Origin: a bacterium
Lineage (GTDB): Bacteria; Electryoneota; JAOADG01
Length of the DNA: 64,000 nucleotides
Reading direction: 5' to 3'
Assembly (NCBI GenBank): GCA_026417415.1
Contig: JAOADG010000037.1
Location: 62,001-126,000 of the forward strand
Positions 1 through 64,000 of this stretch are shown in pieces (positions within the stretch are counted from its first letter, which is position 1; every line of letters starts with the position of its first letter). A program made the position numbers and the translations under genes. The notes below the pieces were generated by a model, which saw only the letters and a list, made by a program, of their open reading frames with translations, was not told the DNA's origin and searched no databases.

Positions 1-2
1 AA

Positions 3-656
3 AACAACGGAGGAATCATTCCGTCCATTCAATCCGGTACAATTCAAAATTGGGTGAAAGAGGTAACGCTAAAAAAGAAAAATCACTTTATTCAACGCAA
101 ACGAAAATTGATCGGAATCAATGAATCACCCAATCCAAATGAAATAGAACCACGGTCTAACCAATACCAAAACAATCCAACAGTTTCTTTTCTAACACCA
201 TTCATCGAATCAGAGCCAATTGAAACCATTCGTAGCAAGGTGTTGCAATCACGATCTCTTAGAAAAGATTGTAAAGTTACGATACTTACCTTAGGAAATA
301 TCACCTCGTTTATCCCAAGATATGATTTTACCAAAGCATTTTTTGAAATTGGTGGATTCGAAGTTGAAACAGTATCAATCAAGGATGTATCTGAGTGGTC
401 AAATACTGATCCATTCAACAATAATGTGGTAGCAATCTGTAGTACTGAGCAAAATTATTCCATGTATCTAAATACAATTGTACCATTGCTCAGAACGAAG
501 AATCCATCCACCCTGATATTCCTAATGGGCGAACCAAAATTGGTATCAGAAAAAGAGCATTACCAATCTTTAGGAATAAATTCCTTCATTCATAATCATT
601 CAAACATCATAGAAATTTTTCAATATATAATACAGGCGAAAGGAATCGAGTTGTGA
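3..656 (+). CDS. mutA: Methylmalonyl-CoA mutase small subunit, C-terminal part (5' end outside window)
   Basis: The frame is open from the first bases of the window, so the gene begins upstream; what is visible is about 217 residues. The first visible stretch ([14 protein letters not shown]) resembles the end of the TIM-barrel region of MutA-type subunits. The remainder, from about the SLRKDCKV segment, resembles the vestigial cobalamin-binding domain of small subunits, which keeps the fold but lacks the DxHxxG cobalamin signature; I see no such signature. The small subunit is the structural partner of the catalytic MutB subunit. It overlaps mutB by four bases (GTGA), indicating translational coupling. 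The assignment rests on mutB following directly plus sequence resemblance; the isolated C-terminal domain alone would be weak evidence. Confidence 0.8.
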
Positions 657-2833
657 AAACTGTACCCAATTTTGCAAATCTGCCTTTGAAAATAAAACCT
701 CCTCATATCAATTGGAATGAGTGGAAAAATCAATTTAAAAGTTGTACAGGACAAAATTTTGATTCAGCGTTATACAAAACTATGGAACAAATTCCAATCA
801 AAAAGTTGTACACTCATGAAGATATTGTAAACCTTCCACATTTACGTTTTCAATTCCCCGGCATTCCTCCTTACTTACGTGGTCCTTATGCTACTATGTA
901 CATTGCACAACCTTGGACCATTAGACAGTATTCTGGTTTTTCTACCGCAGAAGAATCGAATGCTTTTTATCGCAGAAATATAGCTGCTGGACAAAAAGGG
1001 TTGTCTGTTGCATTTGATTTAGCAACCCATCGTGGATATGATAGCGACCATCCGAGAGTCATTGGCGATGTGGGTAAAGCTGGAGTTGCAATTGATTCAA
1101 TATTAGATATGAAAATCCTTTTTGATGGTATTCCATTAAATCAAATGTCTGTTTCCATGACCATGAATGGTGCAGTTCTCCCAATTATGGCCTTCTACAT
1201 TGTAACGGCATTAGAGCAAGGTGCGACCTTAGATCAACTTTCTGGCACTATCCAAAATGATATTCTAAAAGAGTACATGGTTCGTAATACTTACATTTAC
1301 CCACCTCAAGGTTCTATGCGAATCGTCGCCGATATTATCGCTTATACAGCAAAGCATATGCCTAAATTCAATAGCATTTCTATTTCTGGTTACCATATGC
1401 AAGAAGCAGGTGCAACTGCTGATTTAGAAATGGCTTATACCTTAGCAGATGGGTTAGAATATGTGAGAACAGGGTTAAATGCTGGTTTAACCATTGATGA
1501 ATTTGCACCAAGGTTATCTTTCTTTTGGGGCATCGGGATGAATTACTTTATGGAAATTGCAAAGTTGCGTGCTGCAAGAGTACTATGGGCAAAACTGATG
1601 AAACAATTCCAACCCCAAAATGAAAAATCATTGATGTTGCGTGCTCATTGTCAAACATCAGGATGGTCTTTAACCGAGCAAGATCCAATGAACAATGTCA
1701 TTCGTACCTGTATTGAAGCAATGGCAGCAGCGTTAGGTCATACACAGAGTTTGCATACCAATGCATTAGATGAAGCAATTGCTTTACCTACCGATTACTC
1801 TGCAAGAATCGCAAGGAATACACAATTGTATTTACAAAATGAGACGGGAATATGTAATATCATTGATCCACTTGCAGGTTCATATTACCTCGAAACACTT
1901 ACTGCTGAGTTAATCCAATTAGCTAACCAACACATTTTAGAAATTGAAGAGCTAGGTGGTATGACCAAGGCAATTGAACAAGGACTACCCAAAATGCGAA
2001 TAGAAGCAGCAGCTGCCCGTAGACAAGCAAGAATCGATTCAGCTGAAGATACTATTGTCGGTGTCAATCGGTACAAATTAGGCAATACCATATCGGTAGA
2101 AATTTTGGAAGTTGACAACCAAGCTGTACGAAATCAACAAATTGAAAGGTTAAAGAAACTTAAACAAGAACGAAACAATGAAGAAGTACAATCTGCATTA
2201 AATGCCATCACTGAATCTGCAAATACTGGAAAAGGAAATTTATTAGAACTTGCTGTTGTCGCTGCACAGAAAAGAGCTACATTAGGAGAAATTAGTGAAG
2301 CATTAGAAAAGGTGTGGGGAAGACATCAAGCGGAAACCAAACGGATTAGTGGAGTTTACAGTAGCGAATTTATGATAAAAGAAAAAATTATTGAAGTAAG
2401 AAAACTAACTGATGAATTCGAAGCAAGAGTTGGCAGAAGACCTAGAATTTTGATTGCGAAAATGGGACAAGATGGACACGATCGAGGTGCAAAAGTAATT
2501 GCCACAGCATTTGCTGACCTTGGTTTTGATGTGGATATAGGACCATTATTTCAAACACCCGAAGAAACCGCAAAACAAGCGATAGAAAATGATGTACATA
2601 TTGTAGGGATTAGCTCATTAGCGGCAGGACATAAAACATTGGTCCCGATGTTGGTGAACGAACTAAAGAAATTAGGAAGAGAAGATATCATGGTAGTAGT
2701 CGGCGGTGTGATTCCTCAACAAGATTATGAGTATTTATATCAAAAAGGTGCTTCTGCAATTTTTGGTCCCGGCACGGTGATTACTGATGCTGCAATAGAG
2801 ATCTTGCAAAAACTTAAACATGCGAATGTATAA
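653..2833 (+). CDS. mutB: Methylmalonyl-CoA mutase large (catalytic) subunit
   Basis: This 726-residue protein interconverts (R)-methylmalonyl-CoA and succinyl-CoA using adenosylcobalamin. The N-terminal two thirds are the substrate-binding TIM barrel, with family stretches such as [11 protein letters not shown] and [19 protein letters not shown]. The C-terminal domain carries the cobalamin signature [10 protein letters not shown] around residues 605-614; His609 would be the lower axial cobalt ligand. The later SSLAAGHK and VVGGVIP segments complete the B12-binding fold. Length is normal for the family. Translation starts with GTG overlapping the mutA stop. With mutA and meaB it forms a compact propionate/methylmalonyl-CoA module on the plus strand; no epimerase or propionyl-CoA carboxylase is visible. 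Direction (propionate oxidation or production) cannot be decided from sequence. Confidence 0.97.
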
Positions 2834-2841
2834 AGCAAAGT

Positions 2842-3843
2842 ATGTGTGACTATACACCAACCGATGAACATGCAGTAAAGTTGTTTCAAGGGATTCAAAA
2901 GCGTGATAAAATTTCGCTTTCACGAGCCATTACCATTGTAGAATCAGCCGCAGAACAGCATCAAAAAATTGCCAATGAACTATTGAAACTCTGTTTACCT
3001 TATCAAGGTAAAGCATTTCGCATTAGTATCACCGGGATACCAGGTGCTGGAAAGAGTACATTCATAGAAGCATTAGGTAAACTCATGGTAAATGAAGGTT
3101 TTCATTTAGCAGTATTGGCGGTGGATCCAACTAGCACAATTAGTAAAGGAAGTATCTTGGGTGATAAAACAAGAATGGAAACCTTGTCTCGTGAAGACAA
3201 TGTATTCATTCGTCCATCACCTAATCGTGGAATGTTAGGCGGCATTACAAAAAGTACTTATGAAATTATGCTTCTCTTTGATGCTGCTGGATATGATTAC
3301 ATGATTGTCGAAACAGTAGGTGTTGGACAAAGTGAAATTTTTATTCGATTGATGGTGGATTGCTTCATACTTTTACTAATTGCGGGAGCTGGCGATGAAT
3401 TGCAAATTTTTAAGAAAGGAATTACAGAAATAGCAGATATCATTTTAATCAATAAAGCAGATGGTTCAAACCAACAAGTTGCAACCAAGTATGCTGAAGA
3501 GATGAAACGTGCCATTCATTTCCTTGCTTTAGAGAAGTCAACTTGGAAAACACCAGTATTTCCAATATCTGCTAAGTCAATGTGGAATATCAATAGAGTG
3601 TGGGATACAATTAAATCATTTCAGCAACAAATCAAAGCATCGGAAGATCTCAAGCAAAGATCAAACACATTAAAGGTAGATTGGTTTCGTTTTTTACTAA
3701 AAGAACGGGTCGTAGAAACGTTTTTTTCTAATCCACAAATAAAGACCGAAATCGAACGTTTAGAAAAGATGATCCTAAATGATTCATTGTCTATTTACGA
3801 AGCAATAAATCAAGCGTTAAAAAAATTGGAAGATAATTCGTAA
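2842..3843 (+). CDS. meaB: Methylmalonyl-CoA mutase chaperone GTPase (MeaB/ArgK family)
   Basis: A 333-residue G3E-family GTPase that protects and reloads the methylmalonyl-CoA mutase cofactor. The Walker A motif GIPGAGKS is at residues 65-72, followed by the family stretch VDPTSTISKGSILGDKTRME, the switch-like ETVGVGQSE segment and the guanine-specificity motif NKAD. The family segment AGAGDELQIFKKGI is also present. The gene starts eight bases after the mutB stop, so it belongs to the same transcription unit. Its end converges on gatD with a single base between the two stop codons, and I see no hairpin terminator between them. The older name ArgK (arginine transport kinase) is misleading in this context. 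Confidence 0.95.
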   Translation: MCDYTPTDEHAVKLFQGIQKRDKISLSRAITIVESAAEQHQKIANELLKLCLPYQGKAFRISITGIPGAGKSTFIEALGKLMVNEGFHLAVLAVDPTSTISKGSILGDKTRMETLSREDNVFIRPSPNRGMLGGITKSTYEIMLLFDAAGYDYMIVETVGVGQSEIFIRLMVDCFILLLIAGAGDELQIFKKGITEIADIILINKADGSNQQVATKYAEEMKRAIHFLALEKSTWKTPVFPISAKSMWNINRVWDTIKSFQQQIKASEDLKQRSNTLKVDWFRFLLKERVVETFFSNPQIKTEIERLEKMILNDSLSIYEAINQALKKLEDNS

Positions 3844-3844
3844 A

Positions 3845-5230
3845 CTATTTCCGAATTTTTGATATAAACTCTTCCACTTCTGGAATGCCACCTTGAAAGA
3901 TTAAATAACCATTGCTTAATTCTCGTTCGGTAATCTCTCCAGCGATGGGTGTGTACATTATTTTTTTAACTTCATCCAAATCACTGGTCTGTCCTAATGC
4001 CCATCCTAATTTAACATAAGCAACTTCAGGTAACATATTTGCCATCGGAACCACTCCTAATTCCATCATATCGCGACCCGTATCATAGACATACATTTGT
4101 ACGTAACCCCATAATGTTTGAACTGTCATATAGACCGCAATTCCTTTGTCTTTAGCACGTTTCAATGCAGGATAAAGTGGTTTATTGACATGTCCTAAGC
4201 CAGTCCCAGCAATGACAATACCTTTGTAACCGTTGTCAATTAAAGAATCAAGAATATCAGCACGCATATTAGGATAGTAATAAACAATGCTTACCATTTC
4301 TTCAAAAGCAGTATTGATAATCACATTTTTATCGTTTCTTCGTCGTTTGTAATCTGTTCGTAGAGGACGAATGGCAGTTCTACTTACCATTGCTAAAGGA
4401 ATATCACCAATGGTACGAAAGGTAGAACGATAACTGGAATGCATTTTTCGAACTCGTGTACCGCGATGAAGCAATCCATATTCATCTGAAGTAGGACCGA
4501 ACATACAAACCATAACTTCAGCAATATCCGATTCAGCAGCAGCTTTTACACTATGCATCAAATTCAGAGCCGCATCCGAGGAAGGACGATCGCTGGAACG
4601 TTGAGAACCCACCATTACAATTGGAACAGGTGAATTCTGAACCATAAAAGATAAAATCGCAGCTGTATGATGCATCGTATCGGTTCCGTGGCCAATCACG
4701 ATTCCTTGAACACCTTTTTCAATTTCTCTACCAATTGCTTCTGCTGTACCTTTCCACTGTTCGGGTCCCATATTCTCACTAAACACACCATACAATTTTT
4801 CAGTTTCTAAATTGCAAAGATCGGCAAGTTCAGGTACTGAACCATAGAGCTCACCGGGAGAAAATGCTGGAATCACCGCACCAGTACGGTAATCCAAACG
4901 ACTGGCAATGGTACCTCCTGTACCAAACAATTTTACTCGAGGTTTTTTAGGATCGTAAGGAAACTCTTTTTCCGGAATTTTGTAGTGGGCTTCTTTACGA
5001 CCTGTTACGGTAATACAAGTGATGTTTTTTGCTGCGATACCAATGTTGTAACCGGATCGTAATTTTAATACGATATGATATTCATCTGCAGTTTCTGATC
5101 GAGGTAAAATGATACCAGTAAACTCACCTTGATGAGTTTGAATTGTTACATCACTCCAAACCGGTGCACCAAATTGCTTTAGTGTGTCTAGGGCAATACC
5201 CCGATATCCTTTGTATTCGCTATTGTTCAT
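3845..5230 (-). CDS. gatD: Glu-tRNA(Gln) amidotransferase subunit D (asparaginase-like), archaeal type
   Basis: This 461-residue protein is the glutaminase subunit of the heterodimeric GatDE amidotransferase: it releases ammonia used by GatE to convert Glu-tRNA(Gln) to Gln-tRNA(Gln). An N-terminal extension of about 95 residues, which plain L-asparaginases lack, precedes the asparaginase fold. Active-site motifs are visible: GTGGTIAS at 103-110 (nucleophile Thr107), the GatD-typical DYRTGAV at 113-119, HGTDTM at 181-186 (Thr183-Asp184) and a Lys in RKMHSS. A simple type I/II asparaginase is the alternative, but the N-terminal domain, DYRTGAV and adjacency to gatE make GatD much more likely. 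It follows gatE by 15 bases. GatDE is known as an archaeal enzyme, so presence in a bacterial context is unusual. Confidence 0.92.
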   Translation of the reverse strand: MNNSEYKGYRGIALDTLKQFGAPVWSDVTIQTHQGEFTGIILPRSETADEYHIVLKLRSGYNIGIAAKNITCITVTGRKEAHYKIPEKEFPYDPKKPRVKLFGTGGTIASRLDYRTGAVIPAFSPGELYGSVPELADLCNLETEKLYGVFSENMGPEQWKGTAEAIGREIEKGVQGIVIGHGTDTMHHTAAILSFMVQNSPVPIVMVGSQRSSDRPSSDAALNLMHSVKAAAESDIAEVMVCMFGPTSDEYGLLHRGTRVRKMHSSYRSTFRTIGDIPLAMVSRTAIRPLRTDYKRRRNDKNVIINTAFEEMVSIVYYYPNMRADILDSLIDNGYKGIVIAGTGLGHVNKPLYPALKRAKDKGIAVYMTVQTLWGYVQMYVYDTGRDMMELGVVPMANMLPEVAYVKLGWALGQTSDLDEVKKIMYTPIAGEITERELSNGYLIFQGGIPEVEEFISKIRK

Positions 5231-5245
5231 AGTACATTTTCTGTT

Positions 5246-7228
5246 TCAAACCGATAGTGTTTTTAAATAAAAATGAACTTGTTCTGCTACAATTGCTCCG
5301 TCAATTTTGCCACGAAAACGGTTCATGACCGATCGCATCAATGTACGAAACATTTGTTCATAATGGTGAAATGGTAAGTGTTTACAATCCTGAAAACATT
5401 TTTCAATTTCGTTAGGAAGAAGTGATAAATAATCTTCCTCTTCAAAATCAACTTCTAAAGTTCCATTTTCACAAACACTTTCCATCATGATATAAATTCC
5501 CTCTTTTGAAATTCTTCCATCGCGATACAGCAATAATATGGCTTCAATAGCATCACGATGAAGATTCGAAAGAGATAGACACTTGCGTTTTAAGCGCTTA
5601 GGATATTGAATTAGGGACACAGCAACAGTAGTAGGATTCAATTTCCAATCCTTTACTGCTTTTTCAAAAATTGAATAGTAAGGAGAGATAGTCAGTGGTT
5701 TCAGTGTGTCGCTTGGAATATTGAGTGTTTTACACCATTCTTCACGTTTCCAATAGGGTTCTGGAACCAAACGTGCAATCCTTTCAATACGGTCTTTAGT
5801 AATTTTTTTGGGTGGCAAATCCGTATCAGGATACATTCGATCTGGACCCGGTAAGATCCGTTCAAATCCATTGGTACCGTCAGACAGTGCTTGACGTGTT
5901 TCGGAAGGTACACCCATCGTGGCTTCTAAAGCACGAATCACAATTTCTTGGACAGCCGTTTCCACATCTTTTGTATCACCCCAAACTAAAACCAACGTGT
6001 CATCATTACTAGAATTGGTTTGTTTACGAACTGATTGCCATTCTGCAGTAGAAAGTGTTTCACTGGGACTGTCGCTATGGATAAGATTCGGTAATGTGGT
6101 TAGGCAAGCAATCACACGTACACGATCAGAAATCTCTCTTGAAAAATAGGTATCTGTTTGTGTTGGCCAGCGTAATAGCCCTTTGAATTGATGCAACACT
6201 ACACATTGTACTGTCTTGTTTTCATGGATTGCATTTCGGATCGGAGTATAGCGAGTTTTTCTAAGTAATCGTGTTACATCATCAAAATGATAAGAAAAAG
6301 TTTGAGGTGTGATACCCCTACGATGCAATTCTCTTCGTAATCTCAATAAATTCCACTGACGCTGCGCTTCATTGTAAGTTAGCAAAGGAATCATCGGGAT
6401 TCGAGGAACACCTTTGATTTCAATTCGTGTACCACCCAAAATACTTACATTTACATCTTGACGTGTTGAACCAATCCCTGTACGGACTTTTCCTGTACTG
6501 CGAACTAAACGGCGAAAAATTTCATTCACTTCTGCCACTTCTTGAGGTGATCGCATTTCTGGAGCTGTAACCGTTTCTATTAAAGGCATTCCTAAACGAT
6601 CGGTTAGATAAACACGAGTGTGGCCATAGTCACTAACTTCGCGACAAGCATCTTCTTCTAATCCTAATTGGACAATGGGAATCAAACGATTTTTGTAAGG
6701 AATAGAACCGTTAACACCAACGATGGTGGTTCGTTGAAATCCAGTAGGAATGCTACCGTCAAGATATTGTTTACGTGAGATATGGAGTTCATCAACTAAT
6801 GAACAACCGTAAAGTAAACCGATTTCTAATGCGATGTCCAACGCTTCTTCGTTTAATTCAAAAGGTGGAGTATCATCCATTTCATAAGTACAAACAGTAT
6901 TGCGATTAATATGGTAAATAATTTCTTTACGTGTTTTGAATTCCATTAAAGCAGTGCCATCATATTCTCCTAACTCAGATAACGTTGGTCGCATATGACG
7001 TAAAATTTCTGCGTGATATTCATCGCTATATTCACCTGCTGGACAACGACAAAACAATTTTTTTGAAGTGAGTAACTGCTGATGAATTTCTAAACCGGAT
7101 CTAAAACCAATAAAGTCGTAATCGGCAGGTGTCATTTTATCAAAATTTTGGAACACATAGTCATCTAATAATGAATCGGATAGGGAAGTATCGGTATTAG
7201 GAACGAAAGTGCGAAGTGATAGTTTCAT
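5246..7228 (-). CDS. gatE: Glu-tRNA(Gln) amidotransferase subunit E, archaeal type
   Basis: This 660-residue protein is the kinase/transamidase subunit that phosphorylates Glu-tRNA(Gln) and amidates it with ammonia from GatD. The GatB/GatE signature GLEIHQQL is at residues 45-52, followed by the zinc-type pair in FCRCP (Cys60, Cys62). The stretch YLDGSIPTGFQRT and the segment PGPDRMYPDTDLPP are characteristic of the family. Between roughly residues 290 and 450 lies extra sequence matching the AspRS-like insertion that separates GatE from bacterial GatB. The C-terminal part resembles the helical/YqeY-like tail (GKIDGAIVAEQV). The length fits GatE rather than GatB (about 480). First gene of the gatE-gatD pair; a possible promoter sits 26-31 bases upstream. 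Confidence 0.92.
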   Translation of the reverse strand: MKLSLRTFVPNTDTSLSDSLLDDYVFQNFDKMTPADYDFIGFRSGLEIHQQLLTSKKLFCRCPAGEYSDEYHAEILRHMRPTLSELGEYDGTALMEFKTRKEIIYHINRNTVCTYEMDDTPPFELNEEALDIALEIGLLYGCSLVDELHISRKQYLDGSIPTGFQRTTIVGVNGSIPYKNRLIPIVQLGLEEDACREVSDYGHTRVYLTDRLGMPLIETVTAPEMRSPQEVAEVNEIFRRLVRSTGKVRTGIGSTRQDVNVSILGGTRIEIKGVPRIPMIPLLTYNEAQRQWNLLRLRRELHRRGITPQTFSYHFDDVTRLLRKTRYTPIRNAIHENKTVQCVVLHQFKGLLRWPTQTDTYFSREISDRVRVIACLTTLPNLIHSDSPSETLSTAEWQSVRKQTNSSNDDTLVLVWGDTKDVETAVQEIVIRALEATMGVPSETRQALSDGTNGFERILPGPDRMYPDTDLPPKKITKDRIERIARLVPEPYWKREEWCKTLNIPSDTLKPLTISPYYSIFEKAVKDWKLNPTTVAVSLIQYPKRLKRKCLSLSNLHRDAIEAILLLYRDGRISKEGIYIMMESVCENGTLEVDFEEEDYLSLLPNEIEKCFQDCKHLPFHHYEQMFRTLMRSVMNRFRGKIDGAIVAEQVHFYLKTLSV

Positions 7229-7253
7229 AAAAAATTATTCCAGTTTGGAGTAG

Positions 7254-7259
7254 ATTATA
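7254..7259 (-). promoter_or_regulatory. Candidate -10 box for gatE-gatD
   Basis: On the minus strand this reads TATAAT, a perfect -10 hexamer, 26-31 bases before the gatE start codon and inside the 82-base gap after hypB. A -35 box at normal spacing is weak (TTGTCT would be only 14 bases away). It suggests gatE-gatD can be transcribed separately from the hyp genes, but this is from inspection only. Confidence 0.3.
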
Positions 7260-7310
7260 GAAACCAACAGAAGAGACAAAATTGAAATCAAATGAATACT
7301 CATCAACTTT

Positions 7311-8048
7311 TTAATGCGAATGTTTATGTTCATGGGCTGAATGAACATGTTCATGTTCATGCTTCAACAATTCTGATTTATTTGAATGTTGTTGGAGCAG
7401 CCAACCCACAAATTGGTCAATTCCAATGGATTGAAAACAGGAAACCTCAAAGCAAACTAACTTAGGATTTATTTTACGGATGCTATCGTACAACTTCTGT
7501 TTTGAAAATTTCAAATGTTCAATAAGATCGATTTTCGTAATAACTGCACAGTCAGCCACATGAAATGCAAGAGGATATTTTAAAGGTTTATCTTCCCCTT
7601 CGGTAACTGAAAGAAACACTATACGCAGTGCTTCCCCAATATCAAATTCTGCAGGACAAACCAAATTTCCAACATTTTCAATAAAAAGTAGATCCACTTT
7701 ATCCAAGGGGAAAACTTCCAAAGCTTGCCGAACAGGCGCTGCTTCTAAATGACAAGCACCACCAAACGTTTCGGTGGTAATTTGTAAAACAGGAATCTCA
7801 AACTTAGATAACCGATCAGCATCTCTTGTAGTAGCAATATCTGCCGCAATTACACCACAACGTATTTTATGGCGTGATAAAATTGGAAGTACCGTTTCTA
7901 AAAAAGTGGTTTTACCTGACCCGGGGCTGCTGATAAGATTGATCGCAAGTATATTCTTGTGCTGAAACAGATGGCGGATTTCATTTGCTATTCGCGAATT
8001 TGCATCTAATACTTTTGTAACAATAGGAATTTTTTTTGTTTCATTCAT
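7311..8048 (-). CDS. hypB: Hydrogenase nickel incorporation GTPase HypB
   Basis: A SIMIBI-class GTPase that, with HypA, delivers nickel to the NiFe-hydrogenase large subunit. The Walker A motif SSPGSGKTT is at about residues 40-48; the ENVGNLVCPAEFD segment with its metal-site cysteine and the specificity motif TKID follow. I chose the ATG at 8048 (245 residues) over the longer frame beginning at 8087 because it overlaps the hypA stop (ATGAATGA) and is preceded by GAGG at good spacing. The last 16 residues contain eight histidines (HEHEHVHSAHEHKHSH). Histidine-rich nickel-storage segments in HypB are normally at the N-terminus, so the C-terminal location is unusual. Last gene of the hypFCDEAB series. 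Confidence 0.95.
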   Translation of the reverse strand: MNETKKIPIVTKVLDANSRIANEIRHLFQHKNILAINLISSPGSGKTTFLETVLPILSRHKIRCGVIAADIATTRDADRLSKFEIPVLQITTETFGGACHLEAAPVRQALEVFPLDKVDLLFIENVGNLVCPAEFDIGEALRIVFLSVTEGEDKPLKYPLAFHVADCAVITKIDLIEHLKFSKQKLYDSIRKINPKLVCFEVSCFQSIGIDQFVGWLLQQHSNKSELLKHEHEHVHSAHEHKHSH

Positions 8049-8391
8049 TTGGAACCTCGATACTATCAATAAAAAATTCTCGACCACGGTTTACCAGTAA
8101 ATCAGTAGAAAAACAATAAGGACAAATGAAATGAACTTCATCCATTATAAAATCTTGTTTACATCGTTTGCAGGTACACTCAACAGGGATTTCTTCAATA
8201 ATTAATAACGTCTTTTCAAAAGGGGTTCCTTTAGTAAACACTTCAAAAAGAAACTGCAAATTGCTTGGAACGAATGTGGTTAATTTACCTAATTTTAAAT
8301 GAATGGAAAAAATCGGATGTTTAAGTTCATTATTGGAAATCTTTTGTTCTAATATCTCCAAGATACTTTGAACTGCAGATGCTTCATGCAT
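8041..8391 (-). CDS. hypA: Hydrogenase nickel metallochaperone HypA
   Basis: A small (116-residue) nickel-binding protein that works with HypB. It begins MHEAS; the MHE start provides the conserved N-terminal nickel site (His2). A zinc-binding pair CxxC...CxxC is present (CKRC and CPYC), with an additional upstream Cys in the CTC stretch. The start codon shares one base with the hypE stop (TAATG) and the end overlaps hypB by eight bases, so the three genes are translationally coupled. Length is normal. Confidence 0.96.
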   Translation of the reverse strand: MHEASAVQSILEILEQKISNNELKHPIFSIHLKLGKLTTFVPSNLQFLFEVFTKGTPFEKTLLIIEEIPVECTCKRCKQDFIMDEVHFICPYCFSTDLLVNRGREFFIDSIEVPNE

Positions 8392-9395
8392 TAGCAGATC
8401 CTCGGAAGTTGAGTACCTTCTAAAAATATTAAAGGTCGTTTACCACCTGTGTTCGTGCGAAGCAACAATTTTGCATTTTCATGTGTTACTTTTCCAATTC
8501 GCTTGGCATCTCTACCTTTGGAATGAGTACGCATTACTTGTAGGGCTTTTTCTTCTAATTCTTCTGGTACAAATACTAGCACTCTTCCTTCACTTGCTAT
8601 ATAGAGTGGATCAAATCCAAGTAATTCACAAAGCCCTTTTACAGAAGAACGTATCGGAATCGCTTGTTCGTCAAGCTCAATGGTCACTCCAGATGAATTG
8701 GCAATTTCAAGCAAAGTTGTTGCAATTCCACCTCTGGTTGGATCACGCATACAATGGATTTCGGGAACTTCATTGATTAATTCTAAGCAAAGATCATTCA
8801 ATGCTTGACAATCGCTTACAAAATCGCCTTCAATACCATAGTTTTCACGTGCAACGATGATGGCTGCTCCATGTTCAGCAATAGTTCCATTGATTAAAAC
8901 CACATCACCAACTTTTGCATTTGAAGCAGAAAGATGAACAAGAGGGTTGCAAAAACCTATTCCAGTGGTGGTTATATAAATCTGATCGGCTTCACCTTTA
9001 CCAACTACTTTAGTATCTCCAGCAACAATTTCCACTTTGGCGAATCGTGCTGCATTGTTCATTTCTTCTACTATTTTATCTAAAGTAGAAATACTTAATC
9101 CTTCTTCAAGGATAAACCCAACCGATAAGTACTGAGGTTTTGCACCCATCACAGCCAAATCGTTGATCGTACCGCAAATGGACAATTTTCCTATATTTCC
9201 GCCCGGAAAAAATAGTGGTTTCACAACAAAGCAATCTGTTGAAAAGGCAATGCGTTCGGTTGATGATAGAATAGAAGCGTCTTCCAAAGTTTCTCTAAAA
9301 CCAAAATGTTTCAGAAAAATTTGTTGAATAAGCCGATGAGTAGCGGCACCACCTTCGCCGTGATCTAATCGAATAAATTGATCAGTTTCAATCAT
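8391..9395 (-). CDS. hypE: Hydrogenase maturation protein HypE (carbamoyl dehydratase)
   Basis: A 334-residue member of the PurM/AIR-synthase-like ATPase family. HypE receives a carbamoyl group from HypF on its C-terminal cysteine and dehydrates it with ATP to the cyanide that becomes the active-site ligand. The required C-terminus is intact: the protein ends PRIC with cysteine as the last residue. Family motifs near the N-terminus (LDHGEGGAATHRLI, STDCFVV) and MRDPTRGGIATTL in the middle are visible. It abuts hypD directly (stop and start codons adjacent) and shares a base with hypA. Confidence 0.97.
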   Translation of the reverse strand: MIETDQFIRLDHGEGGAATHRLIQQIFLKHFGFRETLEDASILSSTERIAFSTDCFVVKPLFFPGGNIGKLSICGTINDLAVMGAKPQYLSVGFILEEGLSISTLDKIVEEMNNAARFAKVEIVAGDTKVVGKGEADQIYITTTGIGFCNPLVHLSASNAKVGDVVLINGTIAEHGAAIIVARENYGIEGDFVSDCQALNDLCLELINEVPEIHCMRDPTRGGIATTLLEIANSSGVTIELDEQAIPIRSSVKGLCELLGFDPLYIASEGRVLVFVPEELEEKALQVMRTHSKGRDAKRIGKVTHENAKLLLRTNTGGKRPLIFLEGTQLPRIC

Positions 9396-10475
9396 TTAAC
9401 TGCGATCTACTGTTTCGTAATGATAATATGCTGCGCATGCGCCTTCACTACTTACCATACAAGGTCCAACAGGATGGGTAGGAGTACATAAGTTGCCAAA
9501 GATTGGGCATTCAAAAGGCAACAGAATTCCTTTCATTACATCACCACAACTGCAACCCTTCGGCATTTCAGCATTTCTTTCTAATGAAATCTGAAACCGA
9601 CGGATTGCATCGTAACCAATGTATTCCTCTTTGAACTGAACACCGGAACGTGGAATCAAACCAATTCCGCGCCATTCAGAATCTACTGGTTCAAATACCT
9701 CGTCCATCAGTTGCAATGCAGAGATGTTACCTGACCACGATACTGCACGAGTGTATTGAATTTCCACTTGAGAGCGATTGGAAGAAAGTTGTTTTAACAA
9801 AAGAAGAATGCCTTCTGCAATATCAGTCGGCAAAAAACCTGTGATTACACACGGAATTGAGTATTGTTTAACCAAGAATTCATAGGATTGAGCGCCAATA
9901 ATCGTACTCACATGGCCGGGACATATAAATCCATCTATCTGAACATTTGGATCTTCCATTAAAGCAGCCATAGCAGGGGGAACCAATTTCCCTGCCACTA
10001 ACATCGAAAAATTGAGTAGGTTTTCAAATTTGGCACGCTGAATAGTTGCTGCTAAAATGGGCAACGTGGTTTCAAATCCTACACCTATAAACACGATTTG
10101 TTGTTTAGGATGTGTCTTAGCATAAATGATCGATTCAAGTGGTGAATACACAATTTTTACTTTTGCACCGCGAGACATTTCTCTTTGAAGTGTGCTCTGA
10201 GTGCCCGGTACACGGAGCATATCCCCAAACGTAAATACTACGACATTGGGCTGTTGACTTAATGAAATGGCTGCGTCAACTACAGAAACAGGGGTCACAC
10301 AAACTGGGCAACCGGGCCCTGACAATAAACGTAAATTGGATGGCAATTGGCTTCGTAGTCCACTGCGACTAATGGATACAGTGTGTGTTCCACAAACTTC
10401 CATAATGTTTCTTTTCTGAGTGGATAACGAATGGATACTTTGTAAAATAGTATCAAATGGAGTTTGGAGGTTCAT
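9396..10475 (-). CDS. hypD: Hydrogenase maturation Fe-S scaffold HypD
   Basis: HypD is the iron-sulfur scaffold that, with HypC, holds the Fe(CN)2CO group during hydrogenase maturation. Visible motifs include MEVCGTHT near the N-terminus, GPGCPVC (the cysteine pair that binds iron), CPGHVSTIIG in the middle and the C-terminal cysteine cluster (GCSCGDV, CPIFG, CTPTHPVGPCMVS) that ligates the [4Fe-4S] cluster. I place the start at the ATG at 10475 (359 residues) rather than at a TTG 18 bases upstream; the two differ by six residues. The start overlaps the end of hypC by 23 bases. Confidence 0.95.
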   Translation of the reverse strand: MNLQTPFDTILQSIHSLSTQKRNIMEVCGTHTVSISRSGLRSQLPSNLRLLSGPGCPVCVTPVSVVDAAISLSQQPNVVVFTFGDMLRVPGTQSTLQREMSRGAKVKIVYSPLESIIYAKTHPKQQIVFIGVGFETTLPILAATIQRAKFENLLNFSMLVAGKLVPPAMAALMEDPNVQIDGFICPGHVSTIIGAQSYEFLVKQYSIPCVITGFLPTDIAEGILLLLKQLSSNRSQVEIQYTRAVSWSGNISALQLMDEVFEPVDSEWRGIGLIPRSGVQFKEEYIGYDAIRRFQISLERNAEMPKGCSCGDVMKGILLPFECPIFGNLCTPTHPVGPCMVSSEGACAAYYHYETVDRS

Positions 10476-10695
10476 TGGAAAAACAACGTTCAATATCTTG
10501 AAATAGAGACAAAATTTCTTCTGCTTCTTGGGTATCTAATTTTTGAATGGCAAATCCAGCGTGGGCTAAAATATAATCACCCACTTGAGTATCCGGAACT
10601 AAATCTAAAGCAATTTCTCTGGTTAAACCACCAAAATCTACAATTGCAATACCATTTTGAATACGTTGAACCAATCCAGGGATAGCAAGACACAT
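10453..10695 (-). CDS. hypC: Hydrogenase assembly chaperone HypC/HupF family
   Basis: An 80-residue OB-like chaperone that binds HypD and the hydrogenase large-subunit precursor. It begins MCLAIPG; Cys2, needed for iron binding, is present. The VGDYILAHAGFAIQKLD segment is typical of the family. It lies 14 bases after hypF and overlaps hypD, in keeping with HypC and HypD acting as a complex. Confidence 0.96.
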   Translation of the reverse strand: MCLAIPGLVQRIQNGIAIVDFGGLTREIALDLVPDTQVGDYILAHAGFAIQKLDTQEAEEILSLFQDIERCFSNEPPNSI

Positions 10696-10709
10696 AGTAT
10701 TTGATAACC

Positions 10710-13046
10710 TTATTGTCTGATGAATTCATTAGCTAAAACAACTTGCCCTAATGCTAAACCACCGTCGTTTACTGGAATTTCATTAGGAAAAAAATAGAGT
10801 AGATTACGTCGTTGTAACTCTTTTAAAAGGAGTTCAAGAATTAAACGATTTTGAAAAACTCCTCCTCCTAATGCTACGGGTACACGACCATATTGTTCAA
10901 TGGCTAAATCAATGATTTCTAATGTACAATTTGAAATGGCACGATGAAATTCAAATGCTATTTTTTCTATAGGAATTTGATTGTGATACGCTTCATAAAG
11001 TTGTAGTAAAAAAGTACGAATCTCGATTACCCAAGTTTCACCTCTTGATGTTACGTTCAGATGAAATAGGGGTTTATCTAAAATTTTTGATGGTTCGTAA
11101 TAACGCCATGCAACTTGTTCAAGTTCAATCGCAGCTTGTCCTTCGTATGTAGCAACGAAACAGATCCCTAAAAAGGAAGAGACAGCATCAAACAATCGTC
11201 CTACACTCGTTGTCAATGTATAATACTTGGGCCGTTGAATAAAATGTTGGATACGTTCAAATTCATAAGTCGTAAATTGTGTTGAGAATACAAACGAATC
11301 TTTGGTAAAATCAGGATTAATGGATAGATAGTAACCAGTAGCAATACGATAAGGATTTCTAATGCTTGCATCACCACCGAGGAGTGGCATCTCCTCAAAA
11401 TGACCAATGCGACGGATTGATCGAAAATCGCCAAAGAAAAATTCTCCACCCCAAATCATTCCATCTAATCCATATCCAGTTCCATCAAAAATTACTCCAA
11501 TCGCTTCACGATAGTACCCGTGGGAAACTAATACAGAAGCGAAATGAGCTTGGTGATGTTGGATACCAATATGGGGTACATCTAAAAAAATATTTTTTGA
11601 ATAGCGAGTCGTGAATAAATCGGGGTGCAAATCATATGCAATAATTTCAGGTTGAATCCGAAGCCAACGCGAAAGTTTTTGAAATGATTCATCTAAAAAT
11701 TCCAAAGTACTATCATTATCCACATCACCTATGTGTTGAGATAAATAAATGTTATTTTCTTTAGCAATGGCAAATGTATTTGAATACATTGCTCCGACTG
11801 CAAAAGTATTGAACAACTTTTTTGGATACGAAATGGGCAACGGAGTAAACCCACGCGAACGCCGTGTCAATACCAATTGATTTTGGAATAGGTAACCAAC
11901 TGAATCATCACAACGATTCCAAATATCACGATTATGCAACAAAAAGCCGTCTGCAATACTGGATAAATTGTTCACAGCACTCGAGTTGTCAATTTCAATG
12001 GGCTCTTCACTTTGATTTCCGCTGGTCATGATCAATGCTGGAAAGCCACCCAATTCAAACAACAACGAATGTAAAGGTGTGTAAGGTAACATGGCACCAA
12101 TAAAATGTAGATTGGGTGCTACAAGCTCAGACAATTCTTCAAACAAGATTTCCTCTCGTTTGAATCTTAGTTTTTTCTTGAGCAGCAAGATAGGTTTTTG
12201 TTGAGAAAGTAACCACTTTTCTTCTGTAGAATTCACTTCACAATAGTGTTTCAAAGTGGTTAAATCGCGAAACATCACTGCAAATGGTTTGTAGGGACGT
12301 TTCTTTCGTTTTCTTAATTGTTGTACCGATTGGCTATCTGTTGCCAAACAAGCAAGGTGAAAACCACCCAACCCTTTCAATGCTAAAATTTTTCCTTGCC
12401 ATAAAAGTTTCGTTGCTCGGCTAATCACTGTCTTCGCATAGGAACTGGTGAATTGATCGGATATTTCTAAATCAATCCATTCCAAATGCGGGCCACATTC
12501 TGGGCATGCGATTGGTTCTGCATGAAAACGTCTATTCAGCGGATCATGATATTCTTGTTTGCATCGTGAACACATTGGAAATCGGTTCATTGTTGTTGAA
12601 ATGCGGTCGTACGGAACTTCGTAAACAATGGTAAAGCGTGGTCCGCAATTGGTACAATTGATAAACGGATACAAATAACGGAAATTGGTGTTTTGGTACA
12701 ATTCTTTTTCACAATCACTACATAACGCAATGTCTGGACTTATAAATGTTGTTTGTGAACCACTGTTTTGACTAAATACTATCTGGAATTCGTGTTCGTT
12801 TTGAAGTTCTATTTTAGTCAATTGAACTTGATCTATTCTGGAAGCAGGAGGAGGATTCTGTTTCAGTTCTTTTATAAAGCACTCTACATCTTTAATTGTT
12901 CCTTCAATTTCTGCAACTACGCCAGAAGAATCATTACGTACAAATCCAACCAAGTGATGCTTTATTGCCAATTGATAAAAATATGGACGAAATCCTACTC
13001 CTTGAACGACCCCTTCAATCTGTACTGAATAACGAATTTTATTCAT
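10710..13046 (-). CDS. hypF: Carbamoyltransferase HypF
   Basis: This 778-residue protein makes the carbamoyl group for the hydrogenase cyanide ligands from carbamoyl phosphate and ATP. Domains in order: acylphosphatase-like (GVVQGVGFRPYFY near the N-terminus), two zinc-finger-like cysteine sets between about residues 105 and 185 (CSDC, CTNCG, CSRC, CPECG), a YrdC-like domain to about 390, and a Kae1/TobZ-like C-terminal domain with the metal-site motif HHQAH. I chose the ATG at 13046; the longest frame begins with a TTG 15 bases upstream. The gene follows the permease gene by 18 bases and precedes hypC by 14. Confidence 0.96.
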   Translation of the reverse strand: MNKIRYSVQIEGVVQGVGFRPYFYQLAIKHHLVGFVRNDSSGVVAEIEGTIKDVECFIKELKQNPPPASRIDQVQLTKIELQNEHEFQIVFSQNSGSQTTFISPDIALCSDCEKELYQNTNFRYLYPFINCTNCGPRFTIVYEVPYDRISTTMNRFPMCSRCKQEYHDPLNRRFHAEPIACPECGPHLEWIDLEISDQFTSSYAKTVISRATKLLWQGKILALKGLGGFHLACLATDSQSVQQLRKRKKRPYKPFAVMFRDLTTLKHYCEVNSTEEKWLLSQQKPILLLKKKLRFKREEILFEELSELVAPNLHFIGAMLPYTPLHSLLFELGGFPALIMTSGNQSEEPIEIDNSSAVNNLSSIADGFLLHNRDIWNRCDDSVGYLFQNQLVLTRRSRGFTPLPISYPKKLFNTFAVGAMYSNTFAIAKENNIYLSQHIGDVDNDSTLEFLDESFQKLSRWLRIQPEIIAYDLHPDLFTTRYSKNIFLDVPHIGIQHHQAHFASVLVSHGYYREAIGVIFDGTGYGLDGMIWGGEFFFGDFRSIRRIGHFEEMPLLGGDASIRNPYRIATGYYLSINPDFTKDSFVFSTQFTTYEFERIQHFIQRPKYYTLTTSVGRLFDAVSSFLGICFVATYEGQAAIELEQVAWRYYEPSKILDKPLFHLNVTSRGETWVIEIRTFLLQLYEAYHNQIPIEKIAFEFHRAISNCTLEIIDLAIEQYGRVPVALGGGVFQNRLILELLLKELQRRNLLYFFPNEIPVNDGGLALGQVVLANEFIRQ

Positions 13047-13064
13047 TTGGAATAGGTCCAAAGC

Positions 13065-15071
13065 TTAGAAACTACGATACTCTAAATCATGAACAATATC
13101 TTGACGTGGAGTGATAATGCGAAGTTTAACTGGAAATTCAACCATTGCTAAATATTTTCGCCACAATGAGGTAAATTCTTCAATCTGTTCATTGATTTGG
13201 ACTTTGCCAGACATTCCCAACACAATTTCACGTGCTTTTAAGTTCAGTGCTGTGCCGATAATAGCTTCCATTGAATTAATGCCGGTTACAACAATGGGAT
13301 ATACTGTTGAACCACATTCTTGTGCAACGCGAAAAACTTCCTGAAATAAGGTTTTTTCATGACGACCAAAAACTTGTATAGGGAAAGTACTGGTGGGTTC
13401 TCGAGTAATTCGAACTGTGACAACTACTACATCTGAGGTAGCACTCTTATTTTCTAACAAAACTTTTTTCAAATGGTGCAGCCCTTGGGGGTGCCTTGCT
13501 GCTACTAAAATCGGTTTACGAGCGGAAATTTGAAGCAAATCCTGTGTAAATCCCTTTGATTCGGTAATTTCATAATCTGGCTTTTCGTGCACTTGGGGTG
13601 ATTTTTGTCTGCGGATAGGGCGCTTAGATAAAACCTCGAGAGATGCAATACCAGAAGATAAGAAAAATGCAATGAGTGCTGCTTCGGGATGTTCAAAAAA
13701 AGCAACATAAATCAACAAAGGCGTCAAAATGAGTAACAATCCATATCCGGACAATCGCAAAGGAAGTATGGATCCATCCGAAACATTGCTAATCTTAGCA
13801 ACCGAATCGCTTTGTTGTTTGATGCGATACTCAAAATCAAGTAAAGTAAAAACAATTCCTCCACCCACAGCAAATGATGTGATATAAGCAAGCAATTGGA
13901 AATTTCCATAGATTGCAAGTGAAAGTGCAATTTGGAACAAAAAGATAAAATTTAAAATGACAAAGTTGGTACCAAATTTTGGATGTTCTTTTTTAAAATG
14001 TGTGGGAAGATAACCGCTGTCTGCTAACTGAACCAATTGTGATTCTGCTTGACGATTGGTATAATTTAAACCAGTAAGCATCACAAGAATGATAAATAAC
14101 GTAAAGGAAATACATAAAAGGTGAATCACAATAGGTGAACTACTTGTAGTAGATAGTATTCCTAAATAAGTCGCATAACGCCAATTTTTATAGAAATAAT
14201 CAGGTGGAAAGTTACTTAAAACGATACCTGCGATGAAAAATACAATAATGGTCAGAGTGGTTACGATTAAAAAAGTGTAGAAATAATTTTTTTTCTTGGG
14301 TGCTTCTAGATCGCGATGAACTTGCCAAAGAATATCTTCATTAGAGAAAATAAACAAAAGCGTAATCACGACTGTAACGATATCTGTAAAATGAAATAAG
14401 TTTGGTTTTTGAATTTCTTTTACTGAAGTAGAGTAGAAAGGTGTTTCTGAAAGTTTGGAAAAATCTTGTTCAATTGAATTTAATAGTATCCAAAGGATGA
14501 AAAAGAAAAAAGAAATCAGTGCTAAATTTGCAATAGTAATGGTACGTTTTGGTGAAGTTTCTTTACCTTTTAAACTTGTGCGATATTGAAGAAAAAGCAA
14601 AGTGATGGAAAATAGTGTTACAATCCAATGATAGTGTTGTTCTATATTTTCAGTACCACCAAGAGAATAGTAAATTGAAGACAATGTATAAAGAAGATAG
14701 TAACCTGCGCTTAAGGTAAACAATATTCCACAGACGATTCGACCAATTAATTGGAATGCAGTGAGTATAGGACGAACTTGTGAAAACGTGGTTTCAGATT
14801 GAGGTTTGTATAAATCTGCGTAAAGAACTTTATCCGTTGCAAGATAAATATACCAGCGGTAAAGAACGGTCAATACAGAGGCACAGATAATTGCCATCAG
14901 GGTAAATTGATTGTTTAAACTGGCTACATCTACAACAATGATGGAAGAAGCTGCAATTGCAGAAAATACGATCGCTACCCCTTGAGGCATCGTGATAAAA
15001 CTCATCAGGGAAGAAGTGATGATTACGACACGCTCTTTTGATTGAGCAGGAGGATTTATTTCTGTTTGCAT
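13065..15071 (-). CDS. APC-type amino acid permease-like protein with C-terminal soluble domain
   Basis: About 668 residues from the ATG at 15071 (a TTG at 15107 would add 12 residues). Many hydrophobic segments, beginning around ITSSLMSFITMPQGVAIVF, spread over the first about 480 residues as in APC-superfamily permeases. A cytoplasmic linker and a soluble C-terminal domain of about 150 residues follow (ILVAARHPQGLHHLKKVL, VVVVTVRITREP, IVLGMSG), resembling UspA-like domains found at the end of some bacterial APC permeases. Substrate is unknown. It lies 18 bases upstream of hypF on the same strand, so it may head the hyp transcription unit. A link with hydrogenase maturation is not implied by its family. 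Confidence 0.75.
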   Translation of the reverse strand: MQTEINPPAQSKERVVIITSSLMSFITMPQGVAIVFSAIAASSIIVVDVASLNNQFTLMAIICASVLTVLYRWYIYLATDKVLYADLYKPQSETTFSQVRPILTAFQLIGRIVCGILFTLSAGYYLLYTLSSIYYSLGGTENIEQHYHWIVTLFSITLLFLQYRTSLKGKETSPKRTITIANLALISFFFFILWILLNSIEQDFSKLSETPFYSTSVKEIQKPNLFHFTDIVTVVITLLFIFSNEDILWQVHRDLEAPKKKNYFYTFLIVTTLTIIVFFIAGIVLSNFPPDYFYKNWRYATYLGILSTTSSSPIVIHLLCISFTLFIILVMLTGLNYTNRQAESQLVQLADSGYLPTHFKKEHPKFGTNFVILNFIFLFQIALSLAIYGNFQLLAYITSFAVGGGIVFTLLDFEYRIKQQSDSVAKISNVSDGSILPLRLSGYGLLLILTPLLIYVAFFEHPEAALIAFFLSSGIASLEVLSKRPIRRQKSPQVHEKPDYEITESKGFTQDLLQISARKPILVAARHPQGLHHLKKVLLENKSATSDVVVVTVRITREPTSTFPIQVFGRHEKTLFQEVFRVAQECGSTVYPIVVTGINSMEAIIGTALNLKAREIVLGMSGKVQINEQIEEFTSLWRKYLAMVEFPVKLRIITPRQDIVHDLEYRSF

Positions 15072-15132
15072 AATATCAAAAGTAAACTTTGAATGAAGAT
15101 GAAACAAGCACCATACGATTGAGCAGAATCAG

Positions 15133-15600
15133 ATGATATTGAATTATTCTATTGGAATGAAATTAGCGCTTGAGCAAGCGAAGTTGGCGCAACAGCGGAA
15201 TGAAGTACCAGTGGGTGCTGTGGTCATGTTGGGAAATGAAGTCATCGGAAAAGGATACAACTCAGTATTATCCTTAAAAGACCCTACTGCACATGCCGAG
15301 ATGATTGCCATTACTGCTGCTGCACAATATTTAAAATCTGAGTTTTTAGAGAATTGTATTTTATACACTACCTTAGAACCGTGTCCAATGTGTGCTGGTG
15401 CGATTTTATTAGCACGAATTCATAAAGTTGTGTTTGCTACAATGGATTCTAAATTTGGTGCAGGAGGTTCAATTTACAACATTTTACAAGATGGAAAGCT
15501 TAACCATAAAGTAGAAGTTATTCAAGGCATAGAAGAACTTGCATCAAAACAATTACTTCAAACTTTTTTTCAAAAGTTAAGAATGAAAAAGCAATCATGA
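15133..15600 (+). CDS. tadA: tRNA adenosine(34) deaminase TadA
   Basis: A 155-residue zinc-dependent deaminase that converts A34 to inosine in the anticodon of tRNA-Arg(ACG). The catalytic HAE motif is at residues 54-56 (His54 zinc ligand, Glu56 proton shuttle) and PCPMC at 83-87 supplies Cys84 and Cys87. The length and the NEVPVGAV segment match TadA rather than cytidine or guanine deaminases. The expected substrate, a tRNA-Arg with anticodon ACG, is encoded at 60.9 kb. The gene is divergent from the permease and overlaps the next gene by an ATGA junction. Confidence 0.93.
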   Translation: MILNYSIGMKLALEQAKLAQQRNEVPVGAVVMLGNEVIGKGYNSVLSLKDPTAHAEMIAITAAAQYLKSEFLENCILYTTLEPCPMCAGAILLARIHKVVFATMDSKFGAGGSIYNILQDGKLNHKVEVIQGIEELASKQLLQTFFQKLRMKKQS

Positions 15601-16205
15601 TTTTGCTTTACTTAATCATTGCGATTGGCATCCTTGTTATGGTTGCTTTATTCTTTCCTATTAGAATGTATTTACAAATTGAGAACTCTCAATTTAAGTT
15701 TGCGTTATCCTATCTTTTTTTCAAAAAAGAAACTTTAACCGATGAAAAAAAGGAAGTTCTAAGAATCAAAACAGAGATTGACAAACAGAAAAAGAAAGTT
15801 AAAAAACCAAAAAAGCCCGCCAAAAAGAAAAGGAAAAAGATTTCGTTGTTTACCGTAATAAATCATTGGGATGATTTTAAGTCCATTTTTTTATTCGGTT
15901 TACGGCGAATCAAAGCACTTTTGAAAATTCCACAAACAAAAATCGTTGATTGGGAATGGATAATTGCTGGGGATAATCCTGCTCAAATTGGTTTCCTCTT
16001 TGGGTTATACCAATCTGTGAAACATTTTCTTCCATCAGGAAAAGTGACTATGAATTTTCTGGAAGAAAAATCGTATTTTCATTGCAACATCGTGATGACC
16101 ATTTATTTATGGAAATTTGTTATCTGGGGGCTACAAACCATAGCAATTTTCCCTTATAGAAATGCTTGGAACTGTTACAAAATCATCAGAATGTCCCATC
16201 CTTGA
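15597..16205 (+). CDS. DUF2953-like membrane-anchored protein
   Basis: A 202-residue protein with one strongly hydrophobic N-terminal segment (about residues 2-20), then a basic linker rich in lysine (about residues 50-78), then a domain with IIAGDNPAQIGFLFGLYQSV that resembles the DUF2953 pattern (a small residue-D-x-A-x-x-G-x-x-x-G motif). The function of that family is unknown. It is coupled to tadA by an ATGA overlap and ends 45 bases before the tRNA-Leu gene. Confidence 0.5.
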   Translation: MILLYLIIAIGILVMVALFFPIRMYLQIENSQFKFALSYLFFKKETLTDEKKEVLRIKTEIDKQKKKVKKPKKPAKKKRKKISLFTVINHWDDFKSIFLFGLRRIKALLKIPQTKIVDWEWIIAGDNPAQIGFLFGLYQSVKHFLPSGKVTMNFLEEKSYFHCNIVMTIYLWKFVIWGLQTIAIFPYRNAWNCYKIIRMSHP

Positions 16206-16250
16206 TTAAGAAAGAAAAAACCTATACTTTTGTATAAAATAACTTTAGTT

Positions 16251-16333
16251 GCGAGAGTGGCGGAATTGGCAGACGCGTCAGACTTAGGATCTGATGTCGC
16301 ACAGACGTGGGGGTTCGAGTCCCCCCTTTCGCA
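16251..16333 (+). tRNA. tRNA-Leu (anticodon UAG)
   Basis: Acceptor arms GCGAGAG and CTTTCGC pair (one G-U), with discriminator A. The anticodon stem TCAGA/TCTGA encloses the loop CTTAGGA, giving anticodon TAG (reads CUN leucine codons). A long class II variable arm (GTC GCACA GAC) and the T arm GGGGGTTCGAGTCCCCC fit tRNA-Leu. CCA is not encoded. Confidence 0.97.
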
Positions 16334-16364
16334 CATTTATGAATTTTTCAATTAAAGGAATTGT

Positions 16365-17669
16365 ATGAGTATACCGTTTGAAATTTCAACCAATAAAGTG
16401 GATGATACAACCATTGAAATGGTCGTAACCATACCCTCACAAGAATATGATAATCGTTTTCACACATTACTTAGAGACACAGCAAAATCTATTCAATTGC
16501 ACGGTTTTAGACCCGGCAAAGTTCCTTATTCAATACTTAAACAACGAATTGGAAGTAAAATAGAAGAAGAAGTGGTGAACGAGATTACCAAAGAAGTTTA
16601 CTGGGCTGCTTTAGAAAAAGCTGAAATCCAACCAGTTACATTAGGAACAATAGAAAATCTGGTATATGGATTAGGACAAAATATGCAGTTTGTAGCAAAG
16701 GTACCCATATTACCGGATGTTGAAATAAAGGGGTTAGATGGGTTTACGACTTGGCGGTATAAACCTACAATCCAAGAACAAGATGTTCAAGAAGCATTAA
16801 TGGAGTTGCAACAAAATCATGCCAAATACATTGTTTCAGATTTACCAGCGCGTGAGAATTCTTTTTTAGAATGTAAAATAGTTCGTTTAGATGAACATCA
16901 AAATCCTATCAAATCAGAACCAGCGTATTTTGATCACTTGCCAGTCAAAGGAAATCCATTAGGTCCAAATTCAACGGAACAATTCATTGGTTTAACTGCT
17001 GGTGATACGAAGGTTATTAAGGTAGTCGAAGAACATTTCCATGGTGAAGAAAAACATGAACATCAAAACCACTACCAAGTGGCGGTGATATCCGTAAAAG
17101 AACAAATTTTACCTGAACTGAATGATGAATTTGCGAGAAGTATTTCTGCCGTTTACGATACTCTGGAAGAATTAAAACTCACCTTAAAAGAAAACTTAGA
17201 AAAAAGTGCCCAAGCAAAGTCAGAAGAGGGTGTATATAAACGAGTCGTAGAAAAGTTAATGAGTGAAAATCAATTTGTGGTTTCCAAACAACTTATTGAT
17301 GAAAAATTAAGACATTCATTAGCAGAATTTGGTGAGAATGTTTCAAAGTTGTCCAAGGAATTTGTTCAAAAGTACCTTGAACCAAAAGCAGTTCAAGAAG
17401 CAAAATGGGAATTTATTATTCGCAAATTGATTAAATCTTGGGATATACAAATTTCCGATGAAGATGTTGATAATGACATTTCAATTTTTGCAAAGAATAC
17501 TCAACAACGCTTTGAAGATCTAAAAGATCAACTTATCCGAGAAAATCGCTACGAAAGTGTTCGCATTGAGTTAGCAAAAAAAACTGCTATGAAACGCATT
17601 CTTGAAAGTATTCACATTGAAGAGAGGGAAATACCATTTAGTGAATTTAAAACACTTCAAGAAATGTAA
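16365..17669 (+). CDS. tig: Trigger factor
   Basis: A 434-residue ribosome-associated chaperone. The N-terminal ribosome-binding domain carries the signature GFRPGKVP (about residues 46-53), in place of the usual GFRxGK. A central FKBP-type domain (about 150-245) and a long helical C-terminal arm follow. The end of the FKBP-like domain contains a histidine-rich stretch (HFHGEEKHEHQNH) that could bind metal; that is inference. The gene starts 31 bases after tRNA-Leu. In many bacteria tig precedes clpP; here it is followed by a helix-hairpin-helix gene instead. Confidence 0.9.
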   Translation: MSIPFEISTNKVDDTTIEMVVTIPSQEYDNRFHTLLRDTAKSIQLHGFRPGKVPYSILKQRIGSKIEEEVVNEITKEVYWAALEKAEIQPVTLGTIENLVYGLGQNMQFVAKVPILPDVEIKGLDGFTTWRYKPTIQEQDVQEALMELQQNHAKYIVSDLPARENSFLECKIVRLDEHQNPIKSEPAYFDHLPVKGNPLGPNSTEQFIGLTAGDTKVIKVVEEHFHGEEKHEHQNHYQVAVISVKEQILPELNDEFARSISAVYDTLEELKLTLKENLEKSAQAKSEEGVYKRVVEKLMSENQFVVSKQLIDEKLRHSLAEFGENVSKLSKEFVQKYLEPKAVQEAKWEFIIRKLIKSWDIQISDEDVDNDISIFAKNTQQRFEDLKDQLIRENRYESVRIELAKKTAMKRILESIHIEEREIPFSEFKTLQEM

Positions 17670-17673
17670 GTGG

Positions 17674-18054
17674 ATGGAAAAAATCACATTACTTCCTTAT
17701 GCCTTTACTAATTTTGAAAGGTCATTGATTATTGCTTTTGCTTGTATTTTTATTGCTGCGTCGTTCTATCGTCCTAAAGAAAAAAATTACTTTTGGAAAG
17801 AAACTGTACAATCCAATCATTCATTGATTATCTTTAACGATACACTAGTGAAATATCCACTTAACATCAACACTGCACCAATGGATATCTTAGAATTGGT
17901 ACCGGAAATTGGAAAGAAAACTGCTATACGAATTGATTCCCTTAGAAAGAAAGCACCTATTCGTGACATTCGTCAACTTCTTTTCATCCCAGGGATCAAC
18001 GAACGCAAACTAGAAAGAATTCGGTATTATATTACAGTGAATGATTCAATTTAG
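17674..18054 (+). CDS. ComEA-like helix-hairpin-helix protein
   Basis: A 126-residue protein with one N-terminal membrane segment (SLIIAFACIFIAASF, about residues 17-31), then about 30 unremarkable residues, then a helix-hairpin-helix region: LNINTAPMDILELVPEIGKKTAIRI and a second hairpin LLFIPGINERKLERI. This arrangement is that of ComEA-type DNA receptors and related small helix-hairpin-helix proteins. I chose the ATG at 17674, four bases after the tig stop; the longer frame overlaps tig. It is followed 11 bases later by a PilM/GspL-like gene. A role in DNA uptake is possible but is inferred from fold and context only. Confidence 0.7.
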   Translation: MEKITLLPYAFTNFERSLIIAFACIFIAASFYRPKEKNYFWKETVQSNHSLIIFNDTLVKYPLNINTAPMDILELVPEIGKKTAIRIDSLRKKAPIRDIRQLLFIPGINERKLERIRYYITVNDSI

Positions 18055-18065
18055 GAAACTAACGA

Positions 18066-19223
18066 ATGATTCTATGGTATTTAGGAAACGAATTGATTTT
18101 AGGTGAGTTAGAAAAGCAAACCGATTCGTTTAACTTTATTCCTCTTCACAAACTCACCATTCCAATTCATTCCTCGCCTTTAGTGGTTAAATCCGCAGCA
18201 TCAAGAGAAATTTTATTAAATGCGATTAAAACTTTGTTAAGTCAAATAAACAGTCAAAGTAGAACCATTGAAGTGTGGCTTACGCCTGATTGGGCATATA
18301 AAGATATTGTTCCGTTTCCTGAAGTTCCTATGGAAGAGTTTATCTCGCAGGTTAGATGGGAAATTGAACAAAGAGTCAACGACCTTTTGGACCGATACCT
18401 GCTATTTCAAAAACAAATTCCTAACGAAGGAATTGCCTTTGCTGTTATACGACCTTCTATAGTCAAATTTTGGCGACAATTGCTGTTTGAATTTGACTTT
18501 CGATTATCATCTTTAAGAATTGCTGATCCAGAAAACCTAAAAGATGTTTTCTTATTTGATTTTGCTACTCGTGCTCAAGGAGTACCTCTACCGAAAACAC
18601 CAGTTACAAAAGAATCTGGAATGACTTACCATTTTAGCAAAAAAACTATTCCTATATGGGTCTGGTTAATGATTGCTTTTGTGGTGATGTTGGTGGGAAT
18701 TTTATTATGGAAACCTTGGGAAAAAACGAGTAAATCCACAAAATCCCAAATAGCTGCAGTAAAAACGACCCCTACATCCACTGCGCCGATAAAACAAGAT
18801 ACAGTAAAGCAATCCATCCAAAGTGGTTCAACGCCATCAAAAAAGTTTGTATCGCTTCTAAAACAAATTCAATCGTTTGCAACCATTGAAGGTGCGACTA
18901 TCGTTCCCGGTCTTATCAGTGTTCAATTGATTACACAGGAAGACATTACCTCTAAAATTCAACCCGTTTTATCGCAATTAGGAATGAATGCGGAAACGCA
19001 TTTTTCTGATCAAACCGATCGTCTTTTGATTTTAGTTCCTATTGAAGATTTTATGCCTTCGTCCAATTTTACGATGAAATCGGACCGTTTGACATCTATA
19101 GAAAACAGTGTGGAAGGAAACATCAATGAGATGTTTCAATGGCTAGAAACATTGAATGAATTGCCTTATAGGTTAGTATTTGTTGTTGAAAAAGAAAACG
19201 CAAGAGTAGTTGCATTTAATTAG
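18066..19223 (+). CDS. PilM/GspL-like bitopic protein (putative)
   Basis: A 385-residue protein. The N-terminal about 190 residues resemble the PilM/GspL actin-like fold in one diagnostic stretch: PFPEVPMEEFISQVRWEIEQ followed by a VxxxI..FWR..L segment, the pattern seen before the second subdomain of PilM. The N-terminal nucleotide-binding motif of PilM is not evident. One transmembrane segment follows (about residues 197-217, IPIWVWLMIAFVVML), then a Thr/Ser/Lys-rich linker and a C-terminal domain of about 120 residues that would lie outside the cytoplasm, as in GspL. No other pilus or type II secretion gene is visible. The assignment is tentative. Confidence 0.45.
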   Translation: MILWYLGNELILGELEKQTDSFNFIPLHKLTIPIHSSPLVVKSAASREILLNAIKTLLSQINSQSRTIEVWLTPDWAYKDIVPFPEVPMEEFISQVRWEIEQRVNDLLDRYLLFQKQIPNEGIAFAVIRPSIVKFWRQLLFEFDFRLSSLRIADPENLKDVFLFDFATRAQGVPLPKTPVTKESGMTYHFSKKTIPIWVWLMIAFVVMLVGILLWKPWEKTSKSTKSQIAAVKTTPTSTAPIKQDTVKQSIQSGSTPSKKFVSLLKQIQSFATIEGATIVPGLISVQLITQEDITSKIQPVLSQLGMNAETHFSDQTDRLLILVPIEDFMPSSNFTMKSDRLTSIENSVEGNINEMFQWLETLNELPYRLVFVVEKENARVVAFN

Positions 19224-19232
19224 GAGTAGGTT

Positions 19233-19646
19233 ATGGCAGGAGATCAAACAAAAGAAATTTTAGAAACGTTGTTGGATAAAATCACTGCAATCGCAGCGAC
19301 CAAAACCGTGGTAGGTGAACCTGTAATTGTGGGAAACCGTGTAATTGTTCCTGTAGTGAAAGTCAGTATAGGTGTTGGAGCTGGGAGTGGAGAAGGAAAA
19401 AATCCCAAAGGATCTGAAAGTAGTTCTTCCAGCGGGTCAGGCGCAGGTGCAGGCGTTTCCATTATGCCGATAGCGTTTATGGTTATGGATGATAAAAATG
19501 TCCATCTGTTTGGAACAAAACCAAATGTACTGGATAATTTAACTGCAAAATTGCCAGATTTGATTTCCAGTGTTTTAGATAAGATTCCATTTAAAAAGGA
19601 AAAATCGGAAACTTCAAAAAAAGAAGAAAAATCAGAAGAAGAATAA
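19233..19646 (+). CDS. GerW/YtfJ-like protein
   Basis: A 137-residue soluble protein matching the YtfJ/GerW pattern: an N-terminal helix (EILETLLDKITAIA), VVGEPVIVGNRVIVPVVKVSIGVGAG, a low-complexity Gly/Ser segment (about residues 55-73), AGAGVSIMPIAFMVM and then a segment ending in a Lys/Glu-rich tail. The family is best known from spore formers but also occurs in non-sporulating bacteria, where its function is unknown. It starts nine bases after the preceding gene and is followed by coaD 13 bases later. Confidence 0.8.
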   Translation: MAGDQTKEILETLLDKITAIAATKTVVGEPVIVGNRVIVPVVKVSIGVGAGSGEGKNPKGSESSSSSGSGAGAGVSIMPIAFMVMDDKNVHLFGTKPNVLDNLTAKLPDLISSVLDKIPFKKEKSETSKKEEKSEEE

Positions 19647-19659
19647 ATAAAACAACTCA

Positions 19660-20178
19660 ATGAGTGAATACGGTGCTTTACGGAACGCTGTTGTTCCGGG
19701 GACCTTTGATCCGATTACCAATGGTCACATTGATGTAATTGAAAGAGCTGCACAAATTTTTGAAAATGTGTATGTTTGTATTGCACACAATCCAGAAAAA
19801 ACACCACTTTTTCCTATTCAAGAAAGAGTGGAAATGGCAAAAGAAAGTTTAGCCCATTTAGACAATGTTTTTGTCGAAACCTTTGATGGATTAGTGGTCA
19901 AATTTGCTCTTCAACGTCAAGCCATTGCGTTAATTCGTGGAATTCGTGCGATTTCTGATTTTGAATTTGAATTCCAAATGGCATTAATGAACAGACGATT
20001 AGCACCCAACATCATTACCTTGTTTATGATGCCGCATCCGAGATATACTTACTTAAATAGTTCATTAATTCGTAATGTAGCGAGTTATGGAGGGGATGTT
20101 TCTCCATACGTACCGGCAAGTGTTTACCGACGACTTATACAAAGATTCAACCTACCTAAAAATGAATCTATAAAATGA
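19660..20178 (+). CDS. coaD: Phosphopantetheine adenylyltransferase
   Basis: A 172-residue enzyme of coenzyme A synthesis: 4'-phosphopantetheine + ATP gives dephospho-CoA + PPi. The nucleotidyltransferase motif GTFDPITNGH is near the N-terminus (about residues 14-23), and the C-terminal signature YLNSSLIRNVASYGGDVS matches the family SSxxR motif. Length is slightly above the usual 160. It overlaps the next gene by an ATGA junction. Confidence 0.96.
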   Translation: MSEYGALRNAVVPGTFDPITNGHIDVIERAAQIFENVYVCIAHNPEKTPLFPIQERVEMAKESLAHLDNVFVETFDGLVVKFALQRQAIALIRGIRAISDFEFEFQMALMNRRLAPNIITLFMMPHPRYTYLNSSLIRNVASYGGDVSPYVPASVYRRLIQRFNLPKNESIK

Positions 20179-21116
20179 AAATCAATCCCAAAAGCGTTCT
20201 AAAATGGATTTGGACTACCCTATCCATTGGAATTGCATTTGGGTATTTTTACTATCGGTCTCCTAAAAATTTTTTTGATTTCACTTTGAAAATAGATTTT
20301 CTATTGTTGTGTTTAGGTGTACTCAGTTATATCGGATTTGTGCTTGTCTCTACCTATCGTTGGATGGTCCTCTTAAATTTTCCCATTAGAAAATTACCCA
20401 TTAAAAAATTAATTATAATCACAACTGTTGCTAAAGGACTTGGTTCAATTACTCCTATGAATGCAGGTGAGTTCTTAAAAGCAGAATTTTCTTACAAACT
20501 TTCAGAAACAACGCGATTCAAACAATATACTATCGTCGCCATTGAACGAGGTTTAGATATCCTGACATTACTTTGTCTTGCACTATTGGGTTTAATGGCA
20601 CAAACTTCAATACGCGTTTTACTTCAAAACAAACTGATTATACTCTTGTTAGTTGTGCTTGTAGTTTTGGGAGTAATTACCTTCGTTGTAATGATTTTAT
20701 ACGATCGAGTGGAAAAGGTAAAAGCAAAAATAAACGAAATGGGTGAATTACTAAAAATTGTCATTGCGAAAAAGCAAGTAATACTTCTAACGTTGCTCAA
20801 TTGGTTATGTATCACGATTTTATGGTGGTCCTTGTTTTCTGCTTTTCATTTGCCAGTCACATTAACGGATGTGTTTATTCTCCTAAGCTTAGTTACTTTT
20901 GTGATGATTGCAAGTTTATTACCCGGTGGAATAGGATTGGCAGATATGACCGCTTCCGAACTTGCCATTCAAATGGGTTACCAACCAAAAGAAGCCATTT
21001 TATTTCCTTTAGCAATTCGTGTAAACACTCTAATCAGTTTGATATTAGGCGCAATCGCTTGGATTTATTTGAATTGGAAAATACAGATCAAGAAAGAATC
21101 AATAGAAATTGAATGA
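20175..21116 (+). CDS. LPG-synthase-like flippase-family membrane protein (UPF0104/YbhN type)
   Basis: A 313-residue integral membrane protein with about eight hydrophobic segments. The central pattern GLGSITPMNAGEFLKAEF followed by an acidic-arginine motif (ERGLDIL) and the later LLPGGIGLADMTAS match the lysylphosphatidylglycerol-synthase transmembrane / UPF0104 family. Members translocate or synthesise lipids, but the substrate is unknown for stand-alone proteins like this one. No aminoacyl-transferase domain is attached. Confidence 0.7.
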   Translation: MKINPKSVLKWIWTTLSIGIAFGYFYYRSPKNFFDFTLKIDFLLLCLGVLSYIGFVLVSTYRWMVLLNFPIRKLPIKKLIIITTVAKGLGSITPMNAGEFLKAEFSYKLSETTRFKQYTIVAIERGLDILTLLCLALLGLMAQTSIRVLLQNKLIILLLVVLVVLGVITFVVMILYDRVEKVKAKINEMGELLKIVIAKKQVILLTLLNWLCITILWWSLFSAFHLPVTLTDVFILLSLVTFVMIASLLPGGIGLADMTASELAIQMGYQPKEAILFPLAIRVNTLISLILGAIAWIYLNWKIQIKKESIEIE

Positions 21117-21183
21117 TACAGAATGTCAATGTATCTTAGAAAAAACACTGAAATTTCATCTATCCAGAAATGGGAGTTTTTTC

Positions 21184-22551
21184 ATGCGACCAGAACCCTT
21201 CAAAATTAAAATGGTAGAACCAATTCGCTTACTTCCAAAGGAAGAAAGAGAAAAGAAGATTGCTGCTACAGGTTACAACCTTTTCGGATTACGTTCAGAA
21301 GATGTTTTTATTGATTTGTTATCCGACTCAGGAACTGGTTCAATGTCTAACAAACAGTGGTCTGCACTTATGCTCGGGGATGAGAGTTATGCTGGTGCAT
21401 CTTCATTCTACAAATTAGAAAAAGCAGTTCAAGAGATCCTTGGTTTTCCTTATGTATTACCTACACACCAAGGAAGAGCAGCAGAAAACGTTTTGCATAG
21501 TGTACTGGTTAAAGAGGGAGATGTCGTTCCTGGGAATACCCATTTTGATACTACAAAAGCACACATAGAATTTCGTAGAGCTACCGCGTTGGATTGTACA
21601 ATAGAAGAAGCTTTTAATCCAACCATGATTCACCCTTTCAAAGGGAATGTGGATTTAGAAAAACTGAAATCTGCGTTAAATACATATGTTCCACAAAACA
21701 AAGTTCCATTTGTTTTAATTACGGTAACTTGTAATAGTGCCGGTGGACAACCTGTTGCCTTATCAAACATCAAAGCAGTTAAAGAATTGTGTGAAGAATA
21801 CCAAGTACCACTATTTATAGATGCTGCAAGGTTTGCGGAAAATGCCAAGTTTATTCAACTCCGAGAGGAAGGATATCGCAACAAGTCGGTAAAGGAAATC
21901 GTTGTTGAAATGTTTCAATATGCAGATGGTTGCACCATGTCTGCTAAAAAGGACCCATTGGTCAATATAGGCGGTTTTATAGCATTTCGTGATTCCACAC
22001 TGTATCAAAAATGTTCAGTATTTGCGATCCTGTTTGAAGGCTTTTTAACCTACGGAGGGATGTCGGGAAGAGACATGGAAGCATTGGCTGCAGGGTTAGA
22101 GGAAGCAATCAATGACGATTACCTTGAATATCGTTTAGCACAAACCAGTTACTTAGGTGAGCAGTTGTTGAAACACAACATTCCAATTGTTCAACCAATC
22201 GGAGGGCATGCGGTTTATGTAGATGCATTATCGTTATTACCCCACATTGAAAGAGAACATTTACCTGCACAATCATTGGCAGTTGAACTGTATATTGAAT
22301 CGGGGGTAAGGGGAGTTGAAATCGGAACGGTACTTGCCGATAGAGATCCCATAACAAGGGAAAATAGATATCCTCGTTTGGAACTGGTAAGATTATCTAT
22401 TCCAAGAAGAGTTTATACCAACAATCATATGGATTGGGTAGTAGAGGGCTTTCAAAAAGTTGTAGAAAAAAAGGACCAAATCAGAGGATTAAAATTCGTC
22501 TACGAAACACCTATCCTTAGACATTTTACTGCAAAGTTTGAAAAAGTTTAA
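21184..22551 (+). CDS. tnaA: Tryptophanase
   Basis: A 455-residue PLP-dependent beta-eliminating lyase that splits L-tryptophan into indole, pyruvate and ammonia. Family motifs: DSGTGSMS, PTHQGRAAENV, NSAGGQPVALSN, and the PLP lysine in SAKKD. Several segments are as close to tyrosine phenol-lyase as to tryptophanase (GRDMEALA, IPRRVYTNNHMD). At the position where tyrosine phenol-lyase has arginine (MERG), this protein has isoleucine (VEIG), as in tryptophanase, so I prefer tryptophanase. I chose the ATG at 21184, preceded by GGGAG at seven bases, over the in-frame ATG at 21109 that overlaps the upstream gene. Convergent with the RsbW-like gene; the stop codons overlap. Confidence 0.85.
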   Translation: MRPEPFKIKMVEPIRLLPKEEREKKIAATGYNLFGLRSEDVFIDLLSDSGTGSMSNKQWSALMLGDESYAGASSFYKLEKAVQEILGFPYVLPTHQGRAAENVLHSVLVKEGDVVPGNTHFDTTKAHIEFRRATALDCTIEEAFNPTMIHPFKGNVDLEKLKSALNTYVPQNKVPFVLITVTCNSAGGQPVALSNIKAVKELCEEYQVPLFIDAARFAENAKFIQLREEGYRNKSVKEIVVEMFQYADGCTMSAKKDPLVNIGGFIAFRDSTLYQKCSVFAILFEGFLTYGGMSGRDMEALAAGLEEAINDDYLEYRLAQTSYLGEQLLKHNIPIVQPIGGHAVYVDALSLLPHIEREHLPAQSLAVELYIESGVRGVEIGTVLADRDPITRENRYPRLELVRLSIPRRVYTNNHMDWVVEGFQKVVEKKDQIRGLKFVYETPILRHFTAKFEKV

Positions 22552-22970
22552 CCTTCACTGCGGCTAAAAATTAGGCGGGTAATAAATCCATCGTCCACTA
22601 CTTCTGTAATCACATCTTTACAAAAGTGTTTGAGAATTAACCATCCTCTACCATGTTCTTTTAATAAATTTTCAGGTTGCGTCGGATCTGGAATAAGCGT
22701 TGGGTCAAATCCTTTTCCACTATCTTTGACTGTGATGATGATTTCTGAAGGTAAAATTTCGAATTGGATATGGACAAGTAAATTTCTATCACAGTGGTTT
22801 CCATGATAAATTGAATTGTTTACTGCTTCCGTTACGATTAGTCCTAATGTTCCTTTTTGATCTTCGGTTAATTTAGCCAAATCAGCAATTTTTTCTGCGA
22901 ACAATTCTACTTCTGGAAGTTCATTCGGATCAGAAGGAAATGATAATTGATATACATTCTCATTCATCAC
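22548..22970 (-). CDS. RsbW/SpoIIAB-like anti-sigma factor kinase
   Basis: A 140-residue GHKL-type ATPase domain standing alone. The N-box EAVNNSIYHGN, the G1 box DSGKGFDP and the G2 box HGRGW are clear. Such proteins phosphorylate a serine in a STAS antagonist and sequester a sigma factor or other target. Its presumed STAS partner is encoded at 24.4 kb, with the phosphatase between them. Overlaps the phosphatase gene by four bases. No sigma factor gene is adjacent, so the output is unknown. Confidence 0.85.
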   Translation of the reverse strand: MMNENVYQLSFPSDPNELPEVELFAEKIADLAKLTEDQKGTLGLIVTEAVNNSIYHGNHCDRNLLVHIQFEILPSEIIITVKDSGKGFDPTLIPDPTQPENLLKEHGRGWLILKHFCKDVITEVVDDGFITRLIFSRSEG

Positions 22971-24370
22971 CGATGTTGTTCCTCAAATACAATCGCCAAC
23001 AAGGTCATATCATCAGCGAACGATTTGCCTTCTGTGAAGGCAACCACTTCTTGTTGGATGATTTGAATAATTTCTTTAGCACTTTTTCCAACGCAAGTTT
23101 GCAACAGTGACATAAGTCGTTTTGCGGTAAACATTTGTCCTTTTGGATTTTCTGCTTCTGTAACTCCGTCTGTATAAAGAAGCAAGGTATCTCCCGGATG
23201 AAACGGTACGATACTTTCTGTCCATTTCCCTTCTGGAAAAGCACCTATGGGAACACCGCCTTGGGATAGTAACTGGATTTCACCTTGTTTATTCAATAAC
23301 ATCGCAGGATTATGGCCTGCATTGGAATAAGTAATTTGGAAATTTGCAACATCAACCACACCATAATGAATCGTAACAAATTCACCCGGTTGGCTAGTAC
23401 TATGGACGAAATTGTTCACATGTTCCAATATCTGACCGATGGAATATGTGGTACGTGCTTCAACGCGTAAAGAGCCGCGTACACCTGCCATAATGATCGC
23501 AGCAGGAATTCCTTTTCCAACCACGTCGGACATCACGAAAGCAAGGTCTTTATGAGAAAGTGTAAAAAAGTCGTAATAGTCACCACCTACTTGCTCCGAA
23601 GGAATGCTTAAACCATAAATGTCCAACCCTAATACGTTAGTATTTGCAGGAAGAAGAGATTGTTGAATACGTCTGGCTAAAGCAAGTTCTTCTTGGATGC
23701 GCTGTTGATAGATCAAACGGTGATAAATCTGTTCACGTTCAATGGCAACAGCCGCATTTGCAGCGAGTGTACTTACCAATTCTGCATCTTCAACGGTGTA
23801 AGCATTTAAATTGTTTGATTCTAAATTGAATACACCAATTACTTCACCGCTGGCAGGTGAAAACATCGGAACCGCAAGTTCACTGCGCGTACCTTTACGG
23901 GCTGCAATGTAATAAGGGTTTTGACTGACATCATTGACAATCATGGTCTTGCCAGTTTCCACCACTCGACCAACAATCCCTTCACCTACTTTCTGATGGA
24001 CCAATTCGTAGGAATCCCTACGATACCCACGTAAATATTCAGCTGCAATGGTTTTTCCATCCCGCTCCACAATGAATACACCTGCAGCATCAAATGGAAC
24101 CAATTTGGCTAAGCCCTCAACGATGTGAGATAAGATATCTTCTAAACCAATAGCACGAGATAATGAAAGTGCCACTTCGGAAAGAAGTTCATTGTGTTGG
24201 CGCTCGATATCCGCTGAGTTCCATGCATCAAAAGAAGCACGCAATTTCTCAAGTGCTTGAAGAATTTCTTCGTGTTGACCTTGTGTAAAAAGTTGTTCCA
24301 GTGTATCCAAACGATTCACAACACGCCGTAAAAGCGCTTGTTCTTCAACACTGCGAAAAAAACGACGCAT
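22967..24370 (-). CDS. GAF domain-containing PP2C (SpoIIE/RsbU-type) phosphatase
   Basis: A 467-residue protein. A helical N-terminus (about 1-65) precedes a GAF domain (about 70-220; VPFDAAGVFIV, GEGIVGRVVETG, ELAVPMFSP), a short coiled segment (LALARRIQQSLLP) and a PP2C/SpoIIE domain (about 240-465) with metal-binding acidic motifs GGDYYDF, MSDVVGKG and LYTDGVTEA. This architecture is that of RsbU-like phosphatases that dephosphorylate STAS antagonists when the sensor domain is stimulated. No membrane segment, so it senses an intracellular signal. Confidence 0.92.
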   Translation of the reverse strand: MRRFFRSVEEQALLRRVVNRLDTLEQLFTQGQHEEILQALEKLRASFDAWNSADIERQHNELLSEVALSLSRAIGLEDILSHIVEGLAKLVPFDAAGVFIVERDGKTIAAEYLRGYRRDSYELVHQKVGEGIVGRVVETGKTMIVNDVSQNPYYIAARKGTRSELAVPMFSPASGEVIGVFNLESNNLNAYTVEDAELVSTLAANAAVAIEREQIYHRLIYQQRIQEELALARRIQQSLLPANTNVLGLDIYGLSIPSEQVGGDYYDFFTLSHKDLAFVMSDVVGKGIPAAIIMAGVRGSLRVEARTTYSIGQILEHVNNFVHSTSQPGEFVTIHYGVVDVANFQITYSNAGHNPAMLLNKQGEIQLLSQGGVPIGAFPEGKWTESIVPFHPGDTLLLYTDGVTEAENPKGQMFTAKRLMSLLQTCVGKSAKEIIQIIQQEVVAFTEGKSFADDMTLLAIVFEEQHR

Positions 24371-24396
24371 AATTGAAATACCAAATTTTAGAAATA

Positions 24397-24741
24397 CTAA
24401 ACTTTAGTTAGTGCCTCTTCAACGGTGGGACAAGTTTCAAATACTGTGCTGAGTTTTGTGATCACCAACAATGACTCAATTTTTTCTGTCAACCTTGCTA
24501 AAATCAATGTTCCACCGACATTGCGAACTGAAGTGAGTCCACCAATTAACATCCCTAATCCAGAAGAATTAATCCAATCCACATCTCCTAAGTCAATCAC
24601 AAACTTTCGCGTTCCTGAGGCAATATAGTTTCGGATTTCTTCTGCTACTTCACTGGATTCAGGTCCTCCCATTAGTTTGCCTTTTAAATAAAAAACGACT
24701 ACTTCGCCGAATTCTTTTGCGGTATGATGGGTCATTCCCAT
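24397..24741 (-). CDS. STAS-domain anti-anti-sigma factor (RsbV/SpoIIAA type)
   Basis: A 114-residue STAS domain. The phosphorylation-site segment INSSGLGML contains the serine targeted by RsbW-like kinases, and the preceding KFVIDLGDVDW strand matches the family. First gene of the three-gene partner-switching unit, 26 bases before the phosphatase gene. GGAG lies about seven bases before the ATG. Confidence 0.92.
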   Translation of the reverse strand: MGMTHHTAKEFGEVVVFYLKGKLMGGPESSEVAEEIRNYIASGTRKFVIDLGDVDWINSSGLGMLIGGLTSVRNVGGTLILARLTEKIESLLVITKLSTVFETCPTVEEALTKV

Positions 24742-24818
24742 AATCTTGCTCCATTCTTAAGAAAAAATGTATCTTGAAAGATAGAAAAAATAATAATATT
24801 TCCATAAAAGGAGGTTAA

Positions 24819-26663
24819 GTGAAATATACGAAAATGAGTTGGTTTCTTTGGATAACCATTGTTTTTTTGATTTCAATTGCAGGAACAGGGTGTAAAAAAG
24901 AAAGCATTGTAGCGACGGTAGGAGAAGAAAAGATAACAGCAGAAGATTTAAAAATAGAATTGATTCGCAGAACTCGTTCTGAAGAAGCTGCTGCAAAATT
25001 ACCCTTAGAGCATCGTTTAGAAACACTGGACAATATGATTGATTTAAAATTGAAATTGTTAGATGCAGCTGCAAAAAAAATTACGGAACGACCTGAGTTA
25101 AAGGTCATGTTTCAAGAGAAATTGCTATTAGCAGCATCACAAGAAATGTATGATAGAGAGGTTCGCGATAAAGTAATCTCGGAGAGGGAAGCAAAAAAGT
25201 TTTGGAAGATGATGAACAAAGAAGTGAAAGCCAGCCATATCTTAGTTTCTGTGAACAAAGATGCCAAACCTGAAGAAATCAATCGTGCGAAAGTACGAAT
25301 CGATTCAATTTATCAAGTCGTCACTAAACCCAATGTTGATTTTAATGCCATTGCAGCTCAAACAACTCAAGATATGTCTGCAAGAAATGGTGATATTGGG
25401 TATTTTCGATGGGGACAAATGGTTGACGAGTTTCAGGAAAAAGCTTGGAAAATGAAAGTTGGAGAAATTTCAAAACCATTTCTTACTGAATACGGTTGGC
25501 ATATTGTCAAAGTTACAGATATTCGTCCGCTTGAAAGATTCCCTTACAAGAAGATGAGAGATGAAATTTATCGTAGATTAATGGGTATTCATCGAGATGA
25601 AATGATTAAAAGAGCAAATCAGTTTTTAGAAAAATTAAGAAATAGATATCAAGTTCAACTCAAAAAAGACAATTTACAATTGATTTTTTCAAAATTAGGA
25701 CCATCTTCATTAGTTGACAACGATCCCTTTGCTACATTAACTGATGCAGAAAAACAAATTCCTTTGTTTACTTTCAAACCTGGTAAAAACAAATTCGACA
25801 ATGTGGTTGAAAAGGAATACTATAAAAAAGGTCATATTACAGCACAAACTTTAATTGACGAATTTGCAAAAAATCGCAGACCAGGTCCGATATCGGATAC
25901 TGCGGCTCTCCGTTCCATGGCTGAAAACATTTTAACCAAATGGTTAATTTTCGATTTTGTTCTCGAGAAAAAATTAGATCAGAAGCCATCCGTTCGTAGA
26001 AAAGCAGAAGAAGATTTACAAATGCAAATTTTAAGTAGATTAGAACAAGAAGAGATTCTTGATCGAACCAACAACCCTACTGATCAGCAATTAAAAGAAT
26101 TCATGCAGCGCGATCCAAAACGTTGGTACACAACGCCTACAACCGATATTATGGAAGTACTTTTTCACACTCGTGAGGAAGCAGAAACCTTTTTAAGTCA
26201 AGCAAAAAAGAAAGGAAAAATTACGCAACAAGATGCAAAAAAATTATCTAAAAGAATTTATCCAACAGGAAAAGAAGGGATTTTAGAGAACATCACCTCT
26301 TCCATGTACGGTGCGATTGGTGCTGCTGCAGCTAATGCCAAAGTTGGTGAAATAGTAGGTCCTGTAGTTGAGGGAACTAACTATAGTGTTTTCCAAGTTA
26401 CTCGAAAGAGTGAGCCAGTACCTCTAACAATTGAAAAAGATAGACAGAAAATTTTAGAATACTATCGTAGAGAAGTGGGTGATGAATTGAGACGTGCTTG
26501 GATGGAGAGGTTAAGAAAACAATACCCAGTAATAGTGTATGAAAAAGAGGTACGAAAAATATTTGGTGGGATAAAAACTCCTGAACAGCCGAAAGGAGCA
26601 CCAGCCAAAGGGAGCCGATTATCAGAACCGAAAAGAGTTGATCAAGAACACCGTGATCATTAA
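24819..26663 (+). CDS. SurA-like parvulin peptidyl-prolyl isomerase lipoprotein
   Basis: A 614-residue predicted lipoprotein. It starts with GTG six bases after a perfect Shine-Dalgarno (AAAGGAGG) and has a signal peptide with a lipobox ending GTGC (Cys at about residue 25). A SurA-N-like segment (VATVGEEKITAEDL onward) is followed by a parvulin domain (about 135-245; KASHILV, then DIGYFRWGQMVDEF and YGWHIVKV). The C-terminal half is longer than in SurA, with a further PPIase-like stretch without a clear parvulin active site. Expected location: periplasm, lipid-anchored. First of three adjacent foldase-like genes. Confidence 0.85.
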   Translation: MKYTKMSWFLWITIVFLISIAGTGCKKESIVATVGEEKITAEDLKIELIRRTRSEEAAAKLPLEHRLETLDNMIDLKLKLLDAAAKKITERPELKVMFQEKLLLAASQEMYDREVRDKVISEREAKKFWKMMNKEVKASHILVSVNKDAKPEEINRAKVRIDSIYQVVTKPNVDFNAIAAQTTQDMSARNGDIGYFRWGQMVDEFQEKAWKMKVGEISKPFLTEYGWHIVKVTDIRPLERFPYKKMRDEIYRRLMGIHRDEMIKRANQFLEKLRNRYQVQLKKDNLQLIFSKLGPSSLVDNDPFATLTDAEKQIPLFTFKPGKNKFDNVVEKEYYKKGHITAQTLIDEFAKNRRPGPISDTAALRSMAENILTKWLIFDFVLEKKLDQKPSVRRKAEEDLQMQILSRLEQEEILDRTNNPTDQQLKEFMQRDPKRWYTTPTTDIMEVLFHTREEAETFLSQAKKKGKITQQDAKKLSKRIYPTGKEGILENITSSMYGAIGAAAANAKVGEIVGPVVEGTNYSVFQVTRKSEPVPLTIEKDRQKILEYYRREVGDELRRAWMERLRKQYPVIVYEKEVRKIFGGIKTPEQPKGAPAKGSRLSEPKRVDQEHRDH

Positions 26664-27555
26664 CTATAAAAACAGATTGGAATTGATTTTTATTTTAGTC
26701 ATCTTCCTATGGACAACTTTAGGTTGTTCTAATAATGATCCACAAACTTTAATTGCTAAGGTGGGAAAAAAAGAGTTGCATTTGAATGATTTGATGTACT
26801 CAAATGAACCGATACAAGATGAAGAATGGATGGGAATGGTAAATCGGTGGACTGATAAGCAACTATTAATCCAAAAAGCACAACAAATGGATCTTCATAA
26901 AACTGAAATTATAAAAAAGAAATTGATGCAATTAGAAAACGAATTACTGATACAATTGCTAATTGATTCCTTGATTCAAGTGGAATTCCCTTCTGAAGAT
27001 AAAATCAAGCAATACTATGAGACCAACAAAGATCTATGGACTACCAAAACTACCGAAGTACGTGGATGGGTATGGAGAGCACAAGATCAAAGTACCATTC
27101 AAAGTTTGTGGCGTCAAACCAGAACACTACTTGCACCGGCTGGTGGCGAACCTTTTGACTGGACTCCGATTGAAAGATTAGGTCCATTTAAAGAAGAATT
27201 GGCAAGAGTTTCTATTGGTATTATTACTCAACCAAAAAAGTGGGGAAATGAGTGGCTGTTTATTCAATTAGACAATCGTAGAAATGCTGGTTATCTTAAA
27301 CCATTACCGGAAGTTAGACAAGAATTGATTGCAATGTACCAATCAGAACAAATGGAAAGAAAACGAGATTCATTAATCCATCAACTTAAACAAGAAGCGA
27401 TTAAAAAGAAAAAATTTTTTCAATTATCTGAAAATGAATTAATTACAAGAAAAAAAGATTATGAAATGAAGCTTAAGTATGAATCAGAAAAACAAAAAAA
27501 GAAAGCAGAAAAAAGTGATATTCTCAAAGACACAATTATTGAAAATGCAAAGTAA
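26653..27555 (+). CDS. SurA-N-like lipoprotein without evident parvulin domain
   Basis: About 300 residues. The signal peptide ends in a lipobox (TTLGC). The next segment (LIAKVGKKELHLNDL) resembles the N-terminal chaperone module of SurA/PrsA-like proteins; after it come charged helices and no convincing parvulin motif. I place the start at the GTG at 26653; a TTG at 26638 in the same frame is equally possible, and neither has a good Shine-Dalgarno. It overlaps the end of the preceding lipoprotein gene and the start of surA, so all three are probably cotranscribed. Confidence 0.6.
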   Translation: MIINYKNRLELIFILVIFLWTTLGCSNNDPQTLIAKVGKKELHLNDLMYSNEPIQDEEWMGMVNRWTDKQLLIQKAQQMDLHKTEIIKKKLMQLENELLIQLLIDSLIQVEFPSEDKIKQYYETNKDLWTTKTTEVRGWVWRAQDQSTIQSLWRQTRTLLAPAGGEPFDWTPIERLGPFKEELARVSIGIITQPKKWGNEWLFIQLDNRRNAGYLKPLPEVRQELIAMYQSEQMERKRDSLIHQLKQEAIKKKKFFQLSENELITRKKDYEMKLKYESEKQKKKAEKSDILKDTIIENAK

Positions 27556-28819
27556 AATCCTACTTGCCTTATTATTTTTTTTACTCTCAGATTCATCTCA
27601 CTCGCAAGAGATTTTAGATAGAATTGTGGCTCAGGTTGCAAATGAACCAATTTTAGAAACAGAACTCATTCAAGCTGCCTATTTTGAAGCACAAAATGCA
27701 AACTTGGATATATTTCGAGATGAAGCAAAACTTGATTCAATGAAACGAGTAGTCCTAAAAAATTTGATTGATTTTCGAGTCCTTCTTGCTGCTGCAAAAG
27801 CAGATACTAACATTCGTGTGAATGAAAATGAAATCATTACGAAAGCAAATGCTGATTATCAAAAGTTATTAAGTCAAGCTGGAACCGAAGAAAGATTAGC
27901 AGAAAAATTTCGTTCATCTACAAAGAAAATAAAAAAGGATTTAGAAGAGAATGCAAGAAAAAATACCTATGTTCAGAAATATGTAGAAAAGAAATTGGAA
28001 AACGTTCGTGTCTCTAAGGCAGAAGTTACAAAGTTTTGGGAAGAAAACAGAGATAAATTCAATAAACTCCCCGCAACAGTTAGATTAGCCAACATTCTTC
28101 TAACCATTCAACCCAACGAGGTTGCAAAACGTCAAGCACTACAAAAAGCAGATTCTATAAAAAATCTTTTAGATAAAGGAAAAGATTTTGCTGAGTTAGC
28201 AAAACAATATTCAACGGATAATTCAGCAAAGTATGGTGGCGATTTAGGGGAAGTAGAACGTGGTACATTTTTACCTGAGTTTGAATCTGTGGTCTATAAA
28301 CTTTCTGAGGGAGAAATAAGTAAACCTGTTGAAACAAAGTACGGATTTCATATCATTAAACTCCACTATCGTCGTGGAAATAAATTCCATGTTTCCCATA
28401 TTTTAATCGGTTTAACACCTACTACGGAAGATACTCTTGCTACAAAAAGTAAAGCGGATTCCTTATACCAAAGAATAAAAGCAGGGGAATCGTTCGAACA
28501 AATAGCCAAAGGGGTATCAGAAGACGCTGAAACCGCCAAAAGAGGGGGAGATATGGGGTGGATTGAATTAGAAAAATTGCCCGATTTTGCCACACCGATT
28601 AAAAATTTAAAAGATGGAGAGTGTACTGCACCTTTTCTATTTGCAGGGAGTTACCACATTTTGAAAAGAGTACAAACCAATCCCGAAAGATATCCCAATC
28701 TGCAAGAAGATTGGGACAAAATAGAACAACTTGCTCAGTCAAAAGCGCGTGCAATGGCATATGAGAATCTGGTCGAAAGTGCAAAGAAAAAGGTCTACAT
28801 TCAATTGATGCAGGAGTAA
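27545..28819 (+). CDS. surA: Periplasmic chaperone / peptidyl-prolyl isomerase SurA
   Basis: A 424-residue periplasmic protein. A signal peptide (about residues 1-20, ending SHSQ) is followed by the SurA N-terminal chaperone domain (IVAQVANEPILETEL) and two parvulin repeats: the first around VRLANILLTIQP to YGFHIIKL, the second around FHVSHILIGLTP to SYHILKRV. SurA escorts outer-membrane barrel proteins to the assembly machine. The ATG at 27545 overlaps the previous stop by 11 bases; the longest frame starts further upstream inside the preceding gene and would lose the signal peptide. Confidence 0.9.
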   Translation: MQSKILLALLFFLLSDSSHSQEILDRIVAQVANEPILETELIQAAYFEAQNANLDIFRDEAKLDSMKRVVLKNLIDFRVLLAAAKADTNIRVNENEIITKANADYQKLLSQAGTEERLAEKFRSSTKKIKKDLEENARKNTYVQKYVEKKLENVRVSKAEVTKFWEENRDKFNKLPATVRLANILLTIQPNEVAKRQALQKADSIKNLLDKGKDFAELAKQYSTDNSAKYGGDLGEVERGTFLPEFESVVYKLSEGEISKPVETKYGFHIIKLHYRRGNKFHVSHILIGLTPTTEDTLATKSKADSLYQRIKAGESFEQIAKGVSEDAETAKRGGDMGWIELEKLPDFATPIKNLKDGECTAPFLFAGSYHILKRVQTNPERYPNLQEDWDKIEQLAQSKARAMAYENLVESAKKKVYIQLMQE

Positions 28820-28821
28820 TC

Positions 28822-29613
28822 ATGATTTTTCGATTCATCTTGTCTGTTCTTTGTTTATTACTTGTTCAAGAAGTAATAGCTCAAAGTGATGAAAATGAAG
28901 ATATTCTAAATGATTTTGAAGCAGAAGAATGGAAAGAACCCACAAAAGGCCATCCTGGTTTTTTTGGTGCGGGTGGAGTGTTGATTCAAATGATACAACC
29001 CGATTTGAAAAATCTCAATGAAGAGCTTCAACTTTGTGGGTTAACGAATTTCAAGAATCAATTAATTCTCTATGGTGGTCAAGGATTTGGTTCCTATAAA
29101 AAATTTCGTTTTGGATTTTTTGGATTTGGTGGTGCTCAATGGAAAAGTAAAACAGTAAAAGATACTTTACCGAATAATCTTTTAACCGATATCTCAAGAA
29201 CTGCTACCATTAGCACAGGAGGTTTTGGAATAACCGGTGGTTATCGGATTACTTTACCCAAATCGTTTGAAATCGAGCCATCCCTTTGGTTTACTTTTGG
29301 AACGTTGACATTGAAGTACGTTCAGAGTTCTAAAAATCCCGATTGGGCAGATATATGGAATGAAAATAACAATAATGCAACGAACGTTATTTTTCGAGAA
29401 ACTACCATCCATTCTAATTATTATTTAACTCAACCAGGATGTTTTATACGTTATTACCCGACCATGTGGAGTGCTGTTGGAATTGGCTTGCAATATATTA
29501 TACCTATAAAAGACCCAACTTCATGGAAATTTCATTCTGAATCGATTCGAAATGCCAAATCAGTAAAAATGTCATCACCACAATATACACTACAGTTTTT
29601 ATTCGGTTTATAA
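28822..29613 (+). CDS. Hypothetical secreted protein, predicted outer-membrane barrel-like
   Basis: A 263-residue protein with a clean signal peptide (about residues 1-20, ending VIAQ). Its body is rich in glycine and aromatic residues in alternating patterns (FFGAGGVLIQM, KFRFGFFGFGGAQW, GGFGITGGYRI), as in small outer-membrane beta-barrels. No family recognised. It starts two bases after surA with GGAG before the ATG, so it is probably in the same operon and could be a client of SurA (inference). Confidence 0.55.
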   Translation: MIFRFILSVLCLLLVQEVIAQSDENEDILNDFEAEEWKEPTKGHPGFFGAGGVLIQMIQPDLKNLNEELQLCGLTNFKNQLILYGGQGFGSYKKFRFGFFGFGGAQWKSKTVKDTLPNNLLTDISRTATISTGGFGITGGYRITLPKSFEIEPSLWFTFGTLTLKYVQSSKNPDWADIWNENNNNATNVIFRETTIHSNYYLTQPGCFIRYYPTMWSAVGIGLQYIIPIKDPTSWKFHSESIRNAKSVKMSSPQYTLQFLFGL

Positions 29614-29640
29614 AAATCTAATTCTATCACGGAGTATCAA

Positions 29641-31365
29641 ATGAAACGGTTTGAAATAAGAGTAGATCCTCTTACTCAAGAGGTTTACTATGCTACTCGT
29701 TTAACGGGTTATCCACTTATGAATGATCCACTATTAAACAAAGGAAGTGCTTTTACTGCAGTTGAAAGAGTCGAATTTGGTATTACTGGATTAGTCGCGG
29801 ATGCAATAGGAACACTTGAAGAACAATTAGAGCGTGCTTATGAAAACTACCTAAGAAAAACTACCGATTTGGAAAGGTATATAACTTTAATCGGCCTTTT
29901 AGATAGAAATGAAACGCTATTTTACGCACTTTTAACCAGGCATATTACGGAAATGTTGCCAATTGTTTACACACCAACTGTTGGTCAAGCGTGCTTAAAT
30001 CTTTCTCATATTATTCGCCGATATCGTGGATTGTATGTTTCAAGGAACAACATTGAAAATATTGAGACCATGTTAAGAAATACTGGATTACCCGAAGTGT
30101 CTCTGATTGTCATTACAGACGGTGAAAGAATTCTTGGTTTAGGGGATTTAGGTGTGGATGGAATGGCTATTCCTATTGGAAAAACCACCTTGTATGTCGC
30201 TGCAGGTGGTATTCATCCTGCATCAACTTTACCAGTATGTTTAGATGTAGGTACCAATAATGAGCGACTTTTGAATGATCATTTATACATTGGAATTCGT
30301 AAGCCAAGATTAACGGGAGATGCCTATTATGCTGTGATTGAGCGCTTTGTGCAAGGGGTTAAACGTGTTTATCCCAGAGCTTTGATTCAGTGGGAAGATT
30401 TTGGAAAATCAAATGCATTTAACATTCTTGACCGTTATAGTAATCGCATTTTGAGTTTTAACGATGATATTCAAGGTACAGGTGCAACCGCTGCTGCAGC
30501 AATTATGACTGCTGCGAAAATATCTGGAAGAAAAGTATCTCAAGAAAAGATTGCGATATTGGGGTTCGGTCAAGCAGGTTCAGGCGTTGCGAACGCTTTA
30601 GTGACATTAATGAATGTTGAAGAAAATACTCCTATAGAAATTGCGAGAAGAAATATCTATGCGATCGATATTAATGGTTTATTAATAGAGGGTATGGAAG
30701 TTGAACCTCATCAAATTAACTTTGTTCATCCCAAATCGGAAATTTCTCAATGGAGTTACTCGGGTGATAGTCCAAAGCTGTTTGATGTGATTAAAAATGC
30801 AAACATTACCATTCTAATTGGTTTAGCGGCTCAACCTAACGTATTTAATGAAGAAATCATTTCAATGGTTGCACAACATACTCCAAGTCCGATAATTCTG
30901 GCTTTATCTAATCCGACTTCAAAATGTGAAACCAAACCCGAAATAGTAGAAAAGGCATCTAATGGACGAGCTTTAATGGCTTTTGGTAGTCCATTTGAAC
31001 CGTATCAATCCATTGACGGAAAAAAGAAATGGGTATCACAATGTAACAACTTGTATATCTTTCCAGGAGTTGGATTAGGTTCAATTGTTTGTCAAGCATC
31101 AAAGATTACTCATAGAATGTTCCATGCTGCAAGTAAAGCGTTATCAGCGCTCACAACTCAAGAACAAAGAGAACAAGGTTTATTGTTACCACCTTTAGAA
31201 AACATCAGAAACGTATCGTACGAAGTCGCTTTTGCAGTAGCGAAACAAGCACGAGAAGAAGGGTTAGGGATTAATGTTACCGATGAACATTTATCTAAAT
31301 TGATTAAACAAGCCATGTGGATTCCAAAGTACTATCCTCTAAGATTAGATCGTTCGGAATGGTAA
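29641..31365 (+). CDS. maeA: NAD-dependent malic enzyme (oxaloacetate-decarboxylating malate dehydrogenase)
   Basis: A 574-residue enzyme oxidatively decarboxylating malate to pyruvate. It is the large form, as in E. coli SfcA/MaeA and mitochondrial enzymes. Motifs: YTPTVGQACLNLSHIIRR near residue 105, ITDGERILGLGDLG, FNDDIQGTGA, and the nucleotide-binding GFGQAGSGVA. Cofactor preference (NAD or NADP) is inferred from the family only. GGAG precedes the ATG. Followed by a SafE-like gene 12 bases later. Confidence 0.93.
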   Translation: MKRFEIRVDPLTQEVYYATRLTGYPLMNDPLLNKGSAFTAVERVEFGITGLVADAIGTLEEQLERAYENYLRKTTDLERYITLIGLLDRNETLFYALLTRHITEMLPIVYTPTVGQACLNLSHIIRRYRGLYVSRNNIENIETMLRNTGLPEVSLIVITDGERILGLGDLGVDGMAIPIGKTTLYVAAGGIHPASTLPVCLDVGTNNERLLNDHLYIGIRKPRLTGDAYYAVIERFVQGVKRVYPRALIQWEDFGKSNAFNILDRYSNRILSFNDDIQGTGATAAAAIMTAAKISGRKVSQEKIAILGFGQAGSGVANALVTLMNVEENTPIEIARRNIYAIDINGLLIEGMEVEPHQINFVHPKSEISQWSYSGDSPKLFDVIKNANITILIGLAAQPNVFNEEIISMVAQHTPSPIILALSNPTSKCETKPEIVEKASNGRALMAFGSPFEPYQSIDGKKKWVSQCNNLYIFPGVGLGSIVCQASKITHRMFHAASKALSALTTQEQREQGLLLPPLENIRNVSYEVAFAVAKQAREEGLGINVTDEHLSKLIKQAMWIPKYYPLRLDRSEW

Positions 31366-31377
31366 AATGGAGAAGAA

Positions 31378-32118
31378 ATGGCAGACGATGTTTGGTTAAG
31401 CATATCAACAGCATTAGTGACAGGTTTGTTAGGAAGTATTCACTGTGTCGGAATGTGTGGTCCATTGGTTGCTGGTACTTGTGGACTTGCGAAACTCAAA
31501 TCCAACACATTTTCGGCTATTGTTTATTTAATTGGAAAACTTGTTTCTTATTCTCTGATAGGGCTTTTAGTAGGATTTATCGGTTCATGGATCGTATCGC
31601 AAAATTGGATAAAGCACTTTTCTGCCTATTTTTCCATATTCATTGGAACTGCAATGATTGCAGTGATCGTTTATTTTTGGATTTTTCCGGCAACGGCACA
31701 GACCCTGAAAGTGACCAGTATCTTCAATCATTTGTTGCGTAATTCAGTATCAAACGGCAAAAAAAATAAAACGATTTTCTTGACAGTGTTTGCAGTTGGC
31801 TTTTTTACTGCACTACTTCCATGTGGATTATTATATGCGATGATACTAAGTGCAGCCACAGAAGAAACAGCATTTGCATCTTTATTAGTTATGTTTAGTT
31901 TTGGGTTAGGGACTTCTCCTGCCTTGTTTCTGGTGGGTTCTGTATTTGGTAAAATTCCATTTTTTGTAAAAAAGTATGCAAGCAAATTAGGTGAAATCAT
32001 CCTTCTCATTAGTGGACTGGTAATGATTTATCGGGGTGTAAACGGTTTACTCTCTAAAAAAGGCCATCTACAATGTTGTGAACTTATTCAATGGGCATAT
32101 CAATTAATCTGCGGATAG
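31378..32118 (+). CDS. Sulfite exporter TauE/SafE-like (DsbD_2-type) membrane protein
   Basis: A 246-residue protein with about six membrane segments. The family signature LGSIHCVGMCGPLV with paired cysteines is at residues about 18-31, and a second conserved segment with a cysteine (ALLPCGLLYAM) is around 145. Proteins of this kind are often found near cytochrome oxidase or metal-transport genes and may move metal or reductant; function here is unproven. Its last 35 bases overlap the end of the convergent histidine kinase gene. Confidence 0.85.
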   Translation: MADDVWLSISTALVTGLLGSIHCVGMCGPLVAGTCGLAKLKSNTFSAIVYLIGKLVSYSLIGLLVGFIGSWIVSQNWIKHFSAYFSIFIGTAMIAVIVYFWIFPATAQTLKVTSIFNHLLRNSVSNGKKNKTIFLTVFAVGFFTALLPCGLLYAMILSAATEETAFASLLVMFSFGLGTSPALFLVGSVFGKIPFFVKKYASKLGEIILLISGLVMIYRGVNGLLSKKGHLQCCELIQWAYQLICG

Positions 32119-34906
32119 TGTGAGAAAGTTCCATAATATTGTACGGTTTTGCAATAAATCCGACTGCTCCTCGAAAATCGGGAACTTTATCATCCGAAGT
32201 AAGTGCATAACCACTCGAGATGGCAACTTTTGTTTTTGGGGCTACAGCTAAAATTTGTTGTAACACTTCACCACCTGTTAAAATGGGCATAGAGTAATCT
32301 AAAATGACTAAAGCAATCTGGTCACGATTTTCAATAAACTTAGTCAATCCCTCGCGTCCATCTTTAGCAAGAATTACTTTGTAGCCCAACTGTTCTAAAA
32401 TGGTTTGAGCAAGCGAGCGTATCATTTCTTCATCATCCACCACTAAGATGGTTTCGTTTCCAGTAGCCAACTTACTTGGCTTATAGCTTGAAACCTCTAA
32501 GTTCGGAATGGTTTTTAATGCAGCCGGTAAATAAAATGTAAATTCTGATCCTTTTCCTTCTTCACTACATACTTCAATCCAACCTTTATGTTCAGTTATG
32601 ATTGCTCGTACTGATGCCAATCCAAGGCCGGTTCCTGAATCTCCTTTTTTCGTTGTAAAAAATGGTTCAAAAATTTTTGACTGAATATCCGGAGGAATAC
32701 CAATCCCATTGTCAATTACAGAGAATCTAACATACTTCCCAATGTGTGCATTCGGATGTTGAAAAACATTGTTTTCATTAACGATAAAATCAGATGCTTG
32801 GATAATAATTTTGACATCTCTGGATTTCATCACTTCTATTGGAAGTTCTTTGATGGCATCGCGTGCATTCACACATAGATTGATTAAAACTTGATGGAGT
32901 TGATTACTGTCAGCAAGAACTTGATAGGAAAGATTTTCAGTTTGTAACTCCAAACCAATCCGTTTATCAATGATCGATCGAATCAATTGATAAATTTCAT
33001 CTAAAAGGATATTCACATTGACAGGTTGAATACTAAGAGGTGTACGACGGCTATGTCGTAAAATGTTTTTAGTCAATTCGGTTGCACGTTGGGCTGCTTT
33101 CCATGCTTCGTTTAGATAATTTTTTGAAGTTTCTTCTTGACTATTTTTTGCTAATTCAAGATAACCGATAATTCCGGTCAGAATATTATTAATATCATGG
33201 ACAATCCCACTGGCAATTTGGCCTAAAGCTTCCAATTTATGGGTTTGCCGTAACTGTTCAGCTAAAGCTTGTTCACGACTAATATCTCGACTAATTTCAA
33301 GAAAGTTGATGATTTCACCTTGTTCATCACGTACCGGTGAAATTGAAGTTTGTAAAAACCTGGGTTCATTGTTTTTTGTGAAGATTTTTCTTATTCCATC
33401 CCAACGTAACCCATTCCGTATGGCTTCATTAATTGAGTCAGTGGTATATTCATCTACTTGCAACAGTGCATTTGTTGTGTGAAAAATAGCTTCATTTAAA
33501 GTATAACCTGTTGCACGAGAAAAAGCAGGGTTGAAGTTTAAAATCTTTCCATAGGTATCTAACAATACTATGTGTTCTTCTGCTGCTTCAATAATGGTGA
33601 GTAAACTGGTTCTCTCTTCTTGGATAATTTTTCTTTCAATAGCACCAGCAATTTGACTGGCAAGCATGGTCATTAATTCGACTTCAAATTGTCCATAAGT
33701 GGTGTTCGGCTTATAAGTTTGGAGAGCGACTATTCCGATAACCTCATTATGAGAAATTAATGGTACACCTAGCCAACATTCAGAAGGTGCACCAATAAGT
33801 GTTACTTCTCCATTAGCCAACAATCTATGGAAAACATCAGAGGTACAAAGTAGTGGTTTACCGGTACGGCGCACATAATCGGTAAGTGATTTGGGAAGCG
33901 AATACAATTCGTAGCTACTGACGGGTTCATCATCAGGATCTACATAGTAAGGGAAAGAATATTTGTCTTGTGAAACGTGATACAAAGCTACATAAAAATG
34001 GGAAGCATCAACAAGTGTATTTAATTGTTGATGAACGACCGTCAAAAGTTCGTTAAGAGAGGAGGTTTCGCTAAAACATTTTGAGATTTCGTAAAGGACT
34101 TTGTGTAACTGTTCCGTACGTTTGCTTTCGGTAATGTCTAAAAGGACACCATACAATTGAGTAGCAAGTCCATTTTCAAACTTTGCAGAGATTTTATCCA
34201 GTATCCAAACAAGATCACCATTTGGTTTTTGCATCCGGTATTGAAGGGTAAGCTCTGTTTCATTTTCTTGGAAGAAGAAAAATTTATGAGATGCAATTTC
34301 CTGATCTTCGGGTACAACGTGATCAATCCATTTAGTCGCATCTTGTAAAAATACTTCTGAGGGAATACCAAGGATCTTTTCAATCTGGCTGCTGATGAAA
34401 GTGAATTGATACGTTTCAGGTGCAAATTCCCAAAAAACAGCATTTACATTGTCTATTAGTTTATCTAAAATTTCTTGTTTAGTTTGAGCAAACTTCTCTG
34501 CTTGTTTGCGAGCAGTAACGTTTTCAACAAAATTTTCAACGTAACGAATTGATCCTTTAGAATCGCGAACGATTAAAGAGCGTATCATTACGTTGATTAA
34601 ACTACCATCTTTCGTCTTTAAATTCGCTTCAAATTTTTCTGATATACCACGTGACAATAGGGAATGAACCATAGCTTCGCGGTGTATATTGGATTCGAAC
34701 AAATCATCCGAAGCATTTTTAATTTGCTGTAAACATTCTTCTGGCGAGCTATAGCCAAGCATTTCAGCAAAGGCTGTATTTGCAGTAAGCAACTTTCCAC
34801 TGAGTGTTGTATGATAAATTCCAAATGGGGCGTGATCGAAGATGCTCCGATAAGTTTCTAAGTGATTCAAAAAATCAATACGATCTTGCTCTGTTAACGA
34901 AGTCAT
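32084..34906 (-). CDS. PAS/GAF hybrid sensor histidine kinase-response regulator
   Basis: A 940-residue cytoplasmic protein with no membrane segment. Domains in order: PAS (about 15-130), PAS (about 145-260), GAF (about 275-420), PAS (about 430-545), a HisKA dimerisation domain with the H-box GIVHDINNIL (about 570), a GHKL ATPase domain (GIGIPPDIQSKIFEPF, GTGLGLASVRAI) and a C-terminal receiver domain (about 820-935) with VVDDEEM and the phospho-acceptor in VILDYSMPI. The H-box with HDxNN fits the HDFNN-type kinases that usually carry a receiver. No output regulator gene is adjacent. Confidence 0.93.
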   Translation of the reverse strand: MTSLTEQDRIDFLNHLETYRSIFDHAPFGIYHTTLSGKLLTANTAFAEMLGYSSPEECLQQIKNASDDLFESNIHREAMVHSLLSRGISEKFEANLKTKDGSLINVMIRSLIVRDSKGSIRYVENFVENVTARKQAEKFAQTKQEILDKLIDNVNAVFWEFAPETYQFTFISSQIEKILGIPSEVFLQDATKWIDHVVPEDQEIASHKFFFFQENETELTLQYRMQKPNGDLVWILDKISAKFENGLATQLYGVLLDITESKRTEQLHKVLYEISKCFSETSSLNELLTVVHQQLNTLVDASHFYVALYHVSQDKYSFPYYVDPDDEPVSSYELYSLPKSLTDYVRRTGKPLLCTSDVFHRLLANGEVTLIGAPSECWLGVPLISHNEVIGIVALQTYKPNTTYGQFEVELMTMLASQIAGAIERKIIQEERTSLLTIIEAAEEHIVLLDTYGKILNFNPAFSRATGYTLNEAIFHTTNALLQVDEYTTDSINEAIRNGLRWDGIRKIFTKNNEPRFLQTSISPVRDEQGEIINFLEISRDISREQALAEQLRQTHKLEALGQIASGIVHDINNILTGIIGYLELAKNSQEETSKNYLNEAWKAAQRATELTKNILRHSRRTPLSIQPVNVNILLDEIYQLIRSIIDKRIGLELQTENLSYQVLADSNQLHQVLINLCVNARDAIKELPIEVMKSRDVKIIIQASDFIVNENNVFQHPNAHIGKYVRFSVIDNGIGIPPDIQSKIFEPFFTTKKGDSGTGLGLASVRAIITEHKGWIEVCSEEGKGSEFTFYLPAALKTIPNLEVSSYKPSKLATGNETILVVDDEEMIRSLAQTILEQLGYKVILAKDGREGLTKFIENRDQIALVILDYSMPILTGGEVLQQILAVAPKTKVAISSGYALTSDDKVPDFRGAVGFIAKPYNIMELSHTIRRLIDMPIE

Positions 34907-34951
34907 AACTCTTTGAATGCCGTGATAGAAAGATTTTTTACCCTCGTAAAA

Positions 34952-36046
34952 TTAAAGAAATCTCTTTGTTTTTCCGAACTTTTCAACCGCCATCATACAA
35001 ATATTGATTTGTTTATCAACCCACTGATTTTCTTGAAATGTTTTCAGCCACGATTGACCTTGTGTGATTTGATAGTTTCGGTGAGTAGTATCTTGTAAGG
35101 ATTGAATTGCAAAGTACCATTCCTCTTCATTTTCTAATGGCAACACAATTGCACCGTAACCTGCTGATTCTGGTAAAGCCCCCCGATTGCTTACGATTGC
35201 GGGAACATTAAGCATCATTGCTTCCAAAGGGGTTGCACCGAAACCTTCATACTTTGATGGAAGCAACACACAAAAGGATTCTCGAACGATAATACGCAAA
35301 TCAGAAAATGAAAGCAATCCTAAATCAATACAACGTCTATCTTTTAGTAGTTTTTGTAAATCGTGTTGTAATGCTGGATATTTTGATAGCCGATCCCCTG
35401 CAATAACCAATACAGGCAAATCTGGATGCTTTTCCCAAAGTCGAATTAAAAACTGAATATTTTTATGTTTCCGATAAGCACCATAATATAAACAATAAGG
35501 TTTTGGTAAACGGTGAGCCGTCTGGCAATAGATTGGTTCATTCCACCTTAAATCTGGAATTCGTAAAATGGAGTGAATTTTATCTTTTTGAATCCATGAA
35601 AACCTTTCAATCAAATCTTTGCGAACCGTTTCACTTTGCGTTACTACAGCGTCGGAACGATAAAGTGCCCAAGCAATCATCCATCTTGCATAGATTCTTT
35701 GAATCAAGGAGAATTGATCTGGAAATTGAATTTGGATAGTATCGTGAATAATACTCACGATTGGCTTTTTACAAAAAAACGGAACTGTATAATGAGGAAT
35801 ATAAACCACATCAACTTTGGACTGATTGGCAATCTTTCCAATCTCAAACAATTCAGTTAAGGAATAAGGTTTTACGTGGGATACTATGGGTTGGATTTTT
35901 GTGATTTCGTAAATTTCTTTCGCATCTTCTTCGCGAACAATAGTATGTACCTCGACACCCTTCCTTGAGAAATGGATGGCAAGTAGTTGAATCATCACAC
36001 CTATTCCACCATCTTGCCATTTTCTAGCATCCAATAATACTTTCAT
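34952..36046 (-). CDS. Glycosyltransferase family 4 protein
   Basis: A 364-residue GT-B type glycosyltransferase. The N-terminal domain begins KVLLDARKWQDGGIGVM; the C-terminal domain has YYGAYRKHKNIQFLI and the donor-binding segment LLPSKYEGFGATPLEAM. The sugar and acceptor cannot be told. Its start shares a base with the stop of the O-antigen ligase-like gene (TAATG), so they are coupled and may act on the same polysaccharide. Confidence 0.88.
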   Translation of the reverse strand: MKVLLDARKWQDGGIGVMIQLLAIHFSRKGVEVHTIVREEDAKEIYEITKIQPIVSHVKPYSLTELFEIGKIANQSKVDVVYIPHYTVPFFCKKPIVSIIHDTIQIQFPDQFSLIQRIYARWMIAWALYRSDAVVTQSETVRKDLIERFSWIQKDKIHSILRIPDLRWNEPIYCQTAHRLPKPYCLYYGAYRKHKNIQFLIRLWEKHPDLPVLVIAGDRLSKYPALQHDLQKLLKDRRCIDLGLLSFSDLRIIVRESFCVLLPSKYEGFGATPLEAMMLNVPAIVSNRGALPESAGYGAIVLPLENEEEWYFAIQSLQDTTHRNYQITQGQSWLKTFQENQWVDKQINICMMAVEKFGKTKRFL

Positions 36047-37218
36047 TATCCTTCAAATCGCAAAGCAGCACCGACAATGAACCATAAAAACAATGCATTT
36101 TCAGCATCTGTTTGATAGTTTTGAAAAACACTACCAATCAATAGAATGATTATAGAAACCAAAAAGCCAAGATTCCATTCACGTATGTCACCACTTGAAT
36201 TTCGCCATTTTTGAAAGAGGTGATAGAGTACAATCACCCAAAACAGCAAAAATACTAAAAGTGCACCAATCCCATATTCTACAGCGGTAGACAAATAATC
36301 ATTGTGTGGGTGTGCGGTAGAACTAAAAGAAAAATCTTTTTTCCGATATTTTTCAAATACCGTATTCCAATTGTTGTTTCCGATGCCTAAAATTGGATAA
36401 TCTCGAATGATTTTCATGGAAGTGTGCCACAATTCAATCCGTGTGGGATCCCCTCTAGGTTGATGTTTTTGAGTCACTTCTAAACCATAACTAAGTCGTT
36501 CACCGGTAGCAGAAAAAATGCTAAACATGAAAAGTATGATACAAACAAAACTGATTCCGTAAATAATCTTTTGTTTTTTACTACCGAAAATTGTAGTTAC
36601 GATACTACCAAATAACAGTCCAAGAATCATTGACCTTGCCATGGTGGCAAGAACACCAATTCCACAAGCGATGGTAAATGCAAGGGGTAAAAATACATAA
36701 CGTGTCGTAAGCCCAACTAAAGGAAAAGCAAGTCCCATTAAACCAGCAAAAGTTAAATAGAAATCTTGTAATCCGGTTGCATGATAACGATGAAAAAGTG
36801 CTAAGAGCGGTCTTCTTCCTCGCAATAAGTCCCACCCATAAAAATATTGATAAACACTATAAATCGAAAGAATAACAACTAACAATCCAAGTAAAAATAA
36901 GGAACGTTCAAGTCGTTGTTTATCCTTACCAACAACAAACCCAGGTATGAGCGCAGCAAATACACTCATTTCTTCAATCCAACTTGACCAATTGGATGCT
37001 ATAGGTGAAAAAAAGGTGGAAAGAAATTGAATGACTATGTAAACAATCAATAACCAAATGGGAAAAAATTGCTTTGGAAACTCGTCTCGTCCATCCAATA
37101 AAAAGAATAAGAAGACGATTAGTCCTAACGTAAGATTGCTTAAAGCAATGGATGTAAAAACAAAAACGGGAAATAGAATGCAAATAGATAGCAATACTTG
37201 TCGTAACGTAGCATTCAC
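36046..37218 (-). CDS. O-antigen ligase family membrane protein (Wzy/WaaL-like)
   Basis: A 390-residue protein with about ten membrane segments. The long periplasmic loop contains RIELWHTSMKIIRDYPILGIGNNNWNTVFEKY and then TAHPHNDYLSTAVEYGIGAL, typical of the O-antigen ligase/polymerase family (PF04932). Whether it is a ligase or polymerase is not decidable. Genes for an entire O-antigen cluster are not present around it. Confidence 0.88.
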   Translation of the reverse strand: MNATLRQVLLSICILFPVFVFTSIALSNLTLGLIVFLFFLLDGRDEFPKQFFPIWLLIVYIVIQFLSTFFSPIASNWSSWIEEMSVFAALIPGFVVGKDKQRLERSLFLLGLLVVILSIYSVYQYFYGWDLLRGRRPLLALFHRYHATGLQDFYLTFAGLMGLAFPLVGLTTRYVFLPLAFTIACGIGVLATMARSMILGLLFGSIVTTIFGSKKQKIIYGISFVCIILFMFSIFSATGERLSYGLEVTQKHQPRGDPTRIELWHTSMKIIRDYPILGIGNNNWNTVFEKYRKKDFSFSSTAHPHNDYLSTAVEYGIGALLVFLLFWVIVLYHLFQKWRNSSGDIREWNLGFLVSIIILLIGSVFQNYQTDAENALFLWFIVGAALRFEG

Positions 37219-37236
37219 GTAGAAATTTCAGTTTGA

Positions 37237-37452
37237 TTAAGACGAACGTTGATTTTGATCTTGAGAAGATTTCGGTTGTGTAGTATCAGAAGTGTCGTGA
37301 GTCGATGGTTTTTGATCGTCACGCATGGCTTGCCGAAATTCTTTGACACCACCTCCTAATCCACGCATCAACTCCGGTAATTTTTTTCCACCGAATAAAA
37401 GTAAAATAACTAAAGCTATAAGGATAATTTCACTGGTACCTAATCCAAACAT
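37237..37452 (-). CDS. tatA: Sec-independent translocase TatA/TatE
   Basis: A 71-residue protein: an N-terminal membrane helix (SEIILIALVILLLFGGKKLPELM) followed by the amphipathic helix (GGGVKEFRQAM) and a polar tail, the standard TatA arrangement with the FGGKKLPE hinge. AAAGGAGG lies just before the ATG. tatC is not in the window. It stands alone, 18 bases before the O-antigen ligase-like gene. Confidence 0.95.
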   Translation of the reverse strand: MFGLGTSEIILIALVILLLFGGKKLPELMRGLGGGVKEFRQAMRDDQKPSTHDTSDTTQPKSSQDQNQRSS

Positions 37453-37500
37453 TCTTCCTCCTTTATTACAATATACAAACCTAAAGTAAAAACTTCTACA

Positions 37501-38844
37501 TTATAAGCGTTCATAAGATAATGCTTCTTTTTCACCTGCCTCAGGATTTACCAAAAGCAATAACAGTCCACCGCATACAAAGAAAAAAAGCAAACAAAGA
37601 ATAGCAAGTTGAATCGAGTGGGTTAACCATAACATCGTACCGTATAAAAGTGGTCCTATGAGCGTGCTAATTCGGCTTTGTACTGAGAAAAAGCCAAAAA
37701 ATTCTGCTGTGCGATTGATCGGAGTAAAACGTGCAAATAGTGAACGAGAAAGTGATTGACTTGAACCTAATACCAATCCAGCAAGAATGCCAATGATGTG
37801 AAACTCTAAAATTGGATCGAAAAAGGTACCAATCCCATAAGTCCAAATACAAACCAACATCCAAACAATGAGTGAAAGAAACAGTGCTGTTTTATCATTT
37901 AGCCACTGTGTTAACCATCCAAAAAAAACGGATCCGATAAAACCACACCCCTGTATCATTAAAAAAAAGAGAATTAATTGCGATGAATTCATTTGAAGGA
38001 CTGATTCACCAAATATGGAAGCCATTAAAATAACGGTCTGAATTCCGTTGTTGTAAAAAAAGTAGGCAATCAAAAAAAGAAAAGTATGTTTCAATTGTTT
38101 AGTATAGAGAAATGTTTTATACAACCTATTGAAAGAATGTTTCCATAACCGAAAAACGTTGATTTTTAGTGGCTCTTTCTTTTCATAGACCCAAAACATC
38201 ATTGGAATCGAAAACAACACCCACCATACAGCCACACTGAAAAAAGTATCCGTCACAGGTCTTGGTTCCCAAAACGCCCATGCGGGAGGGCTTAACATAA
38301 ACAAATTGATAAGGAGTAAGAGTCCACCCCCTAAATAACCAACGCCCCAACCAAAACCACTAACTTTACCTATCTCATTGGGTTTGGCTACTTGTTTAAG
38401 CAAAGCATCATAGAACAATAAACCAGCATTAAATCCGACATTGGCAATAATAAATGCAATTCCACCAAATAACCATTCGCCCCGATCCACAAACCCTAAC
38501 AGAAAAGTGCCAAGGACACCTAAAATAGTAGAGTAAAAAAGATACCTTTTCCGATGACCACTTTCATCTGCCATTGCACCGATAAATGGTGAGATAGCCA
38601 TAACAAACAGCGTTGATATGGAAATCAGATAACTAAAAATTGTTGTTCCCGGAATTTGGGATTGAATACCAAAAAGGGAGAAGAAAATACCTTCATCACC
38701 ATTGGCGACTTGAAGTGCATAGTATTTATTAAAAATGACTGCCAAAATGGTAGTGGCAAATGCAGAATTGGCTACATCATAGAATGCCCAGCCCCAAACA
38801 CTTTTACGACGAAAAGTTGGAAGGTTCGCATCTGGTTGAAACAT
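37501..38844 (-). CDS. MFS transporter, UMF1/Atg22-like family
   Basis: A 447-residue protein with about twelve membrane segments. The N-terminus SVWGWAFYDVANSAFATTILAVIFNKYY is the signature of the UMF1/Atg22-like group. Substrate unknown. Its start shares one base with the stop of the T9SS cargo gene (TAATG). Confidence 0.88.
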   Translation of the reverse strand: MFQPDANLPTFRRKSVWGWAFYDVANSAFATTILAVIFNKYYALQVANGDEGIFFSLFGIQSQIPGTTIFSYLISISTLFVMAISPFIGAMADESGHRKRYLFYSTILGVLGTFLLGFVDRGEWLFGGIAFIIANVGFNAGLLFYDALLKQVAKPNEIGKVSGFGWGVGYLGGGLLLLINLFMLSPPAWAFWEPRPVTDTFFSVAVWWVLFSIPMMFWVYEKKEPLKINVFRLWKHSFNRLYKTFLYTKQLKHTFLFLIAYFFYNNGIQTVILMASIFGESVLQMNSSQLILFFLMIQGCGFIGSVFFGWLTQWLNDKTALFLSLIVWMLVCIWTYGIGTFFDPILEFHIIGILAGLVLGSSQSLSRSLFARFTPINRTAEFFGFFSVQSRISTLIGPLLYGTMLWLTHSIQLAILCLLFFFVCGGLLLLLVNPEAGEKEALSYERL

Positions 38845-39545
38845 TAACGGATAAATTGAAGACGATGGATTTGACGCGAGTTTCGTCCATCAACTTGTAA
38901 TAGATAGGTTCCCGATGGAGTATCCTTAAAAAAGGGACTTAAATCAAGCAGGGTGAGACCCGATGCGAAAGTTTGCTGGGTAGAATAGATTTCCCTTCCT
39001 CGAAGATCATACAATCGTAACCTAACTGTTTCCCTTTGGTTCAGTTGCAAAACCAGCGTTGAATGTGAATTAAAGGGATTAGGGTAAACGTATGTAAGAA
39101 AAGTACTCGTTGGAATAGCATCGCGTTGGATTGTATTGGAAGACACGGTTAAGGTACAAGGAATGGTGATTGAAAAAGTTGTATTGTCTTGAGATACAGT
39201 TAGTGAAGCAATTCCTACTGCTCCACCACTTGTCGGAAAGATCCCTAAAGCAACACTATCCCTTGCACCAGAAGATAAAGTAAGAGGGACGGAAGTCATA
39301 AAATCCGGATAGCAAGCTTCACCTACACATAGATTAACAATCCAAGGCGTAGGTAAGTTAATCCGTTGATAAGAAACAGTGAGTTGCAGAGGTTGATTGG
39401 TTAAGTTCACCACATCCATATAGAAATCTGTAACTTCATTAACTGTGCCTTGTGCACTGGTCATACGGGGTGTCAGTGTAAAGGATTGACTGAATGCAAC
39501 ATGGAAGCAGATAAAAAAGAAGATAGACAAACTGAATTGGCGCAT
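38844..39545 (-). CDS. Secreted protein with T9SS type A sorting domain
   Basis: A 233-residue protein starting at the ATG at 39545 (MRQFSLSIFFF), which gives a signal peptide ending AFSQ; a longer frame to 39596 is less likely because it pushes the signal peptide inward. The middle is a beta-rich domain with no clear family. The C-terminal about 80 residues form a T9SS sorting domain: TYVYPNPFN, then VRLRLYDLRGREI and SGTYLLQV. The protein should be exported by Sec and passed through the outer membrane by the type IX system. It overlaps the MFS gene and follows the TlpA-like lipoprotein gene by ten bases. Confidence 0.85.
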   Translation of the reverse strand: MRQFSLSIFFFICFHVAFSQSFTLTPRMTSAQGTVNEVTDFYMDVVNLTNQPLQLTVSYQRINLPTPWIVNLCVGEACYPDFMTSVPLTLSSGARDSVALGIFPTSGGAVGIASLTVSQDNTTFSITIPCTLTVSSNTIQRDAIPTSTFLTYVYPNPFNSHSTLVLQLNQRETVRLRLYDLRGREIYSTQQTFASGLTLLDLSPFFKDTPSGTYLLQVDGRNSRQIHRLQFIR

Positions 39546-39555
39546 AGCAGCACTC

Positions 39556-40584
39556 CTATCGAGGTAAATGATTCTCAATGAGTTGATGTAATTCATTTTC
39601 AGTTAATGAACCACCTGTAAATACGATCGTTCCTGTAGTATCCACCAATATGTTCAATGGGTACGAAGGAGGTGTCCGACCATCCATACGAAACCAAAAA
39701 CCAGGATGTGGATCGTACGTAAGTGGATATGTAATTCCTAATGCTTGGCCACTTTGGTATAACTCAAGACGACTTTGTTGACCGATCGGTGTGGTTGGCG
39801 AGATAAAGCGAACACGACGCGATGCATAAGTTAAGTAGGTACTTGCAAAATAAGGTAACTCTAAACGGCAAGGATTGCAGGTAGTAAACCAGCAACTTAT
39901 CATTACCAGAAATCCGCGATATTGTTCTAAATCTAAACTATCATGGCGAGTGGTATCTGATTGGAGAATCTCTTGACGAAAAGGAAATGGGATATTGCCT
40001 ACATTTCTTCCTACAACTGCAGGTTCAAGCTGAAAATGCAATGGATAAGTACTGTTTTGAGATACTTCAATATGGTGTAAAGACGGTCTTAGTGTACGAT
40101 GATCTGCTAATGCTGCAGAAACGGTATGACGTCCTTCAGAAACAGGAATGAAAGATGGGGTCACCAAAATAGTCCCTACACTATCACGTGCGTATTGTTC
40201 GTCAATTACTATACGTGCATTGGAAGGTTCACTCGTGACTTGGATATATCCTACAGGTGCACGATTCATTTTTGCTTCAAAGAAAAGTGTATCAATGGAT
40301 GGAACTTGCACGGTATAATTTCGTTCTGCATATTCTAACCCCCGAATCGTCAAATGATAAGATTTAGCAGGTATCGGTCCAATTAGTGCAGGTGTAGTTT
40401 GGCTTTGGGGAACAGAATCCAAAAGGATGCTTAGACCGTTAAGTGAATTTCCTGAAAGTGAATCGATCGCACGTACATACAAAAGACCACGTGGAGTACT
40501 TGGTGGTTCAACAATTTCGCAACCCACAAAAGTTCCAATGACGATAAGTACAAGAAAAAAGCGTGTCCATAGAGTAGGTATCAT
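39556..40584 (-). CDS. Lipoprotein with PEGA-like domain and TlpA/thioredoxin-like domain
   Basis: A 342-residue predicted lipoprotein (lipobox ending TFVGC, Cys about residue 22). The N-terminal part has carboxypeptidase-regulatory/PEGA-like sequence (GYIQVTSEPSNARIVID, around 110-130). From about residue 200 there is a thioredoxin-like domain with the CxxC motif CNPC (SCWFTTCNPCRLELPYF) and the cis-proline region in PPSYPLNILVDTTG. It resembles TlpA/ResA-like redox proteins in the periplasm. Likely cotranscribed with the T9SS cargo gene. Confidence 0.8.
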   Translation of the reverse strand: MIPTLWTRFFLVLIVIGTFVGCEIVEPPSTPRGLLYVRAIDSLSGNSLNGLSILLDSVPQSQTTPALIGPIPAKSYHLTIRGLEYAERNYTVQVPSIDTLFFEAKMNRAPVGYIQVTSEPSNARIVIDEQYARDSVGTILVTPSFIPVSEGRHTVSAALADHRTLRPSLHHIEVSQNSTYPLHFQLEPAVVGRNVGNIPFPFRQEILQSDTTRHDSLDLEQYRGFLVMISCWFTTCNPCRLELPYFASTYLTYASRRVRFISPTTPIGQQSRLELYQSGQALGITYPLTYDPHPGFWFRMDGRTPPSYPLNILVDTTGTIVFTGGSLTENELHQLIENHLPR

Positions 40585-40655
40585 AAGTAAAATCCTAAAG
40601 GCATTCTGATGAGTTGCTAAAGTTGATGAAATAGCAATTAAAAAAATACTTTTTG

Positions 40656-40729
40656 CGCGCCAAGAGGGACTCGAACCCCCAACCCCAAGCTTAGAAGGCT
40701 TGTGCTCTGTCCTGTTGAGCTATTGGCGC
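40656..40729 (-). tRNA. tRNA-Arg (anticodon UCU)
   Basis: On the minus strand the acceptor arms GCGCCAA/TTGGCGC pair fully. The anticodon stem CAAGC/GCTTG encloses loop CTTCTAA, giving anticodon TCT (AGA/AGG arginine codons). D arm GCTC...GAGC and T arm GGGGGTTCGAGTCCCTC fit. Discriminator G; CCA is not encoded. Confidence 0.97.
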
Positions 40730-40768
40730 TTTTGTAAAATAATAATATCAAAAACGATAGAAATACAA

Positions 40769-42079
40769 CTACCGATTTCGTTTACGTTGCATCGTACTTT
40801 TCGTTTGTAAACCAAAATGATACATCGTATTTCCGTTTTCGTTAATTCCGAGATCTAAGCGCGCTTCGTAAATCAAAGGAGCAATCCACCGAAATCCAAA
40901 ACCTCCACCTAATATACGTTTTGAGTGAACTAAGCAAGAATTCCATGCAGAACCAATATCAAAAAAAGTTGCTAATTCAAGCCGATTTTGAATTTGATAA
41001 CCAAATGAGGAAAGAACAAAAGTCGGTAGAATCGGTAAACGAAGTTCAGAAGTTAAGATATATTCATTTACTCCTGTTTGATTCGTTCCTATGTCATGGA
41101 TACGATAACCACGAACAGTATTCATTCCACCTATGTGAAATAAACGAAAAGTGGGCAACCCTTGCAAAGTGGTTCTATCTTGGACTTGAATCAATCCTGT
41201 CTGAAGTAAATACATGGGTTTATAAATAGGTTGCCAATAACGAACATCTACTAAACCATGATGAAACAAATGAGTGCCACAATAATATTGATACTGGGTT
41301 TCAAACCATAACCCTTTTGTAGTTCCAATGTTTTGATTTCTGCGATCATACCTGAAACGGGCGCCAACCCAAAATATAGAAGCATCATCATTGAATTTAG
41401 TCGCTGTTTGAGATTTTGATTGAATACCTCCTAAGCCCAATGAATAGCGATAATATTCAAGAGATTTACCCGTAATCCATTGTTCCATTTCAGTAAAGCG
41501 TTCATATTGTTGACTTTGGACATTACGTTGATATGAATAGGAAATTTTAGTACTGATACCTATTCCTACACGTCTTCCAAACAACCATGGGTGATCAAAC
41601 GTGAAATCATAACTTCTATTTTTCCCGAATAAACCACTTAGCCCAATTTTTCCACCTAACCCATCAATATTACTACAACTAACTGCACAGCCAACAGACA
41701 GTCCATCCATTTCAGAATAGAACCAATCCGGGGTAATGAGAATGGGTGGTATTTCATGAATTTCCCAAGAAAGATGAACCCCTAAAGTATCCCTAAGAAT
41801 ATTGGTGTTGATCGTAGAAATATGGTCATACTTACTTAATCGTTGTTTTTCAAGGGAAAGAATTCTGTAATTGAATGGTTTTCCTACTTGATGGATGAAC
41901 TCACGTTGGAGTAAGTGCGGAGAAGTGGTTTTTAGACCTGTCCAAGTGATTCTTGAAATCATCTGACCTTGAAAGGTGGTGTCAACTGCTTCATCTTTCA
42001 AAAAACGAATTTGAAAAGGGGAGCTGAAACTAGTTGAACAGAAAAAGAGAAGAAAAATAATAGAAAGGAGTATATTCAT
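40769..42079 (-). CDS. Omp85/BamA-like outer-membrane protein
   Basis: A 436-residue protein with a signal peptide (about residues 1-19). A single POTRA-like module is likely between about 40 and 115 (ISRITWTGLKTTSPHLLQREF is the typical start), and the remainder is a bacterial surface antigen barrel with glycine/aromatic alternation and the segment GGMNTVRGYR. That VRGYR stretch is the conserved loop motif of the Omp85 superfamily. It is much shorter than BamA (one POTRA rather than five), so it is a BamA-like or TamA-like paralogue. Confidence 0.8.
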   Translation of the reverse strand: MNILLSIIFLLFFCSTSFSSPFQIRFLKDEAVDTTFQGQMISRITWTGLKTTSPHLLQREFIHQVGKPFNYRILSLEKQRLSKYDHISTINTNILRDTLGVHLSWEIHEIPPILITPDWFYSEMDGLSVGCAVSCSNIDGLGGKIGLSGLFGKNRSYDFTFDHPWLFGRRVGIGISTKISYSYQRNVQSQQYERFTEMEQWITGKSLEYYRYSLGLGGIQSKSQTATKFNDDASIFWVGARFRYDRRNQNIGTTKGLWFETQYQYYCGTHLFHHGLVDVRYWQPIYKPMYLLQTGLIQVQDRTTLQGLPTFRLFHIGGMNTVRGYRIHDIGTNQTGVNEYILTSELRLPILPTFVLSSFGYQIQNRLELATFFDIGSAWNSCLVHSKRILGGGFGFRWIAPLIYEARLDLGINENGNTMYHFGLQTKSTMQRKRNR

Positions 42080-42112
42080 CTGTTAATGTATGAACTCATC
42101 GCATTGTACAAA

Positions 42113-42142
42113 AAATTGGGCGCCGCTGTTGGCGCCCAATTT
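42113..42142 (-). terminator. Rho-independent terminator after citrate synthase gene
   Basis: A perfect 12-bp stem (AAATTGGGCGCC / GGCGCCCAATTT) with a six-base loop is followed on the minus strand by a run of T. It lies 19 bases after the gltA stop codon, so the Omp85-like gene downstream probably has its own promoter. Confidence 0.9.
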
Positions 42143-42160
42143 AGAAAGATAACTTAAGAA

Positions 42161-43450
42161 TTATTGCCCTTTTGCTTTTTTTCCTGCTTCAAACAACCAT
42201 TTGGTAGTGACTGATTTTGGTCTTTCAATTGGCATACCTAAAGCACGTGCCAATACCATCTGAGCACCCATTCCTAACACACGGGACACACTGAATAATA
42301 CAGTGTAATATTGGAACTCAGTTAAGCCGTAGTGATAGAGTAAAGCGCCTGATGCTGCATCTACGTTTGGCCAAGGATCTTTTATCTTTTGAATTTGTTT
42401 GAGAATATCCGGTACTGTGTCAAATGTTAAGGCAACAATTTGGAAGATAGGATCATCCGCACAATACTTATGGCCAAACTCTTTGAACATCTTGAAACGT
42501 GGATCAACCACTCGAAGTACAGCATGACCATAACCGGGGATAACACGTCCCGCTGCAAGTGTTTCGGTTGCTTCTTGGTGCAGTTGTTCTTTGGTAGGCA
42601 CACCATTAAATTTTTCATAGATACCGATTACCCAAGCAAGACATTCTTGATTGGCCAAACCGTGTAATGGTCCTGCTAATCCATTTAGACCGGCACTAAT
42701 TGCATAATAAGGATCAGATAAAGCACTGGCTACCAAATGACTGGTGTGTGCACTCACATTGCCCGATTCGTGATCACAGTGTAAAACCATGTACAACCGC
42801 ATCAGTTGATCAAATTCGTCATGATTGAATCCTAACATTCTTGCATAATCTTGTGCCCAATCAAAGGATGGATTCGGAGAAAGACGCGGACCTTTTTGAT
42901 ACTTTTTCCGATAAATCCACGCTGCAATTTCGCCCACGTTAGCAATAATATCCAATACATCTTCTAAAACATATTTCCAATAATCATCTTTCTTCGCGCC
43001 AGCATCATAAGCACGACGGAATTTGGATTCACGTTCCATTGCTAAGATGGCTGTATCAAGCATCACCATTGGATGATGGTCATCTTTTTCTTCAAACTGG
43101 TCTAAGATCTTCCAAATATAATGTGGAACTTTTGAACGACTTTTGATATCTTGTTGAAGATCAGAAAGTTCTTCTTTGCTGGGAAATTCATTGGTCAGCA
43201 TCAACCAGAAAATTTCTTCTGGTAGTTTATCACCAAGTTCTTCCAGTTTGTGACCGCGAATAATCAAACCGTAGTTTGGATCTACTTCCGAAGTGTCACA
43301 AACCAAAGAGCGAATGCCACGCATACCACCTACAATTTGATCTACAGTAACATGGTCAACCACTTGATCACCATATTGTGTTTTTAGTTCTTTTAATTCG
43401 GCACGTAATGATGGAATAATTGAGGAAAGTTTATCAAATATCTTACTCAT
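42161..43450 (-). CDS. gltA: Citrate (Si)-synthase, eukaryotic (mitochondrial-like) type
   Basis: A 429-residue enzyme condensing oxaloacetate and acetyl-CoA to citrate. Its sequence follows the mitochondrial-like citrate synthase type: VDQIVGGMRGIRSLVCDTSEVDPNYGLIIRG near the N-terminus, GPLHGLANQECLAW containing an active-site His, PGYGHAVLRVVDPRF with the second conserved His, and the C-terminal Asp in FDTVPDI. AAGGAG precedes the ATG at eight bases. Ends with its own terminator. The 325-base gap upstream is described separately. Confidence 0.92.
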   Translation of the reverse strand: MSKIFDKLSSIIPSLRAELKELKTQYGDQVVDHVTVDQIVGGMRGIRSLVCDTSEVDPNYGLIIRGHKLEELGDKLPEEIFWLMLTNEFPSKEELSDLQQDIKSRSKVPHYIWKILDQFEEKDDHHPMVMLDTAILAMERESKFRRAYDAGAKKDDYWKYVLEDVLDIIANVGEIAAWIYRKKYQKGPRLSPNPSFDWAQDYARMLGFNHDEFDQLMRLYMVLHCDHESGNVSAHTSHLVASALSDPYYAISAGLNGLAGPLHGLANQECLAWVIGIYEKFNGVPTKEQLHQEATETLAAGRVIPGYGHAVLRVVDPRFKMFKEFGHKYCADDPIFQIVALTFDTVPDILKQIQKIKDPWPNVDAASGALLYHYGLTEFQYYTVLFSVSRVLGMGAQMVLARALGMPIERPKSVTTKWLFEAGKKAKGQ

Positions 43451-43775
43451 AGGAATACTCCTTAAAGTTGCGGATTTTTGTGGAATAACATCACCTTATC
43501 TAAACCTTGCGATGGAACAATTTTCAAAAATGATGAGTTATATTCTTGAGTTTTCAATTAGATAAGGTCCTTAAATGTACTAAGTTTGTAAACTGAAGGT
43601 CAACTCTTTTTTCCTGAAAGACCTTTTTAGAGTTTGACTTGACTTTTAGGAAAAACGAGCGTACTATGTAAAGGCGATTAAAGTAATTTGTTAATCAAAA
43701 GATTATCAGGAAGTTGACCTGAGTTTAACGATTTTGAGTGTTGTGAGTTTGCAACAAAAAAATCGGGAGTGACCA
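43451..43775 (+). promoter_or_regulatory. Divergent intergenic region (gltA / M23 peptidase) with a sigma70-like promoter and dyads
   Basis: This 325-base gap separates divergent genes. For the plus-strand gene I see TTGACT at 43639-43644, a 17-base spacer and TACTAT at 43662-43667, close to the ideal sigma70 pattern. Exact inverted repeats lie around it: ACCTTATCTAA (43493-43503) with TTAGATAAGGT (43558-43568), and AGGTCAACT (43597-43605) with AGTTGACCT (43712-43720), the latter pair flanking the promoter. They could be regulator binding sites; no regulator gene is adjacent. No ORF is convincing. Confidence 0.6.
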
Positions 43776-44723
43776 TTGAATTTATTCAAACAATTTTTCC
43801 ATTACGCGAAACTTTTTTTATCCATGCCTAATCGCTTGCGTATTCTCGTAGTAACAGAGGGTACGGAAGCAATCAAGTACATCACTGTAAAATTAAAACA
43901 CATTACCTTAGGCGCTTTAGGAGGTATGGTTTTTTTCTTTCTTGTGACCATCGTTTTTGCCTATTTCATTGGTTTGTGGGTCGCAGAAAGAAAAATGATG
44001 GAAGTATCTTCCAAAAACCAAATTTTAAAGAGTCAAATGATGACTTTGAGTACCAAGGTTAAGGCATTACAACAAAAACTCGGTGAGTTAATGAAAACAG
44101 ATGAAATGATGCGAACGGGCCTTGGATTACCTACAATAAATGAAGAAACCAGACAAGCAGGAATTGGTGGTACAATCAATCCATTAACTATAGAAGATGA
44201 AACAGATGAGTTAACCAAAGAAATTCAACTGCTTGAACGTGAAATGATACTTCAACAACAAAGTTATCAAGAAATTTCTGAAGGGATTAAACGTCAACAG
44301 GCCATTGTAGAACATACCCCTTCAATTCGACCTATGGCAACTGGTTTCTTTGGAAGTAGTTTTGGATATCGTCGTGATCCGTTCACTGGAAAAATTGCGA
44401 TGCACGAAGGAATTGATATCAATGTTCCCGTGGGAACTCCAGTGTATGCTACAGCGCCAGGTGTGGTAAAAATTGCCAAATATCTATCCAATTATGGACA
44501 AGTGGTGGTGATAGATCATTACTATGGGTATCAAACAGTGTATGCACATTTATCTTCGTATCGTGTACGCGTGGGCGAAAAAGTAAAACGTGGAGACATC
44601 ATCGCTTTTTCTGGAAACAGTGGGAGATCTACAGGTCCTCATTTACATTATGAGGTCAGGCAGAACAATAGACCTGTAGATCCAATGGACTTCTTGTTTG
44701 ACACATTTGCATTTACAAGATAA
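43776..44723 (+). CDS. M23 family metallopeptidase, membrane anchored
   Basis: A 315-residue protein. TTG start at 43776, preceded by GGGAG at six bases; an ATG 16 codons later is a possible alternative. One transmembrane segment (about 50-72, GALGGMVFFFLVTIVFAYF), a coiled-coil (about 80-190), then the LytM/M23 domain: FGYRRDPFTGKIAMHEGIDI (His and Asp zinc ligands in MHEGIDI), TVYAHL and HLHYEV. It should cleave peptidoglycan cross-links or, as in EnvC-like proteins, activate amidases; all zinc ligands are present, so an active peptidase is likely. Confidence 0.92.
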   Translation: MNLFKQFFHYAKLFLSMPNRLRILVVTEGTEAIKYITVKLKHITLGALGGMVFFFLVTIVFAYFIGLWVAERKMMEVSSKNQILKSQMMTLSTKVKALQQKLGELMKTDEMMRTGLGLPTINEETRQAGIGGTINPLTIEDETDELTKEIQLLEREMILQQQSYQEISEGIKRQQAIVEHTPSIRPMATGFFGSSFGYRRDPFTGKIAMHEGIDINVPVGTPVYATAPGVVKIAKYLSNYGQVVVIDHYYGYQTVYAHLSSYRVRVGEKVKRGDIIAFSGNSGRSTGPHLHYEVRQNNRPVDPMDFLFDTFAFTR

Positions 44724-44745
44724 AATCATCTAATTGTGAAATCAG

Positions 44746-44773
44746 AACGGCTTTCATAGGGAAGCCGTTTTTT
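44746..44773 (+). terminator. Rho-independent terminator after M23 peptidase gene
   Basis: Stem AACGGCTT / AAGCCGTT (8 bp) with an eight-base loop, followed by a run of T, 23 bases after the stop codon. Confidence 0.85.
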
Positions 44774-44788
44774 GTATGTTGTTGAACC

Positions 44789-45718
44789 GTGAAAGTTGCT
44801 GTGATTTTAAACCCTAAAGCAGGGTTACCGAAACTTCTTCCCTACATAAAATCAAGGATAGAGCATAAACTATCCGATTTTGGTTATCAAGTTTCCATCT
44901 ACGAAATTCATCCTGAAAAAAACGGATATTCACCAACAGAATTGGCTTTACAACAAGGTGCTGAAATGATTATTTCAGCAGGCGGTGATGGCACAATCAA
45001 CAATTCTGCAAAATTATTGACACATACCGAAATTCCTCTTGCAATTATCCCTTTGGGAAGTGGAAATGGTTTAGCAAGAACGCTTGGGATACCCCTAGAA
45101 TTAGAGAAAGCACTCAATCTATTAAAAAATCCAATCATTCAAAAAATAGATACTGGAAAAGTAAACGGGGACCTTTTTCTTATTTCGTGTGGATTTGGGA
45201 TAGATGCTGACATTGCACACGATTTTGAAAAAACGCATGTACGTGGAATATTTCCATACGTAGTGAGTGGTATCCGAAGGTTTTTTACAGAAGAACTTGA
45301 AACTTATCAAATCACAGATTTAGAAACCAATGAAACATGGAAAGGTGAAGCATTAGTTACCTGCGTGGCCAATAGTGAGCAGTACGGAGGCGGTGCGATT
45401 GTTGCTCCCAATGCATCTCCAGAAGATGGTTATTTGGAATTATTAGAAGGTCTTCCGGTTCGTTTTTTGGAAGCAGTTCAAGTAGGTATAAAATTGTTTA
45501 ATGGTTCACTTGATAAAGAACCAAAATTAAAAAGAAAAAAAATAAAAAAAATTCTCTATAAACGACTTTCTAAAAGATTGGTTATGCATCGTGATGGCGA
45601 AGCATGTTTTTCAAAAGTAGAAAATATTATTGAAATTGATCCATTATCTCTTCATGTTGTCATTGGTCCATCTTACAAATTTCTTAATCAAACTCCACAC
45701 CCCAATGGACAACTATGA
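44789..45718 (+). CDS. Diacylglycerol kinase-like lipid kinase (YegS/DgkB family)
   Basis: A 309-residue protein with the family motifs NPKAGLPK at the N-terminus, SAGGDGTINNSA (nucleotide binding) and PLGSGNGLARTLGIP. These kinases phosphorylate diacylglycerol, sphingosine or similar lipids; substrate unknown. GTG start 16 bases after the terminator. The stop overlaps the next start (ATGA). Confidence 0.88.
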   Translation: MKVAVILNPKAGLPKLLPYIKSRIEHKLSDFGYQVSIYEIHPEKNGYSPTELALQQGAEMIISAGGDGTINNSAKLLTHTEIPLAIIPLGSGNGLARTLGIPLELEKALNLLKNPIIQKIDTGKVNGDLFLISCGFGIDADIAHDFEKTHVRGIFPYVVSGIRRFFTEELETYQITDLETNETWKGEALVTCVANSEQYGGGAIVAPNASPEDGYLELLEGLPVRFLEAVQVGIKLFNGSLDKEPKLKRKKIKKILYKRLSKRLVMHRDGEACFSKVENIIEIDPLSLHVVIGPSYKFLNQTPHPNGQL

Positions 45719-46800
45719 CTGAACCGATTGTTTATCTTGACTGGGTCAAACGAAAAGCCCCTCCACCAACTGAATCTTTATCTTGGGGATTAGCATTGTC
45801 CGGACTTCCAGATCCGCAACCTGAATGGTTTCAAGAAGTTTTGCAAGATTTACCTTTATTCGGTGCGAACCATAATTTTTGGTTACCACTTAAAGAAACA
45901 TTGGCCCAACGGTACCATTGTCTAATTGAAAATGTACTTCCTACTTTTGGTACGTCTCAAGCAAATTTTATTGCGATATCTGCTTTAGTCAGCCCCAATG
46001 ATAGTGTATTGGTTGAAACGCCGGTTTATGAACCTTTAGTTACAATTTTACAATCCTTAACTTCAAATGTTCATTTTATCAAGCGAAGGCCCGAACTACA
46101 ATGGTCATTTGATTTGGATGAACTGAAATCCTTTGTATTTCAGAAAAGACCTAAAGTTGTAGTTTTCACCAATCCACACAATCCAACAGGTACTTTTTAT
46201 CGGGATAATGAAATTCAACAAATATGTGCGCTAGCCCAAGAGGCAGAAACGTTCGTTCTCATTGATGAGGTCTATCGTGATGCTGTCCCTGAATTGCAAA
46301 ACTCTTCAGCGTTTCAAATGGGAACGAATGTTTTGATTACCTCCAGTTTGACCAAATGTTATGGTCTTAGTGCTCTTAGAGCAGGTTGGGTAATTGCTCC
46401 ATCCCAAATTATTCAAAATGCGGAATATATCCATGATCGTTTAACCGCAAGAAATCCGTTCATTTGGGAAGAGTTGATTCGCCGCATCCTAAACAATCAG
46501 CAATTAATGGATCTATGTGGAAAAAATAGATGGAATCGATTAACGACAAATCAATCCAATCTTAAAGAGATTGCAAATCAGCAGGGTTGGGAAGTGATTT
46601 TCCCATCAACCTCTCTGATTGTTTTCGTTCAAATTAAAAAATTATCTTGGGATGAAATCTACCAACGAGCGCTACGTGAGGGGGTATTGGTTACAGCGGG
46701 AAACTTTTTTGGTGATCATTCTAGATTTAGAATTGCATTAACTGCTGAACCTGAAGAATTTCAAAAATTAATTAACAAGTTACTAAAAGCATTAAACTAA
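45715..46800 (+). CDS. PLP-dependent class I/II aminotransferase
   Basis: A 361-residue fold-type I enzyme. Motifs: FTNPHNPTG, the PLP-ring aspartate in LIDEVYRDA and the Schiff-base lysine in SSLTKCYGLSALRAGW. The N-terminus (YLDWVKRKAP) is like that of archaeal/bacterial aspartate-aminotransferase-like proteins of unassigned substrate. Coupled to the lipid kinase gene by ATGA. Confidence 0.88.
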   Translation: MTEPIVYLDWVKRKAPPPTESLSWGLALSGLPDPQPEWFQEVLQDLPLFGANHNFWLPLKETLAQRYHCLIENVLPTFGTSQANFIAISALVSPNDSVLVETPVYEPLVTILQSLTSNVHFIKRRPELQWSFDLDELKSFVFQKRPKVVVFTNPHNPTGTFYRDNEIQQICALAQEAETFVLIDEVYRDAVPELQNSSAFQMGTNVLITSSLTKCYGLSALRAGWVIAPSQIIQNAEYIHDRLTARNPFIWEELIRRILNNQQLMDLCGKNRWNRLTTNQSNLKEIANQQGWEVIFPSTSLIVFVQIKKLSWDEIYQRALREGVLVTAGNFFGDHSRFRIALTAEPEEFQKLINKLLKALN

Positions 46801-46858
46801 AGTATTCTACTTAATTTGATAAAGACCATTTTTGTAAGAAAAAACACATGAGGGAAAA

Positions 46859-47608
46859 ATGAAAATAGCAGTTCTGGTTAAAACAGTACCTGATTCAGAG
46901 GCAAAAATCCTTTTGACTCCCGATGGAAAGGATTGGGTAAAAAAAGAGATCAAATTTGACATCAATCCGTATGATGAATATGCAATTGAAGCGGCATTGC
47001 AACTAAAGGAAGCAGGGAAATTTGAATCCATCACGGTGATTGGATATGGTCAAAATGAGGTGGTGGAAGGGCTACGTAAAGCTTTAGCCATGGGTGCAGA
47101 TGATGCAATTCACATTCAGGGAAATCCTAGTCCAGATCCAAATGTGGTGGCAAATGCAATTAGCAATGTACTTCAACAAAAACCATTTGATTTGATATTG
47201 GCTGGAAAATCCGCAATTGATGATGATTATATGGCTATTGGAACAATGGTTGCAACCAAGTTACAAATCCCTGCCATTGCAGTAGTGGTTCAATTGGAGG
47301 TCAATGGCAATCAAGTCATTTGCGAAAGTGAAATGGATGGTGGAATTCAACGAATTGAAACAAGTTTACCAGCAGTGATTACCTGTCAAAAAGGATTGAA
47401 CACTCCACGTTATCCTTCCTTGAAAGGAATTATGGCAGCGAAAAAGAAAACCATTGAGGTGATCAATGCACCAGTAGAAGAAGAAAAAATCAAACTTGAA
47501 GGTTATACCTATCCAGAACCGAGAGTCGGGCCCAAATTCCTTGGAAAAGGGGTTGAGGATGTACCTGAATTAGTCAAGCGATTAAAAGAAGAAGCAAAAG
47601 CAATTTAA
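46859..47608 (+). CDS. etfB: Electron transfer flavoprotein beta subunit
   Basis: A 249-residue subunit (VLVKTVPDSEAKI start, then INPYDEYAIEAALQLKE, AMGADDAIHI and CQKGLNTPRYPSLKGIMAAKKK). Together with EtfA it shuttles electrons from acyl-CoA dehydrogenases and similar flavoproteins to a quinone reductase. GAGGG precedes the ATG. Whether it is a plain ETF or a FixA-type bifurcating subunit is undecided. Followed by etfA 17 bases later. Confidence 0.93.
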   Translation: MKIAVLVKTVPDSEAKILLTPDGKDWVKKEIKFDINPYDEYAIEAALQLKEAGKFESITVIGYGQNEVVEGLRKALAMGADDAIHIQGNPSPDPNVVANAISNVLQQKPFDLILAGKSAIDDDYMAIGTMVATKLQIPAIAVVVQLEVNGNQVICESEMDGGIQRIETSLPAVITCQKGLNTPRYPSLKGIMAAKKKTIEVINAPVEEEKIKLEGYTYPEPRVGPKFLGKGVEDVPELVKRLKEEAKAI

Positions 47609-47625
47609 GTTTGAAAGAGGGAAAT

Positions 47626-48558
47626 ATGAACATCTTAGTTTGGATTGAAACCAAAGATCAACAAATAGTAAAATCAACCTTATCTGCATTATCTGCTGCC
47701 AACCAGTTTACGGGTGATCACCCAATTACTGCAGCACTTATCAATGCCACGAATATAGAAGATTGTTCCAACTATGGAGCAAACAAAATTTTATCACTTC
47801 AAGTTCCTGCCTTCCAAAATTCACCAGAACAAGTATCCTATGTGTTATCTCAAATTGCTGAACCTTATGATACAATCTTGATGGTAGCCACAGCGTTAGG
47901 TAGGGATGTTGCACCTCGTCTTGCCGCTCAATACAATGCTGCTCTTATTGTGGATGTTACTTCTTTGAAAAATGAAGATTCTAAAATTATGGTCACTCAC
48001 CCTGTTTTTGCGGGTAAGGCAATTCAAACGCTAAGTACGACTGCATCTAAACGAGTGATTTCAATTCGCCCCAAAGCATTTATATTGCAACCAAACCAAA
48101 AAAATGCTGAAGTAGAGACGATTACCATTGATTTGCCGACATTAAAGACCAAAGTCCTTGAAACCAGATATGTCGCTACGGAACGACCCTTGCTCTCGGA
48201 GGCAGATATTGTAGTGTCTGGTGGAAGAGGTTTGAAATCAGCAGAACATTTTAAACTCATTGAAGATTTGGCAGACACACTTCACGCTGCAGTTGGTGCT
48301 TCTCGTGCTGTAGTTGATGCGGGTTGGAGGCCTCATGAAGAACAAGTTGGCCAAACCGGAAAAACTGTTAGTCCTTCGCTTTATTTTGCAATTGCAATTA
48401 GTGGTGCAGTGCAACATTTAGCAGGAATGACCAATTCCAAAACCATCGTTGCCATCAATTCTGATCCACAAGCCCCTATCTTCAAAGTAGCGGACTACGG
48501 GATTATTGGCGATGCTTTTGAAATTGTTCCCAAACTCATTGAAGAGTTGAAAAAGTAA
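47626..48558 (+). CDS. etfA: Electron transfer flavoprotein alpha subunit
   Basis: A 310-residue subunit from the ATG at 47626, preceded by AGAGGG; the longer frame starts with an upstream TTG. The C-terminal FAD-binding domain shows VVSGGRGLKS, GASRAVVDAGW, GQTGKTVSP and KTIVAINSDPQAPIF, all typical. Ends at a strong terminator. Confidence 0.95.
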   Translation: MNILVWIETKDQQIVKSTLSALSAANQFTGDHPITAALINATNIEDCSNYGANKILSLQVPAFQNSPEQVSYVLSQIAEPYDTILMVATALGRDVAPRLAAQYNAALIVDVTSLKNEDSKIMVTHPVFAGKAIQTLSTTASKRVISIRPKAFILQPNQKNAEVETITIDLPTLKTKVLETRYVATERPLLSEADIVVSGGRGLKSAEHFKLIEDLADTLHAAVGASRAVVDAGWRPHEEQVGQTGKTVSPSLYFAIAISGAVQHLAGMTNSKTIVAINSDPQAPIFKVADYGIIGDAFEIVPKLIEELKK

Positions 48559-48576
48559 ACAAGTAAAGAACAAGAG

Positions 48577-48601
48577 AAGCCCCACTTCTGTGGGGCTTTT
48601 T
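48577..48601 (+). terminator. Rho-independent terminator after etfBA
   Basis: Perfect 9-bp stem AAGCCCCAC / GTGGGGCTT with a four-base loop and a T run, between the convergent etfA and DUF6305-like genes. The T run is on the plus strand. Confidence 0.92.
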
Positions 48602-48602
48602 C

Positions 48603-49148
48603 TTATTTTCCGAATGCAGATTTAATTTTTTCAATACCTTCAGGTGTTTTTACATATGTTGTATAGGTTTTCTTATTCTTGGTGGCAATGTTTTTGAAAA
48701 AGCCATCTTGATCACCTTCTGAACGAACCAATAGGTAATCCGCTTTTTCTGCTACCGTACGATTAATATCGTCGGATAATTCGCCACGTCGTTCTTTTCC
48801 GCCGATGTGAACCAGCATCACTTTGCATTTGTTGGTTTTAGCGGCTTGTAAAATGGCTACTGCACGTTCAATTTCACTGGAAGTAGAGATTCTTGCTTCA
48901 CCTAAACCTTTTTGGGAAGCCCCAACCACCAAAACCACTGTACCATTTTTCGGTACATCTCCGGCTCCAGCCAATTTATTTACAGTGGTTTTTAAAGTAT
49001 CAACACCTGCTTTTTTAAACATTAATTTTACTGTGTGCAAATCCGCTGATTGACCGATACTAGTCAGCAAAACAGGTTCAGTAAAAAATTCTGCTGCCCA
49101 TAATACACTGCTTAAAAAGAACACCAATAAGATAGGGATAAATTTCAT
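48603..49148 (-). CDS. DUF6305-like secreted protein
   Basis: A 181-residue protein with a signal peptide (about residues 1-19, ending LWAA). The mature part begins with the family-like stretch EPVLLTSIGQSADLHTVK and continues with LVVGASQKGLGEARIS and VMLVHIGGKERRG, matching the pattern of DUF6305 as I remember it; function unknown. AAGGAG precedes the ATG. It could bind a small molecule, but nothing here shows it. Confidence 0.6.
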   Translation of the reverse strand: MKFIPILLVFFLSSVLWAAEFFTEPVLLTSIGQSADLHTVKLMFKKAGVDTLKTTVNKLAGAGDVPKNGTVVLVVGASQKGLGEARISTSSEIERAVAILQAAKTNKCKVMLVHIGGKERRGELSDDINRTVAEKADYLLVRSEGDQDGFFKNIATKNKKTYTTYVKTPEGIEKIKSAFGK

Positions 49149-49175
49149 AACTGTTTCTCCTTCAAGTTTAGCAGA

Positions 49176-50405
49176 TCACAATAAATTCGTATAAGCCTGC
49201 TTGGCACGCTCGTAAGCATTATGGCCTACTGCTGTCAAGTGACCCATTTTTCGTCCGGGTCGTGCTTCCGCTTTTTCATATAAATGTAAAAAAACACCCG
49301 GTACAGATAAAACTTTTGACCAATTCGGCGTGCCGTTAGACCACAGATCACCCAAGAGATTGATCATGCAAGCACTTTCGGAAATCAATTGCGGTAAACC
49401 CAATGGACTTTCAATTAAAATACGTACTATCTGTTCAAATTGCGAACAATGAGATCCTTCAATAGACCAATGACCACTGTTATGAGGGCGTGGCGCAAGT
49501 TCATTGATTAACAAAGTCGTATCATCTTTTTCAAACAATTCAACACACAACAACCCAACCAAACCAATTTTTTCAGGCAACGAATGGGCAATCCAATCAG
49601 CGATTTTTTGGATTTGTGGCGCTACAGAAGGAGCCGGTGCGCGTGTAGAAAATAGAATATGATTACGATGTTCATTTTCTACCAAAGGGTAAACCACGGT
49701 TTCACCCACACGATTTCTTCCAACAATGATTGAAAGTTCCCTTTGAAATGGAACAAACTGTTCTAAGATCCAATCTTCTCCTGAACCTTTCCAGTCCTTA
49801 GTAAGATGATTTTGAAACTGAAAAAATGAGTGAAATATGGTTTGTGATTTTCCATCATAACCCATTCTAGCAGATTTCATTACAATCTTTTCATTCCCTT
49901 GCAATTCAGTATCAATCCATTCTTGAACAATACTTAAAATTTGAGTAATCCATTCAGAGAGGGTTTTAGAATGTGGTCGTTCAAATCGCTTTTCAACACT
50001 TAAACATACAATTGAAGATGGATCAGTTGGAGAAAATCGTGGTATAGTTAAAAAGCGTGTAACAGGGAATCCATTGGTAGAAAGAAAAAGTTTCTCTTTG
50101 ATGCGATCTTGACAAATGGATAAAACTTCTGGGCTCGGATATACTGGACGTAAACTTTGTTTGAGTGCTGGAACAGACAAATTTTCAAATTCAATGGTTA
50201 CTACTTCGCATCGTTTAGAAAATTCCATCATGGCTTTTTCATCGCTATAGTCAGCAACAAAAATTTCAGCAATTCCGGCTGCAGGACAGTTTTTGTCTGG
50301 ATCTAACACAATCACTGAAATGCCCATCCTGCGTGCTGCAAATGCAATCATTCTTCCCAGCTGGCCACCCCCCACGATTCCGATTTGATGAATAGGACGC
50401 ATCAT
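49176..50405 (-). CDS. purK: 5-(carboxyamino)imidazole ribonucleotide synthase
   Basis: A 409-residue ATP-grasp enzyme of purine synthesis that carboxylates aminoimidazole ribonucleotide with bicarbonate. Motifs: [16 protein letters not shown] at the N-terminus, the ATP-grasp segment [12 protein letters not shown], and [15 protein letters not shown]. The start overlaps purE by four bases. Length is slightly above the usual 350-390. Confidence 0.95.
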
Positions 50406-50890
50406 AAATTTCTTATATCCTCACTAACAACACTTTCTGTTTGTTGATTACGCCAATTCCGATACTTTTCACGAAGTTCCTCGTGATGTAATGAAAGAAT
50501 TTGAATGGCAAACAATGCAGCATTTTTAGCACCTGCTTCACCGATAGCAAAAGTTCCCACAGGAACACCGGCGGGCATTTGCACGATGGAAAGTAATGAA
50601 TCTAAACCTTTTAAATGTTTACTTGGTATTGGAACACCCAGTACAGGCAAAATGGTTTGAGATGCTGTCATTCCTGGAAGATGTGCAGCTCCTCCTGCCC
50701 CTGCGATAATTACTTGAATTCCACGTGATGCTGCTGATTTGGCATATTCAAACATGCGATCAGGGGTACGATGTGCGGATACTACTTTCCATTCGTAAGG
50801 AACTTGAAATTCATCAAGAATTTTCGCTGCTGCAGATAAAGTTTCTTTATCTGAAATACTTCCCATAACAATACCGACAACAGGTTTCAT
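50402..50890 (-). CDS. purE: N5-CAIR mutase
   Basis: A 162-residue enzyme converting the product of PurK to CAIR. The family motifs [26 protein letters not shown] and [11 protein letters not shown] are present. The overlap with purK is the usual order (purE-purK). Confidence 0.96.
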
Positions 50891-50896
50891 ATCTAC

Positions 50897-51952
50897 TCAC
50901 TTTCGTATCAAAGAATTCATTTGTTCGTGAATTTTAGGGTCAGTACGAATCAAACTCACTTCTACTTGCAACATAAGAATTGGAAACTGTCTAAACAAAG
51001 AGGGCAATTTTACAAAATCTTTTTCGGTAGTAATAAAGTAATCTGCTTTAGAAGATTCAAAAGTACGTATCAATCGCTGTAAATCTTTTTCAGTGTAATT
51101 GTGATGGTCATCAAACTCAAACCAACCAGTCAGTACGCAGCGTAGTTGATGGATTTGTTGTAAAAACCTTGAAGGATGAGCAATTCCAGCAAATGCCACA
51201 ACTTTTTTTTCTTCAACTTGATTCAATGGATGTTTTTGTTTATTGGTATCTATCAATGAAGTAGGAAGTATCTGAAAAGGAACAATGGGAATTTCAGAAA
51301 ATCCATCAAACTCACGAATTCTACTAATCCAATGATCAATGGTATTTTTTCTGTACGTTCGTAACCAAATGCAATGGCTGAATTTCAATCTAAAAAAAGT
51401 ATCTCTCAGATAACCCAGTGGTAACATTCGGTAGGAATGGCTTGGCAAAGTTGTGTCTAATATAACCCAATCCAAGGTTTTTTGTAGTCGTCTATATTGA
51501 AATCCATCATCCAATACAATTACTTCGCAACCCAATTCTGTTAAAGCATGAGATCCGCTTACACGGTCAACATCGTTGAGTACACAAATTTCGGGAAATT
51601 GATTTGCAATCTGAAGGGCTTCATCACCACAATCTGCACTAGATTGAACAAGTAGATCTTGACCATTGGAAACAAGGATCTGACTTTTCCCTTTTCGTCT
51701 ATATCCACGTGATAAGTATCCGACTTTAAGTTTTTTATCCAACAATTGTTCAATTGCCCAAATGGAAAGCGGTGTTTTTCCAGCACCTCCTGCAGTTATG
51801 CTACCAATACTAAGGATGGGTATAGGAGGTTTATATGATGGAAAAATATGATTGTCGTACAAACGATGTCTCAATTTTACCAATGCACCATAGAAGGCAG
51901 ATAGTGGAATTGTAATGGGATACAACCACGGGGGTGAAGCAGTTAAACTCAT
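50897..51952 (-). CDS. lpxK: Tetraacyldisaccharide 4'-kinase
   Basis: A 351-residue lipid A kinase that phosphorylates the disaccharide at 4'. The P-loop GSITAGGAGKTPLS is around residues 52-65, with VLDDGFQYRRL (the family DDGFQ motif) and YFITTEKDFVKL later. One N-terminal hydrophobic segment anchors it to the inner membrane. Overlaps the upstream acyltransferase gene by four bases. Confidence 0.94.
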   Translation of the reverse strand: MSLTASPPWLYPITIPLSAFYGALVKLRHRLYDNHIFPSYKPPIPILSIGSITAGGAGKTPLSIWAIEQLLDKKLKVGYLSRGYRRKGKSQILVSNGQDLLVQSSADCGDEALQIANQFPEICVLNDVDRVSGSHALTELGCEVIVLDDGFQYRRLQKTLDWVILDTTLPSHSYRMLPLGYLRDTFFRLKFSHCIWLRTYRKNTIDHWISRIREFDGFSEIPIVPFQILPTSLIDTNKQKHPLNQVEEKKVVAFAGIAHPSRFLQQIHQLRCVLTGWFEFDDHHNYTEKDLQRLIRTFESSKADYFITTEKDFVKLPSLFRQFPILMLQVEVSLIRTDPKIHEQMNSLIRK

Positions 51953-52647
51953 TGATTGGTATTTGTTAGAAAAACTATTCCCGATTGACGGTCACACAAC
52001 ATTTCAATCTCAGTTAAGCGATTCGCCAATTCACGGCTTGCTTGACGAATCTCGGTATCAGGATGAACAATAAACGGTTCACCAATATGAAAAATGACCT
52101 CAGCAAACGGTTTAGGTAAAATATGATAATCCCAAGATTTTGGAAATTGCCAAGATCGTTTTGCAGAACCAGAGACAGGGATAATCCATGCATCACAAGT
52201 TTTGGCTAACCACACAGTTCCAGGTTTAGCAGAGTGTCGTGGTCCTAAAGGTCCATCAGGGAGCATTCCTCCAATCTCACCATTGGATATTGCTTCTACA
52301 GCGGACATTGCACCTTTAACACCGCCACGTGTTGAACTTCCACGAATTGGACGAAATCCAAGCTTCAATACAATGCGAGAAATCATTTCACCATCTTCAT
52401 GATCCGAAACCATTACTCGGATACCATAATTCCTCAGAATACAAGCTGTCAAGGTTAAACGTCCGTGCCAAACCGCTACAATTTTCCTTGGAAATTGGAT
52501 TTCGTTCAAAGAGAGGTAACCCGTATACCGAATTTTCCAAGTGGAAGATAATATTTTTAGAAAAATGTTACCTAAACTTGGTACTATACTAAGTTTAAGC
52601 CATCGCAAGAATTTCTTTTTAATCGTCATTTTGCTGGATAAGCTCAT
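51949..52647 (-). CDS. Lysophospholipid acyltransferase-like protein (DUF374 type)
   Basis: A 232-residue protein (or 226 from an ATG at 52629). The pattern VAVWHGRLTL, VMVSDHEDGEMISRI and IGGMLPDGPLGPRH is that of the DUF374/LPLAT-like family, in which a His in the WH motif replaces the usual HxxxxD. It lies between lpxB and lpxK with overlaps on both sides, so a role in lipid A acylation is plausible but inferred. Confidence 0.8.
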   Translation of the reverse strand: MSLSSKMTIKKKFLRWLKLSIVPSLGNIFLKILSSTWKIRYTGYLSLNEIQFPRKIVAVWHGRLTLTACILRNYGIRVMVSDHEDGEMISRIVLKLGFRPIRGSSTRGGVKGAMSAVEAISNGEIGGMLPDGPLGPRHSAKPGTVWLAKTCDAWIIPVSGSAKRSWQFPKSWDYHILPKPFAEVIFHIGEPFIVHPDTEIRQASRELANRLTEIEMLCDRQSGIVFLTNTNQ

Positions 52648-53755
52648 AAATCCATTGGGCTACATTTTTTGAAGCACTGCCATTACCCAATTTTTCACGA
52701 AGCATTTGAAACTGTTTGAGTTGTTGATCTCCATTTTCTCCTAAGAGTTCAATCACATCTTGACAAATTTGTTGTGGATTTGCATCATGTTGAATCCGTT
52801 CAGGTGCTATTGGTTGTTCCATGACTAAGTTGGCTAATGAAATGGACTTCACTTTCACTAAACGTTTCCCGATAAAGTAAGTTAGTGGCGAGGTTTTATA
52901 GACCACAACCATAGGAATCCCTAATAATGCAGTTTGAAGAGTAGCAGTACCACTAACCACAACGGCTGCATTAGCAGAACGGAGAACTTCGTTGGGTTTA
53001 TCGTAAAAAACTTGAAATCCAACCTCAACAAAAGGATGATAGACCTCTTTCGGCAAAGAAGAAAGTGCTGGAACAATTCCAATTAAATTGGGATAACGTT
53101 CACGAAGCATTTGAAAGGAATCACACATGAGTTTAGTATGATACATTAGTTCTTGTACCCTACTTCCGGGTAAAAATGAAACCACAGTACTCGAATGGGG
53201 TATTCCGAGTTGTTTTCTTGCTTCTTCTTGTGTTAAATCCAATGGCAATTCTTCTAAAAGCGGGTGTCCCACGAATCTTACATCTAAGTGAGTTTTGGAA
53301 TAGTATCTCAATTCAAAAGGAAATACAACTGCTAAACCATCGTAATAACGTGCTATTTGGTAGATTCGCTTTTCTTTCCAAGCCCATACCTGTGGACTTA
53401 TAAACCCTAAGTTCTTAATTGTAGAAAGTGAATCTTGTGATTTCACCCACTTTGCGAATTGCAAGTTAAAACTTGGATAGTCAACATAGACAATCACTTT
53501 CGGTTTTCTGGATAGTACAGCAGTTTTTAATATTTGAAAATTTTTATGTATGGTAGGATAATGCTTCACTACTTCTAAAAAGCCCATTATGGACATTTCT
53601 TCAGTTGGGACGACTACTTCGCAACCTGCAGAAGCCATTCTCTTTCCAACCATTCCCCAACAAACAAGATTAGGATAAAGCAATTTCAATTCTCGGAGAA
53701 TAACTTCACAGTGAAGATCGCCAGAGACGTCGCCGACTAAAAAACAGATATTCAC
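52619..53755 (-). CDS. lpxB: Lipid-A-disaccharide synthase
   Basis: A 378-residue GT-19 enzyme joining UDP-diacylglucosamine and lipid X. Motifs: VGDVSGDLHCEVIL at the N-terminus, ISPQVWAWKEKRI and LPGSRVQEL, all typical. GTG start. The end overlaps the acyltransferase gene. Confidence 0.95.
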   Translation of the reverse strand: MNICFLVGDVSGDLHCEVILRELKLLYPNLVCWGMVGKRMASAGCEVVVPTEEMSIMGFLEVVKHYPTIHKNFQILKTAVLSRKPKVIVYVDYPSFNLQFAKWVKSQDSLSTIKNLGFISPQVWAWKEKRIYQIARYYDGLAVVFPFELRYYSKTHLDVRFVGHPLLEELPLDLTQEEARKQLGIPHSSTVVSFLPGSRVQELMYHTKLMCDSFQMLRERYPNLIGIVPALSSLPKEVYHPFVEVGFQVFYDKPNEVLRSANAAVVVSGTATLQTALLGIPMVVVYKTSPLTYFIGKRLVKVKSISLANLVMEQPIAPERIQHDANPQQICQDVIELLGENGDQQLKQFQMLREKLGNGSASKNVAQWIYELIQQNDD

Positions 53756-53757
53756 GT

Positions 53758-54342
53758 TTAAAAAAATCTTTGATTAAAAATCATTTTCCCCAAAAGAAGT
53801 AAAAGTACTGCAACGTGGCTTGCAAAGGTTGAACGTTCACTATAAAACGCTTCTTTCCAATCACAAGGTCGGTGTTCAATGGGTTGAATATATCCTGCAT
53901 AGGGAAATAGTTTGGGAACTTTTGCCCGATATTCTTCATATCTTGCACCAAAAAGTGTGATTAATGTTTCTTCTTCAAGGGCTATGATTAAAGAATACTG
54001 AATGAAAAAGTAAACAAAAGTTAATGGGAGCATCCACTCTAACCCACTATTTCCGATTATCACTACTCCTAAATAAATCATCATATTTCCAAAATAAAGT
54101 GGATTTCGGATATAAGCATAAGGTCCTGTGGTCACTAAATAAGGTGCTCCTACCTCTCTGGTTCTGGTTGCTCCACCGGCGTGGGCTACAGCCCAAAGTC
54201 GTATGAACTCACCGAGAAGCATCAAACAAAATCCCAAAAGAAAAGAAGAAATAGTTGGTTTGGCAATGATTAATAATAGAATTAATAGGGGAATTGGTGT
54301 AAATGATCGAAATTTGAAAATGAATGTTTGAAATTTATTCAT
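53758..54342 (-). CDS. Isoprenylcysteine carboxyl methyltransferase-like membrane protein
   Basis: A 194-residue protein with about four membrane segments, starting at the ATG at 54342 (a longer GTG frame to 54399 adds 19 residues). The C-terminal motif VTTGPYAYIRNPLYFGN (family TxGxYxxxRHPxY) and the EE pair in ALEEETL identify the ICMT/PEMT-like family. The substrate in bacteria is unknown. It lies two bases upstream of lpxB on the same strand. Confidence 0.8.
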   Translation of the reverse strand: MNKFQTFIFKFRSFTPIPLLILLLIIAKPTISSFLLGFCLMLLGEFIRLWAVAHAGGATRTREVGAPYLVTTGPYAYIRNPLYFGNMMIYLGVVIIGNSGLEWMLPLTFVYFFIQYSLIIALEEETLITLFGARYEEYRAKVPKLFPYAGYIQPIEHRPCDWKEAFYSERSTFASHVAVLLLLLGKMIFNQRFF

Positions 54343-54489
54343 TGCGATCTCATTATTGGTTATTGAAAAAGTCAAATGTATATTCTTTTGAATAAACACT
54401 CAAATTTTTCAAATACTACAAAAGTAATATGGGTTTTTACTTTTGTTGTATGTATTGAAAATAGTTTGTAAAGATTCCAAAAGAAAGGA

Positions 54490-57400
54490 ATGAATATGAT
54501 TTCCAAATTCCGAACGTTAGCCCTTTTGTTCTTTATCATATTGAGTGGTGCTGCATTTGCACAACCCATTTTGTTTTACGTGACCAATGCTACTGATTCG
54601 ACTTACGAGAATTGGTCAATTTGTAGAAATAATGTGGGTGATTCATTAGCAGTGGACATGGTAGTATGGGCGATAGAAGATTCCTTAAATAATGGAATGG
54701 CACCTGCTGGTCCCGATGGTTTGCCTACTGGTGATGACCGAGTTCGTATGTTTTTCAGAATGGGTGAAGGAACCACTTTACCGGGAATGTTCTATGCTGG
54801 TTTAACCGCATTTAGTCCGAGTGAATTCACTCCAGGGACTTTTACAGCAGGAAAGAGAATGTACCTTCGTGCGTTTATGACCACAGACACTACCTTACCA
54901 CCACCTCCCGGTACCTATTATGCGACCAGTACTTTACCCGGCGGAGTTTTACCGATTGTACCATCCGTATTCGGTTCCGATGTAATTGGGTTTACTTGGC
55001 CCGCACAAATGACCAACCAAACTGCAGGAATTTTACCCACTAATTTTAGCCCCAATGGTGGTGAAAACTGGGCGGTTGGGACACAACAGAACATTACTTG
55101 GACTGCTGTAGGTTTAACAGGTAATGTTACCATAGAAATCAATCGCAATTATCCTTTAGGTACATGGACAACAATTGCTACTGTTCCGGCAACATCGGGT
55201 TCTTATACCTGGACTGTAACTGGACCAGCAACAGCGACTGCTAGAATACGCGTAACCTCAGTAACCTATCCCACGATCACAAGAATGAGCAATGGAAACT
55301 TTCAAATATCCGCACCGGGGATTGTGATTTCTTCTCCCAATGGTGGTGAAACTTGGGTAACTGGAACCAACGCCACAATTTCGTGGGTAAGTCAAGATGT
55401 AACAGGAAATGTTCAAATTCAGTTAAACAGAAATTATCCATCAGGTACTTGGGAAACATTATTTGCAAATACTGCAAATGATGGATCGGAAAGTTGGTTA
55501 GTAACAGCTCCTACTACGACCACAGCAAGAGTGAGAATTTTGTCCGTATTGAATCCTGTTATAGGTGATACCAGCAATGCGAACTTTACCATTGCAGCAC
55601 CTTCAATTACAGTCACCTCACCCAATGGTGGTGAAGTTTGGACAATTAATCAATCCGAAAGTTTCACTTGGACTTCACAATTCGTTCAAGGAAATGTTCG
55701 TATAGACATCAATCGTAATTATCCAAGTGGTACTTGGACAACCATCTATTCAAGCATTCCGAACGATGGTATTGAGGTATGGTCACCTACAGGACCACCA
55801 ACGACAACAGCAAGAATTCGTATCGTTTCAGTGAATGATCCAAATATATCCGACATGAGTAACAACAACTTTACCATTCGAGCACCCACAATTACTGTCA
55901 CTTCTCCTAATGGCGGCGAATCTTGGTTAGTGGGGACTCAACAACCAATTACGTGGAGCGTGGATACAACATTTCATGGAAATGTCCATGTACAATTGAA
56001 TCGCGCTTATCCGAATGGTGCATGGACTACACTGTTTAACAATATCCCAAGAGATACTTCAGTGATTTGGACAGTAACGGGTCCTGCAACTGCAGAAGCT
56101 CGTATTCGAGTTGTGGCTGTATTTGATACCACGATTTTTGATGTTAGCAATGCAAACTTTTCAATTACCGCACCCAGTATCACTGTAACATCACCGAATG
56201 GTGGTGAGGTTTGGACCATTAACCAAACACGTGCAATCACTTGGACCTCGCAATTTATTCAAGGAAATGTTCGGATTGAATTGAATCGGAATTATCCTTC
56301 TGGAACGTGGTCTGTACTCTTTAACAACACCCCAAACGATGGTACTGAAAACTGGACCGTTACAGGTCCTGCATCAGCCACTGCTAGAATTCGTATTGTT
56401 GCAATGAATGACACTTCATACAATGACATTAGCAATGCGAACTTTACTATTCGTGTACCTACCCTTACAGTAACAGCACCAAATGGAGGCGAAACTTGGG
56501 GAATTAATACTCAACAGCAAATTACTTGGTCAGTAGATACTGCATTTGTTGGAAATGTGCATATCCAATTGAACCGAAATTACCCAAGTGGTGCATGGAC
56601 AACTTTATTCAGCAACATTCCACGCGATTCTTCTTCTGTAAGTTGGCTGGTGAGTGGACCAGCAACAACAACTGCCAGAGTACGTGTGGTCGCTGCATTT
56701 GATACTTCAATTTCAGATATCAGTAACGCGAACTTTACCATTGCAAGTCCAACTATTACAGTAACCTCGCCCAATGGTGGAGAAGTGTGGACCATTAATC
56801 AATCACGTGCAATAACATGGACCTCACAGTTCATTCAAGGAAATGTTAGGATTGAATTGAACCGTAACTATCCATCCGGAACTTGGTCGGTACTGTTTAA
56901 TAACATTGCAAACGATGGAACAGAAAATTGGACTGTAACAGGTCCTGCCACAACGAATGCAAGAATTCGAGTAGTAGCGGTTAGCGATACAAACTACAAT
57001 GATATTAGCAATGCCAACTTTACTATTCGAGCACCTACCATCACGGTAACATCACCAAATGGTGGAGAAGCATGGACCGTAAATTCTAATCGCACTATTT
57101 CATGGACAGTAGATACTGCATTTGTTGGAAATGTGAATGTTCAACTCAATCGCGATTACCCAGCCGGCAATTGGGAAACTTTATTTTCCAATGTTCCAAG
57201 CAATCAACCGGTTAACTGGGTGGTTACAGGTCCCACTACTCAAACTGCAAGAATACGAGTTCTTGCCGCTTTTGATACCACCATTTCTGATGTTAGCAAT
57301 GCGAATTTTGCGATTGTGATCCCAGTCATTTCAGTTGTCTATCCAAACGGTGGTGATACATTGTTTGCAGGTTCAATCTACACGCTAAGATGGACTAGAG

Positions 57401-57897
57401 AATATGTACCGGGACAAGTCCAAGTCCACTTGAACAGAAGTTATCCAAATGGGGAATGGGTGTTGTTAGGTACAACCACAGCTGATACATTGGTTTGGGA
57501 AGCAACTGTTCCTCAAACTTGGGAAGCAAGAATTCGTGTTCGTTCGGTTACCGATACTACCATTATGGATGTTAGCAATGGCAACTTTGCAATTTTAGTA
57601 AATTCAGTTGCATTGCGGGAAAATAGCATTCCTAAGGAATTTACTTTAGAAAAAGCATATCCAAATCCATTTAATACCAGCACTGTTCTTAAAGTGGGCG
57701 TTCCTAAAGATGCAAATGTAACTCTTGCGATATACAATTTAATGGGACAAAAGGTGGCTACATTGCATCAAGGAAAACTTTCTGCTGGATACCATAGTTT
57801 TACTTGGAATGCACCACAAATTTCTTCGGGTATCTACATTGTAAGAATGGAAACAGCAGGTTGGGTGAGACATAGTACCATCCATTACATCCGATAA
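54490..57897 (+). CDS. Large secreted repeat protein with T9SS sorting domain
   Basis: 1135 residues (two ATGs, 54490 and 54496; the second has the better spacing to AAAGGA). A signal peptide ending AAFAQ is followed by an N-terminal domain of about 160 residues (which could not be assigned) and nine tandem domains of about 95 residues, each starting with a variant of SPNGGExW and containing GNVxIxLNRNYPSGxW and ISNANFTI. This pattern is that of the Ser-Thr-rich (Kre9/KNH-like, PF10342) domain. Domains 3, 5, 7 and domains 4, 6, 8 form two alternating classes. The C-terminal about 80 residues are a T9SS type A sorting domain (YPNPFNTS, IYNLMGQKVATL, SGIYIVRM). It is expected on the cell surface; ligand unknown. 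Confidence 0.93.
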   Translation: MNMISKFRTLALLFFIILSGAAFAQPILFYVTNATDSTYENWSICRNNVGDSLAVDMVVWAIEDSLNNGMAPAGPDGLPTGDDRVRMFFRMGEGTTLPGMFYAGLTAFSPSEFTPGTFTAGKRMYLRAFMTTDTTLPPPPGTYYATSTLPGGVLPIVPSVFGSDVIGFTWPAQMTNQTAGILPTNFSPNGGENWAVGTQQNITWTAVGLTGNVTIEINRNYPLGTWTTIATVPATSGSYTWTVTGPATATARIRVTSVTYPTITRMSNGNFQISAPGIVISSPNGGETWVTGTNATISWVSQDVTGNVQIQLNRNYPSGTWETLFANTANDGSESWLVTAPTTTTARVRILSVLNPVIGDTSNANFTIAAPSITVTSPNGGEVWTINQSESFTWTSQFVQGNVRIDINRNYPSGTWTTIYSSIPNDGIEVWSPTGPPTTTARIRIVSVNDPNISDMSNNNFTIRAPTITVTSPNGGESWLVGTQQPITWSVDTTFHGNVHVQLNRAYPNGAWTTLFNNIPRDTSVIWTVTGPATAEARIRVVAVFDTTIFDVSNANFSITAPSITVTSPNGGEVWTINQTRAITWTSQFIQGNVRIELNRNYPSGTWSVLFNNTPNDGTENWTVTGPASATARIRIVAMNDTSYNDISNANFTIRVPTLTVTAPNGGETWGINTQQQITWSVDTAFVGNVHIQLNRNYPSGAWTTLFSNIPRDSSSVSWLVSGPATTTARVRVVAAFDTSISDISNANFTIASPTITVTSPNGGEVWTINQSRAITWTSQFIQGNVRIELNRNYPSGTWSVLFNNIANDGTENWTVTGPATTNARIRVVAVSDTNYNDISNANFTIRAPTITVTSPNGGEAWTVNSNRTISWTVDTAFVGNVNVQLNRDYPAGNWETLFSNVPSNQPVNWVVTGPTTQTARIRVLAAFDTTISDVSNANFAIVIPVISVVYPNGGDTLFAGSIYTLRWTREYVPGQVQVHLNRSYPNGEWVLLGTTTADTLVWEATVPQTWEARIRVRSVTDTTIMDVSNGNFAILVNSVALRENSIPKEFTLEKAYPNPFNTSTVLKVGVPKDANVTLAIYNLMGQKVATLHQGKLSAGYHSFTWNAPQISSGIYIVRMETAGWVRHSTIHYIR
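55030..57600 (+). repeat. Nine tandem about 288-bp coding repeats
   Basis: The repeats begin near 55048, 55331, 55618, 55903, 56191, 56476, 56767, 57051 and 57340, each at a PNGG motif. Every second copy is more alike: copies 5 and 7 are nearly identical in protein over a 48-codon stretch (56230-56373 and 56806-56949), but differ by synonymous changes at many codons. Confidence 0.9.
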
Positions 57898-57913
57898 AGA
57901 AAAAAACAGTGGG

Positions 57914-57942
57914 AAAAGGGGTGAAAAAATCACCCCTTTTTC
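57914..57942 (+). terminator. Rho-independent terminator after repeat protein gene
   Basis: An 11-bp stem AAAAGGGGTGA / TCACCCCTTTT with a five-base loop and a following T run, 17 bases after the stop codon. Confidence 0.9.
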
Positions 57943-58011
57943 TTTTTCATTACCTTTGAACCTACTGTAAATTCAGTTTATATTGGAAACAGAGACAACA
58001 AGGTATAAAGA

Positions 58012-59322
58012 ATGTCAGAAGAAAAAGTCACATGCATCATCGTTGGTGCAGGCGTTGCTGGTTCTGCAGCAGCGATTACGTTAGCCAAAGCGGGAATCGA
58101 GGTTTTGGTATTAGAACGTGGTGAAGTACCGGGATGTAAAAACTTGTTTGGTGGAGTTCTTTACACAACCATTTTAGATAAATTGGTTCCCGACTGGATG
58201 GAATCAGCGCCTTTAGAACGCTACGTTACGCGAAAACGCTTTTCTATTATGGGAAAAGATGGTGAAATCGCTTTGGATTTCAAAACCAAAAGATATGAAT
58301 CCCATCCTAAAAGAAATTTCAGTTTTACTGTCTTAAGAGCAAAGTTTGATGCATGGTTAGCAGAGCAAGCTGAAAAAGCTGGAGCACAGGTTTTTCCGGG
58401 AATGATGGTATCTGAATTGATAATTAAAAACAATCGAGTTGTAGGTGTTAAAACAGAACCAGGTGGTGATGAACTGTATGCGGATGTAGTAATTTCTGCT
58501 GAAGGTGTACATAGTTATCTAACGTTACAAGCGGGTTTGAGAAAATCCGAATTTGATCCTGACCATATGGTCACTGCAGCAAAAGAAGTCATCCAGTTAG
58601 ATGAAAACGTATTAGCGGATCGTTTCCAATTGGAAGGAAATGAAGGTGTTGCCTTTGCTTACTTTGGTGATGGTTTATTTGGAATGTTTGGAGCAGGATT
58701 TATCTATACCAACAAAAATACTTTATCTATTGGAACGGGTGTAACCATTGGTGAAATGATTCGGAATAAAAAGAACCCCAATGAAATCCTTGAACATTTC
58801 AAAAATCATCCAGCAATCCGTCCTTATATTCGAGGTGGTGAAACCATTGAATATTCTGCTCATATGATCCCTGAATATGGATACAACCACTTGCCGAAAT
58901 TGTATATGGATGGATTTCTTGTGACTGGTGATGCTGCTGGTTTGGTGAATAGTAGTCATCATCAAGAAGGTACTAATTTGGCGATGGCTTCAGGTGTGTT
59001 TGCTGCGGAAACTGTAATTGAAGCGGTGAAAAGAAACGACTTTACAAGCAACACTTTGAAGCTCTATCTGGAAAAATTAGAGAATAGTTTCGTACTCAAG
59101 GATTTAAAAAAATATAGACATATGACTTCCTTTTTTAATGAAAATCCACACTTTTTGAGAGATTATCCAGATTTAATGATGGAACTGTTTGGCGATTATT
59201 TTGAGTTATCAGAAAAACCAAAAGAAGAAATTGAAAAAGAAATTTACAAGAAACTAAAACGTAGAATTCCACTATGGACAATGGCTACAGATGCTTGGAA
59301 AGTGAAAAAAGCACTTTTTTAA
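58012..59322 (+). CDS. fixC: FAD-dependent ETF-quinone oxidoreductase-like protein
   Basis: A 436-residue flavoprotein of the FixC family. The N-terminal FAD motif IIVGAGVAGSAAAITLAKAG and the family segment GCKNLFGGVLY are clear, followed by AEGVHSYLTLQAGL and the FAD-binding GDAAGLVNSSHHQEGTNLA. FixC accepts electrons from the ETF and passes them to quinone, either directly or in a bifurcating complex. Its partner ferredoxin-like gene follows 13 bases later. etfBA lies about 9.5 kb away on the same strand. Confidence 0.93.
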   Translation: MSEEKVTCIIVGAGVAGSAAAITLAKAGIEVLVLERGEVPGCKNLFGGVLYTTILDKLVPDWMESAPLERYVTRKRFSIMGKDGEIALDFKTKRYESHPKRNFSFTVLRAKFDAWLAEQAEKAGAQVFPGMMVSELIIKNNRVVGVKTEPGGDELYADVVISAEGVHSYLTLQAGLRKSEFDPDHMVTAAKEVIQLDENVLADRFQLEGNEGVAFAYFGDGLFGMFGAGFIYTNKNTLSIGTGVTIGEMIRNKKNPNEILEHFKNHPAIRPYIRGGETIEYSAHMIPEYGYNHLPKLYMDGFLVTGDAAGLVNSSHHQEGTNLAMASGVFAAETVIEAVKRNDFTSNTLKLYLEKLENSFVLKDLKKYRHMTSFFNENPHFLRDYPDLMMELFGDYFELSEKPKEEIEKEIYKKLKRRIPLWTMATDAWKVKKALF

Positions 59323-59335
59323 AAAAGGGGGAAAT

Positions 59336-59620
59336 ATGGGTTTACTGAAAACCATAGAAGAAAAGTTAGGGTTGTTAAAATACAAGTTTGATCGTGAAAG
59401 TCACATTTCTATAGAGCAAGAATCATTCAAGCAGGATCCTACACAAGCTATATTGTATGTTTGCCCAGCGAAAGTATATACCAAAAACGAAGAAGATGGA
59501 AGTTGTATTGTAAACTACGAAAACTGTGTAGAGTGTGGAACTTGCCGAATTGCCGCACCGCAACACGTTCGTTGGTTTTATCCTAAAGGAGGGATGGGAG
59601 TCAATTACCGACAAGGGTGA
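59336..59620 (+). CDS. fixX: FixX-type ferredoxin-like protein
   Basis: A 94-residue protein with YVCPAKVYTKNEEDGSC and YENCVECGTCR, the pattern of FixX: four cysteines (CPA plus CxxCxxC) that could bind one [4Fe-4S] cluster. The gene starts with an ATG preceded by GGGGG. It lies directly after fixC. Confidence 0.93.
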   Translation: MGLLKTIEEKLGLLKYKFDRESHISIEQESFKQDPTQAILYVCPAKVYTKNEEDGSCIVNYENCVECGTCRIAAPQHVRWFYPKGGMGVNYRQG

Positions 59621-59668
59621 CGTTACATTACATTCGTTTTACAGAAATTACTTTAAACGGAAAGACCA

Positions 59669-60520
59669 TTGATTTTCACTTTTCAAAATCATTTCAAATT
59701 ATTTTTATTCATCTCCATTTTTCAATCTGTAGCTTTGGCTCAGACGAATGTCCAACGCATGATTAAAGAATGTGATTCGCTTTACAAATTTGGTGAGTTT
59801 GAATTAGCCATTCAGAAAGCGAAAGAAGCAATTTCCTTACCCTCATTAACCACCCAACAAAAAGTCGAGTTTGAACGAATTTTAGCATTTTCTTATGCTG
59901 CAACTGAAAGACATCAAGAATCTGAAAGACATTTTACGAATATCTTAACTTTAAATCCATCATTCACTTTAGATTCTATCAGAACGTCTCCAAAAATCTT
60001 TCAACGGTTTCGTGCAGCTCAATTCCAGTTCCAGACCACAATCAAAAAAAATGAACCTAAGCAAGCAACCTTAGTGGATTCAAGTTTATTAAAAAAAATA
60101 GATCTGCAAAATAAACAGTTGCGAAAACAACAAAAGTTGTGGAAAAGTGCTCAAATAGGGCTGTTTTGTCCCGGTATGGGAATGTTGAACAACAATGAGA
60201 AAACAAAAGGATGGTTCTTTCTTATTACAGAAACCGTAGGATTATCTACGGCAATTTATGCTACCTTAAAAGTTGAGGACGCTAAAAAAGTGTATCAACA
60301 AGAGCAAAATACAAGCAATATTGAAAAAAGATACAATCATTATCGAAACTGGGTTCATATCAGAAACGGTGCTTGGATTGCTACAGGTGTGATTCATTGG
60401 ATAGGTGTTTCGGATGTGTTATTAAGAAAAAATTCTATTCAAATGGCTCTAATCACTTCACAAAAATCGGTACATCTTTCTTTCTACTTTCCGGTAAAAA
60501 GTGTGCATAATTTGCATTGA
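59669..60520 (+). CDS. Hypothetical TPR-like secreted or periplasmic protein
   Basis: A 283-residue protein. TTG start at 59669 because the signal peptide (about residues 1-24, ending ALAQ) begins there and no in-frame ATG precedes it. TPR-like helices follow (about 30-95, YKFGEFELAIQKAKEAI), then a lysine-rich coiled region, a hydrophobic segment (about 185-205) and a C-terminal GAWIATGVIHWIGVSDVLL segment, reminiscent of DUF5683-like proteins. Function unknown. Confidence 0.55.
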   Translation: MIFTFQNHFKLFLFISIFQSVALAQTNVQRMIKECDSLYKFGEFELAIQKAKEAISLPSLTTQQKVEFERILAFSYAATERHQESERHFTNILTLNPSFTLDSIRTSPKIFQRFRAAQFQFQTTIKKNEPKQATLVDSSLLKKIDLQNKQLRKQQKLWKSAQIGLFCPGMGMLNNNEKTKGWFFLITETVGLSTAIYATLKVEDAKKVYQQEQNTSNIEKRYNHYRNWVHIRNGAWIATGVIHWIGVSDVLLRKNSIQMALITSQKSVHLSFYFPVKSVHNLH

Positions 60521-60543
60521 AAGTGCAAATTTTGCATACTTTT
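60504..60543 (+). terminator. Hairpin overlapping the stop codon, possible terminator
   Basis: TGCATAATTTGCA (60504-60516) pairs with TGCAAATTTTGCA (60524-60536) with one mismatch and a seven-base loop containing the stop codon TGA. A short T run (60540-60543) follows. It may terminate transcription; the stem is AT-rich, so confidence is limited. Confidence 0.4.
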
Positions 60544-60863
60544 CGTTCAATTGTAAATGTAATTCTTAGAATAAATCTATTTATTTTTATCATAAAACAG
60601 TATAATTCAATGGCACGTTTATTGCTCTTTAATCAGTTGCATACTGTGATCGGCTTACTTGGACAAACTTAGCTTACTTTGATCTGCTTACTTTGAAAAA
60701 ATAGTCGGAACATGGTTACATAGAACTGCTAACGATGAATGACATCCCGACGCGCACGTAAAATGCCTGCCCATGCAGGCATTTTCGTTTTCTGACTTTC
60801 CCCGTAACAATTTCTACTTGCATTCAAAAAGCATCCGTCGTATTTTTGTAGGCATCTTAACTA
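60521..60863 (+). other. Gene-free region before tRNA-Arg(ACG)
   Basis: No convincing ORF. It contains three copies of GCTTACTT at 60653-60660, 60672-60679 and 60686-60693, the flanking bases being similar (GATCGGCTTACTTGGA and GATCTGCTTACTTTGA), and a perfect 11-bp hairpin at 60760-60785. A small RNA is possible but unproven. Confidence 0.5.
60760..60785 (+). terminator. Perfect 11-bp hairpin, terminator-like
   Basis: AAAATGCCTGC / GCAGGCATTTT with a CCAT loop. The T stretch belongs to the stem and only a short T run follows, so it could terminate a transcript from the preceding gene-free region or be an attenuator before tRNA-Arg. Confidence 0.5.
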
Positions 60864-60938
60864 GCGCTCTTAGCTCAATTGGATTAGAGCATCTGACTAC
60901 GGATCAGAAGGTTGGGGGTTCGAATCCCTCAGAGCGCG
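60864..60938 (+). tRNA. tRNA-Arg (anticodon ACG)
   Basis: Acceptor arms GCGCTCT/AGAGCGC pair perfectly; anticodon stem TCTGA/TCAGA encloses loop CTACGGA with anticodon ACG. T arm GGGGGTTCGAATCCCTC; discriminator G. A34 is the expected substrate of TadA (15.1 kb). CCA is not encoded. Confidence 0.97.
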
Positions 60939-61057
60939 CGCGATACTGCAATTCTACCAACTTGAATCCACATTGATTTTTCCGATCAGAACCTTGATAC
61001 TACTTTTGGATTGTAATAAGAATTGTTTATTTTGCTTCCTAACAATTACCTTCTTCT

Positions 61058-61645
61058 ATGTTTGATTTTCTGAACGGGAAAATAGTTCAAAAAGAACCAT
61101 CACGACTTGTACTGGACGTTAACGGAGTGGGGTACGCGTTGTTTATCCCATTATCTACGTTTGACAAACTGGGCGATGTAGGTGCGGATTGTAAAATATT
61201 AGCATGGTTGTATGTTCGTGAAGACCAGTTAACCTTATTCGGGTTTTCTACCAAAGAAGAAAGAGATTGGTTTTTACAGTTAATCCAATTACCCGGCATA
61301 GGTCCCAAATTGGCTTTATCCATTTTATCCGGAATTCGTTATACTGATTTCAGAAATGCATTGTTGAATGCGGATGTTAAACGGTTAAAATCTATTTCAG
61401 GTGTCGGTGAAAAATTGGCTCAAAGAATGATTGTGGAATTAAAAAATTGGGTTGGTGATACTTCACCAACGTTACCTTCTTCAATTTCCAGTGAAAATGC
61501 TGTCATTTATAGAGATGTGGTGATGGCATTGGAGGCACTTGGAATTCCAAGAATCAATGCGGAAAAGTACGCCGCTAAAGTGTTACAAGAAAATCCCAAG
61601 ATAACTATATCTGAAGCAGTACAAAAAGCATTAAGCAATGGCTAA
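61058..61645 (+). CDS. ruvA: Holliday junction branch migration protein RuvA
   Basis: A 195-residue protein that binds the four-way junction and recruits RuvB. The N-terminal OB domain ([26 protein letters not shown]) is followed by helix-hairpin-helix motifs ([30 protein letters not shown]) and the C-terminal RuvB-binding domain. It overlaps ruvB by eight bases. Confidence 0.97.
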
Positions 61646-62672
61646 TCTTCGATCTGAACATATCAATCCAAACAGTGCTTCCTACCCAGAAGAAAAAATC
61701 TGGGAAAACCAATTACGTCCCACGAAACTTTCTGAATTTGTTGGTCAAGAGAAACTTAAAGCAAATTTTTCTGTATTTTTACAAGCGGCCAAAGAACGAA
61801 ACGAAGCGCTTGATCATACCTTAATTAGCGGTCCACCCGGTTTAGGAAAAACTACTTTGGCTGCAATTATGGCGAATGAATTGGGTGTTGAGTTTCGATC
61901 TACTAGTGGTCCCGCACTGGAAAAACCTGCTGATCTAGTAGGGATTTTAACATCATTATCACCACGGGCCATTTTGTTTATTGATGAAATCCACCGCTTA
62001 AGTCCTATTGTGGAAGAATACCTTTATCCTGCTTTAGAAGACCTCAAAATCGATATTGTGATTGATAAAGGACCTGGTGCTAGATCCATCACATTAAATT
62101 TGACACCTTTTACATTAATCGGTGCTACCACACGTGCAGGGCTCATTACTGCACCTCTTAGAGCAAGATTTGGAGTCACTGCAAGATTGGATTACTACCC
62201 GGTTAAAGATTTGGAGTTGATTGCAATTCGTAGTGCTAAGATATTAAATATCGAAATTGATGCTGATGCTTCTGTAGAAGTTGCAAGACGTTCAAGAGGA
62301 ACACCAAGAATTGTAAATCGTTTATTAAGAAGGTTACGAGATTTTGCACAAGTGGAGGGAAAAGGAAAGATTACTTACGAAATCGCATTAAACAGTTTAC
62401 AGCGGTTGGAAATAGATCATTATGGTTTAGATGAAATGGATAAACGAATTTTACTCACCATCATTCAAAAATTTAACGGTGGCCCTACAGGATTAAACAC
62501 CATTGCTGTTGCTGTTGGAGAAGATGCGGGTACCATTGAAGAAGTTTATGAACCTTACCTAATTCAGGAAGGTTTTTTAGCACGAACACCGCGTGGCAGA
62601 GTAGCAACACAACGTGCTTACGAACACTTTGGTATCATCAACAGAAATCTTAGTCAAGAAACACTGATTTGA
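61638..62672 (+). CDS. ruvB: Holliday junction helicase RuvB
   Basis: A 344-residue AAA+ motor that drives branch migration with RuvA. Walker [10 protein letters not shown], Walker [10 protein letters not shown], and sensor/arginine-finger segments ([16 protein letters not shown]) are present; the C-terminal winged helix contains [10 protein letters not shown] and [10 protein letters not shown]. ruvC is not in the window. Confidence 0.98.
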
Positions 62673-62689
62673 AGATCATAGAACGTGAA

Positions 62690-63790
62690 ATGAATCCGCA
62701 TCCCATTGAATTATCATTCTATGATTTTGATTTACCTCAACACTTAATTGCTCAGTTCCCTATAGAACCACGTGATCATGCGAAATTGTTGATCTACTTT
62801 CGTTCACAAGATCGAATTGAGCATCGGCACATATACGATCTTCCTGAATATTTGAACGAGAATGATCTTCTGGTACTTAACAATAGCAAGGTAATACCTG
62901 CACGTCTATTCGCAACTGGAAAAGAAGGCGGTCGTTTAGAAGTATTTCTAATAGAACCTTTACAATTGATAGATAATCAGTTTGTTACTGCTGAATACGG
63001 TCAATCCTTTAATAGGGAACATTTTACTTATTGGAAAATACTTTGTAAACCATCCAAAAGATTTCACCGAAATGATGTATTTGCTTTACCTAAAGGTGGT
63101 TGGATTGAAATCCTTGAAGTAAATGCAAAAGGAGAAAGGATAGGTAGAATAGATTTTCCACCCGGTATGACCTTTGAACAATGGTTAAACCAAGCTGGAA
63201 CGGTGCCATTACCACCTTATATCGAAAGAAAACCAAATGAACAAGATAAAAATAGATACCAAACAATCTATGCTTCAAGTTATGGCTCAGTTGCTGCACC
63301 TACTGCTGGCTTACATTTTACCGAACAACTCCTACAGAAAATCAAATCCAAAAACATATCTATTGCAGAACTTACTTTGCATGTAGGGTTAGGTACATTT
63401 CAACCCATCCGTGCTCAAACAATTTCAGATCATTCAATAATGCCAGAAGTATTTGAATTACCTTTTCAAACTATACAACAACTTAACAAAACAAAAGAAA
63501 AAAATGGTAGAATCGTAGCAGTAGGAACCACCTCTACACGAGTATTAGAAACTTTCGCTTGGAGAAAAGTCAATCAATCACTTACGGGAAAAAGTGATTT
63601 GTACATTTATCCCGGTTATCAGTTTCAAGTGGTGGATGCTTTACTGACCAATTTTCACTTACCCAAATCATCATTATTTCTTTTGGTCTGTGCCTTTTTA
63701 GGACGTGAAAAAGCGCTTGAAATCTACAAGATAGCAATCCAAGAAAACTATCGTTTTTATAGTTATGGCGATGCCTGTTTATTCCTCTAA
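62690..63790 (+). CDS. queA: S-adenosylmethionine:tRNA ribosyltransferase-isomerase
   Basis: A 366-residue enzyme that adds the epoxycyclopentane group during queuosine synthesis. Motifs: YDFDLPQHLIAQFPIEPRDHAKLL at the N-terminus, SYGSVAAPTAGLHFTE and HVGLGTFQPI. I chose the ATG at 62690; a TTG at 62669 overlaps the ruvB stop and would add seven residues. ispD begins inside its end. Confidence 0.95.
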   Translation: MNPHPIELSFYDFDLPQHLIAQFPIEPRDHAKLLIYFRSQDRIEHRHIYDLPEYLNENDLLVLNNSKVIPARLFATGKEGGRLEVFLIEPLQLIDNQFVTAEYGQSFNREHFTYWKILCKPSKRFHRNDVFALPKGGWIEILEVNAKGERIGRIDFPPGMTFEQWLNQAGTVPLPPYIERKPNEQDKNRYQTIYASSYGSVAAPTAGLHFTEQLLQKIKSKNISIAELTLHVGLGTFQPIRAQTISDHSIMPEVFELPFQTIQQLNKTKEKNGRIVAVGTTSTRVLETFAWRKVNQSLTGKSDLYIYPGYQFQVVDALLTNFHLPKSSLFLLVCAFLGREKALEIYKIAIQENYRFYSYGDACLFL

Positions 63791-64000
63791 ATTTTATGCG
63801 ATTATTGTTGCTGCTGGAAAAAGCGTTCGCTATGGTGAACAATTGCCCAAACAATTTCAACCTCTGCTTGGAAAGCCAGTATTTGAATGGTCTTTGCAGG
63901 TATTTCAAGAAATTGATGAAATCGATGAAATGGTTTTAGTTTTACCTGAAAGCGATATACAATCATGGGAAGAATATATTTATAACAAATACTCTAAAGT
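63765..64000 (+). CDS. ispD: 2-C-methyl-D-erythritol 4-phosphate cytidylyltransferase, N-terminal part (3' end outside window)
   Basis: The visible about 78 residues show the cytidylyltransferase start AIIVAAGKSVRYGEQLPKQFQPL and LGKPVFEWSL, followed by VLVLPES. These are typical of IspD of the MEP isoprenoid pathway. Two in-frame ATGs at 63765 and 63771 are possible starts, both overlapping the queA end. The frame is open to the window edge. Confidence 0.93.
   Translation, partial: MAMPVYSSKFYAIIVAAGKSVRYGEQLPKQFQPLLGKPVFEWSLQVFQEIDEIDEMVLVLPESDIQSWEEYIYNKYSK

Follow-up and report, generated by a model that had tools for sequence, protein, structure and literature searches.

The gatE-gatD pair in the window (the whole 64,000-nucleotide stretch of DNA analyzed here) almost certainly encodes a genuine GatDE amidotransferase, and one that is accessory rather than a replacement. 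Reviews hold that GatDE occurs only in archaea and that its specificity and archaeal tRNA(Gln) evolved together, which would explain why GlnRS, found in no known archaeon, was never acquired there (PMC9499178). A 2014 survey knew of no bacterium with both routes to Gln-tRNA(Gln) (PMC4206432). Finding a conserved GatDE in bacteria, alongside GlnRS, bears on both statements. Our literature search covered open-access papers, with subscription papers outside it, and found no description of bacterial GatDE.

Both open reading frames of the pair (window positions 3845-7228, minus strand) are intact, full length and adjoining. The upstream gene, gatE (5246..7228, minus strand), encodes the 660-aa Glu-tRNA(Gln) amidotransferase subunit E, the kinase/transamidase and tRNA-binding subunit. 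It is followed after 15 nt by gatD (3845..5230, minus strand), which encodes the 461-aa subunit D, a glutaminase with GatD_N and type I asparaginase-like domains (Pfam GatD_N, Asparaginase and Asparaginase_C). Both proteins exceed curated equivalog cut-offs: GatD scores 520.8 against 310 for NF003217 and 515.7 against 324 for TIGR02153, and GatE scores 541 against 456 for NF003107 and 466 against 319.6 for TIGR00134. GatB models score the window's GatE far under their cut-off (132 versus 338). Automatic annotation very probably labels both genes GatD and GatE already, since both proteins exceed NCBI's cut-offs.

Structural comparisons agree with this assignment. By sequence, the closest PDB chains to both subunits, nearly full length, are the GatDE of P. 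abyssi (1zq1) and M. thermautotrophicus (2d6f); GatD scores 405 bits with archaeal GatD and 141 bits with the best asparaginase, and GatE 350 bits with archaeal GatE and 74 bits with GatB. Sequence and fold point to the same chains, 1zq1_A and 2d6f_A for GatD and 1zq1_C and 2d6f_C/D for GatE. A Foldseek search of the PDB with the AlphaFold model of GatE returned 1zq1_C and 2d6f_D/C at the top, followed by GatB and then AspRS, and the predicted GatD model, which is of moderate confidence (mean pLDDT 70), also matches archaeal GatDE by fold. A type I L-asparaginase shares the fold and catalytic residues of the catalytic part of GatD but lacks both the GatD_N domain and a partner subunit. We reject the combination of such an asparaginase with a stray GatB because GatD and GatE outscore both in profiles, PDB search and tree. 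The original prediction, made from the sequence alone, had named the pair as GatDE, and the cut-offs, PDB matches, fold and catalytic residues bear it out.

The motif residues of both subunits correspond to archaeal positions (all coordinates in this paragraph are on the minus strand). In GatD, the first catalytic threonine, Thr107 of the GTGGT motif (4910..4912), aligns with archaeal GatD, and it is present in 73 of 73 bacterial homologues, as are the catalytic Thr183 and Asp184 of HGTDT (residues 181–185; 4676..4690) and the catalytic Lys262 of RKMH (4445..4447). In GatE, Glu47 and His49 of GLEIH (residues 45–49; 7082..7096), which occupy kinase-site metal-ligand positions, Glu191-Glu192 of LEEDA (6653..6658) and Glu218 of PLIE (6575..6577) are found in all 78 bacterial homologues. 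The functions given to these residues follow established knowledge of GatD and GatB/GatE. Thr107, HGTDT and GLEIH, all noted in the original prediction, are thus confirmed at the archaeal positions. The AspRS-like insertion of GatE that it reported (residues ∼301–425; 5954..6328) is also present: it aligns over its full length with 1zq1 and 2d6f, its pLDDT is mostly 77–95, and the fold search agrees. A placement with asparaginase plus GatB and a missing insertion were the outcomes named as counting against the identification, and we observed neither. The helical and tail domains (residues ∼481–655; 5264..5788), which bind the tRNA elbow in archaea, are fast-evolving in bacteria; their fold is predicted confidently, and their sequence is poorly conserved relative to the core. 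Finally, GatD carries a conserved, bacteria-specific C-terminal extension (residues 436–461; 3848..3925; consensus REPSNGYLIxQGGIPEVEEFI) that lies beyond the archaeal alignment and has 84.6% median identity across bacteria. Overall, the bacterial and archaeal enzymes share two subunits, domain layout, catalytic residues, the AspRS-like insertion and the tail fold, at 33–35% identity in GatE and 47–50% in GatD. The bacterial form differs in its GatD extension, in a frozen core with a drifting tail, and in its coexistence with GlnRS, AsnRS or GatCAB.

In the window's genome gatA and gatB are neighbors and gatC lies elsewhere; together they make up a complete GatCAB. This separate enzyme catalyzes the same type of reaction with a kinase/transamidase subunit, GatB, homologous to GatE; however, its glutaminase is the amidase GatA rather than the asparaginase-like GatD, and GatB lacks the AspRS-like insertion. 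The genome also encodes two bacterial-type GluRS, AspRS, LysRS and AsnRS, whereas a genome-wide search found no GlnRS. At position 358 (T. thermophilus numbering, checked against 1j09), GluRS1 has the arginine that is the signature of a discriminating GluRS, and GluRS2 has glutamate. This signature is imperfect and not proof: the rule was upheld by mutation in T. thermophilus and failed in H. pylori GluRS1 (PMC3927822). Six of the six other GlnRS-less Calditrichota with two GluRS that were read (G001, G002, G008, G026, G027 and G028) show this split too, each pairing one Arg with one non-Arg enzyme. Given this split and the presence of GatCAB, the main route to Gln-tRNA(Gln) in the window's genome is predicted to run from GluRS2 through Glu-tRNA(Gln) to GatCAB, and GatDE would work beside it. 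With GatCAB complete, and with two GluRS and AsnRS besides, GatDE is surplus here, and the suggested redundancy with GatCAB holds. The genome search that had been proposed as a check thus returned gatA, gatB and gatC, no GlnRS, and one GluRS of the Arg358 type and one not. Both tRNA(Gln) genes carry a U1-A72 pair and G73, and no tRNA(Gln) of a special archaeal type was found.

Among the 39 genomes of the window's phylum, the Calditrichota, GatDE, where present, accompanies GlnRS, GatB or both. In those at least 85% complete, GatD, GatE and GlnRS occur without GatB in 12 genomes, GatD, GatE and GatB without GlnRS in eight, and all four in two; 11 have neither GatD nor GatE, and one has GatB, no GlnRS and, of the GatDE pair, just a fragment of GatE. 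One further genome, 77% complete, also combines GatDE with GlnRS and lacks GatB, which brings that group to 13. All 13 of these GatB-less genomes encode AsnRS; ten have a single GluRS, with Arg at 358, and three (G013, G014 and G037) have two GluRS. None of the 39 genomes has GatDE with neither GlnRS nor GatB, absences from draft genomes being individually weak evidence. Across the phylum, the presence of GatDE shows no association with that of GlnRS or GatB (p 0.28 and 0.29, respectively). By contrast, the two subunits track each other: in the 37 genomes with clear calls (two with fragments were excluded), 23 have both genes, 12 have neither, and one each has gatD alone and gatE alone (Fisher p ∼9 × 10−8). 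The two are retained together even on separate contigs.

GatDE is also present in several other phyla. In one scan, GTDB species genomes yielded 431 stretches related to the window's pair, the best 80 of which come from Ignavibacteria, Kapabacteria, Aminicenantes and other Acidobacteriota, KSB1, Calditrichota and Marinimicrobia (names as deposited). With hundreds of stretches, the best 80 from several phyla, GatDE is neither a lone transfer nor peculiar to the window's lineage. In the 50 named GatE genomes among these 80, GlnRS exceeds its cut-off in 42, GatB is missing from 22, and GlnRS occurs without GatB in 19. GlnRS and GatB are both missing from three, which are probably incomplete because they have no GluRS match either. 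The limits of draft assemblies do not apply to the closed Ignavibacteria chromosome CP054675 (2.40 of 2.404 Mb read, 7,500 N). It encodes gatE-gatD, GlnRS, AsnRS, AspRS, LysRS and one GluRS, of the Arg358 type, adjoining GlnRS; searches for gatA and gatC gave no match there, and the GatB search matched GatE only. A lack of glutamine synthetase in CP054675 can be dismissed, since two GS-like genes are present. A second closed genome, CP053447, encodes GlnRS, GatB and GatE together. We also considered that GatDE makes Asn-tRNA in genomes lacking AsnRS, but AsnRS is present in all GatDE-positive, GatB-negative Calditrichota and in CP054675.

Both subunits are under strong constraint, although unevenly. 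Across 70 bacterial carriers the median pairwise identity is 81.8% for GatD and 61.8% for GatE, with GatD the more similar in 2,415 of 2,415 pairs. Fourfold-degenerate sites in these carriers are near random (29%). This saturation indicates an old divergence, so that the high GatD identity reflects constraint; recent cross-phylum transfer is ruled out both by the saturated sites and by GatE of the same operon, which is only 62% identical. Between the window's genome and CP054675, GatD ranks at the top of 92 shared proteins (drawn from 264 kb), at 86.7% identity against a median of 40%. Within GatE, median identity among bacteria falls from 79–82% in the GatB-like cradle to 58% in the AspRS-like insertion and 34% in the helical and tail part. 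The tail-to-core distance ratio is 4.8 in bacterial GatE, compared with 2.1 in GatB of the same phylum and 1.9 in archaeal GatE, the last from one GatE pair only. The frozen core is the main source of this contrast; the tail itself changes at a rate near the genome average.

What is maintained in these bacteria is an identified GatDE with intact active sites, redundant with other Gln-tRNA routes, with gatD and gatE strictly co-retained under strong constraint. This poses a clean experimental question: what job does a near-invariant amidotransferase do where decoding has no need of it? The window's GatDE is probably active as an enzyme. GatD would hydrolyze glutamine (or asparagine) and pass ammonia to GatE, which would use ATP to activate the carboxylate of tRNA-bound glutamate and then amidate it. 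Most likely, bacterial GatDE is an active accessory amidotransferase that either cleans up mischarged Glu-tRNA(Gln) or has acquired a new substrate, a view supported by the invariant residues, the co-occurring GatCAB, GlnRS and AsnRS, the co-retention of gatD and gatE, and the conservation of GatD.

The most economical role in GlnRS-containing bacteria, which may well be the actual one though we favor it tentatively, is quality control, in which GatDE would turn misacylated Glu-tRNA(Gln) into Gln-tRNA(Gln). Several observations argue against it. In most of the examined genomes with GlnRS, the sole GluRS is of the discriminating type, and thus no dedicated supplier of Glu-tRNA(Gln) is evident; that the Arg358 rule is imperfect, as in H. 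pylori GluRS1, also weakens the case. Archaeal GatDE reads the A1-U72 pair of tRNA(Gln) (PMC9499178), whereas tRNA(Gln) here has U1-A72. Moreover, the archaeal GatE tail recognizes tRNA(Gln) by its D-loop (PMC4810234), and the drift of the bacterial tail relative to its core would be odd if recognition of tRNA(Gln) were conserved. An amidotransferase is likewise kept despite both direct synthetases in Deinococcus, Thermus and Bdellovibrio, where GatCAB occurs beside GlnRS and AsnRS and tRNA-dependent Asn synthesis is fed by a non-discriminating AspRS (PMC4206432). Unlike that GatCAB, GatDE has no evident supplier of Glu-tRNA(Gln) in most of the GlnRS-containing carriers examined. Nor is GatDE known to act on Asp-tRNA(Asn).

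A second possibility, doubtful but one we take seriously, is that the bacterial subfamily in several phyla has a function other than Gln-tRNA(Gln) synthesis and acts on another aminoacyl-tRNA, misacylated or modified, or on a non-tRNA carboxylate. The new job would fix the catalytic core, and selection on recognition of the tRNA(Gln) elbow by the tail would have been lost, as the frozen GatE core and GatD and the drifting tail suggest. The long split from archaeal GatE (33–35% identity, against 53% between two archaea) points the same way, as do the conserved GatD extension, the lack of association between GatDE and GlnRS or GatB across the phylum, and the 38 GatD and 39 GatE positions at which two archaea agree and bacteria have fixed another residue. 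On the other hand, the tail fold is still predicted with high confidence, part of the RG[KR]xDG motif persists, and the yardstick is a single archaeal pair. Nor do the ∼70 bacterial loci with a gatE-gatD pair have, beyond the pair itself, a conserved neighbor gene that hints at a substrate.

It is unlikely that GatDE is simply a second, redundant Gln-tRNA route, kept for conditions such as stress from nitrogen or temperature, that has neither a quality-control role nor a new substrate. In GlnRS-less genomes with GluRS2, that enzyme would provide Glu-tRNA(Gln) for GatCAB and GatDE alike, but GluRS2 is missing from most GlnRS-containing carriers examined, and a back-up hardly accounts for the top rank of GatD in conservation among the proteins compared. 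Replacement of GatCAB or GlnRS in the window's lineage, which the original prediction had offered beside redundancy, is highly improbable: the pair is present and apparently intact, but its genome has a complete GatCAB and two GluRS, GatDE is never the sole Gln route in Calditrichota, and only the three probably incomplete genomes of the 50 lack both alternatives. That the pair is a decaying relic or an assembly contaminant, which redundancy alone might suggest, can be set aside given the strong purifying selection, the strict gatD-gatE co-occurrence, the equivalent operon in two other Calditrichota (L043 and L072) and the assembly itself (a 240-kb contig in a 2.21-Mb genome of 40 contigs, listed as 100% complete with 0.01% contamination).

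The old question of whether GatDE was present in the common ancestor or was transferred gains a large new data set from these genomes. In a GatE tree rooted on GatB, bacterial sequences form one clade (support 95/91) and three euryarchaeal sequences form another (100/99); the tree carries a long-branch warning, and its archaeal sample is euryarchaeal only. Separate clades would fit an old transfer from unsampled archaea and shared inheritance equally well. The ancient archaeal transfer first proposed is thus just one of two readings that suit the tree to the same degree. One haloarchaeal GatE was taken from a plasmid record; a search of viral contigs for further archaeal sequences found none. 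The window's pair falls in a first GatE group with Ignavibacteria and others, and it clusters only weakly with L043 and L072. Calditrichota also contain a second, diverged GatE group with 44–51% identity to the window's GatE; across the ten loci fetched from it, gatD adjoins gatE in G035, lies ∼2 kb away in G026 and is located elsewhere in the rest.

The gatE-gatD pair lies between two gene sets in the window. A complete set of hydrogenase maturation genes on the minus strand, ordered hypF-hypC-hypD-hypE-hypA-hypB (window 7311–13061), adjoins gatE and includes hypC as an 80-aa ORF (window 10453–10695). On the other side, the genes for methylmalonyl-CoA mutase and then its GTPase MeaB (window 653–3843, plus strand) are convergent with gatD. 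The contig encoding the pair also carries gatC and the second GluRS gene; in this genome, G000, gatC is unlinked to gatA and gatB, which sit next to each other (G000:C1:162300 and C38:147353–149559).

Both tRNA(Gln) genes of G000 (L119 and L124) encode U1-A72 and G73. The D-arms of these CTG and TTG isoacceptors are strongly dissimilar, with the CTG isoacceptor resembling tRNA(Glu). At the discriminator position, the TTG isoacceptor from the closed Ignavibacteria chromosome CP054675 appears to carry the archaeal base, A73. A tRNA-Asn(GTT) gene was not found among the 44 tRNA matches of the whole G000 genome, which encodes AsnRS; its absence probably reflects an assembly gap.

In five other Calditrichota genomes, all from one family (G003, G005, G006, G008, and G009), gatD sits away from gatE and shares its orientation with a LysRS-like gene that lies 1.2–1.8 kb downstream of it. 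This recurrent placement, with one gene between the two, suggests a translation operon. Among ten diverged Calditrichota gatE loci, three (L309, L313, and L316) encode, directly after gatE, a protein-L-isoaspartate methyltransferase whose start resembles a signal peptide, and three (L309, L310, and L318) encode a TrkA-type potassium channel downstream. Separately, a Natrinema plasmid record (L133) contains a haloarchaeal GatE gene at positions 6001–7835, a span with no annotated gene; the match is split into two pieces, and the gene is possibly frameshifted.
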